A stretch of DNA of 53,028 bases from contig JASHNT010000093.1 of the NCBI GenBank assembly GCA_030041495.1, positions 1-53,028 of the forward strand. Reading direction: 5' to 3'. Under the pieces are notes generated by a model. It ran no database searches. It was not told where the DNA came from and saw nothing but the letters and a program-made list of their open reading frames with translations. This DNA comes from Bryobacteraceae bacterium (GTDB lineage: Bacteria > Acidobacteriota > Terriglobia > Bryobacterales > Bryobacteraceae). The position numbers were made by a program, and so were the translations under genes. Below, in pieces: positions 1 to 53,028 of the stretch. Within the stretch, counting starts at the first letter, position 1. Each line of letters begins with the position of its first letter.

Positions 1-28
1 GGTCGGAGACGGCCTCTTCGAGCGGCAC
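1..28 (-). CDS. Start of an unidentified leftward gene (partial)
   Basis: On the minus strand a GTG at 28-26 opens a frame of nine codons that runs off the left edge. A strong Shine-Dalgarno sequence, AGGAGG, lies at 42-37, eight bases before it. The next gene upstream on the same strand (127-388) ends about 100 bases away, so the two could be co-transcribed. The visible residues (MPLEEAVSD) are too few to name a family. The call rests only on the ribosome-binding site and open frame. Confidence 0.35.
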
Positions 29-126
29 GCTCGCGCCCTCCTGTAAGGTCCGGGGGGCGGTATGTCAGGCGGGACGCCGATCCGCCTTGCAATGCGAACG
101 AAATAGCTTCCTGGGCGGCCCAATTG

Positions 127-388
127 CTAGTGCTTGGCCACATCGATAGCGTGGTCGCCGTCATCTGTTCCAGGACCGAGGGCGCCCGAAATTGAATGAA
201 TCTCAACCTTGGACGGCTGCCGCAATCTCTCACCTTCCTTGGTGAGCGGAAGCTCCCTCCCCGAGGCTTCGATCACCATCACCCAATAGTTCTCGTTGAA
301 GGGTCCCCACACTATCCTTGACCCCTTGACCGTACGCGGCAGCCAGGCCTGCAAGGACGATGGCGGGGAGGACTCCAGATTTCCTCAC
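127..388 (-). pseudogene. Small secreted protein gene interrupted by a one-base frameshift
   Basis: A GTG at 388-386 has a full AGGAGGT Shine-Dalgarno sequence at 401-395, spacing six. It opens a convincing signal peptide (basic MRKSG start, then a hydrophobic stretch ending near AAAYGQ). That frame stops at 230. A second frame, open from 354 to the stop at 127, carries a protein-like sequence starting around GPFNENYWVMVIEASG. Removing one G from the GGGG run just after the signal peptide would join them into one protein of about 86 residues. Seen: start signal, signal peptide, two frames. Inferred: one original gene. Either a real mutation or a sequencing or assembly error in the homopolymer would explain it. 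No family recognised. Confidence 0.5.
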
Positions 389-733
389 GGCTCGACCTCC
401 TATCTCCCCTCTACTGCTGAGGACATGACGATCCCCACACCGGAAATACTCCCTTGGTTAGGGCACCAGCGATCGATCCCGTCGGCGCCGCTTGACCCGT
501 ACCCAAAGTCAGCATCCAGTTCCCGCCGTTGTTAGTGGTTGCTCCACTCCAGCTCGAAGGTATCAGCAAGAAGGACTGGGATGGAATTCGGGTACTCAAG
601 TTACGAACTCGGCCCCGCCGTTGAATTCCGCCGCCAGTCGTGATATCCCTTATCAAGGTCTGGAATCCGGACCGGGTCTGACTTGTCTGATAACGCGGAC
701 AGCCTCGGACCACCTTAGAAGGAGGCTTTCTCG
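389..733. other. Stretch without a supported gene
   Basis: This interval separates the broken leftward gene from the rightward gene at 734. A minus-strand frame is open over 411-713 but has no ribosome-binding site, no recognisable domain and mixed-looking composition. Short protein-like pieces also appear in other minus frames, so it may be the decayed end of an older gene. The only clear signal is the AAGGAGG Shine-Dalgarno sequence at about 719-725 serving the gene at 734. Confidence 0.4.
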
Positions 734-1807
734 ATGAAACACTCGCGTCTGTTCACGCTGCTTCTGTTCGCGACCCTGTGTGCTTTGGTGGTCGCTGCGC
801 CGGCCACTACCGGAATGAATACCGGCAAGGTGGACGTGAAGTCCGCCGGACCTCTGGCATTCGGGCCCGACGGAGTCCTGTTCGTCGGCGACTCGCTCGG
901 CGCGCAGGTGGTCGCCATTGACACCGGCGATACCAAGGCCGTCTCCACCGGCTCCATCAATATCAGCGGAATCGATTCCAAGATCGCGGCCATGCTGGGA
1001 ACCAGCGCGGACCAGATCTCGATTCGCGACGTCGCCACCAACCCGATCTCCAAAAACGTCTACATCTCGGTCAATCGCGGCCGGGGCGCGGATGGCAAAG
1101 GCGTCATCCTGAAGCTCGACACGGCCGGCAAACTCTCCGAAGTCAATCTGGACAACGTGAAGTACTCCGCTGCCGCGTTGCCCAATCCTCCCACCGACAA
1201 CCGGCAGAAGACCAACACCATCACCCAGCTCCGTTACCTGGATGGGAAGGTGCTAGTCGCCGGGCTATCGAATGAGGAGTTCCAGTCCAACTTGAAGGTG
1301 ATCGCGTTCCCGTTTGAGACTGCCGACGACCGCGGCTCGCTGATCGAGATGTATCACGGGTCGCATGGAAGGTATGAGACCAACTCGCCGATCCGTACGT
1401 TCGTGCCGTACACCATAGACAACCAGAAGTACATTCTGGCCGCCTATACCTGCACTCCGCTGGTGAAGATCCCGATGAGCCAGCTCAAGGCGGGTGCGAA
1501 GGTGGAGGGAACCACCATCGCCGAAATGGGCGCGGGCAACCAGCCTCTGGACATGGTGCCATACAAGAAGAACGGCCACGACTACATCCTGATGGCCAAC
1601 ACCACACACGGCGTGACCAAGCTGGATGTCGCGCATCTGGATACTTACAAGCCGATCACCGCACCCAGCGATGTCGCCGGCGTGCCTTATGAGAGCCTGA
1701 GCGATTGGAAAGACGTAAAGCACCTTCAGGCATACGACAGCAAGTCGGTTCTGGTACTGAGCGGCAATTCGGGCGCGATGGATCTGAAGACCGTCGCTCT
1801 GCCTTAG
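734..1807 (+). CDS. Secreted beta-propeller (NHL/YncE-like) protein
   Basis: The 357-residue product starts with a clear signal peptide (MKHSRLFTLLLFATL, cleavage near VVAAPA), so it acts outside the cytoplasm. The mature part has repeats of the beta-propeller kind: GPLAFGPDGVLFVGDS, then AQVVAIDTGD, then later strands such as VYISVNRGRGADG and VILKLDTAG. This pattern is typical of NHL/YncE-like propellers that bind ligands or partner proteins; no catalytic residues are evident. The ATG is fixed by an AAGGAGG Shine-Dalgarno sequence at about 719-725. The next gene begins 11 bases after its stop, so the two probably form an operon. The substrate is unknown. Confidence 0.6.
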   Translation: MKHSRLFTLLLFATLCALVVAAPATTGMNTGKVDVKSAGPLAFGPDGVLFVGDSLGAQVVAIDTGDTKAVSTGSINISGIDSKIAAMLGTSADQISIRDVATNPISKNVYISVNRGRGADGKGVILKLDTAGKLSEVNLDNVKYSAAALPNPPTDNRQKTNTITQLRYLDGKVLVAGLSNEEFQSNLKVIAFPFETADDRGSLIEMYHGSHGRYETNSPIRTFVPYTIDNQKYILAAYTCTPLVKIPMSQLKAGAKVEGTTIAEMGAGNQPLDMVPYKKNGHDYILMANTTHGVTKLDVAHLDTYKPITAPSDVAGVPYESLSDWKDVKHLQAYDSKSVLVLSGNSGAMDLKTVALP

Positions 1808-1818
1808 TCGCTTCGGAA

Positions 1819-2862
1819 GTGTTTGCAAGACTCACGCTCGTCGCGGCACTACTGGCTTCAGTAGCCGCTGCGGCGAGCGTTTCCATTCAATATCAGGACG
1901 GCGCGTTTATCGTCACTGGCTGGAAGCCCACGGCGGAACCCTCCGGCGGTTGGGCGTCGGTCTTCACCGTCTCCACCGGCCCCGATGCTCCGCCGATGTT
2001 CGGTTCGTACTCGATCGAAAATGGCGAGCTGGCATTCCGCCCGCGCTATCCTTTGTCGCCCGGCATCACTTACCGCGCCGGGTTCCACTCAGGCGATGGC
2101 GAGATCGTACGCTCAATTAGCGGCCCCGCGCGGCCCGCGCCCTCGACATCTGTGCTCGCTGTATACCCGTCGTCGCCTGTTCTGCCATCTAACGAACTAA
2201 AGCTCTATCTTCTCTTCTCCGCGCCGATGCAGGGCGGCGAAGGGATTTTTTCGAAGATCCATGTTGTCGATTCCAATGGCACGCCCGCCTACCTGCCGTT
2301 CGTCTCGCAGGAGCTCTGGAATCGCGATTATACCCGCCTCACGCTGATCTTCGATCCCGGCCGCATCAAGCGCGGAGTCAAACCCAATGTCGATATGGGG
2401 CCGGTGTTGGTGGAGGGCAAGCACTACACGCTGATCGTCGATCGCGAGCTCAAAGACGCGAACGGCAATCTGCTCACTGAGGCGTTCCGGCACGATTTCG
2501 CCGCCGGCCCGGCCGAACGCCGCGGCATCGACCTCGCCCAGTGGGAACTCTCCGAGCCTCACGCGGGAACCGTCGAGCCTCTCGTCATCACTTTCGACCG
2601 TCCCCTGGACTACGCACTTCTGGGCGACGTTTTCGAGATCCCCGGCGTGGCGGGCAAGGCAACCATTGGGTCCAATGAGCAGGCCTGGAGCTTCCAACCC
2701 TCCCAGCCCTGGACCTCCGGCGAGCACAAACTGATCGTCAGCACGGCCCTCGAGGACCAGGCCGGCAACCGCATCGGCAGACCCTTCGATGTGGACGAGT
2801 TCACCAGTCCGGTACCCCGCATCAGCAACGAAACTGCCCCGCTGATTTTCCACGTCCGGTAG
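1819..2862 (+). CDS. Secreted protein with bacterial Ig-like (SbsA/Big_5-type) domains
   Basis: I start this gene at GTG 1819, giving 347 residues, because that codon opens a good signal peptide (FARLTLVAALLASVAAAAS) just after the previous stop. Upstream in-frame sequence overlaps the preceding gene and is unlikely to be translated. The mature protein has two or more Ig-like segments: AVYPSSPVLPSNELKLYLLF followed by FSAPMQ, and a second with EPLVITFDRPLDYALLG. The wording 'strand, FSAPM / FDRPL, loop, DANGN' is typical of SbsA-like Ig domains in cell-envelope proteins. Its role is unknown. It probably forms an operon with the propeller protein upstream. Confidence 0.6.
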   Translation: MFARLTLVAALLASVAAAASVSIQYQDGAFIVTGWKPTAEPSGGWASVFTVSTGPDAPPMFGSYSIENGELAFRPRYPLSPGITYRAGFHSGDGEIVRSISGPARPAPSTSVLAVYPSSPVLPSNELKLYLLFSAPMQGGEGIFSKIHVVDSNGTPAYLPFVSQELWNRDYTRLTLIFDPGRIKRGVKPNVDMGPVLVEGKHYTLIVDRELKDANGNLLTEAFRHDFAAGPAERRGIDLAQWELSEPHAGTVEPLVITFDRPLDYALLGDVFEIPGVAGKATIGSNEQAWSFQPSQPWTSGEHKLIVSTALEDQAGNRIGRPFDVDEFTSPVPRISNETAPLIFHVR

Positions 2863-2920
2863 GGGAATGGTGATAGCGTCAACGCTGCGCGCCAGCGCGC
2901 ATATCCGCTAAACTAGTAGT

Positions 2921-4021
2921 TTGCAAGAATTTGAACAGCGCCGCCGGGTCGCGTGCCAGCAGGTTCCCTCACAAAAGGTCGAGGCGCTGGTGGTCTCCTC
3001 TCCGGCCAACGTCCAGTATCTTTCCGGATTCAACGGATCAAACGGATTGATGTTACTGGCTCCCAGCGAGGCGCATTTCATTACCGACCCGCGCTACGCC
3101 CAGGAAGCCTCCGAGACTATCACCTGCAAGGTCCACATTGCCAAGGGCCCCCTGGCGCTGGAAGCGGCCAAAATCATCAAGCGCAAGCGCTTCAAGAAGA
3201 TAGGCTTTGAGCCGGCGTGGATGAACATGGCCGAGCACGGCCGCCTGGAAAAGGCCCTTCCCTCGCGGGTTTTGCTGCACCCGGTTGCGCCGTTCCTGGA
3301 AGATTTGCGGGCCGTGAAGTCGCCCGAAGAAATCGCGCTGATCCGCCACAGCGTCAACGCCAATTCCGAGGCTTACGCTCGGACCATGAAACGGGTCCGC
3401 ACCGGGTTGCGGGAATTGGAGATCGCCGCCGAGCTCGAGTTCCAGATGAAAGTACTGGGCTGCGAAAAGCCGGCCTTCGAGACGATCGTGGCAGTGGGCG
3501 AGCGCACCGCGCTGCCGCATGCCCATCCCAGCCTGCGACGCCTCCAGGCGAATGAACTATTATTAATTGACATGGGCGCGACCCTGGACGGCTATACCAG
3601 CGACATGACTCGCGTGCTGTTCGCCGGCAAGCCGCCCAAAAAGGTCCGCGATCTGTACCAAGCGGTTTTGGAAGCGCAACTGGCCGGTTTGGACGCGGTT
3701 CGGCCCGATATCGCCGTCAGCCAGGTGGACGGGGCGGCCCGGAATGTCTTGAAGAGCCACAAGCTGGATAAACAGTTTGTCCACTCAACCGGTCACGGGC
3801 TGGGGTTGGAGATCCACGAAACACCCAAGATCGGCAAGCTCCAGAAGGGCGTCAAGAAAAAGGACGAGATCAAGCTCCGCGCCGGGATGGTCATTACCAT
3901 CGAGCCGGGCGCCTATATCGCCGGATTCGGCGGCGTGCGGATCGAGGACACGGTGCTGGTGACCGAGCGCGGCTGCGAGGTGCTCACACCGACCTCCAAG
4001 GAACTCGGCGGCGTTGTCTAG
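2921..4021 (+). CDS. Xaa-Pro aminopeptidase (M24 family)
   Basis: The 366-residue protein has a creatinase-type N-terminal domain (about 1-130) and a C-terminal pita-bread M24 metallopeptidase domain. All five metal ligands of the family are visible: D217 (LLIDMG), D228 (YTSDMTR), H292 (STGHGLG), E328 (ITIEPG) and E342 (RIEDT), with H200 also conserved. It should remove N-terminal residues preceding proline in the cytoplasm. The start is TTG 2921, since an in-frame stop lies just upstream. There is no Shine-Dalgarno sequence; a TAAACT hexamer at 2909-2914 suggests a leaderless mRNA. A small inverted repeat (TGCGCG/CGCGCA, 2886-2901) precedes it. It sits 30 bases before accB, an arrangement resembling yqhT-accBC of Bacillus but without efp. 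Confidence 0.9.
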   Translation: MQEFEQRRRVACQQVPSQKVEALVVSSPANVQYLSGFNGSNGLMLLAPSEAHFITDPRYAQEASETITCKVHIAKGPLALEAAKIIKRKRFKKIGFEPAWMNMAEHGRLEKALPSRVLLHPVAPFLEDLRAVKSPEEIALIRHSVNANSEAYARTMKRVRTGLRELEIAAELEFQMKVLGCEKPAFETIVAVGERTALPHAHPSLRRLQANELLLIDMGATLDGYTSDMTRVLFAGKPPKKVRDLYQAVLEAQLAGLDAVRPDIAVSQVDGAARNVLKSHKLDKQFVHSTGHGLGLEIHETPKIGKLQKGVKKKDEIKLRAGMVITIEPGAYIAGFGGVRIEDTVLVTERGCEVLTPTSKELGGVV

Positions 4022-4051
4022 AACAGGCTTTGCGTAGAAAATCTTTCCTAA

Positions 4052-4519
4052 ATGACCAACGAAGAGATCAAAGAACTGCTCCGGATCTTCAATGAGAGCG
4101 GCGTGGGTGAGCTGGAATTGCAGCGCGGCAAAGATCGTTTGCGGGTGCGCAAGGCAGGAGAAGGCGTTTCGCCGGCCGCGTTTGCCGGGCCGCCCCCAGC
4201 GCCGGTTACGATTCCGTCCGCTCTGGCTGCTCCCGCCGCGGCTGCGGAACCCGAGCCCGCCAAACCGGCGGAGTCCGCTAGGGCGGATGTGAAGTCGCCA
4301 ATTGTCGGCACATTCTACGATGCTCCTTCGCCGGGCGCTGCGCCGTTCGTCAAGGTCGGCGACAAAGTCGAGGTGGGCCAAGTGCTGTGCATCATCGAGT
4401 CAATGAAGCTGATGAATGAAATCGAAGCTGAAGTAGCGGGAATGATCGCGGCGAAACTGGTGGAGAACGGGCAACCGGTAGAGTACGGCCAAGCTCTGTT
4501 TGCCGTTCAGCCGCGGTAA
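4052..4519 (+). CDS. accB: Biotin carboxyl carrier protein of acetyl-CoA carboxylase
   Basis: This 155-residue protein has the AccB layout: a short N-terminal helical part ([20 protein letters not shown]), an Ala/Pro-rich linker at about 41-78, and a biotinyl domain at about 80-155. The biotin attachment site is K119 in ESMKLMNEI, and the thumb-like insertion typical of AccB is present ([16 protein letters not shown]). Biotinylated AccB carries the carboxyl group from biotin carboxylase to the transferase in the first step of fatty acid synthesis. Its stop is one base from the accC start, so the two genes are translated together. The transferase genes accA and accD are not in the window. Confidence 0.96.
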
Positions 4520-4520
4520 C

Positions 4521-5876
4521 ATGTTCCAAAAGATTCTGATCGCCAATCGCGGGGAGATTGCCCTGCGCGTTATCTGCGCCTGCAAAGACCTGGGAATTCG
4601 CACCGTTGCGGTGTATTCGGAGGCCGACCGGAACAGCCTGCACACGCGCTTTGCCGACGAAGCCATTTGCATTGGCCCGGCCAAAAGTGCACGCTCCTAT
4701 CTCGATATTCCCAGCGTGATCAGCGCCGCCGAAATCAGCAATGCCGATGCCGTGCATCCCGGGTACGGCTTCTTAAGCGAGAACGCGGATTTCGCCGAAG
4801 TCTGCGAAACCAGCGGGCTCACGTTCATTGGGCCGTCTCCGCAAGTGATCCGGTTGATGGGATTGAAGCAAATGGCTCGGGCGGCGATGGATGAGGCGGG
4901 AGTGCCGATCCTTCCCGGCTCGAAAGGCATTCTAAAATCCGCCGAAGAGGCCGAGGAGCTCGCCGCGCAGATTGGTTATCCCGTGATGCTCAAAGCCGCC
5001 GCCGGAGGGGGTGGGCGCGGCATGCGCGTGGTGCGCGATGCCGGAAGCCTGGCGTCGTTGCTCGCGCAGGCGCAGGCGGAGGCGGCCGCGGCTTTTTCCT
5101 GCGGCGACGTTTATATGGAGAAGCTGGTCGAGAACCCGCGCCACATCGAATTTCAGGTGCTCGGCGATCAGCACGGCAACGTCGAAGTCCTGGGTGAGCG
5201 CGAATGCTCCATCCAGCGCCGGCATCAGAAGCTGATCGAGGAGGCGCCCTCGACGGCCGTCACCCCCGAACTGCGCGAGCGCGTCTCCCGGAATCTGCGC
5301 GCCGCTTTCAAGGCGGTCGGCTACACCAGCGCCGGAACGGTCGAGTTCCTGATGGACGCCGCGGGCAATCTTCACTTCATCGAAGTCAACGCTCGCATCC
5401 AGGTGGAACATCCCGTGACCGAGATGGTCACCGGCGTGGATTTGGTCGTGGCGCAGATTCGCATTGCCATGGGCGAAAAACTTGAAGATATTTTGCCTCG
5501 GACGCCGCGCTTGTGCGGCCACGCCATCGAGTGCCGCATCAACGCGGAGCATCCGGAAACCTTCGCGCCTTCGCCGGGCCGCATCACCGGCTTCAATTTA
5601 CCCGGAGGCTCCGGCATCCGCGTCGACACGGCGGCCTATCAGGACGGCGTGATCCCGCGGTATTACGATTCGCTGGTGGCGAAATTGATCGCCTACGGCT
5701 CCGACCGCACGCAGGCCATCGCCCGCATGCGCCGGGCTCTGGACATGTTCGTGGTGGAAGGAATCTACACTTCAATACCGCTGCACCGGCGCATTCTGGA
5801 GCATCCCGACTTCGTCGCGGGCAAGCTTGACACCGGCTTCTTGGCGCGCACCGGCTTGGCGCTCGAGAAGAAGTAA
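4521..5876 (+). CDS. accC: Biotin carboxylase subunit of acetyl-CoA carboxylase
   Basis: The 451-residue product (start ATG 4521, [14 protein letters not shown]) matches AccC in length and motifs. It has the ATP-grasp glycine loop GGGGRGM at 162-168 with K158 before it, and the active-site cluster E275, E288, N290, R292 and E296 ([14 protein letters not shown]). Numbering agrees almost exactly with the E. coli enzyme, which has Thr where this protein has A291. It carboxylates the biotin on AccB using ATP and bicarbonate. The gene follows accB by one base, so the stoichiometric partners are made together. Confidence 0.96.
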
Positions 5877-5907
5877 CACACCGCAGCGCGTCCGGCTACA
5901 CTGAGGC

Positions 5908-6282
5908 ATGCTCGCTAACGCTTCAATCGTCGCTTTTGCCCCTACCCGCGACCAGGAACGCGCGATCAAATTTTACCGCGGCAAATTGGGGCTGAAACTG
6001 ACCAGTCAGGACGGCTTCGCGGCTGTCTTCGACGCCCATGGCGCGATGCTGCGCGTGACCAGCGTGCCCGAGCCACTCCGGCCCCAGCCGTTCACCATCC
6101 TTGGATGGAAGGTTGCCGATATCGCGGAGACGGTGCGCTCACTGCTTTCGGCGGGCGTGACCTTCGAGCGGTATCCGCAAATCGCCCAGGACGAGCCGGG
6201 AATCTGGACCGCGCCCGGCGGCGCGAAGGTCGCGTGGTTCAAAGATCCCGACGGAAATATCCTGAGCGTCACGCAATTTTGA
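5908..6282 (+). CDS. VOC-superfamily (glyoxalase/bleomycin-resistance fold) protein
   Basis: The 124-residue protein has the two beta-alpha-beta-beta-beta modules of the VOC fold: AFAPTRDQERAIKFYRGKLG, the phrase GWKVADIAETVRSLLSAGV, and the usual ending WFKDPDGNILSV. The positions that carry metal ligands in glyoxalase-type enzymes hold Ala, Leu, Trp and Ser here, so it may not bind metal in the standard way; it could bind a small molecule. There is no clear ribosome-binding site; a TACACT hexamer (5897-5902) five bases before the ATG suggests leaderless transcription. It is 31 bases beyond accC and convergent with the next gene. Confidence 0.8.
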   Translation: MLANASIVAFAPTRDQERAIKFYRGKLGLKLTSQDGFAAVFDAHGAMLRVTSVPEPLRPQPFTILGWKVADIAETVRSLLSAGVTFERYPQIAQDEPGIWTAPGGAKVAWFKDPDGNILSVTQF

Positions 6283-6337
6283 GCAGACGGCGCGCCCGCG
6301 TCACTTTACTGAGCGCGGCGATAGTCTCGACGGACAA

Positions 6338-7222
6338 TTACTTCAATCCCGCCTGGGAAAGGAATTCGGCAGCGACATCGGACACTGCGCGATGCCCCAG
6401 ATCCACCTCGGCGCTCAGTTTGCGCATGATTTCGGTGTTGAACTTGCCCGAGAGCTCGTCCAGGTACTCGCGCAATTTTGGCTCCGCGGTAAGCACATCC
6501 TGGCGCACCAGTAGGCACGCCTGGTAGGGTGGGAAGGCGTGACGGTCGTCAGCCAGCGCCTGGTAATCGGAGGAGGTCAGATGGCCGTCCGTGGAGTCAG
6601 CCGCGATCATGTTCACTGCGCCTTGCATGAGTGCGGGAAACAGCTCGGTGCCGTTCATGCCGCGCATGGCCATGGCGGTGGGCAAGTGGTAGCCGTTGAG
6701 CGCAGTGACCAGGTCGGAGTGCTGCTGGAAATCGTAGCTGACTCCGATCTTCCATTCGGTGGAAGCCGCGGCGGCTTGGCTGAGGGTGGATATATCGGGC
6801 GCATCGGCGGTTTTCACCACCATCGTGGGCGGGTCGTCGTATCCGAGGGGATTGAATAGTTCCATCTTGGCGACGCGGCCCATTTCCGAATGCGTCCGTT
6901 CCCACACCACGGATGGGTCCGGGCTAGCCGGCTCCTTGAGGATTTCCGATTCGATGGCGCCGGTGTACTCCGGGAACAGGGAGATACGGCCGGCATCGAG
7001 TTCCTGATAGGTGAGCAATCCGCTTCCCATGCTCAAGCGGCGTTGCACCTTGCGCCCCAGCCTTTGCTCCAGATGCTGGGCGACAATTTCGCCGGCGATG
7101 ACCTGCGTGGTCGAGCTTTGCGAGCCCACCACGATTTTGGCGGGAGCCTTGCCACAGCCCCCAAGAATCACGATCCCCGCGGACAAGGATAGTATGGGAA
7201 GTGAGTGGGAACTACGCAACAC
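6338..7222 (-). CDS. Osmoprotectant/glycine-betaine-type ABC substrate-binding lipoprotein (OpuAC/OsmF family)
   Basis: The 294-residue protein has a lipoprotein signal ending in VILGGC, with C23 as the lipidated residue, followed by the binding-protein phrases IVVGSQSSTTQVIAGEIVAQ, LEQRLGRKV, GRISLFPEYTGAIE and a late PPYQACLLVRQDVL. These are typical of family binding quaternary ammonium compounds such as betaine or choline. It should be anchored in a membrane facing the periplasm. No permease or ATPase gene lies nearby, so its partners are elsewhere or it serves as a sensor. The start is GTG 7222; TTG 7219 is also possible because a TATGCT hexamer (7231-7226) lies six bases before it. Divergent from glgP. 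Confidence 0.8.
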   Translation of the reverse strand: MLRSSHSLPILSLSAGIVILGGCGKAPAKIVVGSQSSTTQVIAGEIVAQHLEQRLGRKVQRRLSMGSGLLTYQELDAGRISLFPEYTGAIESEILKEPASPDPSVVWERTHSEMGRVAKMELFNPLGYDDPPTMVVKTADAPDISTLSQAAAASTEWKIGVSYDFQQHSDLVTALNGYHLPTAMAMRGMNGTELFPALMQGAVNMIAADSTDGHLTSSDYQALADDRHAFPPYQACLLVRQDVLTAEPKLREYLDELSGKFNTEIMRKLSAEVDLGHRAVSDVAAEFLSQAGLK

Positions 7223-7303
7223 CCTAGCATAACGCGTACAATAAGGTCGCGGAGAGTATCTCAGCCGCCCGGCTACCTTATTCCATGAGCGGCTTTAGTC
7301 TCG

Positions 7304-9856
7304 ATGTCTTTTCAGATTCGTCCCATCAAGGAATTCCTGGTCCGGCCGGCGCTGCCGGAGCCCCTTCGCCGGTTGCCTGAATTGGGCAATAACGTGATGT
7401 GGAGTTGGAACCACACCATCCGCTCGCTGTTCCGGCGTTTGGATCCAGTCCTATGGAAGGCCTCCGACTTCAATCCGGTGGTGCTGCTGGGTAGGGTTTC
7501 CCAGGATCAGTTGCGCCGCGCGGCGTCGGATCCGCGGTATCTGGCGTTATATCGCCGGGCCTGCGAATTGTTCGATACATACTTGGAATCGCGCGTGACC
7601 GGCCACCCCATGCTGGCCGCGTATTTTTCGATGGAGTACGGTCTGATCGACTGCCTGCCGATCTACTCCGGCGGCCTGGGGGTGCTTTCCGGCGATCATT
7701 TGCGCGCTGCCAGCGACGCGCATGTGCCTCTGGTGGGGGTGGGCTTGCTGTACCAGCGGGGCTTCCTTCAGCAGAGCCTCGATCCCGACGGCTGGCAGCA
7801 GGAGCGCGCGCCGGTGAACGACTTCCATGCACTGCCGATCACGCCGCTCAGCGCTCCGGACGGCGGCGACCTGATCGTCACCGTTACCCTGGCCGGCGTG
7901 CCCGTGTATCTGAAACTGTGGCGCATCGATGTGGGCCGCGTGAACCTGTATCTGCTGGATTCCAACATCTCCCAGAATCCCGATCCGTCGCACCGCGACA
8001 TCACCAGCCGGCTGTACGGTGGCGATCAGCACAAGCGCATTCGCCAGGAGATCACGCTGGGCATCGGCGGGTTGCGCGCACTGGACATTCTGGGGTTGCA
8101 TCCCACCGTGTACCACATGAACGAGGGGCATTCGGCGTTCCTGGCGCTGGAGCGAATCCGTGTTCTGATGGAACGGGAGCGGCTGAGTTTTGAGGAGGCG
8201 CAAGTCGCCACACGCGTCAATAACGTCTTCACCACCCATACCTCGGTTCCGGCGGGCATCGACCTGTTCGACCCCGGCCTTATGTATGAGTACTTCCACG
8301 ACTATTGCCAGGAGACCGGAATCCGCTTCGAAGACCTGCTGGCGCTGGGGCGCAGCCGCCCCACCGATCCACAAGAGCCCTTCTCGATGGCCATCGCGGC
8401 CTTCAAAACTTCCTCCTATCGGAACGCGGTCAGCCGGCTGCATCGTCACATCTCGCAACAGATGTGGCAGGATCTGTGGCCTAAGCTGCCAGTTTGGGAA
8501 ATCCCGATCACTTCCATCACCAATGGCGTGCATCTTCCTACCTGGATCAACGGCGACCTGGCAGCGCTATACGACCAGAATCTGCGGCCGGATTGGCCGG
8601 AGGATCACTCCGACGCGGAAATCTGGGCGCAGGTCTCCGAGATCCCCGGCACGGAGCTGTGGGAGGCGCATCGCCGCCGCAAGCGCCGGCTGATTGCGTT
8701 CGTTCGCGAGCGAGCGGTGGCCAACGCCATGGCTCGCAAGGCGCCGGCTCCGGAGGTAAAGCGGCTGCAGGAGGTGCTGAATCCGGAGGCGCTTACCATT
8801 GGCTTCGCGCGGCGCTTCGCCACCTACAAGCGCGCGACGCTGCTATTCCGCGACATGGCCCGCCTGACGCGGATTTTGATCAATCCAACGCGGCCGGTTC
8901 AGATCGTGATCGCCGGAAAAGCCCATCCGTCCGATGTTCCCGGCAAGACGCTCATCCGCGAGATCGTGCAGCATTCCCGCAACCCGGAGTTGGCTGGGCA
9001 CATCATCTTTGTTGAGGATTACGGCATCCAGGTGGCCCGGGAGCTGGTGGGCGGCGTGGATGTGTGGCTGAATACGCCGCGGCGCGGCGATGAAGCCTGC
9101 GGCACCAGCGGCATGAAAGCCGGGATTAACGGTGTGCTCAACCTCAGCATCCCGGACGGATGGTTCGACGAAGCCGGCGAAAAGACCGGCGGCTGGGCCA
9201 TCGGTGACCGCGAGCCCTATTCGCCCGACCGTGATGACGCGCACGCCGCCGGACTGTATTCGATCCTGGAAGACGAGATCATACCGATGTATTACGAGAA
9301 CCGCGAGCAGGGAGTGCCGGTGGAGTGGATGCGGCGTGTCAAACAATCGCTGGCCTACGTCAGCGCACACTTCAACTGCGACCGGATGATCCGGGAGTAT
9401 CGCAAGGAATTGTACGAGCCGGCGCATCAGGCCTTTGCGCTCGCCAGTGCGGACGGTTTCCAACAGCCGCGAGAGCTGGTCCGCTGGACCAACTGGATGG
9501 CGGAACGGTGGCCGCAGGTCCGCATCGCTGACTGCGGAGTGGGGGACGACACTGCCGTGCTAACCGGATCCGCAGTACCAGTACGTGCGACCGTAGAGTT
9601 GGCCGGATTGGCGCCAACCGATGTCCGAGTGGAGGCGGTGGTTGGCCGGGTGGGTCCGGAGGGCGCCTTGGCCGACACGCAGGTCCTGGCTCTCGATCCC
9701 CTGGAAGCACAGGGAACCCAGGTTTTGTTTGGGCGGGATTTTACTCCTTTGTCCACCGGCCGCCTGGGCTGCTCGGTGCGGATCAGCCCAAATCATTTTG
9801 ACGATCCTTTGAATCGGCCGTGTAACGCGCCGTTAAAATGGGCCGACGAAGGGTAG
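7304..9856 (+). CDS. glgP: Alpha-glucan (glycogen/starch) phosphorylase with DUF3417 N-terminus
   Basis: This 850-residue enzyme is of the short bacterial phosphorylase type (GT35). The first 120 residues match the DUF3417 region (VRPALPEPLRRLPELGNNVMW). The catalytic core includes YFSMEYGL, GGLGVLSGDHL, NEGHSAFLALER and GFARRFATYKR. The pyridoxal-phosphate lysine is K605 in CGTSGMKAGING. It releases glucose 1-phosphate from storage glucans in the cytoplasm. The C-terminal 90 residues form an extra beta-rich tail. There is no Shine-Dalgarno sequence before ATG 7304. No other glycogen gene is nearby. A TACAAT hexamer at 7237-7242 may be its promoter -10 element. Confidence 0.93.
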   Translation: MSFQIRPIKEFLVRPALPEPLRRLPELGNNVMWSWNHTIRSLFRRLDPVLWKASDFNPVVLLGRVSQDQLRRAASDPRYLALYRRACELFDTYLESRVTGHPMLAAYFSMEYGLIDCLPIYSGGLGVLSGDHLRAASDAHVPLVGVGLLYQRGFLQQSLDPDGWQQERAPVNDFHALPITPLSAPDGGDLIVTVTLAGVPVYLKLWRIDVGRVNLYLLDSNISQNPDPSHRDITSRLYGGDQHKRIRQEITLGIGGLRALDILGLHPTVYHMNEGHSAFLALERIRVLMERERLSFEEAQVATRVNNVFTTHTSVPAGIDLFDPGLMYEYFHDYCQETGIRFEDLLALGRSRPTDPQEPFSMAIAAFKTSSYRNAVSRLHRHISQQMWQDLWPKLPVWEIPITSITNGVHLPTWINGDLAALYDQNLRPDWPEDHSDAEIWAQVSEIPGTELWEAHRRRKRRLIAFVRERAVANAMARKAPAPEVKRLQEVLNPEALTIGFARRFATYKRATLLFRDMARLTRILINPTRPVQIVIAGKAHPSDVPGKTLIREIVQHSRNPELAGHIIFVEDYGIQVARELVGGVDVWLNTPRRGDEACGTSGMKAGINGVLNLSIPDGWFDEAGEKTGGWAIGDREPYSPDRDDAHAAGLYSILEDEIIPMYYENREQGVPVEWMRRVKQSLAYVSAHFNCDRMIREYRKELYEPAHQAFALASADGFQQPRELVRWTNWMAERWPQVRIADCGVGDDTAVLTGSAVPVRATVELAGLAPTDVRVEAVVGRVGPEGALADTQVLALDPLEAQGTQVLFGRDFTPLSTGRLGCSVRISPNHFDDPLNRPCNAPLKWADEG

Positions 9857-10095
9857 CGGGCTATAGATGGGCTGTCCGTCTGCCGATAATTGAGTCAGAG
9901 AGAAAGATTTTACTGGATTCCGCGCGCGGTTCGTGGTACATAGTGGTTTAGACGTTAAACGCGGAGCAACCCAATCCAGCCGTTCCCCGTCGAGGATGTG
10001 CCCGCGAGTCTCCCAATTCCGTAATTTCGTTTGCCCTTGAATACACTACCCCGACAACACCAGACGTAATCTAAAGGAGAGCCAACCAGCACTTT

Positions 10096-10650
10096 ATGGA
10101 AGGCGACCGCAAGTACCGGCAACACGGCTATCAGGATTCCGGCCGTGATTCCTCTCATTCCGGCCCGAGACGCGACGAGCGGTATTCCGATAACGCCCGT
10201 CCCCGGCCTCAAGGCCCCCGTCCCCCCTTGGACATCACTGGCCCGCGACTACCGCGGCTGGTGCAGTCCGTTACCGCATCGCGCTGCTACAACTGCTCCG
10301 CCCTGCTCGGTCCGGGGACCGATTTTCGGGGCAATTGTCCCAAGTGCGGTGCGGCTCTGCATTGCTGCAAGCAATGCGGCAGCTTCGAGCCGTCGACGCG
10401 CTTCCAGTGCCTGAAGCCGATTCCCGTAAGAATTGCGGTCAAAGATCAGGCTAATGAGTGCGAACTGTTCAAGCCGCGCGTCACCGTCGCGCGCGATGCG
10501 GCGCACGGAGGCGGTCCCGGTGCGGGGGTACCCGGCGGCTCGCCGCTGGACGCTCCGCCCAACGGCTCCAGGCCCGCCGACACCGCTGTTCCGCGCAGCG
10601 CCAGCGACGCCCGCGCGGCGTTTGACAATCTGTTCCGCAAGACAGATTAA
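10096..10650 (+). CDS. Zinc-ribbon protein with a disordered basic N-terminus
   Basis: The 184-residue product has a charged, low-complexity start (about 1-55, rich in Arg, Gly, Pro, Asp) and a compact cysteine-rich centre. The cysteines are C64 and C67 (CYNC), C81 and C84 (CPKC), C90/C91 and C94 (CCKQC), plus C105 and C122. CxxC pairs of this kind usually bind zinc in ribbon or double-ribbon folds used for protein or nucleic-acid contacts. The tail (130-184) is Gly/Pro/Ala-rich. An AAAGGAGA Shine-Dalgarno sequence lies before ATG 10096 at longer than usual spacing. The function is unknown; no enzyme motif is present. It is followed after 23 bases by a secreted-protein gene. Confidence 0.7.
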   Translation: MEGDRKYRQHGYQDSGRDSSHSGPRRDERYSDNARPRPQGPRPPLDITGPRLPRLVQSVTASRCYNCSALLGPGTDFRGNCPKCGAALHCCKQCGSFEPSTRFQCLKPIPVRIAVKDQANECELFKPRVTVARDAAHGGGPGAGVPGGSPLDAPPNGSRPADTAVPRSASDARAAFDNLFRKTD

Positions 10651-10673
10651 GCAAGACGGATTAAGATAGAAGC

Positions 10674-11147
10674 ATGCCGGGACGCTGGTTTGCGCTCTCC
10701 CTCTTATTTGCTTCCGGTGCGGTGCTGAGCTGGACCGCCGATTATACCGGTCCCCGCCCTCCCAAGCCGGACATGCTGTACCTGGTGCATGCCGACAACC
10801 TGATTCCCACCGAGGCCGGCGACGCCAAGGAAGCGAGCAAGAACGCCAACAACTACACGATTGACGGCGCGGCTTCGCCCACCCGCACTCCCCTGGCTGA
10901 GCCGATCTTCATCTTGCAGAGCAACATGATTACGCCTGACAGCCTGGAGCTGTACAAGCTGGAGGTGAAGGGCGGGCATCGCGAATTATCGCTCGGCCGC
11001 GGTCGCAATTCCAAGGCCCTACACCTTTCAGTGACGCGCTTGGCGCAAGGCCTCTACCGCATCGAAGTGGATGAAGAACTCGAGGATGGCGAGTACGTGT
11101 TGTCGCCCATTGGCTCAAACCGGGTCTTCTGCTTCGAGGTTTATTGA
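10674..11147 (+). CDS. Small secreted protein of unknown function
   Basis: The 157-residue product starts with a signal peptide (RWFALSLLFASGAVLSWTA) and continues as a beta-rich domain (DMLYLVHADNLIP, EPIFILQSNMITPDSLELYK, LYRIEVDEELEDGEYVLSP, FCFEVY). It has no cysteine pair, lipobox or catalytic motif, so it is probably a soluble periplasmic or surface protein. A TAAGAT hexamer at 10662-10667, six bases before the ATG, suggests a leaderless start, and there is no good Shine-Dalgarno sequence. I do not recognise the family. Confidence 0.65.
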   Translation: MPGRWFALSLLFASGAVLSWTADYTGPRPPKPDMLYLVHADNLIPTEAGDAKEASKNANNYTIDGAASPTRTPLAEPIFILQSNMITPDSLELYKLEVKGGHRELSLGRGRNSKALHLSVTRLAQGLYRIEVDEELEDGEYVLSPIGSNRVFCFEVY

Positions 11148-11201
11148 CGGCGTCGGGAACTCCGGCGGCGGCCCGTTCCATCGACCTGTTAAAATCAGCC
11201 T

Positions 11202-11582
11202 ATGTTTGTGGGAGTGGAGCACGTCGCCATCGCCAGTCCGGATCCCCCGACGCTGGCACAATGGTACGTGGATCATCTCGCGTTCAGGACCGTCGCAATC
11301 GACGGGCCGACGCACTTCGTGAAGGCTCCCAACGGGGCCATCCTGGAGATCATCGCCGCCCAGGGAGAACGTAACAGACAAAGAATGTACGACCCCGGTT
11401 TGCGCCATATGGCCATCGCGGTATCCGATTTCGACGGCGCACTGGCTTCGCTACGCGGCGGTGGCGTGAATTTTTTGGGCGAACCGTATGCGTCGCCGCA
11501 AGGCAACCGCGTGGTGTTTTTCACCGATTGTGAAGGCAATATTCTGCACTTGATTCAGCGCGTCAATCCTCTTCCGGAATAG
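11202..11582 (+). CDS. VOC-superfamily metalloprotein (glyoxalase/dioxygenase-like)
   Basis: The 126-residue protein has the VOC fold with a plausible complete metal set: H7 (VEHVAIA), E49 (AILEII), H69 (LRHMAIAV) and H116 (NILHLIQR). It therefore differs from the VOC protein at 5908, where those positions are lost. Family members are glyoxalases, epimerases, ring-cleaving dioxygenases or resistance proteins; the substrate cannot be read from the sequence. A TAAAAT hexamer (11190-11195) lies six bases before ATG 11202, again suggesting a leaderless transcript. The MFS exporter begins nine bases after its stop and is probably co-transcribed. Confidence 0.82.
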   Translation: MFVGVEHVAIASPDPPTLAQWYVDHLAFRTVAIDGPTHFVKAPNGAILEIIAAQGERNRQRMYDPGLRHMAIAVSDFDGALASLRGGGVNFLGEPYASPQGNRVVFFTDCEGNILHLIQRVNPLPE

Positions 11583-11591
11583 CCACACCTC

Positions 11592-12800
11592 TTGTTCACA
11601 CGCGTCTTCAAAGCCCTAAGCTACCGCGACTTCCGCCTGATGTGGCTGGGTGCATGCACCTCCCAGATCGGGACCTTCGTGCAACAATTCGCGCAGAGCT
11701 GGCTGGTTTACGAGCTCACGAATAAAGCGTTCTACCTGGGGCTGGACCTGTTCCTCGGCCAGACTCCCATCATGCTGTTTTCGCTGTTCGGCGGGGTGTT
11801 CGCCGACCGCATTGACCGGCGCAAGCTGCTGCTGACTTCGCAGTACATCCAGATGACCTGTGCCTTCATCCTGACCGTGTTGTTCATGACGCACACGGTA
11901 CGGGTGTGGCACATCCTGACCTTGTCCTTCTTTGTTGGATGCGGACAATCCATCGGCGGGCCGGCGTATTCGGCGCTGTTGCCGTCGCTGGTGAATCCGG
12001 AAGATCTGGCCAACGCTATCGCGATGAACTCGATCCAGTTCAACCTGGCGCGCATCGTTGGGCCGACCCTGGGCGGCCTCGCCTACACCGCACTGGGCGC
12101 GACCTGGTGCTTCGCGCTGAACGGGATCTCTTACATCGCGGTGATTATTTCGCTGTACCTGATCAACGTGAAGTTCGTTCCGCCCAAGACTAGCGTCCCC
12201 ATCCTGACCAGCATGAAGGAGGGATTCCAGTTTATCCGTCAGAGAGAAGGGATGGGCGCTCTGGTGGTGTTGGCGTTCCTGATGACGCTACTGGGATTCT
12301 CCATGATCGGATTTCTTCCTGTGTTTGTGCGCGAAGTTTTTCAGAAGGGACCCCAGACCTATCAGTTGCTGCTGGTTTGTTCCGGTGCGGGTTCCGTGGT
12401 CGGCGGATTGTTGGTGGCGGCGTTTGGGAAGGTGAAGCATCAGGGCCGGATTGCGCTGCTGATCATGACGGGACTGGGGGTGATGATCGCCAGCTTCGCT
12501 TTATCGCGCTGGCTGTCGCTTTCCTGCGCGCTGCTGTTCTTGGCGGGGATGGCGACCATGGGCTCGGCTTCGCTGCTGCTGACCACCGTGCAATTAGTGG
12601 TCAGCGACGAAATGCGCGGGCGAGTGATGAGCGTCTACAACGTCGCCTTCCGCGGCGGAATGCCGGTGGGTAACCTGGTGATGGGCTCGGTGCTGATCCC
12701 GCTCTTCGGAATTTCGCCCGCCGTGGCGGGCACCGGAGCGGCTCTGGCCGGGCTGGGTCTGTATTTCCTGGTGATGAACCGGCGCGTCTCGGCACTGTGA
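11592..12800 (+). CDS. MFS exporter of the EntS/MFS_3 type
   Basis: The 402-residue protein has about 12 hydrophobic segments and the opening typical of the EntS-like branch: FKALSYRDFRLMWLGACTSQ, IGTFVQQFAQSWLVYELT, then the loop motif GGVFADRIDRRKLLL between helices 2 and 3. Members of this branch export siderophores, drugs or other small molecules across the inner membrane. The start is TTG 11592, because the next in-frame ATG falls inside the first conserved segment. It follows the VOC gene by nine bases; such VOC-transporter pairs are sometimes linked to resistance, but that is inference here. Confidence 0.85.
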   Translation: MFTRVFKALSYRDFRLMWLGACTSQIGTFVQQFAQSWLVYELTNKAFYLGLDLFLGQTPIMLFSLFGGVFADRIDRRKLLLTSQYIQMTCAFILTVLFMTHTVRVWHILTLSFFVGCGQSIGGPAYSALLPSLVNPEDLANAIAMNSIQFNLARIVGPTLGGLAYTALGATWCFALNGISYIAVIISLYLINVKFVPPKTSVPILTSMKEGFQFIRQREGMGALVVLAFLMTLLGFSMIGFLPVFVREVFQKGPQTYQLLLVCSGAGSVVGGLLVAAFGKVKHQGRIALLIMTGLGVMIASFALSRWLSLSCALLFLAGMATMGSASLLLTTVQLVVSDEMRGRVMSVYNVAFRGGMPVGNLVMGSVLIPLFGISPAVAGTGAALAGLGLYFLVMNRRVSAL

Positions 12801-12850
12801 GCCCGCCGCATCCAGCATTGCCCGCCAATCCGGCAGTACAATAAGGCCGC

Positions 12851-14419
12851 ATGTTCGTTCCGCTAACCCCGCTTCGATTTCTCCATCGCGCCATGGATGT
12901 TTTCGGCTCCAAGACCGGCGCGGTCTCCGGCGATCGCCAGCTCACCTACGCGCAGTTTGGCGAGCGCGCGGAGCGTCTGGCTGATGCGTTAACGCAGCGG
13001 GGCATCCAACCCGGAGATCGTGTCGCGTACCTGAGCTTCAACAATAACGAGCTGCTGGAAGGCTACTACGGCGTCATTCAGGCGCGCGCCATCGTCATGC
13101 CGCTGAACGTCCGCCTGGCCGAAGGCGAGCTGGGCGCGATCCTGGCGCATTCGGGCGCGAGGATGGTTATCTTCGAGAACGACTTCCTTCCGCTGGTCGA
13201 GCGCCTGCGCCCAAGGCTTCCGGACGCCAAGCATTGGATCGAAATTGGACCCGCTTACGAAGAGATGATTGCAAGCGGCGTCCCCCGCCGCGCCGACATT
13301 TTCTCCTACGACGAAATGTCCATCGCGGAGTTGTTCTACACCAGCGGTAGCACCGGGACGCCCAAGGGTGCGACGCTTTCGCATCGCACGATTTGTATGC
13401 ACGGTCTGAGCGTCGCGTTGCAGTGCCATCGCCCGGAGAACATTGTCGACCTTCACACCATTCCTTTGTTTCACGCCAACGGCTGGGGCAGGCCGCAGGC
13501 TTCGACGCTACTCGGCAGCAAGCAGGTGATGGTGCGCCGCTTCGAGCCGGAGACGGTGTTCCGCCTGATTCAGGAACATCGCGCCACCGACATGAGCCTG
13601 GTGCCGACCATGGCCAATGCTCTGCTGAATTCCCCGGCTCGCGACAAATACGATCTTTCCAGCTTGCGGCGGATGATGACTGGAGGCGCGGCGAGTTCTC
13701 CCGCGCTGGTGGAACGCTGGGAAAAAGCATTCCCAGGATGCGAGTGCTGCGCCGGCTACGGCCTCACCGAAACTTCACCCGTGATCACCACTGCTCTGTG
13801 GAAGGGAATCGAGTACGGATCGGACGAAGAGCGCTGGCGGCGCCAGGCCATGACCGGATGGGCGGTGCCCGGAGCCGATGTCCGCGTGGTGGATTCCGAG
13901 ATGCGCGATGTTCCAAGGGACGGAAAGACGATCGGCGAAATTGTGGTCCAGGGCGACCAGGTGATGGACGGTTACTTTCGCGACCCGGAAGGAACCCGCG
14001 CCGCGATGACCGGGACGTGGCTCCATACCGGTGACATGGCTGTCTGGGACGAGGAGAGCTACGTCAATATCGTCGATCGCAAGAAGGAGATCATCATCTC
14101 CGGCGGCGAAAATATTTCCTCGATCGAAGTCGAGTCCGCCATTCAAGCTCATCCCGCGGTGATGGAGTGCGCCGTCGTATCGGCTCCGGATGACAAATGG
14201 GGCGAAGTGCCCGCGGCGATCGTGGTGCGCAAAGCGGGGTACGGGTTGAGCGAAGATGAATTACGCAGCTTTCTGGAAGGGCGGCTTAGCCGCTTTAAAC
14301 ACCCGCGTATCTTCGAATTTCGTGACGAGGCTTTGCCCAAAACCGGAACCGGCAAAATCCGCAAGATGATCCTCAAGGAGAGATTCTGGACCGGCAAAGA
14401 AAAACGAATTCAGGGATGA
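12851..14419 (+). CDS. AMP-forming acyl-CoA synthetase (fatty-acid CoA ligase family)
   Basis: This 522-residue enzyme has the full set of ANL-superfamily motifs: the phosphate loop YTSGSTGTPKG (about 162-172), CAGYGLTETSPV, the hinge LHTGDMAVWDEESYVNIVDR with KKEIIISGGENIS, and the C-terminal lysine motif LPKTGTGKIRK. It activates a carboxylic acid to acyl-AMP and transfers it to CoA in the cytoplasm, feeding beta-oxidation or lipid synthesis. Medium or long chain is likely, but chain length is not readable. A TACAAT hexamer (12837-12842) eight bases before the ATG suggests a leaderless start. A PrmA-like gene follows after ten bases. Confidence 0.9.
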   Translation: MFVPLTPLRFLHRAMDVFGSKTGAVSGDRQLTYAQFGERAERLADALTQRGIQPGDRVAYLSFNNNELLEGYYGVIQARAIVMPLNVRLAEGELGAILAHSGARMVIFENDFLPLVERLRPRLPDAKHWIEIGPAYEEMIASGVPRRADIFSYDEMSIAELFYTSGSTGTPKGATLSHRTICMHGLSVALQCHRPENIVDLHTIPLFHANGWGRPQASTLLGSKQVMVRRFEPETVFRLIQEHRATDMSLVPTMANALLNSPARDKYDLSSLRRMMTGGAASSPALVERWEKAFPGCECCAGYGLTETSPVITTALWKGIEYGSDEERWRRQAMTGWAVPGADVRVVDSEMRDVPRDGKTIGEIVVQGDQVMDGYFRDPEGTRAAMTGTWLHTGDMAVWDEESYVNIVDRKKEIIISGGENISSIEVESAIQAHPAVMECAVVSAPDDKWGEVPAAIVVRKAGYGLSEDELRSFLEGRLSRFKHPRIFEFRDEALPKTGTGKIRKMILKERFWTGKEKRIQG

Positions 14420-14429
14420 GGCTGCCCTG

Positions 14430-15104
14430 ATGTATTCCGTTCGGCTGGAGCCGGAACCCGAAGACTTCGACCGCGTCATCGCGGAGTTGTGGGAGCACGG
14501 CACCGCGGGCGTCACCGAAGGTCATGGCTACCTGATTGCATTCTTCGAGGATGAGTCTGACGCCCGGCGCTTTGCCGAGCCGCAGCTCGAGCCGGAGGTC
14601 GACTGGGTGCGCGGGACTGAAGACGCGTGGCCTCCGCTCGAGGTCGGCGAGCGCTTCTTCGTCGTCGCTCCCTGGCGCACGGAGCCTACGCCGCCGGGAC
14701 GTTTCCGGCTGGAGATCAATCCCGGATTGCAATGCGGCACTGGCCAGCATCCCTGCACCCGGCTGTGCCTGGAGGCGATGGAGCGCGTCATTCAGCCCGG
14801 CGATTCGGTGCTGGACGTGGGCAGCGGAAGCGGAATCTTGTCGATTGCGGCCAAGCTGCTGGGAGCCTCACGAGTCATCGCGTGCGATATCGATCCCGAA
14901 GCCGCGAAGCCGGCGCCGTTCTTCGTGGGCAGCGTGGACGCCGTGAAATCGTACTCCTTCGATGTGGTGGTCGCCAATATCAATGAAGACGTTATCGGCG
15001 AGCTGCATCCGGAGTTCAAGCGCGTCGCGCGAACGGCGATTCTATCGGGGTTTCAAGATGAGCGCGGCGAATGGGCTTGTGTGGTACTGAAGTCGGGCGA
15101 GTGA
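14430..15104 (+). CDS. PrmA-like protein methyltransferase, unusually short
   Basis: The 224-residue protein resembles ribosomal protein L11 methyltransferase: an N-terminal substrate-recognition part (about 1-70), the stretch RLEINPGLQCGTGQHPCTRL, the SAM-binding motif I VLDVGSGSGILSIAA, then RVIACDIDPEA and VVVANINEDVI. PrmA normally has about 290 residues. Here the segment after the acidic SAM residue and the stretch before the final EWACVVLKSG are each shortened, and the usual NILA substrate motif reads NINE. It may methylate another target or be a reduced orthologue, so I give no gene symbol. It follows the acyl-CoA ligase closely and is convergent with uppS. Confidence 0.75.
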   Translation: MYSVRLEPEPEDFDRVIAELWEHGTAGVTEGHGYLIAFFEDESDARRFAEPQLEPEVDWVRGTEDAWPPLEVGERFFVVAPWRTEPTPPGRFRLEINPGLQCGTGQHPCTRLCLEAMERVIQPGDSVLDVGSGSGILSIAAKLLGASRVIACDIDPEAAKPAPFFVGSVDAVKSYSFDVVVANINEDVIGELHPEFKRVARTAILSGFQDERGEWACVVLKSGE

Positions 15105-15110
15105 ATCCGC

Positions 15111-15782
15111 CTAGGCGGTGCGGCGCGCTGGATCTGCGGTGACGCCGCCGAAGCGGCGCTCGCGGGAATGAAACTCGGCGACGGCTTGTGCCAGGTCCTG
15201 AGCGGTGAAGTCCGGCCACAGGCGCGGCGTGAACACCAGCTCGGCGTAGGCGCATTCCCACAGCAGAAAATCGCTCAAGCGCTGCTCGCCGCTGGTGCGA
15301 ATGAGCAGATCAACGTCGGGGCCGATCAGCGCGGAGAGCTGTTGTTCGGTGGCAGTGCCGCCGGCGCGCCGCGCGGCCTCGACAATGCTCTGGCGCGAGG
15401 AATAATCCAGAGCCAGGCGCAAATGCAGGCGCGTGCCCCCCGCGGTTTTGTGCTCGGTTTCCTCAAGCAGCGCGACCAGCGGCGCGGGAAGACGGTCGCG
15501 GCGGCCGATGGCCTGTAGCCGCACCCCGTTAGCGATACAACGGCTGGTTTCCTGCGTGAGGTAGCGGCCCAGCAGTTTCATCAGAGCGGAGACCTCGCGC
15601 GGCGGGCGGCTCCAATTGTCTTCGGAAAAAGCGTAGAGAGTGAGCGTGGAAATACCGAGATCCGGCGCGGCTTCCACAGTGCGGCGGACAGCGGCGGCCC
15701 CGGTGCGATGCCCGGCGGCGCGAGGCAATCCGCGCCGGTTGGCCCAGCGGCCGTTTCCGTCCATGATGATGGCTGCGTGCAT
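15111..15782 (-). CDS. uppS: Cis-prenyltransferase (undecaprenyl diphosphate synthase family), copy 1
   Basis: The 223-residue enzyme carries the family landmarks: [11 protein letters not shown] with the catalytic Asp and diphosphate-binding Arg, [21 protein letters not shown], and the C-terminal [18 protein letters not shown] and LWPDF. It condenses isopentenyl diphosphate onto farnesyl diphosphate to make the lipid carrier for cell-wall synthesis. An AAGGAATC ribosome-binding site precedes the ATG. It is the last gene of a three-gene leftward operon after a membrane protein and a winged-helix regulator, 21 bases behind the regulator. A second uppS lies at 16870, so one copy may make a different prenyl chain or respond to a special signal. 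Confidence 0.88.
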
Positions 15783-15803
15783 TGATTCCTTCGGGGGCTT
15801 GAA

Positions 15804-16160
15804 TCACTTCTTCATGGCTTGAATGAGGGCTTCCATGTGATTCAAGTATTTTTCGAGCGCCTTGAGGCCCGCATCCGTGAGTGCATACTCGGTCTTGGGC
15901 ATGCGGCCCTCAAAACTCTTGGAGCAAGAAATATAGCCGGCCTCCTCCAGCTTCCGCGCGTGGACGCTCAAATTCCCATCGGTGGTGCGCAGGAGTTTCT
16001 TGAGGTCGTTGAAGGTAAGCGACGAATTCGCCGCGAGCGCGCTGACGATGCCCAAACGCATTCGCTCATGAATGAGACGGTCGAGATCCGTAGCTTGCGG
16101 CGCGGGCGAATCCGCCCTGCGAAGAGGAGCCCTTTTGAGCGCAGTGTTTCTAGCCGCCAT
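15804..16160 (-). CDS. Winged-helix transcriptional regulator (MarR/ArsR-like)
   Basis: I start at ATG 16160, which has a GAGG ribosome-binding site four bases upstream and overlaps the preceding gene by 11 bases; an ATG at 16184 is the alternative. The 118-residue product has a winged-helix DNA-binding domain: RMRLGIVSALAANSSLTFND, LKKLLRTTDGNLSVHARKLE, then the wing KSFEGRMPKTEYALTDAGLK, and a C-terminal helix likely to dimerise. Such proteins bind palindromic operators. A palindrome overlapping the operon promoter (16799-16824) is a candidate target, so autoregulation is likely. The signal it senses is unknown. Confidence 0.82.
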   Translation of the reverse strand: MAARNTALKRAPLRRADSPAPQATDLDRLIHERMRLGIVSALAANSSLTFNDLKKLLRTTDGNLSVHARKLEEAGYISCSKSFEGRMPKTEYALTDAGLKALEKYLNHMEALIQAMKK

Positions 16161-16764
16161 ATTTCCTCGCAATGAGTGCTCCAAAAATAATATGCAACGC
16201 TCCGAAGCCGAAGCCCAGCCAGAAATCGGCCCAGGCGGCCGGCGTGAAGATTGCGATCGCCCCGGTTGCCAGAAAACATGCGCCCATCACCGGAACCACG
16301 GGAGTGGAAAACGCTCCGCCCGCGATTACGCCTGCGCCATACAGCATCAACCAGATTCCGGGGATCACGCTCCAGGCGCCCACCTGCCACATCGCGACGG
16401 TCAGCGCCGCACCGGCGATCAGCGGAGGCACAAAACTGAACACGAATTTGCGCGCCGGCGAATTCCACAGCGGCAGCCCCGCCGCACGAGCCTTCCGCGC
16501 CATCGCCAGCAGACCGGCCGCCACGGCGATCACGCCCTCGATCAGCCAGCTCAGCATCCAGGTTTCGCGCGAGGCCGCGTGCGAAGCCAGACCCGCCGCA
16601 GCCAACGCAGTCGCGCCCATCGCCACTCCGCCCCAGCCGGGAACCGCAGTGAAGGAACCGGCGCGCTCCATGGTCTCGCGGATGTAGCGCAAATTGTCGA
16701 TGGCATGGTCGTGAATAGCTGCGGGCTGGACAGCGTTCTTGCGGATGGGTTCGACGTGAGCCAT
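16150..16764 (-). CDS. Membrane protein with about six transmembrane segments
   Basis: The 204-residue protein has a polar start (about 1-40, HAIDNLRYIRETMERAG) and then roughly six hydrophobic segments, for example GGVAMGATALAAAGLASHA, WLIEGVIAVAAGLLAMARK, SFVPPLIAGAALTVAMW and LGFGFGALHIIFGALIAR. It is an integral inner-membrane protein with no transporter motif. Its 3' end overlaps the winged-helix regulator gene, so the two are translated together; such membrane-protein/regulator pairs often act as a signal and response unit, which is inference. Its promoter is well defined (16772-16801) and leaves only seven bases before the ATG. Confidence 0.75.
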   Translation of the reverse strand: MAHVEPIRKNAVQPAAIHDHAIDNLRYIRETMERAGSFTAVPGWGGVAMGATALAAAGLASHAASRETWMLSWLIEGVIAVAAGLLAMARKARAAGLPLWNSPARKFVFSFVPPLIAGAALTVAMWQVGAWSVIPGIWLMLYGAGVIAGGAFSTPVVPVMGACFLATGAIAIFTPAAWADFWLGFGFGALHIIFGALIARKYGG

Positions 16765-16771
16765 TTTTTTT

Positions 16772-16801
16772 AAGATACACGGCGGCCGAAGCCGATGTCA
16801 A
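16772..16801 (-). promoter_or_regulatory. Sigma-70-type promoter of the membrane protein-regulator-uppS operon
   Basis: On the minus strand a perfect -35 box TTGACA (16801-16796) and a -10 box TATCTT (16777-16772) are separated by 18 bases. The start codon ATG at 16764 follows the -10 box after seven bases, so transcription would begin at or next to the ATG and the mRNA would be leaderless. Confidence 0.75.
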
Positions 16802-16824
16802 GTACTTTACAGCACCAAGTAAAG
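16799..16824. promoter_or_regulatory. Candidate operator overlapping the -35 box
   Basis: The palindrome AAGTACTT (16800-16807) abuts and partly overlaps the -35 box of the leftward promoter. A second half-site follows: CAAGTA occurs at 16799-16804 and again at 16816-16821, and CTTTAC (16805-16810) is inverted as GTAAAG (16819-16824). The position fits repression by the winged-helix regulator encoded downstream in the same operon, but binding is inferred. Confidence 0.5.
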
Positions 16825-16869
16825 GGCGGCGGTACTGCTCCCCACACTGGTACTATTGAAAGAACAAAG

Positions 16870-17685
16870 ATGCAAAAGCTGTTGGCGGAGCTCGCGCCGG
16901 CCGGCCCGGATTACGAATTGGCGCGGGCGATCGACCCCACGCGGCTACCCGCCCACATCGCCATCATCATGGACGGTAACGGGCGCTGGGCCAAAAATAG
17001 GCACCTGCCGCGCGTTTCCGGACACAGGGCCGGCGTGCAGGCGGTGCGCACCACGGTGGAGACCTCCGCGCAGCTCGGCATTGAAGCGCTGACGCTCTAC
17101 GCCTTTTCCATGGAGAATTGGAAACGCCCGCGCGCCGAGGTGGAAACTTTGTGGCGTCTGCTCCGGCATTACCTCGGAGCGGAGCTTCCCACCATGATGA
17201 AGCACGGCATCCGCTTCTCGGCCATTGGGCGCGTCGACGCATTGCCTGCGATGGTGCGCGGGGAGCTGGACGAAGTGATCCGGCGCACGGAGCACAATGA
17301 CGGGCTGCGCTTGAATCTGGCGATCAACTACGGAGGCCGTGCGGAGATCGTCGATGCCGTGAAAGCATTGCTCGAAGACGTGCGCGCCGGCCAAGCGGAG
17401 ATCGACGAGGCCGCCATTTCGGCGCGCCTCTACACGGCGGGAATGCCCGACCCCGACTTGCTGATCCGCACCTCCGGCGAGATGCGCGTGAGTAATTTTC
17501 TACTGTGGCAGATCGCCTACGCGGAGCTGTACGTCACGCACACCCTGTGGCCGGATTTCACTCGAGCGGAGCTGCTGGAAGCGATTCTCGACTACCAGCG
17601 CCGCGACCGCCGGTTCGGCGGCCTGGGCTCTCCGGTTCCCTCCGGCGACGCGTGGATGGAACCGGCCGGCGTGCGAGTTCGATGA
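16870..17685 (+). CDS. uppS: Undecaprenyl diphosphate synthase, copy 2
   Basis: I start at ATG 16870 (271 residues). An in-frame ATG at 16795 lies inside the divergent promoter and would add 25 unlikely residues. The core holds all family motifs: [74 protein letters not shown] and LWPDFTRAEL. It makes the C55 lipid carrier for peptidoglycan and O-antigen synthesis. Its stop overlaps the cdsA start by four bases (ATGA), the classic uppS-cdsA arrangement, so this is probably the housekeeping copy. Confidence 0.93.
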   Translation: MQKLLAELAPAGPDYELARAIDPTRLPAHIAIIMDGNGRWAKNRHLPRVSGHRAGVQAVRTTVETSAQLGIEALTLYAFSMENWKRPRAEVETLWRLLRHYLGAELPTMMKHGIRFSAIGRVDALPAMVRGELDEVIRRTEHNDGLRLNLAINYGGRAEIVDAVKALLEDVRAGQAEIDEAAISARLYTAGMPDPDLLIRTSGEMRVSNFLLWQIAYAELYVTHTLWPDFTRAELLEAILDYQRRDRRFGGLGSPVPSGDAWMEPAGVRVR

Positions 17686-18467
17686 AGCGGATCGCGACGG
17701 CGCTGGTCCTGATTCCGGTAGTAGTGTGGGTGGTGCTGGCCGCTCCGTACTGGGTCTTCATCGCCGTACTTGCCTTGATCGGCCTGCTGGCATTTCACGA
17801 GTTCGATCACATCGCGGCTGCGCAAAATCTCTCGCCTGCCGGATGGCCGGGAATGGCTGCCGGTTTGACGCTGCTGCTTGCCCCGGAGCCCTTTTCCGCC
17901 GCCATCGTGATTGCGCTGGTGGCCATGACGGTGGCGCTGCGAGAAACCGATCTCGCCCGAGCCTTGCCACGAGCCGCTGTCTTTCTGCTCGGCGTGCTCT
18001 ACATCTTTGGTGCTTGGCGCTGCGCCATCGGCCTACGCGGGATCGGTGCGCATCTATTGATGGTCGCGCTCCTGGTCGGATGGGCCGGCGACAGCGCGGC
18101 CCTGTATGTCGGCAAGGCTTTCGGCAAGCGCAAGCTCGCGCCGCATGTCAGCCCCGGGAAGACCGTCGAGGGTTCCGTTGGATCGATCCTCGGCGCGATG
18201 CTTGCGGCATTGATCTACGCCCACTTTCTGATTCCTGATGTCTCGATCCCCACCGCGCTGATCCTGGGCGCTGTGGCCAATGTCGCCGCGCAGGTCGGCG
18301 ATCTGTGCGAATCGGCCTTCAAACGCGGGGCGAACCTGAAGGATAGCGGCAGCATGCTCCCGGGCCATGGAGGCTGGCTCGATCGCATCGATTCGAGCCT
18401 GTTTACGGTACCCGTGGTCTACGCCATGGAGGTCCTTACGAAGAGCTATGCCCACATCCAGCTTTGA
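17682..18467 (+). CDS. cdsA: Phosphatidate cytidylyltransferase (CDP-diglyceride synthase)
   Basis: The 261-residue protein starts at ATG 17682, overlapping uppS by four bases. It has about seven or eight hydrophobic segments and the family signature near its C-terminus: ESAFKRGANLKDSGSMLPGH followed by GGWLDRIDSSLF, plus the upstream WAGDSAALYVGKAFGKRKL and SPGKTVEGSVGS. It makes CDP-diacylglycerol from phosphatidic acid and CTP in the inner membrane, the branch point of phospholipid synthesis. The C-terminal 20 bases overlap the next gene. Confidence 0.94.
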   Translation: MKRIATALVLIPVVVWVVLAAPYWVFIAVLALIGLLAFHEFDHIAAAQNLSPAGWPGMAAGLTLLLAPEPFSAAIVIALVAMTVALRETDLARALPRAAVFLLGVLYIFGAWRCAIGLRGIGAHLLMVALLVGWAGDSAALYVGKAFGKRKLAPHVSPGKTVEGSVGSILGAMLAALIYAHFLIPDVSIPTALILGAVANVAAQVGDLCESAFKRGANLKDSGSMLPGHGGWLDRIDSSLFTVPVVYAMEVLTKSYAHIQL

Positions 18468-19452
18468 AGCGCTCCTGGCCACCAACACGGACGGCAAGTT
18501 CGCCGCAAGCATTCAGCCCGTCGCGAAGGAGGCGTTGCCTCCCGGCGAAATTCTGGTGCGAGTCCGCTATTCCAGCCTGAATTACAAGGACGGACTCGCG
18601 GTGACCGGGCGGCCCGGCGTGATTCGAAAATTTCCGATGATTCCGGGCATCGACTTCGCCGGCATCGTGGAGGAATCCACGTCAACCGAATTTCGTCCGG
18701 GCGATAGCGTTGTGCTGACCGGGGCCGGTGCCGGCGAGAGCGCTTGGGGCGGATATGCGGAGTTCGCTCGTTGGGATGCCGAGCATCTGGTAAATTTGCC
18801 CGCTGGGATCTCGCTGGAGCAGTCGATGGCCATCGGCACAGCCGGGTTCACGGCGATGCAATGCGTCATCGCTCTAGAAAAACATTCCGCGCAGCGCATA
18901 GCAAAAGAGGCCGGCCGCGAAATCCTGGTCACCGGCGCGGGTGGAGGCGTCGGCGGCATCGCCATCGCGATTCTGGCAAAGCTCGGATACAAGGTCGCGG
19001 CATCGACAGGGCGCGCGGAATTGAGCGACTACCTGCGTTCCCTCGGGGCGTCGGAAATCGTCCCGCGCGAATCGCTGACGGCCGCGTCTCCAAAAGGACT
19101 CGAACGCGAACGATGGGGCGGCGCTGTGGATAGCGTGGGAGGCCCAACGCTCGCCAGCATTTTGCCGGGGATGGCGAACAACGCGAGCGTGGCTTCGTGC
19201 GGGTTGGCCGGCGGCACAGCCTTCAGCGCCACCGTGCTGCCCTTTATTTTGCGCGGTGTCAATCTGCTGGGGATCAATTCGGTGCGCGTTACGCGCGAAG
19301 AACGAAGCGAAGTGTGGTCCAGGCTCGCGCGCGATTTGCCGCTGGACCGATTGGACGCGATGACCGAAGTGGCGCCGCTCGATCGCGTGTTCGAGCTGGC
19401 CGAAAAAATCCTGGCCGGCAAGATTCGCGGGCGCGTGGTGTTGAGCGTCTGA
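18448..19452 (+). CDS. Zinc-free quinone oxidoreductase of the AcuI/YhdH (acryloyl-CoA reductase-like) family
   Basis: Starting at ATG 18448, which overlaps the cdsA end by 20 bases, the product has 334 residues. It shows the medium-chain reductase layout: a GroES-like part with RVRYSSLNYKDGLAVTGRPG and PMIPGIDFAGIV, the family-typical GFTAMQCVIALE, then the NADPH-binding loop VTGAGGGVGGIAIAILAKLG (about 160-180) and SVGGPTLASIL. AcuI/YhdH members reduce acryloyl-CoA or similar acceptors with NADPH; the real substrate is not readable. The overlap suggests co-transcription with uppS-cdsA, though a metabolic link is not obvious. Confidence 0.87.
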   Translation: MPTSSFEALLATNTDGKFAASIQPVAKEALPPGEILVRVRYSSLNYKDGLAVTGRPGVIRKFPMIPGIDFAGIVEESTSTEFRPGDSVVLTGAGAGESAWGGYAEFARWDAEHLVNLPAGISLEQSMAIGTAGFTAMQCVIALEKHSAQRIAKEAGREILVTGAGGGVGGIAIAILAKLGYKVAASTGRAELSDYLRSLGASEIVPRESLTAASPKGLERERWGGAVDSVGGPTLASILPGMANNASVASCGLAGGTAFSATVLPFILRGVNLLGINSVRVTREERSEVWSRLARDLPLDRLDAMTEVAPLDRVFELAEKILAGKIRGRVVLSV

Positions 19453-19493
19453 TATGGTGCCGCGTGTCTGATTTTTGATATTGTGACCGGTGT

Positions 19494-19919
19494 ATGGCGA
19501 CGCAGCACGACTATATCCGAACGATCCGATTCCTTTACGACGCGTTCGAGCATCGCGATGCGGAGCGGGTGGTGGCGCTGCTCGATCCGGAAATCGAGTG
19601 GACCTCGGCGGAGAATTTCATCTACGCCGACCACAGCCCGTATGTGGGCACGCGGGCCGTCGCGCAACTTCTGTTCGGAAGGCTGCTGGTGGACTGGGAC
19701 AATTTTGAGATGCTCCCTCAAGAAATTCTCGGCAGCGGAGATATTGTGATCGCCAACGGGCGCTTTCGCGGAATTTTCAAAGCCAACGGCGCTCGTGTGG
19801 ACGCGCAGTTCGTGCAAGTGTTCCAGTTCAAGGACGGCAAAGTCGCCAAATGCCAGATGTACACGGACACGGCGCAATTCAAAGAGGCCGTCAGCGGGAT
19901 GCGCACCGCTGGGGCTTAA
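19494..19919 (+). CDS. SnoaL-like/NTF2-fold protein
   Basis: The 141-residue protein has the SnoaL layout: a first helix IRTIRFLYDAFEHRDAERVV, then ALLDPEIEWTSAENF, a conserved YVGTRAVAQLLFGRLLVDW, and strands IVIANGRFRGIFKANG and AQFVQVFQFKDGKVAKCQMY. The fold forms a cone-shaped pocket used by isomerases and small-molecule binders; no function can be assigned. A TATTGT hexamer (19479-19484) lies nine bases before the ATG and there is no Shine-Dalgarno sequence. It converges with the DUF2277 gene, six bases apart. Confidence 0.82.
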   Translation: MATQHDYIRTIRFLYDAFEHRDAERVVALLDPEIEWTSAENFIYADHSPYVGTRAVAQLLFGRLLVDWDNFEMLPQEILGSGDIVIANGRFRGIFKANGARVDAQFVQVFQFKDGKVAKCQMYTDTAQFKEAVSGMRTAGA

Positions 19920-19925
19920 CGACGC

Positions 19926-20195
19926 TCAGCCTCCGAAACGCCGTGCGGCACGCGCTCTCGCCTTAACGGCCTCCTCCTCGCGATTCTTCGGCGCGGCCTC
20001 GGTCTCAAGCGCCGACAGCAGCCGCAGCGAGGCCGCCGCGATCTCATCCACAGCGGCTTGAAACGGACTCTCATTCATCTTCGACGGCTTGTGGAATCCA
20101 CTGATCTTGCGCACGAATTGGAGCGACGCAGCCCGAACTTCGCCATCGGTCACGGGTGGGTCGAAATTGAAGAGCGGTCGAATGTTGCGGCACAT
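19926..20195 (-). CDS. DUF2277 family protein
   Basis: The 89-residue product begins MCRNIRPLFNFDPPVTDGEV and continues RAASLQFVRKISGFHKPSK and FQAAVDEIAAASLRLLSAL, which is the DUF2277 pattern. The family consists of small cytoplasmic helical proteins with unknown function. A GAGGG ribosome-binding site precedes the ATG. It is divergent from the DUF4279 gene with only 20 bases between start codons, so the promoters must overlap the neighbouring genes. Confidence 0.88.
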   Translation of the reverse strand: MCRNIRPLFNFDPPVTDGEVRAASLQFVRKISGFHKPSKMNESPFQAAVDEIAAASLRLLSALETEAAPKNREEEAVKARARAARRFGG

Positions 20196-20215
20196 GGCGT
20201 TGCCCTCAAGGTAGC

Positions 20216-20689
20216 ATGGAGTTTGTGATCAAGCCATCCCAACGCAAGCCGCCGGTGGGCGCGCCTGAGGGAACAGTGTGGTCCGGCGGGCCGGTAGATC
20301 GGTTCAGAATCACGCTCCGGATTTCCGGCGAGCATCTTGATCCGGACCGCATCTCGGCGCTGTTACGTTGCAAGCCTTCAGGGTCGGAGCGGAAAGGCGC
20401 GCCGGTTGGATCGAGAATCCCGAAACGAGGGCAATGGCACCTGACCGTCGACTCGAAGGACTGCAGCGAGGAAGTCGATGTCGAGGATGCTGTTCGGATG
20501 CTGCTTGACCGGCTGCCGTCGGCTTCGGAGCCGTGGTCGTCGCTGAGTCGCGACTACCGGGTGGATATATTCTGGGGAATCTTTATGGACAGGGAGAACC
20601 AAGGGTTCGGGATTCCAGCGGAAATATCGAGGATGTTGGCTGACCGGCGTCTCGAGACCGGGTTCGATGTCTACGCGCCGGAGATCTGA
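20216..20689 (+). CDS. DUF4279 family protein
   Basis: The 157-residue protein matches the DUF4279 layout: FRITLRISGEHLDPDRISAL, then LRCKPSGSERKGAP, the central RGQWHLTV, an acidic helix (EEVDVEDAVRMLLDRLP), and a C-terminal GFGIPAEISRMLADRRLETG. The family is small, soluble and uncharacterised; some members are found near toxin-immunity genes, but nothing of that kind is seen here. Its stop is three bases from the copA stop on the other strand. Confidence 0.75.
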   Translation: MEFVIKPSQRKPPVGAPEGTVWSGGPVDRFRITLRISGEHLDPDRISALLRCKPSGSERKGAPVGSRIPKRGQWHLTVDSKDCSEEVDVEDAVRMLLDRLPSASEPWSSLSRDYRVDIFWGIFMDRENQGFGIPAEISRMLADRRLETGFDVYAPEI

Positions 20690-20692
20690 CCG

Positions 20693-22834
20693 TCAAATGC
20701 GGACGCGTTTGAGTCGCAGGCTGTTGGTCACCACGCTCACCGAACTTGCGGCCATCGCCGCGCTGGCGATTACCGGGCTCAGAAATCCGAGCGCAGCCGC
20801 CGGGATCGCGATCACGTTATAACCCAGAGCCCACGCCAGATTCTGGCGCATGATTTTCCAGGCCGCTCGCGAAAGCGAGACGGCGTCGGCGACCGCCCGC
20901 AGGTCACTGCGCAGTAGGGTAACCGCTCCGGCTTCCATGGCCACATCGGTCCCGGACCCCATGGCGAAGCCCACGTCGGCTTGCGCCAAAGCCGGCGCGT
21001 CATTGATTCCGTCTCCCGCCATCGCCACCACGCGTCCCTCGCTCTGCAAGCGGCGAATCTCCGCGGCTTTTCCATCCGGCAGAACTTCGGCGATCACCTG
21101 CGCGATACCGGCCTGCGCAGCGACCGTTTCGGCCACCTGACGCCGGTCCCCGGTGAGCATCACTGGATTCAGTCCGAGTCGTTTCAATTGTTCGACTGCG
21201 GCTTTGGTTGTGCCCCGGATCGGATCTGCTACCCGAATCCATCCGGCGAAGGCGCCATCTATCGCCACAACAATTCCCTCTGACGATGTTTGCACTCCGT
21301 GCTGTGCCAGGAACGCCGTGTTGCCGATCAGCACCTCGCGCCCTGTCACGCGGGCTTGAATGCCGAGCCCGGCCAAGGCTCGAAAAGCTTCGGCTTCCGG
21401 CAACAGCAGTCCGCGATGCCGGGCGAAATCGACAACCGCTCGCGCGAGGGGATGTTCAGAGCGCGACTCGGCTGCGGCCGCCAGGCGTAGAGCGTCCTCG
21501 GAAAGACTCACTTCGATCACTCGCGGCTTACCTTCGGTGACCGTGCCCGTCTTATCGAGTACAACGGTATCGACGCGGCGCAGTTTTTCGAGAGCCTCTC
21601 CGCCTTTGATCAGCAGGCCCATCCGCGCTCCGCGGCCCGTTGCCACCATCACCGCGGTCGGGACCGCGAGCCCCATGGCGCAAGGGCACGCGATGATCAG
21701 CACCGCGACAGCCGCTACCGCGGCTTCTATAATTCCGTGATGCGTGACAAGCCAACCCGCCAGCGTCAGCGCCGCAAGCCCGCACACCGTGGGTACGAAG
21801 ATGCGGCTGATGCGGTCGGCTAGCCGTTCGATGGGCGCACGTGAAGCCTGCGCTTGGCGCATCAAAGCTACGATGCGCGCCAGTACGCTCGATTCACCAA
21901 GCGTCGTCGCCCGGTAGCGGAAGCTGCCGGTGGAATTCACCGTGCCGCCCGTGATTGTGCTTCCCGCTCTCTTCTCGGCCGGAGCAGGCTCACCCGTAAG
22001 CATGGATTCATCAACGAAGCTGGAGCCGTCTTCAACCACGCCGTCCACCGGGAGTTTTTCGCCCGGCCGAACCACCATCAGATCGCCGCACTGGACTTGA
22101 GCGACGGGGATTTCCGACTCGATACCATCGCGCATCACACGAGCAATCAGCGGTTGAAGCCCGATAAGGGCCCGGAGAGCACCCGTGGTTTGATGCTTCG
22201 CTCGCGCCTCCAGGGCCTTGCCGGTCACCACAAAGGCGATGATCAGCGTGGCCGCTTCAAAGTAGGTGTGCGTCGCGATGCCATGCGCGCGGAAGAAATC
22301 GGGTGCGAGGGTGACAACAATGGAATAGAGCGCCGCAGCGCCGGAGCCCAGCGCAATCAGCGTGTCCATGCCGGAGGCACCGTGCAGCGCCGCAGTGAAG
22401 GCTCCGGCGAAGATGTTCCGGCCTGCCCAGGCTATTACAAAGAGCGTGACCGCGAGCAGCAGCCAATTCATCCGCGCGTCATCGGGAAAGCGCACCGAAA
22501 CGCCCATCGCGATCGCGCCCAGCGCGAGGCTGACCACTGCCTTGATCGAAAGGCCGCGCGCTTCTGCGAGTTCGGCTCGCTCCCGTTCTTCCTGCTCTTG
22601 AAAAGCCGTTTGGCCTGGAGTGGGCAGTTCGGCTTCGTAGCCGGTTTCGCGAATGGCATCCAGCAGCGCAGGCGGCGCGACGGCTGCAGGATCGAAAATG
22701 ACGGTCGCCGCATTGGTCATGAGGCTGACGGCGGCGCGCTCGACCCCCGGCACTTCTTCGAGCGCATGCTGCACGTGCGCCTGGCAGGCGGCGCAGGTCA
22801 TGCCGCCGACATTGATGTGCAATGTCTCCGTCAT
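20693..22834 (-). CDS. copA: Copper-exporting P1B-type ATPase
   Basis: The 713-residue pump has one N-terminal metal-binding domain ([11 protein letters not shown], residues 11-21), eight expected transmembrane helices, the copper-specific CPC motif (C383-P384-C385 in [13 protein letters not shown]), the phosphorylated D427 in [11 protein letters not shown], the SEHPLA nucleotide-domain motif, [10 protein letters not shown], and helix-7/8 motifs [10 protein letters not shown] and MAASSVSVV. These features point to Cu(I) export from the cytoplasm using ATP. It overlaps the upstream copZ-like gene by four bases (ATGA) and ends a leftward run that includes malate synthase. Confidence 0.95.
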
Positions 22835-23025
22835 TCGACCTTGCGAGGTTGGTAACCCGCCTTGCGCACGGCCTCTAAAACCAGCTCCTCATGACTGGCA
22901 TCGACCGAGACCATCGCACTCCCGACCTCGACCTTTCCAGCCTTCGCGCCCTCTACGCTGGTAATCGCGTTCTGGACCCGGCGTACACAGGCGTCGCAGT
23001 GCATTCCTTCGATGGCGAGCTTCAT
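22831..23025 (-). CDS. copZ: CopZ-like copper chaperone (heavy-metal-associated domain)
   Basis: Starting at ATG 23025, the 64-residue protein is a single HMA domain: [20 protein letters not shown] with the metal-binding pair C10 and C13, then the fold-typical [20 protein letters not shown] and [13 protein letters not shown]. It would bind Cu(I) in the cytoplasm and pass it to CopA, whose start overlaps its stop by four bases. The gene follows the membrane-protein gene by only two bases. No CueR or CopY-type regulator is seen nearby. Confidence 0.9.
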
Positions 23026-23027
23026 GA

Positions 23028-23534
23028 TTATAGGATGCACAAAGACAGAGGAAGGTCGCGCGGGCGGCCAAGCCGGGCGCCCGCGAACAGGCACCCGAAC
23101 AACAGAGCCTGTCCGGCGGCGGTGGTGAAAAGAGACTCGATGTAGCGGCTGTCACGCAGCGAATCGATGATCAGCCGCAAGAGCCAGGGCACATTAAGCG
23201 GTAGTAGCGGATTGAAATCGCGCAGTGTGAGCGTCGCAGCGAACACGACAACCGCCAGCCCCGGGCTCTTGCGTCCCGCGACCCATCCCGCGGCCACCAG
23301 CGCCCCGCAATCGAGCAGAGCCCGTCCGGTGGGGAACCACACCGGCCCGAACGCTCGCGCGAACCGGACCAGCAGCAACTCCATCAGGTAGGCAAGCACG
23401 AACAGCGTCACCCAGGCAAGAACGACCGCGCGGAGGGCGGGGAAGATCTTCAGCCGTGAATAAACGCGAATGAACGCAGATTCGTGTCTATTTTCGGGAA
23501 CTTGTCCGGTATCGGATTCGCGGCTTAAATTCAA
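23028..23534 (-). CDS. Membrane protein translationally coupled to malate synthase
   Basis: The most plausible start is TTG 23534, which overlaps the malate synthase stop in a TTGA arrangement, giving 168 residues. Longer in-frame extensions run inside malate synthase and look like an out-of-frame shadow. The protein has a polar N-terminus of about 30 residues and about four hydrophobic segments (for example [46 protein letters not shown] and [16 protein letters not shown]). No family is recognised. Its position directly before copZ suggests a link with copper handling, but this is only inference. Confidence 0.6.
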
Positions 23535-25117
23535 TCCAAATAATCGTACGCCACCAGCGTCAAAAACTCCGGGAACTCCGCGCTGGTCATCATCTGCTCG
23601 AACAAGCGTCCGGCGTCGGTGAAGCGGCCTCCGGGAGATTTCGCCTTCAGCTTTGCCAGCACCTCGTCCGTTAGCCGCCGGACCAATTCGGGCGTCACCG
23701 GCCGGCCGTCGTCTAGCTTCGCGCCGTGCTTGACCCACTGCCACACCTGCGCGCGGCAGATCTCCGCGGTCGCGGCGTCTTCCATCAGGTTGTAAATCGG
23801 CACGCAGCCGATGCCGCGCAGCCACGCCTCTAAATATTGCAAGCCCACGTCGATGTTCCAGCGCAGGCCCGCTTCGGTGATCGTTCCGGTGGGCACTTCC
23901 AGCAGATCCTTGGCCGTAACATGCACGTCTTCGCGCTTGACGAAGATCTGGTTGGGAGTCTTCATGTACTCATCGAAAACCTCCTTGGCGACCGGCACCA
24001 GGCCCGGGTGCGCCACCCAGGTTCCGTCGTGTCCGGCTTTGACTTCGCGCAGCTTGTCGGCGCGGACCTTGTCAAGCGCCTGTTGATTGGCCACCGGGTC
24101 ATTCTTGATCGGAACCTGTGCCGCCATCCCGCCCATGGCATGGATCTCGCGGCGATGGCAGGTCTGGATCAGCAGGTCCACGTACGATTTCAAGAAGTGC
24201 CGCTCCATGGTCACTTCGCTGCGGTTGGGCAGCATGAAGCTGGGATGGTTACGGAATTTCTTGATGAAGCTGAACATGTAATCCCAGCGGCCGCAGTTGA
24301 GCCCCGCGGAATGATCGCGCAGCTCATATAGGATTTCGTCCATCTCGAACGCGCCGAAAATCGTCTCGATCAGCACCGTGGCGCGTATGGTTCCGCGCGG
24401 GACGCCCAGCAGGTCTTGCGCGGCGTTGAACACGTCGTTCCACAGGCGAGCCTCCAGGTGGCTCTCCATCTTGGGCAGATAAAAGTACGGCCCGGTGCCG
24501 CGCGCCATCAGGTTCCCGGCGTTGTGGAAGAAATACAGCCCGAAGTCGAAAATGGATCCGGACATCGGCTTCCCGTCGATCCAGGCGTGCTTCTCGTTCA
24601 GGTGCCAGCCGCGCGGGCGCACCAGCAGAACCGCCGTCTTGTCGTTGAGCTTGTACGCTTTGCCTTCCGGACTGGTGTAATCGATGACGCGATTGACGGC
24701 ATCGCGCAGATTGTACTGCCCATCCACGTTGTTCAGCCAGGAAGGCGAGTTCGCATCTTCCAGGTCCGCCATGAACACGCTCGCGCTGGAGTTCAGCGCG
24801 TTGATGATCATCTTGCGATCCACGGGTCCGGTAATCTCGACGCGGCGGTCCGTCAAGTCGGCCGGAATGGGCGCGGCGGTCCAGGAGGCCCTGCGAATGT
24901 CAGCGGTTTCGGGAAGAAAATCGGGGAACTTGCCGGCGTCGATCTCGGCCTGGCGGGTCTTGCGCCGAGCCAGCAACTGCTGGCGGCGTTCTTCAAACTC
25001 GCGAGCAAGTGTGGCGACGAAGCGCAGGGCTTCCGGCGTCAGGATTTCCGCCTGAGTCGCGGTCAGCGGCGCTTTGACTTCGATCCCCGGCGCGCCGGCT
25101 TGGGTGCTGGATGACAT
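23531..25117 (-). CDS. aceB: Malate synthase A
   Basis: The 528-residue enzyme (start ATG 25117) matches malate synthase A in length. Visible are the catalytic arginine region [12 protein letters not shown] (R167), the metal ligand region [15 protein letters not shown] (E251), the family signature [17 protein letters not shown] at 267-283, and the catalytic-base motif [11 protein letters not shown] near 448. It condenses glyoxylate with acetyl-CoA in the glyoxylate shunt. Isocitrate lyase is not in the window. A TATACT hexamer (25129-25124) ends six bases before the ATG, indicating its own leaderless promoter. It is followed without gaps by a membrane protein, copZ and copA. Confidence 0.95.
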
Positions 25118-25179
25118 CCCAACAGTATATTCAAGTCGCGGAAGGCATTGAAGCGCGCAAGGCCCGTTTGAGGACCCTC

Positions 25180-26526
25180 TTACCCTAGGAAACCGATATT
25201 GGAACTCGAAAAATTCGCCAGGTTCGGAAATACCGCAGCCAGCGCCGAAGCCGGGATGCCGAACCAGTTGCACAGCGTCGCTCCATATTGATCGATGGAA
25301 ATGGTCGGAATCCAGCGCCCCCGGACGTCCGTATCATTGGGCCCGCCGAGGACGAACTGCGGGAAACTGCCGAAGATCTGGCCGCCCTGGACCGCCCCAC
25401 CAAACACCAGATGATGGCTGCCCCAAGCGTGGTCCGTGCCGTCGGTGGTGGTGGGTTGGAAAGTGCGGCTGAAATCGGATTCTGTGAAGGTGGTCACGTT
25501 TTCCGTCACGCCCAGCTCCTGCGTGGCCGCATAGAACGCGGAAAGAGCGCCGTCCAATTGCGGGTAGAGAACGTTATGCGTCTCCAGTTCACCGGCGTGG
25601 GTATCGAATCCGCCCAGGGAACAGAAGAAAATCTGGCGCGTCATGCCCAGGTACTGTTGCACCTGAATGATCTGCGCTACCTGCTGTAACTGCGCGCCTA
25701 GGCTGGTGGCAGGGAACTGGGTTTTGAGCGGCGTGGACTTGGCCAGCGCCGCGCTTAACGCGTTGGCGTCGGACATGCTATTGGCCAACGTAGCGTCAGC
25801 GGCTTGCACCAGGGAGATGCTGCTGCCGTCGGCGACCAGGCTGGTTAGCGCGTTCAAGCGCGCTTGGGAAGACGCAGAGCTATTGAAGCCCGCCAGTTGC
25901 AACGATTGCCCCGGTCCCAACGCCACGGGCTGCGTGGAGACCCCCGCGCCTTCCAGAACATTGCCCGCGACCGAAAAGAACGGGGGAAAATTCGTGGAGT
26001 TGACGCCAGCCTGTGCCAGATAGTCCGCGACGCGTCCGGCCCACCCGGTCGGGCTGTGGCCCTGCGCAATCGAGGTTTGCCACGCGATCTGCTGATCGGG
26101 ATGCGAGAACAGATTCAGGGGAAGATCGGCGGCGTCCTGCGGATTCTGGTACTGCGTTTGCGTCAGCGGCTGGATCAGCGGCCCGACATTCGCCACTACG
26201 GCCAGCTCCTTGCTGCCATACATGCTGCCGATGTTGGGGAGCTTGCCATGGAACGCCACGGGAGGTCCCTGAATGCTGGGGTAGGATGCGGTGAGCTGGG
26301 ATGAGCTCAGCGCCAGGCTCCCGCGGATGGATGTGTACTGCGCGAAGCTGGAATCTTGCGGGATCACGGTGTTGTTGGAGTCGTTGCCTCCAAACAGGAA
26401 CACGCATACCAGAGCCTTGTAATTCCCCGGGCTCTGCGCCAGCGCGGGAAGCAGGCCGAAGGGACGCAGGGCTAAGGAGCCCACGGCGGCGGATCCGACT
26501 CGAATGAAGCTGCGGCGTGTAAACAT
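25180..26526 (-). CDS. DUF1501 protein exported by the Tat pathway
   Basis: The 448-residue protein begins with a twin-arginine signal ([10 protein letters not shown]4-R5) and hydrophobic stretch, so it is exported folded. The body has DUF1501 hallmarks: [20 protein letters not shown], a [11 protein letters not shown] segment, [20 protein letters not shown], and [12 protein letters not shown] followed by [13 protein letters not shown]. The family is related to alkaline-phosphatase/sulfatase-type hydrolases by fold; no substrate is known. An AAGGAG ribosome-binding site precedes the ATG, and the gene lies ten bases after DUF1800, its usual partner. Confidence 0.93.
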
Positions 26527-26536
26527 CGTGGGCTCC

Positions 26537-28090
26537 TTATTGAATCACTTGGTACTCGGCCGAGGTCAGCACGGCGTAAAGCGCCGCCTGGACCTTCGCC
26601 ATGGGCGTGGATTGCGCATCGATTGCTGCCGTGGCGCTGGTTTGAAGCTGTGAAGACATCCCGCTGCGCAGAAAGATGCGGGCGATGTAGTCGAGCAGTG
26701 TGCTGTCGTCGCCGGCGTAAGACAAAAACGGCTGAAGGTCGATCTTGACGCCGGGAATAGTCCCGTACAGTAGTTGGTTCACGGTGTCGGCGCGATTCAC
26801 AGCCGTTTGCGTGGTGTAAATCTGGAATTCGGGACCCAGCAGGCCCTGCTCCGTGCGGTATTGCGGAGAGAAGTAGCTGAACACGCTCGGAGCGTAAAAC
26901 AGTTCCTGGCTCATGTTCGTGGTAGCGGCGTTGATTCCGTTGGAGGCGCCGACGGTCGCGTTCAGGCCGCGCAGGAGGTCGCTCATGAACAAAATCGGCT
27001 CACGCAGATGGCCGAAGTTGGCCGTGACCGACGCAGGCGCCGCGTCGCCCGCGCGCGCTTCCGGATCCGTCAGGATGGCGGTGATCACCGCTTGCAGATT
27101 GCCCTGCACGCCCGTGCCGTCGTTATCGAATACTTGCGAGATACGCTGCACGTAGTCCGGGCTAGGATTGCTGGTAACCAGGTGCTGGATCAATTGCTGG
27201 CATACGAACGGCGCCATGGTGGGTTGGGCCATCAGCGCGTCCAGCAGCGAATCCAGATCCTGCTCCGCGGTTTGTCCGGCGGGAAGCGTGATGTTGTTGA
27301 AGATGGTCTTGGCAGTGGTGTCGTGTTCGGATTCCACCGGAATCATCTGGCCAAAATAATAAGGAGGATTCGAAACCTTCGCGGTTGCGCCCGGAGCGGT
27401 GGGATACGTCCAGCCCGTCACCACTTTCGCCATATTGACCACCACAGTCTGATCGTAGGTGGCGACAGGGTTATTGTTGGAATCCAGCACCGGCGTTCCG
27501 TTCAGATTCAATTGCGTCAAGCCGAGAGTGAACAGTTGCATCAGCTCCCGGCCGTAGTTTTCATTCGCGGAGGTCCCCTTAGCCGGGTTGGCCTTGAAAT
27601 TATTGACCATGTTCAAATACGAGCCCATGGCGGGGCTTAGGGTCACGGCCTTGATCAGATCCTTGTAGTTGCCGAAAGCGTTGTCGCGGAAGATCCTCCA
27701 ATAAGGTGGATAGGCATAGGCGATGGGCAGACCGGTAGTGGCAGACACCACCCAAATCTGGCTCAGCGCGAACGCCACTCGTTGGCGGAGTTGATCGCCT
27801 CCCGTCACGGTGTTCACGAAGAAGGCTGCTTGTACGGGAGCAAGGTTCTCGTTGAAATTGCCTTTGGCGTTGTCGATGGGCTGGTCCGGGAGGTCGGAGG
27901 TGTTCAAGGCGAACTGCGAAGCCAGCCATCCGTTGATTCCCATCTCTTGAACCTGCTCAATCGAGCCCGGCGTCGGGCCCCAGCTCGCCTGATCCAGAAA
28001 GCGTGCGGCTTCGCGCGCCGAAACGGATTGTCCGAAGCCCGGCGCAGCGGCCAGCAATGCGGTTATTGCGAGGGAAAGCAAAAGTTTCAT
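26537..28090 (-). CDS. DUF1800 secreted protein
   Basis: The 517-residue protein has a Sec signal peptide (KLLLSLAITALLAAAPGFGQ). It shows the DUF1800 pattern: REAARFLDQASWGPTPGSIE, then NENYGRELMQLFTLGL, MAKVVTGWTYP and CQQLIQHLVTSNPSPDYVQR. DUF1800 and DUF1501 are found together in Acidobacteria, Planctomycetes and related groups; the biochemical role is unknown. A GAGGTGA ribosome-binding site lies seven bases before the ATG. This is the first gene of the leftward run. Its upstream region holds a 16-base perfect palindrome (28117-28132). Confidence 0.93.
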   Translation of the reverse strand: MKLLLSLAITALLAAAPGFGQSVSAREAARFLDQASWGPTPGSIEQVQEMGINGWLASQFALNTSDLPDQPIDNAKGNFNENLAPVQAAFFVNTVTGGDQLRQRVAFALSQIWVVSATTGLPIAYAYPPYWRIFRDNAFGNYKDLIKAVTLSPAMGSYLNMVNNFKANPAKGTSANENYGRELMQLFTLGLTQLNLNGTPVLDSNNNPVATYDQTVVVNMAKVVTGWTYPTAPGATAKVSNPPYYFGQMIPVESEHDTTAKTIFNNITLPAGQTAEQDLDSLLDALMAQPTMAPFVCQQLIQHLVTSNPSPDYVQRISQVFDNDGTGVQGNLQAVITAILTDPEARAGDAAPASVTANFGHLREPILFMSDLLRGLNATVGASNGINAATTNMSQELFYAPSVFSYFSPQYRTEQGLLGPEFQIYTTQTAVNRADTVNQLLYGTIPGVKIDLQPFLSYAGDDSTLLDYIARIFLRSGMSSQLQTSATAAIDAQSTPMAKVQAALYAVLTSAEYQVIQ

Positions 28091-28116
28091 GAACGCGTCA
28101 CCTCGTTACGCTCCAG

Positions 28117-28132
28117 AACTCCTTAAGGAGTT
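28117..28132. repeat. 16-base perfect palindrome between divergent genes
   Basis: AACTCCTTAAGGAGTT is a perfect palindrome located 27 bases upstream of the DUF1800 start and about 154 bases before the CheY-like start. It could be an operator for a dimeric regulator, or a small hairpin (loop TTAA) in the DUF1800 leader. A T-rich stretch follows on the plus strand, but no plus-strand gene ends here, so a terminator role is unlikely. Confidence 0.45.
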
Positions 28133-28285
28133 GCTGTTTTCTAGAACACCGGACACCGGAAAAAGTGTCACCAAAATCTTCAGGCACCCGCGAGCCCCTC
28201 ACAACCCCGCTTTCAACGCCGATATGGGGTTTGAGTGCGCTGGGGCCTTAGAACCGGCCCGGCAAACCAAAGGGGGAGGTGTCCG

Positions 28286-28657
28286 GTGGCGTTGGACATA
28301 ATGATCGTCGATGATTCGGCAGCGATCCGCAAGATCCTGCAAAGAGTGCTGGCACAAGCGGGCGTAGCCCTGGGAACGGTGCATGAAGCCAATGACGGCA
28401 GTCAAGCACTGGAGCTGCTCAAGACCAATAAGGTATCGCTGATCCTCTCTGATATCAACATGCCCAATATGGATGGCATCGAGCTTCTGAGCCGGTTGAA
28501 GGCCGATGCTGAGTATAAAGCCGTGCCGATCGTCATGGTCACTACCGAAGGCAGCCAGACTCGCGTGATGCAGGCCCTGGAACTCGGCGCCGCCGGATAC
28601 GTCCGCAAGCCGTTCACGCCGGAACAAATCAAAGAGAAATTGGCCGGGGTGATCTAA
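28286..28657 (+). CDS. Single-domain CheY-like response regulator
   Basis: I start at GTG 28286 because a strong GGGGGAGGT ribosome-binding site lies just before it. The 123-residue product is only a receiver domain: acidic pair D9/D10 (IMIVDDSAAIRK), phosphorylation site D56 (LILSDINMPNMDG), the switch Thr in MVTTEGS and K108 in YVRKPFTPEQ. There is no output domain, so it should act by protein contact as CheY does. The CheX-type phosphatase gene begins five bases after its stop and is its likely partner. No kinase or flagellar gene lies nearby. Confidence 0.9.
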   Translation: MALDIMIVDDSAAIRKILQRVLAQAGVALGTVHEANDGSQALELLKTNKVSLILSDINMPNMDGIELLSRLKADAEYKAVPIVMVTTEGSQTRVMQALELGAAGYVRKPFTPEQIKEKLAGVI

Positions 28658-28661
28658 CGCC

Positions 28662-29186
28662 ATGCAACCGTTGCGAACCGATGAAGTCTCCACCATGATC
28701 GTGACCGCGACCAGCGAGGTTTTCGGCACCATGCTGAACCTCCCGCTAGAGACCGAGCCGTCTCGTCAGGAGCCGGTTCACCCGGCCACTTATGACGGCG
28801 TGGTGGCGCTGATCGGCGTGGCAGGGCCGTGGACCGCCACCGGCCGCATCTCCTGCTCGCCTGAATTCGCGTGCGTGATGGCCGGCGCGCTGCTGATGTC
28901 TCCTTATTCAGAAGTGGATGAAGACGTCATGGACGCCGTCGCCGAGGTTTCTAATATGGTGATCGGCAACGTCAAGACCCTGCTCGAGGAGCGTGTCGGA
29001 CCACTGGCGCTGAGCATTCCGGCGGTGATCTACGGCCGCAGTTACAGGACCCGCTCGGCCGGCGTGATGGAGTGGACTGTTGTTCCGTTCCGCTGTGGCG
29101 ATCAGACGCTCGAGGTGCGCTTCAACCTCATGGAAACCCCGCGCGCCCTCCGAGGCATGATGCGCCCGGAGTATCTTCATGTTTAG
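28662..29186 (+). CDS. cheX: CheX-type phosphatase of CheY-P
   Basis: The 174-residue protein has the CheX fold pattern and the active-site motif ExxN: E95 and N98 in AVAEVSNMVIGNVKTLLEE, close to the positions reported for the Thermotoga CheX. Upstream parts include TSEVFGTMLNLPLE and YDGVVALIGVAGPWTATGRI. Family members remove phosphate from CheY-type regulators. It is paired with the receiver gene before it (five-base gap). Its stop codon TAG is part of a TAGTAT hexamer that may serve as the -10 element for the next gene. Confidence 0.85.
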   Translation: MQPLRTDEVSTMIVTATSEVFGTMLNLPLETEPSRQEPVHPATYDGVVALIGVAGPWTATGRISCSPEFACVMAGALLMSPYSEVDEDVMDAVAEVSNMVIGNVKTLLEERVGPLALSIPAVIYGRSYRTRSAGVMEWTVVPFRCGDQTLEVRFNLMETPRALRGMMRPEYLHV

Positions 29187-29195
29187 TATGGCTAC

Positions 29196-29993
29196 ATGAA
29201 GATCTCTCGAAGAGGACTGTCCCCGCGAAGGTCATCATGGACGGCTGCGGCCCTGCTCGCGGTATCCGCCGCGGCGGCGCACGCCGCGCAAATCACCGTG
29301 GTCACCTCCGGCGCATTCACCGCCGCGTATAAGGAATTGGCCCCCGAGTATGAGCGCGCAACCCACAACCACTTGCTCAGCGAGTTCGGCGCATCCATGG
29401 GAACTACGCACGATGCCATCCCCATGCGCCTCGAACGCGGCGAGGCGATTGACGTGGTCATCATGGCCTCCGACGCGCTCGACGATTTGATCCGCCAAGG
29501 CAAGGTGCAGGCGGGCAGCCGCGTGGACTTGGTACGTTCGCGCATCGCCATGGCGGTCAAAGCCGGCGCGCGCAAGCCGGATATCTCTACGGTGGACGCG
29601 CTCAAGCGCGCGCTGCTGGAGGCGAAATCGATCGCGTATTCCGATAGCGCCAGCGGCGTGTATCTCTCCACAGTGTTGTTTCCAAAACTGGGCGTCGCGG
29701 AGCAGATCAAGGAGAAGTCGCACAGAATCGACGGCACGCCTGTCGGCGAAGCGGTCGCGCGCGGTGACGCCGAAATCGGATTTCAGCAGATCAGTGAGCT
29801 AATGCCGGTGAAGGGCATCGACATTGCCGGCCCTCTGCCGGAAGGCGCGCAGAAGATCACCATCTTCGCGGCGGGAATCACCGTTTCTTCCAGGCAGCCG
29901 GAAGCGGCGAAGGCTCTGATTGAATGGCTGGCTTCGCCCGTTGCGCGCCGCGCCATCTCCAAAAGCGGCCTCGATCCGGTTACTGCCCGCTAA
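29196..29993 (+). CDS. Periplasmic molybdate-type ABC substrate-binding protein (ModA-like)
   Basis: The 265-residue product has a signal peptide (SWTAAALLAVSAAAAHAAQ) and a type II binding-protein body: ITVVTSGAFTAAYKELAPEY, GASMGTTHDAIPMRLERGE, IDVVIMASDALDDLIRQGKV, SIAYSDSASGVYLSTVLFPK and IGFQQISELMPVKGIDIAG. It belongs to the ModA-like branch that often stands alone without ModB and ModC; none lie nearby, so its ligand may not be molybdate. A TAGTAT hexamer (29184-29189) lies six bases before the ATG. Its stop overlaps the convergent MFS gene by four bases. Confidence 0.8.
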   Translation: MKISRRGLSPRRSSWTAAALLAVSAAAAHAAQITVVTSGAFTAAYKELAPEYERATHNHLLSEFGASMGTTHDAIPMRLERGEAIDVVIMASDALDDLIRQGKVQAGSRVDLVRSRIAMAVKAGARKPDISTVDALKRALLEAKSIAYSDSASGVYLSTVLFPKLGVAEQIKEKSHRIDGTPVGEAVARGDAEIGFQQISELMPVKGIDIAGPLPEGAQKITIFAAGITVSSRQPEAAKALIEWLASPVARRAISKSGLDPVTAR

Positions 29994-31333
29994 GCCTGGG
30001 ATTCCAGCGCTTGGTCGAACGCGCCGGCTTCAATCCGCTCGCAGTCTTTGCGGTAAGGGCCGTAGGTGTAACGGAACGCCACCAGCATCAACACCGCCGA
30101 CGCGCCCATGGTGATCGCCAGGGACGCGCCGATCATCCCCGGATTGTGAAACAGGCGGTCGTTGAAATAACCGGGCAGCAGCGGCCCCAAGCTCAGCCCG
30201 CCAAGATTCAGCAGGAAGAGATAGAACGCCGACACCTGCCCGCGCACCTGGTTAGGAAAAATGCGCTGCAGCGCCGCCGCCGAAGTTCCCATCGCCAGCG
30301 ATAGAAAAAAGATTCCTGGCGCCAGCAAAAGCAGCGTCCATAGGGGCTGCGGAGCCAAATACGCGGCCGGCATCACCAGCGTCCCGATGCCGCTCACCAC
30401 GCCCACGCGCAACGGACCTTCGGCGATCCCGCGCCGCTGCCATCGGTCGCTGAAGCGGCCTCCCGCGTACATTCCGGCGCAACCAGCGGTCAGCAGTAGC
30501 AGCGCCAGACCCCGTCCGGATTGGCCCGCGGTCCAGCCGTAGACTCGTTGGAGATATGTGGGCGTCCACGAAATCAGCGCGTAACTGGGCACCGCCTGAA
30601 ACACCGAGCCGAGCGAAATCCCGATCAGCGACCCGCGGCGCAGGCTGATTTCGGCGAAGGCGGCTCGAAGGTCGAGACTGGTTTGCCCAGCGCTCGAGCG
30701 CGCCAACCCGCGCCGCACCGGCTCACGGATCGTGTAGCACAGCAGCGCGAAGAGAATGCCCGGGACTCCCACGATCAGGAAGGTGATTCGCCACGCCGCT
30801 AGTGTGCCCAGCACCGGCACAGTCACCGTCGGCGTGTGCGCCAATGCGTCGATCACCGATCCGGTCAGCAAAAGCGATGCGCTGGTGCCCAGAAATACGC
30901 CCATATAGAAGACGCTGATGGCGACGCCCAGGCGCTCTCGCGGAAAATAGTCGGAGATCAGCGAATACGCTGAGGGAGACAGCGTCGACTCGCCCACGCC
31001 TACTCCCATCCGCGCCAGAAACAACGACCAGAAGCTGCCGGCCAGGCTGCACAGCGACGTGAAGAAACTCCATAGCACCACTCCCGCCGCGATCAGGTTG
31101 CGGCGGCTGCGCGTGTCCGCGATGCGCCCGATGGGCAATCCGACCAGCGTGTAGAACAACGCGAACGCCAGACCCTGCATCAGACCCACTTGCGTGTCGC
31201 TGATGCCGAAGTCGCGCTTCATGGGCGCCACCAGCAGGCTCAGGATCACGCGGTCCATGTAGGACAGCATGTATATGGCGGTGAGCGCCAAGACTACATA
31301 CCAGGCGTAGCGAGGCTCCGGGGCGCGGTTCAT
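29990..31333 (-). CDS. MFS transporter (Spinster-like)
   Basis: The 447-residue protein has about 12 transmembrane segments and family phrases: YMLSYMDRVILSLLVAPMKR, DFGISDTQVGLMQGLAFALF, PIGRIADTRSRRNLIAAGV and GVGVGESTLSPSAYSLISDY. This branch moves sugars acids, sphingolipid-like or other organic molecules; the substrate cannot be told. TACACT (31346-31341) lies seven bases before the ATG, fitting a leaderless start. It follows the small HTH gene by 67 bases on the same strand, so partial co-transcription with the KdpE-box unit is possible. Confidence 0.85.
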   Translation of the reverse strand: MNRAPEPRYAWYVVLALTAIYMLSYMDRVILSLLVAPMKRDFGISDTQVGLMQGLAFALFYTLVGLPIGRIADTRSRRNLIAAGVVLWSFFTSLCSLAGSFWSLFLARMGVGVGESTLSPSAYSLISDYFPRERLGVAISVFYMGVFLGTSASLLLTGSVIDALAHTPTVTVPVLGTLAAWRITFLIVGVPGILFALLCYTIREPVRRGLARSSAGQTSLDLRAAFAEISLRRGSLIGISLGSVFQAVPSYALISWTPTYLQRVYGWTAGQSGRGLALLLLTAGCAGMYAGGRFSDRWQRRGIAEGPLRVGVVSGIGTLVMPAAYLAPQPLWTLLLLAPGIFFLSLAMGTSAAALQRIFPNQVRGQVSAFYLFLLNLGGLSLGPLLPGYFNDRLFHNPGMIGASLAITMGASAVLMLVAFRYTYGPYRKDCERIEAGAFDQALESQA

Positions 31334-31400
31334 CCTAAAGAGTGTATAGAAGTCGCCGCTGCAACGCAGGCGCCAGGCCCGTGCAAGCCTCTGGGTGGCT

Positions 31401-31832
31401 TCAAGCCAGCGCCAGCGCGGCTTCCGCCTCGACCTCGACTGGCTGAAACGCGACGCGAGGCGTGACGGAAATGAGCGGGCTCAAGACCTCTTGCGGAGGA
31501 ATCACCTGCAGGTAGCCGAGCGCGACCGCGTGCCGGCGCCACTCGCTCACGATCTGCCAGATGTGCTGGCGCGTGACGCCGTAGCGCTTGGCGATCCGGT
31601 CGCAGCTCCAGCCCCGCACAAAATACAGCAGCACCATATGGCATTGCTGTTGGCCGGGCGCGTGCTTTATGAACACCGGAACCTGCGACGGGAAAGTGAC
31701 CAGATTCGCGCGGATGGCCTCCTGAAGCTGATCGAGACGAAGCTTGTTCAGATTCAGGCCGAGACTCAGGTGGCCGAGGATGCCACTTGGGACTTGGCCG
31801 CCCCGGGCTTGAGGCCGGCTCCCTGTCAGCAT
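31401..31832 (-). CDS. Small helix-turn-helix protein linked to KdpDE
   Basis: The 143-residue protein has a helix-turn-helix core at about 66-100: MVLLYFVRGWSCDRIAKRYG and VTRQHIWQIVSEWRRHA, similar to sigma-70 region 4 or transposase-type HTH units. A basic N-terminal part and an Ala/Glu-rich tail flank it. It sits 91 bases after kdpE on the same strand. Its own promoter element (31840-31875) matches those of the kinase and porin genes, with the presumed -10 box only seven bases before ATG 31832. That conserved promoter supports a real gene, although an overlapping plus-strand frame also exists. Function unknown; a DNA-binding partner of the KdpDE-like system is inferred. Confidence 0.65.
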   Translation of the reverse strand: MLTGSRPQARGGQVPSGILGHLSLGLNLNKLRLDQLQEAIRANLVTFPSQVPVFIKHAPGQQQCHMVLLYFVRGWSCDRIAKRYGVTRQHIWQIVSEWRRHAVALGYLQVIPPQEVLSPLISVTPRVAFQPVEVEAEAALALA

Positions 31833-31839
31833 GAACAGC

Positions 31840-31875
31840 AGTCTGCGCTGAAAGTCGTGAAAAAGGCATAAAAAT
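31840..31875 (-). promoter_or_regulatory. KdpE-type box and promoter of the small HTH gene
   Basis: On the minus strand the element reads TTTTTATGCCTTTTTCACG, followed 17 bases after TGCCTT by the hexamer CAGACT (31845-31840). It aligns without gaps to the elements before the two porins and the kinase. CAGACT ends seven bases before the start codon, so the transcript would be leaderless. Confidence 0.65.
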
Positions 31876-31923
31876 AGCGCTCTTTCGCGAACTAAGCCAT
31901 TGAAAAAAAGAAGAATTTAGTGT

Positions 31924-32685
31924 TTACAGCATCTTGGCTTCGACTTCCTGCGCCGTCGGAGCTTCCGCCTCGGAGGGATTGCGGAAACGGTAGCCAACCC
32001 AAGGCTCGGTCAGGATGTAATCGGGCTTGGCCGGATCGTCCTCGATCTTCTTGCGCAGCATGCGGACGTAGGAACGCAGGTATTCGAGTTCGTTGCCGTA
32101 TTCCGGCCCCCATACCGAGCGCAGCAGCTTGACGTGCGTCAAGGGCGCGCCCTGGTTCTGCATCATGTAGGCCAGCAACTCGAATTCTTTGGGCGACAGA
32201 TGCACCTGTTTGCCGGAGCGCCACAAGATGCGGCGGTGCAGGTCCATGGCCAGTGAGCCGGCCTGCAGCACCTGCGGTTCCTGGAGGTCGATGGCCCGGG
32301 TGCGGCGCAAAACCGCTCGCAGCCGCGCGATCAGCTCGCGCAGCCGGAACGGCTTGGTGACGTAATCGTCCGCGCCGGCTTCAAGCGCGTGCACTTTGTC
32401 GTCTTCCTGATCGCGCACGGTCACCATCACGATCCCGGCGCGCGGGGTCAGATCGCGGATGCGGCGGCAGGTTTCGATGCCGCCCAGGCCGGGCATGTTG
32501 ATGTCCAGCAACACCAGGTCGAAGCTGCGGGTTTGCGCCGCCCCCAGCGCTTCCTCGCCGCTGCGGGCTTCCTCCACCGAGAAGCCGCAGGCAGTCAGCG
32601 AAGTGCGCAGGACTTTGCGCAGGGATGGTTCGTCGTCCACCACAAGGACATTGCAGGATGCCACGGCCACTTGGGGGATAGTCAT
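31924..32685 (-). CDS. kdpE: KdpE-like OmpR-family response regulator
   Basis: The 253-residue regulator has a receiver domain (D17/D18, phosphorylation site D61 in LLDINMPG, T89, K111 in YVTKPFRL) and a winged-helix output domain with the KdpE-typical stretch LLRSVWGPEYGNELEYLRSY followed by VRMLRKKIEDDP and YILTEPWVGYRF. It overlaps the kinase gene by four bases (ATGA). In E. coli KdpE activates the potassium pump operon; here the candidate targets are the elements at 31840, 34243, 34522 and 37443. A tail of about 15 Ala/Glu-rich residues is extra. Confidence 0.85.
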   Translation of the reverse strand: MTIPQVAVASCNVLVVDDEPSLRKVLRTSLTACGFSVEEARSGEEALGAAQTRSFDLVLLDINMPGLGGIETCRRIRDLTPRAGIVMVTVRDQEDDKVHALEAGADDYVTKPFRLRELIARLRAVLRRTRAIDLQEPQVLQAGSLAMDLHRRILWRSGKQVHLSPKEFELLAYMMQNQGAPLTHVKLLRSVWGPEYGNELEYLRSYVRMLRKKIEDDPAKPDYILTEPWVGYRFRNPSEAEAPTAQEVEAKML

Positions 32686-34142
32686 TCGGGTTCACCTTTC
32701 GTGCGGGGAAGGGCGAGATAGAATGTCACGCCTTCATTCAACCGCTCAATATCCAGATCCAACATGCCGCCGTGAGCTAGCGCGATTTTCCGGGCCACAT
32801 GCAGGCCCAGACCGGATCCGGTGGTGAAGCGGCGGGCTTCAGCGCCCCGGTAAAAGCGCTCAAAGATGCGGTTTTGCTCAGCCGGAGCGATCGAACTCCC
32901 GTTGTTGGAGACGCGGATGTAAACCATGTCCGGCTGGGATTCCATTTCAATTTTGATTTCCGAGTCGGGAACCGAATATTTGCAGGCGTTGTCCAGTAAT
33001 TGGCTCAGCGCCAGGCGCAACAGCTCCGCGTCGGCCAGCGTCTCTACCCGCTCGCCGCGCAGCACGAAAGAAATTTGCCGGTCGGACGGCAGGCGCTTGT
33101 ACTGTTCCACGATGTCGCTGACCACGGCCGCAACATCGGTGGACTCGCGCTGCGGGTGTACGTCTTCGCGATCCAGGCGCGCGACCTTCAGCAAGCGCGA
33201 GGTCAGACTGCCCAGGCGCGCGGCCTCAGCTTCCACCGTCTCCGCCATTTCCATTTGCTCGGCCCCCAGCGCCCCGGTTTCGCGAATGCCTCCGGCGGCC
33301 GCCAGGATCGTTGCCAGCGGCGTCTTGAACTCATGCGCTAGAGCGTCGAGAATCGCGGACCGGTACGCTTCGGTCTGAATCGCCGCGGCCGCTTCACTGG
33401 CCTTCTGGAAGGCGCGCGTGCGCTCCTGCGACGCGGCGGCCAGCGAGATCAACGGACCTGCCGTCAACTGCGGATCTTCCAGGCCTTCAAATCCCATCGC
33501 GCCGGTGGTCTTTCCGCCGACGCGCAGGCAGCGCACGGTTACGTGATTGGCGGGATCGTCGCCGTCTTGTTGCTGAATAAAAGCGGAGCGGGTGCGTTCC
33601 GGCAGGTGCGCGCGCGACCGGCCCAGCATGTAGGATTCGCTGTTGTCGCCGTCGTAAATACACACGGCGCGTGTCCCGAACACGCCAGCAAACGGCTGCA
33701 GGAGCTTGTCTCCCACCGCCGCTTCCGGCTCGAGCGCCAGCAATTGTTGTGCTATGTGATACAAACTGTCAATCCGATCTTTTTGCAGCGCGGAAACCCT
33801 CGCCTCTGTTCGAACTCTGGTGACTAATCTGGTGATGACAAGCGAGGTCATCAAAAAGGAACCCAATGCAACTACATTCAGCGGCGCCGCCACGTACAAG
33901 GTGAAAAGCGGCGTAGTGAAGAAATAATCCAGGCATCCGACAGCCAGGACGGACACCAGCGCTGACCAGGCAAAACTACCCCACAGGGATTGCAGTACCA
34001 CCGCTAACATGTACAGCGGGATCGCCGTTGCAAAATCGAGATGCAGTGCGAAACATCCCGCCGTCAACACCGCTATGGCTACGATGCCGAGCAAGGCCAT
34101 CGAATAAGAATGCCGCGGTACACGGCGGAGGGTGGGCTGCAT
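32682..34142 (-). CDS. KdpD-like sensor histidine kinase lacking the KdpD N-terminal domain
   Basis: The 486-residue kinase begins with the four-helix DUF4118 module of KdpD (about 15-108, including LDFATAIPLYMLAVVLQSLW and LDYFFTTPLFTLYVAAP). A GAF-like region follows (about 130-235), then the H-box with H270 (ALAHEFKTPLATIL) and the ATPase domain with N-box QLLDNACKYS and GLGLHVARKI. Full KdpD has a long N-terminal cytoplasmic KdpD/Usp region, which is absent, so the stimulus may differ. It overlaps the regulator gene. An element of the KdpE type at 34243-34278 lies about 100 bases upstream, suggesting autoregulation. Confidence 0.85.
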   Translation of the reverse strand: MQPTLRRVPRHSYSMALLGIVAIAVLTAGCFALHLDFATAIPLYMLAVVLQSLWGSFAWSALVSVLAVGCLDYFFTTPLFTLYVAAPLNVVALGSFLMTSLVITRLVTRVRTEARVSALQKDRIDSLYHIAQQLLALEPEAAVGDKLLQPFAGVFGTRAVCIYDGDNSESYMLGRSRAHLPERTRSAFIQQQDGDDPANHVTVRCLRVGGKTTGAMGFEGLEDPQLTAGPLISLAAASQERTRAFQKASEAAAAIQTEAYRSAILDALAHEFKTPLATILAAAGGIRETGALGAEQMEMAETVEAEAARLGSLTSRLLKVARLDREDVHPQRESTDVAAVVSDIVEQYKRLPSDRQISFVLRGERVETLADAELLRLALSQLLDNACKYSVPDSEIKIEMESQPDMVYIRVSNNGSSIAPAEQNRIFERFYRGAEARRFTTGSGLGLHVARKIALAHGGMLDLDIERLNEGVTFYLALPRTKGEPE

Positions 34143-34521
34143 TCAAACTGCCTGGTGACCTCTATCTTAGCTTGAGTACACCTCCTCCCGCATCGCTGGA
34201 TGCATCGGATTACAAAATGCCTCATTCACGTTTCTGAGCTTGACGATAACGGAAGCAACATAAAAAAGGCATAAAAGAAAAGGCCATCTTTAGGGAATTT
34301 TTATGATGCGAGCTTGAGAAATCTTCATAGCGCAGCCCGCCGGGCGGGCATTACGGGACTTAGAACGCAAGCCCGGTGCACCGCCGGAGGCCTCTCAATC
34401 GGACGAAGGCCCCTGCCCCTGCTTCATCGGGTCCGGCCGTGTGTTGTGGGAAGGCACGCCCCTTGGACCTATCTAAGGGAAATATAAGGCTTATACAAAA
34501 ATTCTTTCATAGACGAGGGAT
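34143..34521. other. Divergent intergenic region with GC-rich foldable block
   Basis: No gene is seen. It holds the kinase promoter (34243-34278, minus strand) and a GC-rich block at about 34320-34460 with several inverted repeats: GCCCGCC/GGCGGGC around 34342, and a CGGAC...GTCCG pair enclosing GAAG...CTTC near 34400-34440. The block lies upstream of the porin promoter, so it is not part of that leader. I could not match it to any riboswitch or RNA family I know. Confidence 0.35.
34243..34278 (-). promoter_or_regulatory. KdpE-type box and promoter of the kinase-regulator operon
   Basis: The minus strand carries TTTTATGCCTTTTTTATG, then a hexamer TATCGT (34248-34243) 17 bases after TGCCTT. 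It aligns without gaps to the porin elements. A start of transcription near 34236 would leave about 94 bases of leader before the kinase ATG. Confidence 0.65.
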
Positions 34522-34557
34522 GTTTTTATGACTTTTTTATGTCGTCGCCCGCATACT
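34522..34557 (+). promoter_or_regulatory. KdpE-type box and promoter of porin 1
   Basis: The element reads TTTTTATGACTTTTTTATG, then GTCGTCGCCCGCATACT. TGACTT (34529-34534) and CATACT (34552-34557) are 17 bases apart, as -35 and -10 boxes would be. It matches the element before porin 2 at 28 of 36 positions without gaps. The order T-run, ATG/ATA, CTTTTTT, A, then GCCCGC resembles the E. coli kdpFABC operator TTTTTATACTTTTTTTACA followed by CCCCGCCCG, as I recall it. Confidence 0.7.
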
Positions 34558-34881
34558 GAGTCAACAAGCTAAGCTTAGTTGGGGGCTGTCGTGAAAGCGT
34601 ACTCCTCTCAACCCTCGTTCCTTTGAGCCCGGACCCAAGTCCGGTCAGGCTCCTGAAGATTCTAATAGAAAACCTGGCGTTTTAACGCGGAGCGGCAGAT
34701 CAAAACTCATCCACGCGGATGTGCGATCGCTCCCCTGCTTTTTTACACCCGCGTGGATTAATTAGGATCTTTCCTCAGGTTCGTTTATATCTTTTTTAGC
34801 CGTGCTTCAGGACATCCTTAACGAGCCTGCCTTAGCCTTGGACGAACAACATAACTCTGCTGCAAGGACTGGAGAACCCTT
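34558..34881 (+). other. Long leader of porin 1 with inverted repeats
   Basis: If transcription starts near 34564, the porin mRNA has a leader of roughly 318 bases without an open reading frame of note. It contains a compact hairpin at 34625-34652 (GAGCC and CCGGAC paired with GTCCGG and GGCTC) and a larger inverted repeat, ATCCACGCGG (34709-34718) with CCGCGTGGAT (34749-34758). It may be a regulatory leader or merely spacer. Confidence 0.4.
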
Positions 34882-36510
34882 ATGAGTGGGAATTACCTTA
34901 CAATCAAGCATTTCATGAGCAGCGGCGGGCGGGCGTGGAGACGCACTGCCTTGAGTGCGCTTTTGCTGGCTGGTCTGACAGGGCCGATGGCCGCGCAGAC
35001 AGCGGCTCGGGCCCAGACGGAGGAGGCCCCGCAAGCGGCGACTGACGAGGAGGCTACGGCACCGGCGGCGGCTGAGGCCACTCCCGCGCCTCCCGGCGAC
35101 TCGCAAGACGCGGCGCAAACGCCCGCTGCACAGGCGGCGGCTCCTGCCGCTCCCGCGCCGGTGGACCTCCAGACGCCGTTCGCTTTCGGAGACTTCACCT
35201 GGATGAACGCGGTGCCCCGCAACCATGACTCGGTCTTCGACGGCAAGTACTTCACCGGCGAATTCCGGTGGGATTCCAACTACATCTACGACTACAACCA
35301 TCCCATCGACCACAGCTTGAGCGGCACCACGGAGGGCACGCGAACCGGCGAGTTCGTCTTGCAGCAATTGAACGTCGGCGGCGACTTTCATTGGGAAGGC
35401 GTGCAGGCGCGCTTTCTCAGCCAACTCGGCGCGGTCGCCACGGCGACTCCCCGCAACGATGCGAGCAACACGGAGGGTCAGTGGGACACTGCCGACGCCT
35501 ACCGGTACATGACGGAAGGCTATGGCGGATATCACTTGAACGTGCAGCATGGCATCAACATACAGGCTGGCATTTTCATGTCCTATATCGGACTGTTCAG
35601 CTACTACAGTTTCGATAACTGGGCGTATCAGCCGTCGTATGTGTCGTCCAACACGCCGTGGTTCTTTAATGGATTCCGCGTGCAATGGTTCCCCACCAAC
35701 AAGCTGAAGTTCGAGCCGTGGCTGATCAATGGCTGGCAATCCTACGCTAAGTACAACGGGAGGATGGGCGTCGGCGGCCAGATTCTGTGGCGTCCGACCG
35801 CCAGTCTGGACTTTGTGTTCAACAGTTACGGCATGGGCCAGGACACTCCGTATACGCACCGCACGCGCATGCACGAAGACGACAGCATGGAGTGGAAATA
35901 CTTTGAGAACCCCAGCAAGCTCATGCACCGCATGGCATTCTCTCTAACTTTCGACTTCGGTTGCGAGACCGGCGGCGGCGGTCCTCCGATTGTCGCCGGC
36001 ACGGAGCAGGCGGGCAAAGTGAGCTGCGTGGGCGGGCCCGGCGCTCCGGCGCAGAACTTCATTGGCGGAATGGCCTACCATCGCTGGTGGTTCGACAAGG
36101 ACAAGTTCGGTGCGACCATCGGCGGAGGCTGGGTGAAAAATCCCGGCCGTTACCTGGTCCTGCTGCCTCCCATCGATGGCGCCACCGCCAGCACCGGAAC
36201 GCCCTACTTCACTGAGAACCCGGGCAATCCATTCCAGGCCTATGATTTCCAGACGACCTTCGACTACATGCCCACACAGTTCGTCACCTGGCGCGTGGAG
36301 TTCACCCAGCGCGGCGCCAATGTGCCCTACTTCTCTGGTCCCGGCGGCTTGACGCCTCCCGGAGGCAATAACGCGAATCCTGCCCTGTATACCTGCATGG
36401 ACGGAACCCAGAACGCCAGCGGCAATTGCGGGAACGACGGCGGCCTGTGGAGTCCGGACCTGCGCAAGCAGGAACGGCGCTGGATTTTTGCTCTGCTGGT
36501 CCGGCTGTAG
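34882..36510 (+). CDS. Outer-membrane beta-barrel porin, BBP_2 type (porin 1)
   Basis: The 542-residue protein has an N-terminal signal region (TALSALLLAGLTGPMAAQ), an Ala/Pro/Glu-rich linker (about 45-95), and a barrel domain of alternating strands: FRWDSNYIYDYNHPIDHSLS, GEFVLQQLNVGGDFHWEGVQ, NIQAGIFMSYIGLFSYYSFD, and GFRVQWFPTNKLKFEPWLIN. These are BBP_2 (OmpL-like) patterns. It ends in aromatic/hydrophobic FALLVRL. It should form a channel in the outer membrane. Its promoter carries a KdpE-type element, and a small secreted-protein gene follows after a hairpin. Substrate unknown. Confidence 0.85.
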   Translation: MSGNYLTIKHFMSSGGRAWRRTALSALLLAGLTGPMAAQTAARAQTEEAPQAATDEEATAPAAAEATPAPPGDSQDAAQTPAAQAAAPAAPAPVDLQTPFAFGDFTWMNAVPRNHDSVFDGKYFTGEFRWDSNYIYDYNHPIDHSLSGTTEGTRTGEFVLQQLNVGGDFHWEGVQARFLSQLGAVATATPRNDASNTEGQWDTADAYRYMTEGYGGYHLNVQHGINIQAGIFMSYIGLFSYYSFDNWAYQPSYVSSNTPWFFNGFRVQWFPTNKLKFEPWLINGWQSYAKYNGRMGVGGQILWRPTASLDFVFNSYGMGQDTPYTHRTRMHEDDSMEWKYFENPSKLMHRMAFSLTFDFGCETGGGGPPIVAGTEQAGKVSCVGGPGAPAQNFIGGMAYHRWWFDKDKFGATIGGGWVKNPGRYLVLLPPIDGATASTGTPYFTENPGNPFQAYDFQTTFDYMPTQFVTWRVEFTQRGANVPYFSGPGGLTPPGGNNANPALYTCMDGTQNASGNCGNDGGLWSPDLRKQERRWIFALLVRL

Positions 36511-36539
36511 TGTGCCGGCCAATTCGGTAGCGAGCACGC

Positions 36540-36569
36540 GTGGCGGAGCGGGTCAAAACACTCCGCCAC
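36540..36569. terminator. Hairpin between porin 1 and the next gene
   Basis: GTGGCGGAG (36540-36548) pairs perfectly with CTCCGCCAC (36561-36569) around a 12-base loop, followed by the T-containing stretch AAATTTGATTTT. It lies 30 bases after the porin stop and could end or weaken transcription before the following gene. The T-run is not continuous, so termination may be partial. Confidence 0.45.
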
Positions 36570-36601
36570 AAATTTGATTTTAAGGGAGGCATGAAGAATC
36601 T

Positions 36602-37306
36602 ATGCGGAGAAGCTGGAAGCTGTCCATACTTCCGTTTTCGGCGTTGTTCCTGCTGGCAGCCGGAGCGTCCTGGCAGGGTAAGACCATCGATCAGTGGACC
36701 GAGCAGGATGCCAAGCAGGTGCTGGCCGGATCGCCCTGGGTCAAGCACGTCATGCCCGGCTTGTTGCCGAAATTGAGCGAGGATCAACTTCGCTCCGGCG
36801 GCAAGATGGGCGGCGGCGAAGGCCTGGGGGCAGAGGCGTTGAACCCCAATCTGTTCACCGGCGCGGGTCAGGCTCCCGGCAAACACGGGCCGCGGCCGAG
36901 CTTGGTCAACACCCTGGAAGTCCGTTGGGAAAGTGCCGAGGCAGTGCGCGCGGCCGAAGTGAAGTCGCACGCCCAGGATGCTCCCGATCTGCAGAGCGGA
37001 GTTTATGCCATCGCCGTTTATGACGTTCCCGGATTGGACGTTAATGACCGGAGCTTGGCCTACGACCTGAAGCAGCAGGCCATCCTAAAACGCGACGGCA
37101 AGAAGGAAAGCCGCGCAATTCATGTGGATGTGCTGCCGCAGGGAGGCGGCTTGTGCACAGTGATCTACAGTTTCCCTCGCTCCCAAAAGAGTGAGATCAC
37201 CGCTCAAGACAAGCGCGTGACTTTCTCGGCGCTCATCGGACGTCTGTCCTTAGCTCAGTATTTCTATACCGCCGAAATGGAGGTCGGCGGCAAGTTGGAG
37301 TTGTGA
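36602..37306 (+). CDS. Secreted protein of unknown function after porin 1
   Basis: The 234-residue product has a signal peptide (SILPFSALFLLAAGAS). Next comes KTIDQWTEQDAKQVLAGSPW, a phrase I associate with secreted Acidobacterial proteins of unknown role, then a Gly-rich stretch (about 68-80) and a beta-rich C-terminus (GVYAIAVYDVPGLDVNDRSL, AQYFYTAEMEVGGKLEL). The ribosome-binding site AAGGGAGG (about 36582-36589) is 12 bases from ATG 36602; a nearer ATG at 36591 is out of frame and too close. A strong hairpin lies downstream (37356-37396). Confidence 0.65.
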   Translation: MRRSWKLSILPFSALFLLAAGASWQGKTIDQWTEQDAKQVLAGSPWVKHVMPGLLPKLSEDQLRSGGKMGGGEGLGAEALNPNLFTGAGQAPGKHGPRPSLVNTLEVRWESAEAVRAAEVKSHAQDAPDLQSGVYAIAVYDVPGLDVNDRSLAYDLKQQAILKRDGKKESRAIHVDVLPQGGGLCTVIYSFPRSQKSEITAQDKRVTFSALIGRLSLAQYFYTAEMEVGGKLEL

Positions 37307-37355
37307 AAATTCACAAATCGTAAGATTTCTTCGATGCGTCTTGGACGGATCGGAA

Positions 37356-37396
37356 GCATATGGAGCGGTGTCTTGCAAAAGCCCCGCTCCATATGC
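37356..37396. terminator. 13-bp perfect hairpin after the secreted-protein gene
   Basis: GCATATGGAGCGG (37356-37368) is perfectly complementary to CCGCTCCATATGC (37384-37396) with a 15-base loop. It stands between the gene ending at 37306 and the promoter of porin 2 at 37443, so a transcription terminator separating the two units is likely. The following bases, ATTTCC, are only weakly U-rich. Confidence 0.55.
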
Positions 37397-37442
37397 ATTT
37401 CCTATACATGCGATCTAAAAAACTATTGAAAGAAACGGCCTT

Positions 37443-37478
37443 GTTTTCATGACTTTTTCAGCACCCTGCCCGCATACT
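37443..37478 (+). promoter_or_regulatory. KdpE-type box and promoter of porin 2
   Basis: The element reads TTTTCATGACTTTTTCAGC followed by ACCCTGCCCGCATACT. TGACTT (37450-37455) and CATACT (37473-37478) are 17 bases apart. It aligns without gaps to 34522-34557 and to the minus-strand elements at 31840 and 34243. A transcript from here would have a leader of roughly 105 bases. Confidence 0.7.
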
Positions 37479-37590
37479 TGAACCATCAAGGCGGCGTTCC
37501 TCGCACCCAAGTTCCGCTGCGGATTGCCTTCGGAGCCCAACCCAAAAGATTAATCCGAGTAAAGCCGGCGAGGGCTGGCTTAGGGACTGA

Positions 37591-39192
37591 ATGAGAATCT
37601 TATTAGTATTTTTCGCGTGCGTGAATGTGAGCCTTTGCGCCGCGGCCCAACCCGTACCGGAGACCGATGCCGCGCTTCCCCCTAGCGGAGGCAGCGATCC
37701 GGCCACTTCTGCGCTTACCTCTCCAGCCGCTCCCGGGTCTGTGCTCGCGGCGGTAGGCAACGCTCCGGCGGCGGCCGACGCATCGCCGGCGGCTGCGGGC
37801 GGAGACCCGGTCGCGGCCACTGCTCCCGCCGTTACATCCGGCGCTCCCCTGACCGGCTCTTTTATCGGCCGTCTGTTCAAGGCTTATGCAAGTGATTGGA
37901 CCGCGCCTGCTGCGGATTCCGGACCCGTTCCGCACCGCGGTTACGAAGCGCCTGAATCCGATCCGCCGTTTCCCTTCACCGTGTGGCCCTACGGAGGCAG
38001 TCCGGTGATCGGGCAACCGTTCACTCAGTCCGCCCCGCTGATGCAAGCGATCTGGAGCGGCTCGAACGGCGATTGGTGGAAGCAGAGCGGCATACAGATT
38101 TACGGCTGGTTGAACGGCGGATTCAACGTGAGCACCTCGACCGGCGGAGGGTATTCGAATTACCCGGCCGCGTATGCCGAACGCGGCAACTCCATCACCA
38201 TGGATCAGGAAGTGCTGTACATTGACAAGCAGCCAGACACGGTGCAGACCGATCACATCGATTGGGGCTTCCGCATCGCGCCCATCTACGGCTTGGATTA
38301 CCGTTACACCACCTCCAAGGGAATCTTCAGCAACCAGCTCCTCGGTGAGAACAAGGAGAACGGTTTCGATATCCCGATGGCGTATTTCGACCTTTACGTT
38401 CCGCAGGTGGCGCAGGGCATGAACATCCGCATCGGCCGCTATATTTCGCTGCCGGATATCGAGGCGCAGTTGGCGCCGAACAACTACACCTACACTCACT
38501 CGATCACCTACACGTTCGACTGTTACACCCAGACCGGCATCAACGCGACCACCATGCTCAACAAGAACTGGATGTTCCAGGTCGGCCTTTCGGCCGGTTG
38601 CGACGCCGCGCCATGGACCTCCGACGCCAAGCCCACCCTCAACGGTTGCCTGGGCTACACCTTTCATGGGGGCGGCGACAACATCTACGCCTGCGACAAC
38701 ACCTTCAACAACGGCAAGTACGCCTACAACAATCTGACCGCTTACTATCTGACCTGGTATCACAAGTTCAATTCCACTTGGCACACCGACACGGAGAGTT
38801 GGTATCAATATGAGCGCGACACGCCCAACGTCAACAACCCTGCGGCGAAATCGCTGCTGGAAGTGGGTGCCAACGGAGCGGTCTGCAATCAACTTTATGA
38901 GGTGACCTGCTTCGCGCCCGAGTGGGCGGTGCTGAATTACGTCGAAAAGAAGATCAACGCGCGCAACTACCTCAGCATCCGCAACGAGGTCTTCGATGAC
39001 CTGCGCGGCCAGCGCACCGGATTCCGTACCCTCTATACAGAGCACACCGTCGGCTGGGGTCACTGGGTCGGGACCACCGTTCTTCTCCGGCCTGAGCTGC
39101 GCTTTGAGCGCTCCTATGACGTGCCGGCTTACAACAACGGAACCAAGCAGAATCAGTTCATGTTCGCTTGTGACGCGATTTTCTTTTTCTAA
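37591..39192 (+). CDS. Outer-membrane beta-barrel porin, BBP_2 type (porin 2)
   Basis: The 533-residue protein has a signal peptide (RILLVFFACVNVSLCAAAQ), a long Ala/Pro/Ser-rich linker (about 20-95), then a BBP_2 barrel: SGIQIYGWLNGGFNVSTSTG, DHIDWGFRIAPIYGLDYRYT, FDIPMAYFDLYVPQVAQGMN, IRIGRYISLPDIEAQL and a C-terminus rich in aromatics (FMFACDAIFFF, ending in Phe as barrel proteins do). It is only distantly like porin 1 in sequence but shares its layout and promoter element. Likely an outer-membrane channel regulated together with porin 1. Confidence 0.88.
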   Translation: MRILLVFFACVNVSLCAAAQPVPETDAALPPSGGSDPATSALTSPAAPGSVLAAVGNAPAAADASPAAAGGDPVAATAPAVTSGAPLTGSFIGRLFKAYASDWTAPAADSGPVPHRGYEAPESDPPFPFTVWPYGGSPVIGQPFTQSAPLMQAIWSGSNGDWWKQSGIQIYGWLNGGFNVSTSTGGGYSNYPAAYAERGNSITMDQEVLYIDKQPDTVQTDHIDWGFRIAPIYGLDYRYTTSKGIFSNQLLGENKENGFDIPMAYFDLYVPQVAQGMNIRIGRYISLPDIEAQLAPNNYTYTHSITYTFDCYTQTGINATTMLNKNWMFQVGLSAGCDAAPWTSDAKPTLNGCLGYTFHGGGDNIYACDNTFNNGKYAYNNLTAYYLTWYHKFNSTWHTDTESWYQYERDTPNVNNPAAKSLLEVGANGAVCNQLYEVTCFAPEWAVLNYVEKKINARNYLSIRNEVFDDLRGQRTGFRTLYTEHTVGWGHWVGTTVLLRPELRFERSYDVPAYNNGTKQNQFMFACDAIFFF

Positions 39193-39273
39193 CTATGCCG
39201 CTAGACCAATCCATCGACAATCGAATGACTGTCAATTCCTGGCGCAGGCCGTGTTAGCATAAATAGTAAGATC

Positions 39274-39699
39274 GTGGCAAAGACGGAGATCATTCTAAAC
39301 CTGGCCTGGATGCTGCTGTGCTTCAGCGCATTGGGCGCGCAGGTATGGAGAGACCGTCTTCGTTCGGGCGCGCGCAACCGCAGGATCCGCCTGCGGCGCA
39401 CGCTCTCGGTCCTGATTGCCGCGCTGGCTCTGTTTCCCGTGATTTCGGCTAGCGACGATCGCATTCGTCTGGCGGATTTGAACGCGACCCCGGCGCAGGA
39501 GGCCGCTTTTGAAAGCGGCAAGATGCACGGCCTGCTGTCCTCCGCGCAGCTCGAAGATCCGGAGCACGGGCAAGCGGCCCAGCCGCTTTTACTGACCGTG
39601 ATCGTGTGCCTGTTCCTGATCGCGCGACCGGAGATTCCCGCGCTGACGCGCTGGTTCTCGATCAGCGCCGTGGGGCGCGCGCCGCCAGCCGTGGCGTAG
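39274..39699 (+). CDS. Small membrane protein upstream of the metal efflux genes
   Basis: The 141-residue product starts at GTG 39274. It has hydrophobic segments near the N-terminus (IILNLAWMLLCFSALGAQVW), at about 45-60 (LSVLIAALALFPVISA) and near the C-terminus (PLLLTVIVCLFLIA), with a soluble loop between that has an acidic, Ala-rich character. It has no His/Cys metal motif. It lies 168 bases before the TolC-like gene and may be an accessory factor of the efflux system, which is inference. Confidence 0.65.
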   Translation: MAKTEIILNLAWMLLCFSALGAQVWRDRLRSGARNRRIRLRRTLSVLIAALALFPVISASDDRIRLADLNATPAQEAAFESGKMHGLLSSAQLEDPEHGQAAQPLLLTVIVCLFLIARPEIPALTRWFSISAVGRAPPAVA

Positions 39700-39867
39700 C
39701 CGCCGGGCAGGCTTCTTCTTTTCCAACCTCGTTTTTGGTTTGGACGTTTTCTGACGGCCATCCTGCCGTGCTACGCGTGCACCCGAAGCTCTGTTTCCAG
39801 GCGTTCTCTTTGAGATTGATTGCAGATTGATTGCGGCGCGGAAAGCGCCGTTTAAGGGTTCTTGCAA

Positions 39868-41172
39868 ATGCACAGGCATTATTCCAAGCGTTGGATGGCA
39901 GTGGGTGCGGGCGCGGGCTTGTACCTGGGCGCCTTGTATCTGGCCACGGCTGCATCCGGCCAGAGCACTCCCACGGCCTTCACCTGGCAGCAGATCAAAG
40001 AGCGGTTCGAAGGCGTGAATCCGACTCTGATCGCAGCCCGGGCCAATATCGATGAGTCGCGTGCGGCCGAGATCACGGCTTTTCTGCGCCCCAATCCGGA
40101 CTTCAGTGTTTCGGCCGACGGCTTCCAGTTGGTGCCCAACCTGGGTGTCTGGCAGCCCACCAGCGGCGTTGTCTTGACGCCTAGCATCAGCTATCTGCAT
40201 GAGCGCCAGCACAAGCGGGAACTGCGGCTCGAAACCGCCAAAGAGTCGACTGATATCGCGCAGTCCAGCTACTCAGATGTCGAGCGAGGCCTGCTGTTCA
40301 ATTTGCGCAACGCCTTCGTGGGAGTTCTCCAGGCCAAGGCCGTGTTCCAAAACGCGACCGCTAATCTGACCTATTGGGACCAGGAACTGGTGGTGAATCA
40401 GAACCGCTACAACGCCGGCGATCTGGATCAGTTGGATTTGAATAAGCTGATCTTGCAGCGTGTCCAGTTCGAGACCGACCTGCAAAACGCGATCTTGAAT
40501 CTGAAGACCAGCAAAATCGGGATCCAGCAACTGGTGCTCGACCGCACGCCCATCGACCGCTTCGACGTCAGCGGCCCCTACGAATACAGCGAGAAGTTGG
40601 CGCCGCTCGAAACCTTCCGCCAGGCCGCGCTCGAATCGCGGCCGGATTTGAAGGTTGCCGTTCAGAACGTGGAGCTGGCGCGAATGAATCATCAATTGGC
40701 GGTCGCCAACGGCTCGACCGATCCCACCTGGAGCGTGTGGTATTCGCACAACGCGTCCTTCGCCAACACCTTCGCCAACAATACCGCCGGTTTCAGCGTG
40801 AGCATCCCGCTGCGCATCTTCGACCGCAATCAGGGCGAGAAGGCGCGCACCCAGGTCGACATCGGACGCAATGAGAGGCTGCGCGACGCGGCCGAGGCGC
40901 AGGTGTTCAACGACGTCGATTCGGCCTACGTGACGCTGGAGGAGGCGCTCAACCTGCTGGGCCGCTACAAGGAGAAATATGTGCCTCTCGCCGGAGACAT
41001 TCGCGATAAAACTCGCGACGCGTTCCAGCACGGCGGGGCATCGCTGTTGGATTATCTGGATGCAGAAAAATCGTATCGCGACACGAATTTGAATTACATC
41101 AATTTCATCGGTTCGTACTTGACCGCGGCCGCCCAAATGAATCAGGCCGTGGGCCGGGAGGTTCTTCCATGA
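39868..41172 (+). CDS. TolC-family outer-membrane efflux protein (CzcC-like)
   Basis: The start is ATG 39868 (434 residues); a TTG six bases upstream is less likely. After a signal sequence (VGAGAGLYLGALYLATAASG) the protein has two outer-membrane-efflux repeats with long amphipathic helices: FTWQQIKERFEGVNPTLIAA, GLLFNLRNAFVGVLQAKAVF, NRYNAGDLDQLDLNKLILQR, and DAFQHGGASLLDYLDAEKSY. It would be the trimeric outer-membrane channel of the tripartite pump. It overlaps the adaptor gene by four bases (ATGA). Confidence 0.92.
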   Translation: MHRHYSKRWMAVGAGAGLYLGALYLATAASGQSTPTAFTWQQIKERFEGVNPTLIAARANIDESRAAEITAFLRPNPDFSVSADGFQLVPNLGVWQPTSGVVLTPSISYLHERQHKRELRLETAKESTDIAQSSYSDVERGLLFNLRNAFVGVLQAKAVFQNATANLTYWDQELVVNQNRYNAGDLDQLDLNKLILQRVQFETDLQNAILNLKTSKIGIQQLVLDRTPIDRFDVSGPYEYSEKLAPLETFRQAALESRPDLKVAVQNVELARMNHQLAVANGSTDPTWSVWYSHNASFANTFANNTAGFSVSIPLRIFDRNQGEKARTQVDIGRNERLRDAAEAQVFNDVDSAYVTLEEALNLLGRYKEKYVPLAGDIRDKTRDAFQHGGASLLDYLDAEKSYRDTNLNYINFIGSYLTAAAQMNQAVGREVLP

Positions 41173-42359
41173 ATCGCAAAGTTTTGTTTCTTGAACTTGG
41201 TCTGGCGTCGATCCTGACGCTCAGCTTATTGCTGGGCGGATGCGGGAAAACCAGTACCGCCAAAGCGGACTCGGGCGACACCGCGCCCCCGCCCGCGCAA
41301 GTCGAGCCGGACATGGACTCGAGCAACTTCAAGGTGGACCACCCCGACCAGTTCCCCCTGGTGAAGGCGGCTGAGCACATGGCCGCGCCGGAGTTGAACG
41401 TTACCGGCGTTGTCGGTCCCGACGTGTCGAAGAACGTTCCCGTGATTTCGACCGCCACCGGAAGAGTCATCGACATCAAGGTGAAGGTGGGCGACACCGT
41501 GCAAAAAGGCGAGGTGCTGTTCACCGTGCGCAGCGCCGATATCGCCGGGGCGTTCTCCGATTACCGCCACGCCGTCGCCGCCGAGCAGTTGGCCAAGAAG
41601 CAGTTGGACCGTTCCAAGATTCTACTCGACGACGGCGCGATCCCAGTCAGCCAACTCGAAATTGCGCAGACCGCCGAAGACACCGCGCTGGTGGATTTGG
41701 ACACCACTGCCAAGCACCTCCAGGTGCTGGGCGTGCCGGATCCCAATAATCCCACCGACATCATTTCGATGCTCGCTCCCGTTTCGGGAGTCATCACCGA
41801 CCAGCAGATCACCAATTCTTCCGCCGTGCAGGCTTTTGCGCCGTCCAACACATCGCCTACCAACCCGTATTCGACTGGGTATCCGTTCACCATTTCCGAC
41901 ATGTCCGACGTCTGGGTGGTGTGCGATGTGTTCGAAAATAACCTGTCGCAGGTGGGCATGAATGAGTACGCGGATGTGCGCCTGAACGCTTATCCCAATC
42001 GGGTGTTCCGCGCGCGCATCTCCAATATCGGCCAGATTCTCGATCCCAACCTGCACACCGCCAAGGTGCGCCTTGAGGTGCCGAACCAGGCGGGACTGAT
42101 GCGCATCGGCATGTTCGCGACGGCTACGTTCCACGGCGAGACCATGGAGACGCGCGCGGTGGTGCCGAGCTCGGCCATTTTGCATCTGCACGACCGGGAC
42201 TGGGTGTATACGCCGGCGCCCAACAATCATTTCAAGCGCGTGGAAGTCACGGCCGGAGTGATGTTGCCCAACAATATGCAGGAAGTGGTCACCGGCATCA
42301 AACCCGGGGACCAAGTCGTCTCCAACGCCCTGGTGCTGCAAAGCACCGTCGAACAGTAA
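41169..42359 (+). CDS. RND efflux periplasmic adaptor lipoprotein (CzcB-like)
   Basis: The 396-residue protein has a lipoprotein signal with C25 in LLLGGC. It shows the membrane-fusion layout: RVIDIKVKVGDTVQKGEVLF (lipoyl half), a helical hairpin (about 125-190), the second lipoyl half ISMLAPVSGVITDQQITNSS, beta-barrel SDVWVVCDVFENNLSQVGMN, and a C-terminal domain ending VVTGIKPGDQVVSNALVLQS. It links the inner-membrane pump with the TolC-like channel. There is no His-rich metal-binding extension. Confidence 0.92.
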   Translation: MNRKVLFLELGLASILTLSLLLGGCGKTSTAKADSGDTAPPPAQVEPDMDSSNFKVDHPDQFPLVKAAEHMAAPELNVTGVVGPDVSKNVPVISTATGRVIDIKVKVGDTVQKGEVLFTVRSADIAGAFSDYRHAVAAEQLAKKQLDRSKILLDDGAIPVSQLEIAQTAEDTALVDLDTTAKHLQVLGVPDPNNPTDIISMLAPVSGVITDQQITNSSAVQAFAPSNTSPTNPYSTGYPFTISDMSDVWVVCDVFENNLSQVGMNEYADVRLNAYPNRVFRARISNIGQILDPNLHTAKVRLEVPNQAGLMRIGMFATATFHGETMETRAVVPSSAILHLHDRDWVYTPAPNNHFKRVEVTAGVMLPNNMQEVVTGIKPGDQVVSNALVLQSTVEQ

Positions 42360-42371
42360 AGGGGCTCCCAA

Positions 42372-45300
42372 GTGATTCACGGACTCGTCAACTTTGCGCT
42401 GAACAACCGCATCCTGGTTGTTGCCTTCGCCGTGCTTCTGTTCATCTGGGGCGCGATCTCCTTTCATCAGCTTCCCGTCGAGGCCTATCCCGACGTGGCC
42501 AATAATTACGTCGAGATCATCACGCAATGGCCGGGAATTTCGGCGGAGCAGGTCGAGCAGCAGGTCACCATCCCCATCGAGATCGTGATGAACGGCATCC
42601 CGCATTTGAGTTCCTTGCGCTCGTTCTCTCTGTTCGGGTTGTCGGATTTGAAGTTGACCTTCGACGACGAATCCGAAAACGACTGGAACCGGGAAAAGGC
42701 TCTGGAGCGGCTCTCCCAGGTGAATCTTCCTCCCGGCGTGCAGCCGCAGATCGGCACGGACTGGAGCCCGGTCGGCCAGATCTACTTCTTCACTCTGCAT
42801 TCCACCAATCCCGCCTACGACGTCATGGAGCTGAAGTCGCTTGAGGATTGGGTGATCGAAAAGCAGTTTAAATCCGTTCCCAACGTGGTGGATGTGGCCA
42901 GCTTCGGGGGCCCCACCCGCGAATATCAGGTCCGGGTGGATCCCAACAAACTGATCGCTTACGGCTTGAGCATAGGCCAGGTGGAGCAGCAGTTGACCAA
43001 CAACAACGCCAACGCCGGAGGCAGCTTTATTGAGGCTGGCTTGCAGCAGATCGACGTGCGGGAAGTCGGTCTAGTGCGCAACGTGAGCGACATCGAGAAT
43101 ACCGTGATCACCACCAAGACCGGGACGGCGCTCAAGGTCAAAGACATTGCGGTGGTGGCGCAAGGACCCAAGATCCGGCTGGGCCAGTTCGCTCGCGCGC
43201 GCCATCTGGAAAACGGCAAGATCGTCGACGACCCCGACGTGGTCAGCGGGATTGTCCTGTTGCGCAAAGGCGCCAATTCCGACTCCACGCTCGATGGCAT
43301 CCACGCCAAAGTCGAGGAGCTCAACAATGGAATCCTTCCGCCCGGGGTGAAGGTGGTCCCGTTCCTCGACCGCAGCGACCTGGTGCATTACACCACGCAC
43401 ACCGTGCTGCACAACCTGACCGAGGGTATCATCCTGGTGGTGGTCATTTTGTTCCTGTTTCTGGGCAACGTGCGCGGAGCCCTGATCGTGGCGCTGACCA
43501 TCCCCTTCTCGCTCCTGTTCGCGGCCACCTGTTTGCAATTGAAACAAATTCCGGCGAACTTGTTATCGCTCGGCGCGCTCGACTTCGGCATGGTGGTGGA
43601 CGGCGCGGTGGTTATGGTCGAAAATATCGTGCGTCATCTTTCGCGCCACCGCGAGGGCGACGCGCGCACGCCCATGGAAAAGATCCGGGAGGCGGCGCAC
43701 GAAGTGCAGCGGCCGGTGTTCTATGCCATCGGCATCATCATCACGGCGTATCTGCCCATCTTTACGCTGCAGGCCGTCGAAGGCCGTCTGTTCAAACCCA
43801 TGGCCTGGACCGTTGCGTTCGCGCTGCTGGGCGCGTTGATGTTCTCGATGCTGCTTGCGCCCGTGCTCTCCAGCCTCATGTTCGCTCGCGGGACCAGGGA
43901 ATGGCACAATCCGCTGATGTCGTTCCTGACCAGCCGCTATCGCAAAGTTCTGGGCTACGCCATCCGCTGGCGCTGGCTGACGCTGGGATGCGGGCTGGCC
44001 GGCCTCGGTATGACAATCTATCTGGGCGGCTGGGTCCTGGGCTCGGAATTCCTGCCGCACCTGGATGAGGGCGCCATTTGGGTTCGCGGCACGCTGGCAC
44101 CCTCTACCGGACAGAATGAGGGCATCGATGTCGCCAACCGGGCGCGCGTCATCCTCTGCTCCTTTCCGGAAGTCCCGCAATGCACCAGCCAGGTGGGCCG
44201 GCCGGACGACGGCACGGACACCACCGGCTTCTTCAATACCGAATATTTCGTCGATTTGAAACCAAAAGAAGAATGGCGGCCCGTATTCCACCAGAATAAA
44301 GATGAGTTGATCGCGGCCATGAACAAGGAGCTCGAAAAAATTCCGGGCGTGATCTGGAATTTTTCGCAGCCGATCTCCGACAACATGGAAGAAGCGGTCA
44401 GTGGCGTCAAGGGCGAGCTGGCCATCAAGGTGTTCGGCGACGATCTGAGGACGCTCGAAGAGAAGGGCGACCAGATCGTCAATATCATGCGGACCGTCCC
44501 CGGCATCCAAGACCTGGGCCTGTTCCGCGTGATCGGCCAGCCCAACCTGGACATCGCGGTCGACCGCGCCAAGGCGGCCCGCTATCAGATCAACGTGGCC
44601 GATATTCAAGACGCGGTTCAAACCGCGGTCGGCGGCAACGCGCTCACGCAGGTTCTCCAGGGCGAACAGCGCTATGACCTGGTGCTGCGCTACCTTCCGC
44701 AATACCGCGATCAAAAGGAAGCCATCGAAAATATCCGCTTGCTTTCCCCGTCGGGTGAACGCGTCTCGCTCGCGCAGTTGTGCGACGTGAAGATGGAAGA
44801 CGGCGCCTCCGAGATTTACCGTGAAGCCAACCAGCGTTACGTGGCCATCAAGTACAGCGTGCGCGGCCGCGATCTGGGTGGCGCGGTCCATGAAGCACAG
44901 GAAAAGGTCGACCCGCAGTTGTTCCCGAAGACCGCTCAAGTGCAGTTGCCCTCGGGCTACCACATCGATTGGGCCGGCGAATACGCTTCGCAGCAGCGCG
45001 CGCAGCGGCGCTTGGAGATCATCATTCCGTTAACCGTCCTGCTGATTTTCCTGATCCTCTACTCGATGTTCCGGTCGATGAAATGGTCGGCGCTGATTTT
45101 GGTGAACGTGCTCATGGCGCCCGTGGGCGGTCTGGTGGCCCTGTATTTGACGCACACCAACCTGAGCGTCAGCTCCGGCGTCGGATTCCTGGCTCTGTTC
45201 GGGGTCTCGGTGCAAGTGGGCGTGATCATGATCGAGTACATCAACCAGTTGCGCGTGCGCGGCCACGCCGTGATCGACGCGGCAACCGAAGGCGCGGTGC

Positions 45301-45533
45301 TGAGACTGCGGCCGATTATGATGACCATGCTGGTGGCCATGCTGGGATTGCTCCCGGCGGCCACCTCCCACGGCATCGGATCGGATTCGCAGCGGCCCTT
45401 CGCCATCGTGATTGTCGGCGGGCTGGTGGCGGCTCTGCTGATGAACATTTTCCTGCTGCCCACTCTGTATGTGTGGATGGCGGGCGCGAACGATATTCTG
45501 CCGGAGCTGGAGCCCGGTCACGAAGAGGTTTAA
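42372..45533 (+). CDS. czcA: CzcA-type heavy-metal RND efflux pump
   Basis: The 1053-residue transporter starts at GTG 42372 and has the 12-helix, two-porter-loop RND layout. The proton-relay motif DFGMVVDGAVVMVEN gives D404, D410 and E417, two residues offset from the essential D402, D408 and E415 of the Cupriavidus CzcA, as I recall them. This DFG-x3-DGA-x3-VEN pattern is that of the HME-RND group exporting divalent cations such as Co, Zn and Cd; copper/silver pumps differ. It forms a tripartite complex with the two preceding proteins. No metal regulator is nearby. Confidence 0.93.
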   Translation: MIHGLVNFALNNRILVVAFAVLLFIWGAISFHQLPVEAYPDVANNYVEIITQWPGISAEQVEQQVTIPIEIVMNGIPHLSSLRSFSLFGLSDLKLTFDDESENDWNREKALERLSQVNLPPGVQPQIGTDWSPVGQIYFFTLHSTNPAYDVMELKSLEDWVIEKQFKSVPNVVDVASFGGPTREYQVRVDPNKLIAYGLSIGQVEQQLTNNNANAGGSFIEAGLQQIDVREVGLVRNVSDIENTVITTKTGTALKVKDIAVVAQGPKIRLGQFARARHLENGKIVDDPDVVSGIVLLRKGANSDSTLDGIHAKVEELNNGILPPGVKVVPFLDRSDLVHYTTHTVLHNLTEGIILVVVILFLFLGNVRGALIVALTIPFSLLFAATCLQLKQIPANLLSLGALDFGMVVDGAVVMVENIVRHLSRHREGDARTPMEKIREAAHEVQRPVFYAIGIIITAYLPIFTLQAVEGRLFKPMAWTVAFALLGALMFSMLLAPVLSSLMFARGTREWHNPLMSFLTSRYRKVLGYAIRWRWLTLGCGLAGLGMTIYLGGWVLGSEFLPHLDEGAIWVRGTLAPSTGQNEGIDVANRARVILCSFPEVPQCTSQVGRPDDGTDTTGFFNTEYFVDLKPKEEWRPVFHQNKDELIAAMNKELEKIPGVIWNFSQPISDNMEEAVSGVKGELAIKVFGDDLRTLEEKGDQIVNIMRTVPGIQDLGLFRVIGQPNLDIAVDRAKAARYQINVADIQDAVQTAVGGNALTQVLQGEQRYDLVLRYLPQYRDQKEAIENIRLLSPSGERVSLAQLCDVKMEDGASEIYREANQRYVAIKYSVRGRDLGGAVHEAQEKVDPQLFPKTAQVQLPSGYHIDWAGEYASQQRAQRRLEIIIPLTVLLIFLILYSMFRSMKWSALILVNVLMAPVGGLVALYLTHTNLSVSSGVGFLALFGVSVQVGVIMIEYINQLRVRGHAVIDAATEGAVLRLRPIMMTMLVAMLGLLPAATSHGIGSDSQRPFAIVIVGGLVAALLMNIFLLPTLYVWMAGANDILPELEPGHEEV

Positions 45534-46301
45534 ATGAAGAAGACGCTAATAGCGCTCCTGGCCGTGGCGGGAGCAGCGGGGTGGCTTTACGCGCAAGACG
45601 CCGGGGCGAAGCATGACTCTGGGACAAAGCAAGCCGCCCCGGCTTCGCCCCCGAAACCCACGGTGACCCTTGGGGACAAGGTCGTGGTCACTAAAACCGA
45701 GACCGCCGATTTTCCCACTGGCGGCTTGTTGCGGATGAAGAACGCGGTGGGGGAGTTGACCGTCACCGGCTGGGATCAGCCGAATCTGGAGATGACCACG
45801 ATCAAGTCGACGAAAACCGCGGTCGAAGCCAAGGATCGTGACCAGGCCAACAAGCTGCTGGACAAGGTGAAGATCTCCACCGATCGCAAGGGCGACGAAC
45901 TGGACCTTTCCACCGCGTTTCCCAAACATTCCAAGCTCGCGCGGCCCTTTGTGGGCATGACCGATTTCGAGCTCGAATACCGCATCCACGTTCCCCGCGC
46001 CGCCCGCCTGGATATCGCTGAGGCGATGGGCGAGGTGCACATCGAGAACATCCGTGGCGACATCCGCGCGATGGAGAACCTCGGGGAGATCACCGTGCGG
46101 GTCCCCGAGGGCATGTACGCCATCGACGCCAAGAGTAAGTTGGGAGTCGTGAACTCCGATTTTCCCGGCAACGAAAGGCAGCTCAAGTGGTGGGTGGTGA
46201 CCTGGCCGGGGCAGGCGTTCATGTCGAGCGCTCCGGCCGCGGCGCAGAAGATGTTTCTCCGCGCCGCTTACGGGGACATCGTCATTTTGAAAATACACTG
46301 A
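45534..46301 (+). CDS. Secreted DUF4097-like beta-rich protein
   Basis: The 255-residue product begins directly after the CzcA stop and has a signal peptide (KTLIALLAVAGAAGWLYAQ). The body is a repeating beta structure: GLLRMKNAVGELTVTGWDQP, DFELEYRIHVPRAARLDIAE, AMGEVHIENIRGDIRAMENL, GEITVRVPEGMYAIDAKSKL. Such ladders are found in DUF4097-type putative adhesin or polymer-like domains. It is the last gene of the efflux operon; whether it binds metal or supports the envelope under metal stress is unknown. Confidence 0.7.
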   Translation: MKKTLIALLAVAGAAGWLYAQDAGAKHDSGTKQAAPASPPKPTVTLGDKVVVTKTETADFPTGGLLRMKNAVGELTVTGWDQPNLEMTTIKSTKTAVEAKDRDQANKLLDKVKISTDRKGDELDLSTAFPKHSKLARPFVGMTDFELEYRIHVPRAARLDIAEAMGEVHIENIRGDIRAMENLGEITVRVPEGMYAIDAKSKLGVVNSDFPGNERQLKWWVVTWPGQAFMSSAPAAAQKMFLRAAYGDIVILKIH

Positions 46302-46322
46302 CGAATCCGCGTAGAATCCTTT

Positions 46323-47012
46323 GTGGCAAAGATCCCTGTGAATAAAGAAGCGATTTGTGCCCGCATCGAAGAAATCGGCATTATTCCGGCCGTGCGCCTG
46401 TCCTCCGCCGAAGACGCGCAGTTTGCCGCGGAGGCAGTCTGCAGCAGCGGTATCCCCATAGTCGAAGTTACCATGACCGTACCCGGAGCGGCGAAGATCA
46501 TCCGCAGCCTCACCGTGGCGGCAGGGCCGGTCGGTGAGGTGATCGCCGGCGCCGGATCCGTATTCGACGTCGAAATGGCGCGGCGCTGCCTGGACGCCGG
46601 CGCACGCTTTCTCACCACCACCGGATTGGACCTGAGTATCGTCGAGTTCGCCGCCAAAAAGGGCGTGGTGGTGTTTCCCGGCGTGCTCACGCCGACCGAG
46701 GTCATGGCCGCCTGGAAGTCCGGCGCGGATTTTGTCAAGATTTTTCCCTGCTCCGCGGTCGGCGGCCCGGCGTATCTGCGGGCGCTGCACCCGCCCTTCC
46801 CGCAGGTGCGCTTCATCGCCTCGGGCGGCGTCAATCAGTCGACCGTCGCCGACTACATCTCCGCCGGCGCCGTGGCGGTTGGAATCGGACGCGACCTGAT
46901 TCATCAGGACGCGATCCGCAAACGCGAGCGCGATTGGATCCGCGAGCTCTCGCGCCGCTATGTGAGCATCGTCAAACAGACGCGCGAGGAGCGGGCCGCC
47001 GCGCAACAGTAA
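46323..47012 (+). CDS. eda: KDPG/KHG aldolase
   Basis: The 229-residue enzyme (start GTG 46323) is a class I aldolase with a TIM barrel. The Schiff-base lysine is K139 in ADFVKIFPCSAVGG and the general base E48 in IVEVTMT; other landmarks are IIPAVRL, GEVIAGAGSV, VVVFPGVLTPTEV and RFIASGGVN. It splits 2-keto-3-deoxy-6-phosphogluconate to pyruvate and glyceraldehyde 3-phosphate (Entner-Doudoroff route) or cleaves related keto acids. No edd or kdgK gene is next to it. A TAGAAT hexamer (46311-46316) lies six bases before the GTG, with TTGAAA 19 bases earlier, fitting a leaderless transcript. Confidence 0.92.
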   Translation: MAKIPVNKEAICARIEEIGIIPAVRLSSAEDAQFAAEAVCSSGIPIVEVTMTVPGAAKIIRSLTVAAGPVGEVIAGAGSVFDVEMARRCLDAGARFLTTTGLDLSIVEFAAKKGVVVFPGVLTPTEVMAAWKSGADFVKIFPCSAVGGPAYLRALHPPFPQVRFIASGGVNQSTVADYISAGAVAVGIGRDLIHQDAIRKRERDWIRELSRRYVSIVKQTREERAAAQQ

Positions 47013-47040
47013 CTCCGCAACGAATTAAGCGAGGCCGATT

Positions 47041-47829
47041 ATGTTTCAACTGAAACGCATTCTCTTTCCCGTCGATTTTTCCCGCCGTTCGCGCGGGGCG
47101 GCGGCTTTCGTGGAGGCCCTGGCGGGGCGCTTTGAAGCCGAGCTGATCCTGCTACACGTGATTGAGCCGGCCACCTACAATCGCACTCTGGCCGACGAGC
47201 CGCAGATCACGCGCCAAAGCTTTCAGGATTTCTTCGGGCGGGATCTGGATTACTTGCGCGTCCGGACCATGGTGGAACATGGTGAGGCCGCGCGCAAAAT
47301 CGTCGAGTGCTCCGCTGCGGAAAGAGCCGACTTGATCATGATGCCCACCCAGGGCCTCGGCATTTACCGCCGCTTCATCATCGGATCTTCGGTTGCGAAA
47401 GTGCTTCACGACGCGGACTGCCCGGTGTGGACAGGAGTGCATCTTGAAGATGCGCCGCCGCTCGAAAAAGTCCATACCGAGCGAGTGCTCTGCGCCGTGG
47501 ATCTCAAGCGTCCCAGCGCGCGCGTCCTGGAATGGGCTAGCCAACTGGCGAAGGAATATCAGGCGGAACTGACCTTGCTCCATGTGACCGCCGCACCGGA
47601 CCCCGGCGCCGCCAGTACGCTCGCCGAACTGGAGCGTAGCGTCGGTTCGAACGCCAAGCTCCAGGTGCGCGAAGGGGACCCGGCCAAGGTGGTCGCGGAA
47701 ACCGCCCGCGATCTCCGCGCGGACCTCCTGGTGATCGGACGGCGAGCCGAAATCGGCTTGCGCGGTCGCCTGGAAGTCACTGCCTACTCCATCATCCGCG
47801 ACTCTCCTTGCCCCGTCGTCAGCGTGTAG
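47041..47829 (+). CDS. Tandem universal stress protein
   Basis: The 262-residue protein has two Usp domains: about 1-140 (RILFPVDFSRRSRGAAAFVE, ADLIMMPTQGLGIYRRFIIG, SSVAKVLHDADCPVW) and about 145-262 (RVLCAVDLKRPSARVLEWAS, ELTLLHVTAAP, ending DSPCPVVSV). The ATP-binding pattern G-x2-G-x9-G(S/T) survives only in part in domain 1, where the first Gly is Pro (PTQG...GS); it is lost in domain 2. Usp proteins respond to starvation and stress. It is 28 bases after eda and may be co-transcribed. Confidence 0.88.
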   Translation: MFQLKRILFPVDFSRRSRGAAAFVEALAGRFEAELILLHVIEPATYNRTLADEPQITRQSFQDFFGRDLDYLRVRTMVEHGEAARKIVECSAAERADLIMMPTQGLGIYRRFIIGSSVAKVLHDADCPVWTGVHLEDAPPLEKVHTERVLCAVDLKRPSARVLEWASQLAKEYQAELTLLHVTAAPDPGAASTLAELERSVGSNAKLQVREGDPAKVVAETARDLRADLLVIGRRAEIGLRGRLEVTAYSIIRDSPCPVVSV

Positions 47830-47870
47830 AAAGCATCGAGCCTACAAGGTTTTAACGCGGTTTCGATGGC

Positions 47871-47899
47871 TTGACACCAACCCCTGGCCGTTTTATGAT
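47871..47899 (+). promoter_or_regulatory. Sigma-70-type promoter of the secreted-protein operon
   Basis: TTGACA (47871-47876) and TATGAT (47894-47899) are 17 bases apart, nearly the ideal promoter. The expected start of transcription is near 47906, giving a 75-base leader and a GGAGGG ribosome-binding site eight bases before the ATG at 47981. Confidence 0.8.
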
Positions 47900-47980
47900 T
47901 CAGAACGGCTGGGCCTACAAATATGAGGCGGCAGCCAATGGGTCCTGAAGTTTGCACAACCCACGTGGAGGGTATTAAAG

Positions 47981-48391
47981 ATGAAGATTAAGGTCGCAGC
48001 CTTGGGTGCTGGCCTGGGGTTTCTGATTGGCGCTCTGCCGATGCTGGCGCATCATTCGTTTTCCGCCGAATACGATACTAATAAGCGGGTGACCATGACC
48101 GGTAAGTTCGTGAGGATGGAGTGGACCAACCCCCATTCCTCGGTCTTCTTTACCGTCACCGATCCGGCTACCGGAAAGGAAGTGGAGTGGAGGGCTGAAA
48201 CGCCTCCTCCCAACGCTATGGTTCGCGCGGGTGTGCGTCCCAACATGCTGCACCCTGGCGACATCATCACCTTGAGCGGTAATCTCGCCAAGGACGGAAG
48301 CAACCTGATGTGGTGCGGCATGGTGAAGTTCCCGAACGGAACCGTGATCGGACTGCAAGCCATCCCTGGCAACGATTCCCCGGAAAAGTAA
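47981..48391 (+). CDS. DUF6152 secreted protein
   Basis: The 136-residue product has a signal peptide (MKIKVAALGAGLGFLIGALP) and the DUF6152 pattern: AHHSFSAEYDTNKRVTMTGK, FVRMEWTNPHSSVFFTVTD, then RPNMLHPGDIITLSGNLAKD and MVKFPNGTVIGL. The family is secreted or periplasmic, of unknown function. It is often found near the kind of secreted proteins that follow here. It is the first gene of a unit of four genes and has a near-perfect promoter. Confidence 0.88.
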   Translation: MKIKVAALGAGLGFLIGALPMLAHHSFSAEYDTNKRVTMTGKFVRMEWTNPHSSVFFTVTDPATGKEVEWRAETPPPNAMVRAGVRPNMLHPGDIITLSGNLAKDGSNLMWCGMVKFPNGTVIGLQAIPGNDSPEK

Positions 48392-48507
48392 CCCTGGAGG
48401 CGCGGCGCGAGCCTTATGTAAATGGCGTCGCCGCGAAGCGAGTTGGTTGAAGCGGGTCCCGTTCATGGGCTCCCTGGTTTTTCGCGCGTTCGCGACAGGA
48501 GTATACA

Positions 48508-49257
48508 TTGTCTGAGTTAAGCAGGAAGTTAACCAATTGCGTGATGGGAGTAGCCCTGGCCGGCGCTGTGCTGGGCGGCTCCGCCGCTTGGGCGCAGAAA
48601 TACACCGCGCCGCGAGCCCCCTGGGATAAGGACCACCCCGACCTCTCCGGTATCTGGCAAGCCAAGCCCACTGTCGGCGACGACATCGAAAAATCGATTG
48701 TGGATCCTTCCAACAAAAAAATCCCTTATCTTCCCGAAGCCGCCGCCAAAGTGAAGACCAATGCCGCTAACAAGGCCAAGGAAGATCCCGTCAATAAGTG
48801 CTACATGCCGGGCGTCCCGCGCCTGATGTACATGAACTATCCGTTCCAGATTTTCCAAACGCCGAAGTACATCACGGTCGTGTCCGAATACTCGCACACC
48901 TACCGGATCATTTATATGGACGGGTCGCCCCACGTCGACTATCTCCCCTTCTGGCTTGGCGACTCGCGCGGGCATTGGGAAGGCGACACTCTGGTGGTCG
49001 ATGTGTTGAGTTTCAACGATCAGACCTGGCTGGACAAGGCCGGCAATTATCACAGCGACCAGCTTCACGTGGTGGAGCGCTACACGCGCACCGGTCCCAC
49101 TACTCTCGATTATGAAGTCACCATTTCGGACCCCAAGACGTTCAGCAAGGAATGGAAGATCCGGGTGCCGATGACCCTGGATAACAAGCCGAACGCCCGC
49201 CTGATGGAGTACGAATGCCAGCAGTTGGCGCCGATCCGGCCGGAAGCCGGAAATTAA
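48508..49257 (+). CDS. Secreted GHWEGD-motif protein, paralogue 1
   Basis: The 249-residue product starts at TTG 48508, set by an AGGAG ribosome-binding site eight bases upstream, and has a signal peptide (GVALAGAVLGGSAAWAQ). Motifs: HPDLSGIWQAKP, SNKKIPYLPEAA, a cysteine phrase KCYMPGVPRLM, the central HWEGDTLVVDVLSFNDQTWL and LHVVERYTRTGPTTLDYEVT. The same order is seen in the next gene, so the two are paralogues. The conserved W, GD and D/N residues suggest a common beta-rich fold, but I know of no function. Confidence 0.75.
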   Translation: MSELSRKLTNCVMGVALAGAVLGGSAAWAQKYTAPRAPWDKDHPDLSGIWQAKPTVGDDIEKSIVDPSNKKIPYLPEAAAKVKTNAANKAKEDPVNKCYMPGVPRLMYMNYPFQIFQTPKYITVVSEYSHTYRIIYMDGSPHVDYLPFWLGDSRGHWEGDTLVVDVLSFNDQTWLDKAGNYHSDQLHVVERYTRTGPTTLDYEVTISDPKTFSKEWKIRVPMTLDNKPNARLMEYECQQLAPIRPEAGN

Positions 49258-49291
49258 AAGGGGAACCGCGGAGGTTTTTAGGAGATTTCGC

Positions 49292-50275
49292 ATGAAAAAA
49301 ACATTTCTTACGATGGCCGCTGTGACCGCTGCCGCGGCCGCGGCATTGTACCTTGCGCCCCCGAGCTTCGCTCAGGATGGCCCGCCCCAGGGAGGTCCTC
49401 CGGAGGGAGGCCGTGGATTCGGCGGCGGACGCGCCGGTGGCGGCCGCGGCGGGCGTGGCGGAGCCCGTGGCCCCGTGGAACCCGCGGGTCCAATGCCGAA
49501 GTCGCCGGACGGCCGCCCGGATTTTAGCGGATTCTGGAATCTTCCGGAACGCGCAGGGGCGACGGGAATCGAGGCCGCTCCGCCGCGGGCCCCCGGACGC
49601 GAAGGCGGACGTGGAGGCTTTGGCGGGCGCGGCGGCGCCAACCCTATCATCGATCCGGCGGACGGAAAAATTCCCTACACGCCAGCGGCAAGGGCGAAAC
49701 AGGAAGACCTGGTGAAGAACCATCTGGCGGAAGAGCCGGAATTGAACTGCTACGAATCCGGGGTGCCACATAGCGAGTCGACCCGCTTCGGCGCGCAGAT
49801 CCTGATGACTCCGGGTTATTTTGTCCAGTTGAACGAATTCCTGCACACCGTACGCATCATTCCCATCGATCCGAATCGTAAGCACCTTGACCCCAGCGTC
49901 CATTTGTTCCAGGGCGATCCCATCGGCCATTGGGAAGGGGACTCGCTGGTGGTGGACACAACCAATCAGAACGACAAGACCTGGTTCGATCTTGCGGGCA
50001 ACTTCAAGACCGACAATCTGCACATCACCGAGAAGTTCACCCCCATCGACGCCAACACCATCCAGTACGAAGCGACCATGCATGACCCTGACATTTACAC
50101 CCAGGATTGGACCGCTCGCTGGGACATTACTCGCGACCGCGCGGCTCCGAACAGCGATGGCCATCCCCACGAGCTGATGGAGTTTGCCTGCATCGAGGGC
50201 AACCGCGATCCCGGTCACTACACTCAGGACGAGGGCGGCAAAGCCAAGGTGGAGCGCAGTAGCGAAAAGCAGTAG
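49292..50275 (+). CDS. Secreted GHWEGD-motif protein with RGG tracts, paralogue 2
   Basis: The 327-residue product has a signal peptide (TMAAVTAAAAAALYLAPPSF) and two Gly/Arg-rich tracts, at 29-60 and 101-116. The body repeats the motifs of paralogue 1: SPDGRPDFSGFWNLPE, ADGKIPYTPAARAKQ, NCYESGVPHSES, HWEGDSLVVDTTNQNDKTWF, LHITEKFTPIDANTIQYEAT. The RGG tracts are absent from paralogue 1. An AGGAGA ribosome-binding site precedes the ATG. Its last base is the first base of the next gene's GTG. Confidence 0.75.
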   Translation: MKKTFLTMAAVTAAAAAALYLAPPSFAQDGPPQGGPPEGGRGFGGGRAGGGRGGRGGARGPVEPAGPMPKSPDGRPDFSGFWNLPERAGATGIEAAPPRAPGREGGRGGFGGRGGANPIIDPADGKIPYTPAARAKQEDLVKNHLAEEPELNCYESGVPHSESTRFGAQILMTPGYFVQLNEFLHTVRIIPIDPNRKHLDPSVHLFQGDPIGHWEGDSLVVDTTNQNDKTWFDLAGNFKTDNLHITEKFTPIDANTIQYEATMHDPDIYTQDWTARWDITRDRAAPNSDGHPHELMEFACIEGNRDPGHYTQDEGGKAKVERSSEKQ

Positions 50276-50607
50276 TGGACTTCCCGTGGCCCGATGCCTT
50301 GGACGCAGTGATCGCCGCGCCCAAGCATCACAAGTTGATTCTCGAAAATGACCGTGTGCGGGTGCTCGATACGCACATTCCCACGGGCGATACCGTGCCT
50401 GTCCACACGCATCGCTGGCCGGCCGTCTACTACGTAATCCAGTCGAGCGACTTCATCCGCCGCGACCAGGACGGCAACGTGACTTTCGACAGCCGGACCG
50501 TTCCACCCGGCCCCGCGGCGAATTTTCTCGAGTACCTGCCGCCGCATTCGGTCGAGAACGTGGGCGACCGCGAGATCCACCTGATCAGCGTGGAGCTAAA
50601 GCCGTAG
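50275..50607 (+). CDS. Small cupin-like protein
   Basis: The 110-residue product starts at GTG 50275, sharing one base with the previous stop (TAGTG), so it is translated together with paralogue 2. The cupin features are VHTHRWPAVYYVIQ (two His in motif 1) and a second half with YLPPHSVENVGDREIHLISV, where a His replaces the usual second-motif ligand position. It has no signal peptide, unlike its neighbours, so it is cytoplasmic. A small-molecule-binding or sensing role is plausible but not shown. Converges with the dehydrogenase gene. Confidence 0.75.
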   Translation: MDFPWPDALDAVIAAPKHHKLILENDRVRVLDTHIPTGDTVPVHTHRWPAVYYVIQSSDFIRRDQDGNVTFDSRTVPPGPAANFLEYLPPHSVENVGDREIHLISVELKP

Positions 50608-50620
50608 CCCGGCGCCGCTC

Positions 50621-52603
50621 CTACTTGCGCGGCAGCGCGAACACCATGTATTCGCCCGCGCCCGGCGCCTGCGGGGCAATCGGGCCTCGCGCCATCAAGC
50701 CGTTGCCGCCGGCCACGCACACCGCGATGTACTCCCGCCCGCCGATCTCATAGGCGGCTGGCACGCCCTCCGATGCAGCCGGCAGGTTCATCTCCCAAAT
50801 CACCTTGCCGGTCTCCTCGTCGTAGGCGCGGAGCTTGCGGTCGGTCGAAGTCGCCACGAACACCAGGCCCCCGCCGGTCACCAGCACGCCGCCTCGCGGG
50901 AAGAAACTGCCCGTCAAGGCTTGATCCGGGATCGACGGCACGGTTCCGTCCGGAACCTGCCACTTGATTGTGCCATTGTTCAAATCGATCGCGGTCAACT
51001 GCGACCATGGCGGATTGATCGGAGAAAGCCCGTCGCTCTGGATCATGAAATCGTACGGCGCGTTGTAATGAGTGAAGCTGTCGTCGAAGAAGGCCGCCGG
51101 CGGAGGGGCGGGCGCAGGCGCTTGCGGTCCGCCGTTGCCGCCTCGGCCTCCACGGCCGCCGCGTCCACCTCTGCCGCGTCCGCCCTGTCCCGGTGGATTC
51201 AGCTTAATCGTCATCGGCAGTTCCTTGGAGACGATAAAAATGAGCCCCTTCCCCGGGTCGACCCCGGAGCTGCCCCAGTTGGCCCCGCCGTTATTGCCCG
51301 GCATTTCAATGGTTCCACGCAGGCTGGGAGGCGTGAATAATCCCTCATTTCGATAAGTCCTGAGAATATTCAGAATCTTTTCCTTGTCTTCGGCCGACAA
51401 ATAAGGGTTGATGTCCTTCTCCGTAAACGATTGCCGTGCAAACGCGGGCGGTTTTGTTGGAAAAGGCTGCGTGGGCGAGGAATATTCTCCCGGCACATCC
51501 GATTGCGGCACCGTCCGCTCTTCGATGGGCCACAGCGGCTCGCCCGTCACGCGGTCGAAGGCGTAAAGGAACCCGAACTTGGTGGGCTGCGCCACTACAT
51601 CCACGCTCTTGCCGTTATGTTTTACGGTGAGCAGCTTGGGAGCCGTCGGCAGATCGTAGTCCCACAAGTCGTGGTGAACCAGTTGTTGATGCCACAGGCG
51701 CTTGCCGGTGCGCGCGTCTAAAGCCACCAGCGAATTGCCGAACAGATCGTCGCCCTTGCGGTTCGCGCCGTAAAAATCGTACCGGGCCGTGCCGAAGGGG
51801 ATGTAGGCGATGCCGCGCTTTTCATCCACCGTCATCTCGTTCCAGTTGTGCACGCCGCCTTCGGTTTTCCACGCATCCGGAGGCCACGTGTCGTAGCCGA
51901 ACTCGCCGGGATGCGGAACGCTGTGGAACACCCACGCCAGCTTGCCGGTGCGCACGTCGTAGGCGTGGATGTCGCCGGGGGTGGCGTTATAATCGTCGCG
52001 GACATTCACCGGGATCAGCGACATAATGATGATGTTTTCGAAGATCCGCCCGGGATTTCCGCTTTGCACCGTCCGTGCCACGCCCGTCAAATCGCGGTCC
52101 AGCCCGGTCTTGAGATCGGTGATGCCGTTATCGCCGAAGCTCTTGATCACCTCGCCGGTTTTGGCGTCCAGCGCGTGCAGATACCCTCCCGCGGCGAACA
52201 GCAACCGGTGGTCGGACTTGTCTTTGCTCTCCCAATAGTTGATGCCACGCGCCGTCGGAGCCGCTGGCCCGGCAACGCCGCCCCGGCCGGGCGCGGTCAC
52301 CTCGTGCGACCAAATTTCCTTCCCCGTGGCCGCGTCCAAAGCCACGATCGTCGAAGCGTTCTTCCCGATCACATACATCACGCCGTTGGCGATGATCGGA
52401 TTGAAGGTACGATTGCCCATGCCCGCCGGATAGCTCCAGGCAACTTGCAGAGACTTCACGGTGTTCTTGTTGACCTGCTTGAGCGAGGTGTATTGGGAAG
52501 AGTCGGCTCCGCCCAGATATTCGCTCCAGGTATTGAATGCCCGTTCATCGGCGGCCGTGAGGAGTGTGGCGGATAGGAACAGGAAAAAGGCCAGTGCGCG
52601 CAT
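50621..52603 (-). CDS. Secreted PQQ-dependent dehydrogenase-like beta-propeller protein
   Basis: The 660-residue protein has a signal peptide (RALAFFLFLSATLLTAA) and the repeats of a quinoprotein propeller: YTSLKQVNKNTVKSLQVAWS, STIVALDAATGKEIWSHEV, YLHALDAKTGEVIKSFG, NSLVALDARTGKRLWHQQLV, HHDLWDYDLPTAPKLL, FLYAFDRVTGEPLW and the last KLRAYDEETGKVIWEM. The HHDLWDYD stretch is typical of glucose/alcohol-type PQQ enzymes. No cytochrome c domain is present, so an external electron acceptor is needed. A low-complexity Gly/Arg tract lies at about 472-500. Start ATG 52603 has a GGGAGA ribosome-binding site. Confidence 0.88.
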   Translation of the reverse strand: MRALAFFLFLSATLLTAADERAFNTWSEYLGGADSSQYTSLKQVNKNTVKSLQVAWSYPAGMGNRTFNPIIANGVMYVIGKNASTIVALDAATGKEIWSHEVTAPGRGGVAGPAAPTARGINYWESKDKSDHRLLFAAGGYLHALDAKTGEVIKSFGDNGITDLKTGLDRDLTGVARTVQSGNPGRIFENIIIMSLIPVNVRDDYNATPGDIHAYDVRTGKLAWVFHSVPHPGEFGYDTWPPDAWKTEGGVHNWNEMTVDEKRGIAYIPFGTARYDFYGANRKGDDLFGNSLVALDARTGKRLWHQQLVHHDLWDYDLPTAPKLLTVKHNGKSVDVVAQPTKFGFLYAFDRVTGEPLWPIEERTVPQSDVPGEYSSPTQPFPTKPPAFARQSFTEKDINPYLSAEDKEKILNILRTYRNEGLFTPPSLRGTIEMPGNNGGANWGSSGVDPGKGLIFIVSKELPMTIKLNPPGQGGRGRGGRGGRGGRGGNGGPQAPAPAPPPAAFFDDSFTHYNAPYDFMIQSDGLSPINPPWSQLTAIDLNNGTIKWQVPDGTVPSIPDQALTGSFFPRGGVLVTGGGLVFVATSTDRKLRAYDEETGKVIWEMNLPAASEGVPAAYEIGGREYIAVCVAGGNGLMARGPIAPQAPGAGEYMVFALPRK

Positions 52604-52681
52604 CGAATTCTCCCTATCAGCGCTGCCGCAGAAGAGCGTGCAGCGCTTGAGCCGCCCGTGTTCAGATGCGGCTGCCCGGTT

Positions 52682-52710
52682 ATCTTACCGCTTCCCGCCG
52701 CCCGCTGCAA
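52682..52710 (-). promoter_or_regulatory. Candidate promoter of the quinoprotein gene
   Basis: On the minus strand TTGCAG (52710-52705) and TAAGAT (52687-52682) are 17 bases apart. The start of transcription would be near 52675. The leader would include a small inverted repeat, GCGCTGC/GCAGCGC (52620-52646), just before the ribosome-binding site. Moderately convincing; only the -10 box is strong. Confidence 0.45.
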
Positions 52711-52829
52711 CGAACAAGCAGTAAAACTGGGAGAATATCGAGGCTGTGCGCCTGGGAGAGGCTGCACGTGGCTAGTCAATCGGGCCGAAAGCACGGCGAA
52801 CCGCGGACGTACCTACAAGCCGTGTTAGT

Positions 52830-53028
52830 TCAGAATTTAAAGCGAATCCCGCCCCACACGCCAATCGGGGCTCCGGGAGCCAAATAGGTGGTGGAAAGGT
52901 AGGGATAATTTCCATCCGAGTTGGCCGGCAGCGGTGTTGCGTTGAATGGGCCGCCGGGAGCGGCGTAAGGGGTCGCGCCAAGTTGTGCGGCGGTGTAGTA
53001 GTGGTGGTCCAGCAGATTGTTGATCTGG
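52830..53028 (-). CDS. C-terminal end of a TonB-receptor-like outer-membrane protein (partial)
   Basis: A minus-strand frame without a start runs in from the right edge and stops at 52832-52830. The 65 visible residues start QINNLLDHHYYTAAQLGATP, continue through YPYLSTTYLAPGAPIGVWGG, and end GIRFKF. The alternating aromatic/hydrophobic pattern and terminal Phe are those of a beta-barrel closing strand; the NNLLDHHYYT phrase recalls the last strands of the large TonB-dependent/carboxypeptidase-like receptors of Acidobacteria. The rest lies outside the window, so the identity is tentative. Confidence 0.6.
   Translation of the reverse strand, partial: QINNLLDHHYYTAAQLGATPYAAPGGPFNATPLPANSDGNYPYLSTTYLAPGAPIGVWGGIRFKF

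Follow-up and report, generated by a model that had tools for sequence, protein, structure and literature searches.

A KdpDE-like paralogue with a predicted porin and envelope regulon on a conserved direct-repeat promoter element in Bryobacteraceae

We describe a two-component pair of a Bryobacteraceae bacterium, probably a soil organism, which appears to be a KdpDE-like paralogue with a promoter element and a set of target genes of its own. The pair is encoded in a stretch of 53,028 bp (hereafter the window) of a 6.12 Mb genome assembled in 144 contigs. In the model that we favor and hold to be likely, this paralogue commands a regulon through a direct-repeat element (motif A), the KdpE linked to the kdp operon acts through a diverged element (motif B), and one of the porin genes of the window, porA, integrates both. 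The genes and elements in question are listed in Table 1.

Table 1. Genes and predicted promoter elements of the cluster in the window.
Feature	Coordinates	Strand	Details
Small HTH protein	31401..31832	-	143 aa, HTH_23 homeodomain-like
Candidate motif A promoter, small HTH gene	31840..31874	-	operator 31856-31874 (19 bp); -10 CAGACT 31840-31845
Response regulator	31924..32685	-	receiver and winged helix, KdpE-like
Sensor kinase	32682..34142	-	486 aa, DUF4118-HisKA-HATPase
Candidate motif A promoter, kinase-regulator operon	34243..34277	-	operator 34259-34277; -10 TATCGT 34243-34248
Candidate motif A distal promoter, porA	34523..34557	+	operator 34523-34541; -10 CATACT 34552-34557
Candidate motif B, kdp-type proximal promoter, porA	34782..34838	+	four 11-bp half-sites at 34782, 34793, 34804 and 34815 (register by eye); 10 nt between the last 8-bp half-site and the -10, TAGCCT 34833-34838
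porA	34882..36510	+	BBP2 porin
hyp234	36602..37306	+	234 aa, secreted-looking; without Pfam match
Candidate motif A promoter, porB	37444..37478	+	operator 37444-37462; -10 CATACT 37473-37478
porB	37591..39192	+	BBP2 porin
TolC-like gene	39862..41172	+	downstream of porB
RND adaptor gene	41169..42359	+	downstream of porB

Motif A is an 11-bp direct repeat, TTTTYATGNCT-TTTTYAYG, composed of two 8-bp half-sites with an 11-bp period (TTTTYATG-NCT-TTTTYAYG), and at all four window sites a -10 hexamer lies 10 nt downstream. A preliminary description of this DNA had proposed that elements at 31840-31875, 34243-34278, 34522-34557 and 37443-37478 represent one shared promoter element, which also precedes the kinase-regulator operon and has the -10-like hexamers CAGACT, TATCGT, CATACT and CATACT. 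All of these are indeed present at those positions: TTTTNATGNCTTTTT is found exactly in three of the four elements, and the one at the kinase-regulator operon (34263-34277, CTTTTATGCCTTTTT) departs from it by a single mismatch. The agreement of the porA and porB copies at 28 of 36 positions was likewise reproduced in a count by eye. The exact TTTTNATGNCTTTTT occurs three times in the window as against none in 100 dinucleotide shuffles. By their sequence and layout, the four elements look like real promoters.

The response regulator has the receiver and Trans_reg_C architecture of the OmpR/PhoB family. It shares with E. coli KdpE 43% sequence identity and the three key DNA-contact residues, and its best PDB match is KdpE (4KNY). 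The contact residues R193, R200 and T215, required in E. coli KdpE (PMC3264566), correspond to R204, R211 and T226 of the window regulator. The KdpE equivalog model (NF007820) is also its best-scoring model, but at 192.2 bits it remains below the curated cut-off of 325 bits, and its assignment as a KdpE equivalog was rejected; because the kdp-linked KdpE of the same genome (206.1) fails the threshold too, the cut-off is non-discriminating here (E. coli KdpE scores 487.6). The PhoB model, in turn, gives 177.7 as against a cut-off of 296.2. The kinase aligns solely to residues 408-881 of E. coli KdpD, that is, its C-terminal half. It differs from E. coli KdpD in the N-terminal cytoplasmic KdpD/Usp half, of which no counterpart was found in the KdpD alignment or by Pfam, which recovers the DUF4118, HisKA and HATPase domains only.

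According to PMC3264566, E. coli KdpE has the half-sites TTTATA and TTTACA, 5 bp apart, and a footprint from -72 to -50. These half-sites have the 11-bp period in common with motif A, whose half-sites differ from them in the last base (TTTATG/TTYAYG versus TTTATA/TTTACA). The placement is different, with motif A adjoining the -10 and the E. coli protein binding at -72 to -50 (PMC3264566). The likeness to the E. coli KdpE operator, which the preliminary description had pointed out, was borne out when a matrix of the four window sites was run on the 8-kb kdp locus of E. coli: the operator is the top 19-mer (TTTTTATACTTTTTTTACA, 20.2 bits; next 17.1), with 12-15 of its 19 bases identical to those of the individual window sites. 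The protein similarity and the operator comparison support a KdpE-type identity for both the regulator and the operator of the window. A regulator tree, in which 10 of the 15 inner branches are open and the E. coli branches are long, indicates only that the kdp-linked and the window-type regulators look like separate groups.

We found motif A to extend beyond the window to a limited number of places in the genome. When up to one mismatch is allowed, TTTTNATGNCTTTTTYA is found at six places, four of them the window sites and the other two C133:91620 and C100:112710. Allowing up to two mismatches raises the count to 19, as against 9 for the backwards-read control, and of the 13 two-mismatch places three fall in the C133 cluster and ten elsewhere. 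Contig C133 carries four motif A sites around a paralogous cluster that codes for a third BBP2 porin, a second DUF4118 kinase, which shares 64% identity with the window kinase, and a homologue of hyp234 at 37% identity. The C100 site stands just upstream of a VWA gene whose product is 57.6% identical to the VWA protein of the relative G004, and the G004 gene also has a site; the same arrangement of site and VWA gene, adjoining glnA, recurs in the relative G008. The target list of the preliminary description (the porins, the sensor-regulator pair and the HTH gene) was too narrow, as the VWA gene and the second porin and kinase cluster are predicted targets as well. The preliminary description had also asked whether the motif occurs at random positions genome-wide. 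A profile (R1) built from 52 sites, none of them from this genome, ranks five sites first, the four of the window and that of the VWA gene on C100 (E 8.4e-6 to 0.0032), followed by C133, a place on C10 (E 0.16) and C133 again, with eight matches in total at E<=10 among the part of the first-look candidates that was scored (150 of 592). This independent retrieval across the genome speaks against chance T-rich sequence.

In many relatives motif A lies ahead of the same genes, and across genomes it occurs together with the kinase. Among 41 genomes (the window's own and 40 others), a kinase at E<1e-140 is present in five: the window's genome, G004, G005, G008 and G020. The 19-base pattern with up to two mismatches has 55 matches in the 41 genomes, with 32 in the five kinase genomes (control 3) and 23 in the 36 genomes without such a kinase (control 14). 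From 148 confirmed relatives 75 loci were kept; 20 of these (350,311 bp, including four loci from G004, G005, G008 and G020) encode a kinase at least 48% identical to that of the window, and the other 55 comprise 821,553 bp. At a threshold of 16 bits, the 19-bp matrix made from the four window sites only gives 83 matches in the 20 loci, versus a mean of 3.9 and a maximum of 29 for 30 column-permuted matrices, and 35 in the other 55 loci versus a permuted mean of 11.0 and a maximum of 22. At least one match is found in 15 of the 20 related-kinase loci, with none reaching 16 bits in L119, L122, L123, L127 and L130. When the nearest downstream ORF is assigned mechanically, with tandem arrays counted more than once, the 83 matches precede the kinase (17), a BBP2 porin (16; porC 11, porA 4 and porB 1), a VWA gene (11), an HTH gene (8) or other genes (9), and 22 have no recognised downstream gene. 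Homologues of the small HTH gene of the window likewise lie downstream of motif A in several relatives.

At E<=0.05, all five kinase genomes have 4-7 matches to the R1 profile, and four others of the 41 have 1-2. In a wider set of 151 genomes of the class (the window's own and 150 drawn evenly, with 44 first-look candidates scored per genome), the kinase is present in four at E<=1e-90, all of them with at least two R1 matches, and among the other 147 there are four with one match and none with two; for the genomes that contributed training loci this co-occurrence is partly circular, because the training sites of R1 themselves lie close to kinases of this kind. The related loci with a close kinase in the 75-locus set are all titled metagenome assemblies, and the hosts of these regulators are mostly uncultured bacteria.

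The spacing between the repeat and the -10 is a further recurrent property of these sites. Among 52 non-redundant motif A sites of at least 20 bits, in whose choice the -10 played no part, the A and the T of a -10 fall on positions 31 and 35 in 42; every other offset from 21 to 49 accounts for at most five sites, and offset 20, which lies within the edge of the repeat, for 11. In the window's genome, six of nine sites have a -10 at the expected spacing (the four of the window, that of the VWA gene and one C133 porin site), and it is absent from three of the four at C133. An ATG 5-7 nt after the -10 is present at the small HTH gene of the window (at 31832, 7 nt, leaderless-like), at the VWA genes of this genome, G008 and locus L118, and at the HTH gene of locus L116. 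At these HTH and VWA genes the spacing is as in leaderless transcripts, and such transcripts may be predicted for them; several other sites preceding HTH or VWA genes have no ATG at 5-7 nt from the -10.

We then come to the relationship with the kdp operon itself, where the preliminary description fared less well. Its statement that no kdp pump is present agrees with the window genes inspected (27-42 kb), none of which is a kdp gene, and the window pair has no kdp genes next to it; the statement does not hold for the genome, which has kdpA loci on contigs C118 and C17 (the names of KdpC, the C17 gene, and of PII were judged by eye). On C118 a separate kdp-linked kinase and regulator lie beside kdpFABC with a diverged operator. 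As this kdp-linked pair has been kept, the window pair is better seen as a paralogue that has diverged and supplements the kdp system than as the rewired KdpDE circuit that had been proposed. Whether kdpFABC carries the same element had also been raised: motif A with up to three mismatches does not occur in the kdp stretches of this genome (L026 and L027), and its presence at kdpFABC was rejected for both kdpA stretches, which instead have motif B. On the C118 kdp promoter motif B reads TTTTTAGCTCA GCTTAAGGACA TCCTTAGCGCC, followed by TAACGT.

With at most three mismatches, motif B is found at eight places in the 41 genomes as against three for the backwards control. In the window's genome these are porA, the C118 kdp operon and the C17 kdp operon (the last with three mismatches); in G008 they are porA, the kdp operon on C238 and one unexplained place on C694; and G017 and G025 have a single three-mismatch place each. 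The kdp operons of G020, G013, G004 and G016 (their kdp genes named by eye) have tandem repeats of the motif A family. The kdp promoters carry 3-4 tandem 11-bp units, spaced from the -10 as motif A is, and in ten of ten kdp-type arrays read by eye a stretch of 10 nt separates the last 8-bp unit from a TANNNT. The kdp-linked split KdpD/KdpE pairs of this genome and its genus resemble the window pair in combining a DUF4118 kinase with a KdpE-like regulator and in their tandem 11-bp repeats with a 10-nt gap to the -10, but differ from it in sitting at kdpFABC; in the window's genome and G008 they are beside separate KdpD N-terminal-like genes. In these two genomes the kdp-linked KdpE has His at the position of R193, as against Arg in the other 13 of the 15 regulators listed, and the kdp half-site is of the TTAG type seen in motif B. 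This covariation rests on two close genomes and perhaps reflects one event.

At porA, a motif B array is situated between the distal motif A site and the gene. Given this position just upstream of porA, the gene probably has two promoters, one for each KdpE paralogue. This second, kdp-type promoter had been missed in the preliminary description.

The observed sites, their spacing and conservation, the gene associations and the protein similarities lead us to the following mechanism. The phosphorylated window regulator most likely binds the motif A repeat as a dimer, next to the -10 at its fixed spacing, and would thereby activate its own operon, the small HTH gene, the two BBP2 porins, the VWA gene and the second porin cluster. 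We infer the pairing of protein and site, the dimeric binding and the signal, as well as activation in preference to repression; the direction of control is an assumption made from promoter geometry. The kdp-linked KdpE, for its part, most likely uses motif B at kdpFABC, and with motif B as a second promoter porA probably integrates both systems. The simplest reading of these sequence patterns would be joint control of porA by two KdpE paralogues whose operator codes have separated. It is conceivable, though we put this forward quite tentatively, that a duplicated KdpDE acquired its own operator code and took over outer-membrane permeability, while its kdp-linked sister kept the pump and diverged in its code (with His replacing Arg at the R193 position, and TTAG half-sites replacing TTYATG). 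Since porA stacks both operators, one porin would then read two paralogous potassium-type systems, with crosstalk limited by the diverged half-sites.

Several other explanations of motif A can be weighed against this model. The regulator might bind as proposed but act mainly as a repressor that blocks the -35 region, whose position the operator overlaps; however, activators of the PhoB type usually bind there too. Further, E. coli KdpE activates kdp (PMC7657598), and repression appears rather unlikely to us. We give still less weight to binding by a different protein, such as another OmpR/PhoB-family regulator, of which the genome probably has further members, or the small HTH protein, whose gene lies in the cluster and is co-conserved: the 11-bp direct repeat with its E. 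coli-like KdpE half-site suits a winged helix of the KdpE type, and motif A occurs together with the kinase orthologue across genomes.

It is also worth considering a promoter class of an alternative sigma factor, in which the T-rich part would be a -35 or UP-like element and no KdpE-type protein would be involved. The strict spacing of the T-rich part from the -10 would accord with this, as would TGACTT, which presumably resembles a -35 consensus. But the motif A -10 is of the YANNNT type, which is that of the housekeeping sigma factor, the kdp promoters place 3-4 tandem 11-bp units at an equal gap from the -10, and the window matrix recovers the E. coli KdpE operator; a sigma-factor class is very improbable. 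As for chance T-rich upstream sequence, T-runs are common upstream of genes generally, but the exact match is absent from all 100 shuffles and the sites are recovered genome-wide by a profile that excludes this genome. Chance was rejected on these grounds, and also on the four-site matrix versus its permuted controls and the -10 spacing, and we regard its probability as negligible. The KdpE-type regulon on motif A remains our preferred model.

Parallels to parts of this arrangement exist in known systems. The pho box of PhoB has tandem 11-bp half-sites directly upstream of the -10, with the operator in the place of the -35, as has motif A, but its half-site sequence is unlike that of motif A. 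KdpE of S. aureus has targets beyond kdp, including virulence genes; S. aureus KdpDE is not known as a distinct paralogue acting on porins. In E. coli the main target of KdpE is kdpFABC, described as its sole known target in PMC7657598, which adds adeP, uxaA and uxaC as direct targets. Where E. coli KdpE is described as serving one operon and a few genes (PMC7657598), we have here a KdpE-like paralogue with an apparent conserved multi-promoter porin and envelope regulon, in a genome whose kdp system has a diverged operator. The titles and abstract beginnings of the literature matches listed contain no KdpE-controlled porin regulon in Acidobacteriota, which is no proof of absence. The system offers a natural case in which to study the divergence of response regulators and their operators after duplication. 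It also allows one to test whether these bacteria, most of them uncultured, coordinate entry through the outer membrane with the uptake of potassium.

Two further observations concern the neighbors of the porins. For hyp234, the predicted model has a mean pLDDT of 77 and a PDB search gave no match at E<=0.001, and accordingly no function is assigned to it; its homologues are recurrent neighbors of porins in the relatives. The TolC-like and RND adaptor genes would be part of the porB transcript, and in G008 homologues come after a motif A site (the RND name there was given by eye).

The paralogue of the window's DUF4118-HisKA-HATPase sensor kinase, encoded in the second porin/kinase cluster of the same genome (L020:11717-13210, contig G000:C133), has its phospho-acceptor histidine replaced by glutamine (AQEFKTPL as against AHEFKTPL) and is preceded by a site of its own for motif A, the 11-bp direct repeat of the window promoters. 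No response regulator adjoins it among the ORFs considered, and it possibly has a phosphatase-only or decoy role. The BBP2 porins of these clusters have as a repeated neighbor the family of hyp234, the 234-residue protein encoded between the window porins, which looks secreted, has a predicted model rich in β-structure and gave no Pfam match for either member tabulated; the family also adjoins a kdpD N-terminal-like gene in the relative G008 (L210:13440-14183).

Coordinates of hyp234 members and motif A-type promoter features
Feature	Position	Contig	Remark
hyp234 family member	36602-37306	window	
hyp234 family member	L020:10642-11304		
Tandem 11-bp half-site array at promoter	L118:12437-12496		at least three units
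Tandem 11-bp half-site array at promoter	L128:12209-12268		at least three units
Motif A-type site at PII-like signaling gene	L086:18687	G005:C84	gene named by eye
Motif A-type site at PII-like signaling gene	L088:17184-17195	G013:C41	gene named by eye

At some promoters the half-site arrays are longer. The sites at PII-like genes hint at a nitrogen link in some relatives; in G005 the gene is adjoined by ammonium-transporter-like ORFs.

Motif B, the diverged kdp-type array, occurs with three mismatches upstream of a second kdp-like locus (L027:8039-10368, G000:C17) coding for KdpA and, as judged by eye, KdpC; none of the ORFs next to these two matched KdpB. Another array, with TANNNT at the usual gap (L211:5546, G008:C694), has no recognized gene downstream within the stretch fetched. 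Directly downstream of KdpE-like genes lie two motif A-type sites (L088:8766 and L085:2527) that share the stretch GGAACCGTCATGATC at and past the position of the −10, which may belong to a small gene or an RNA.
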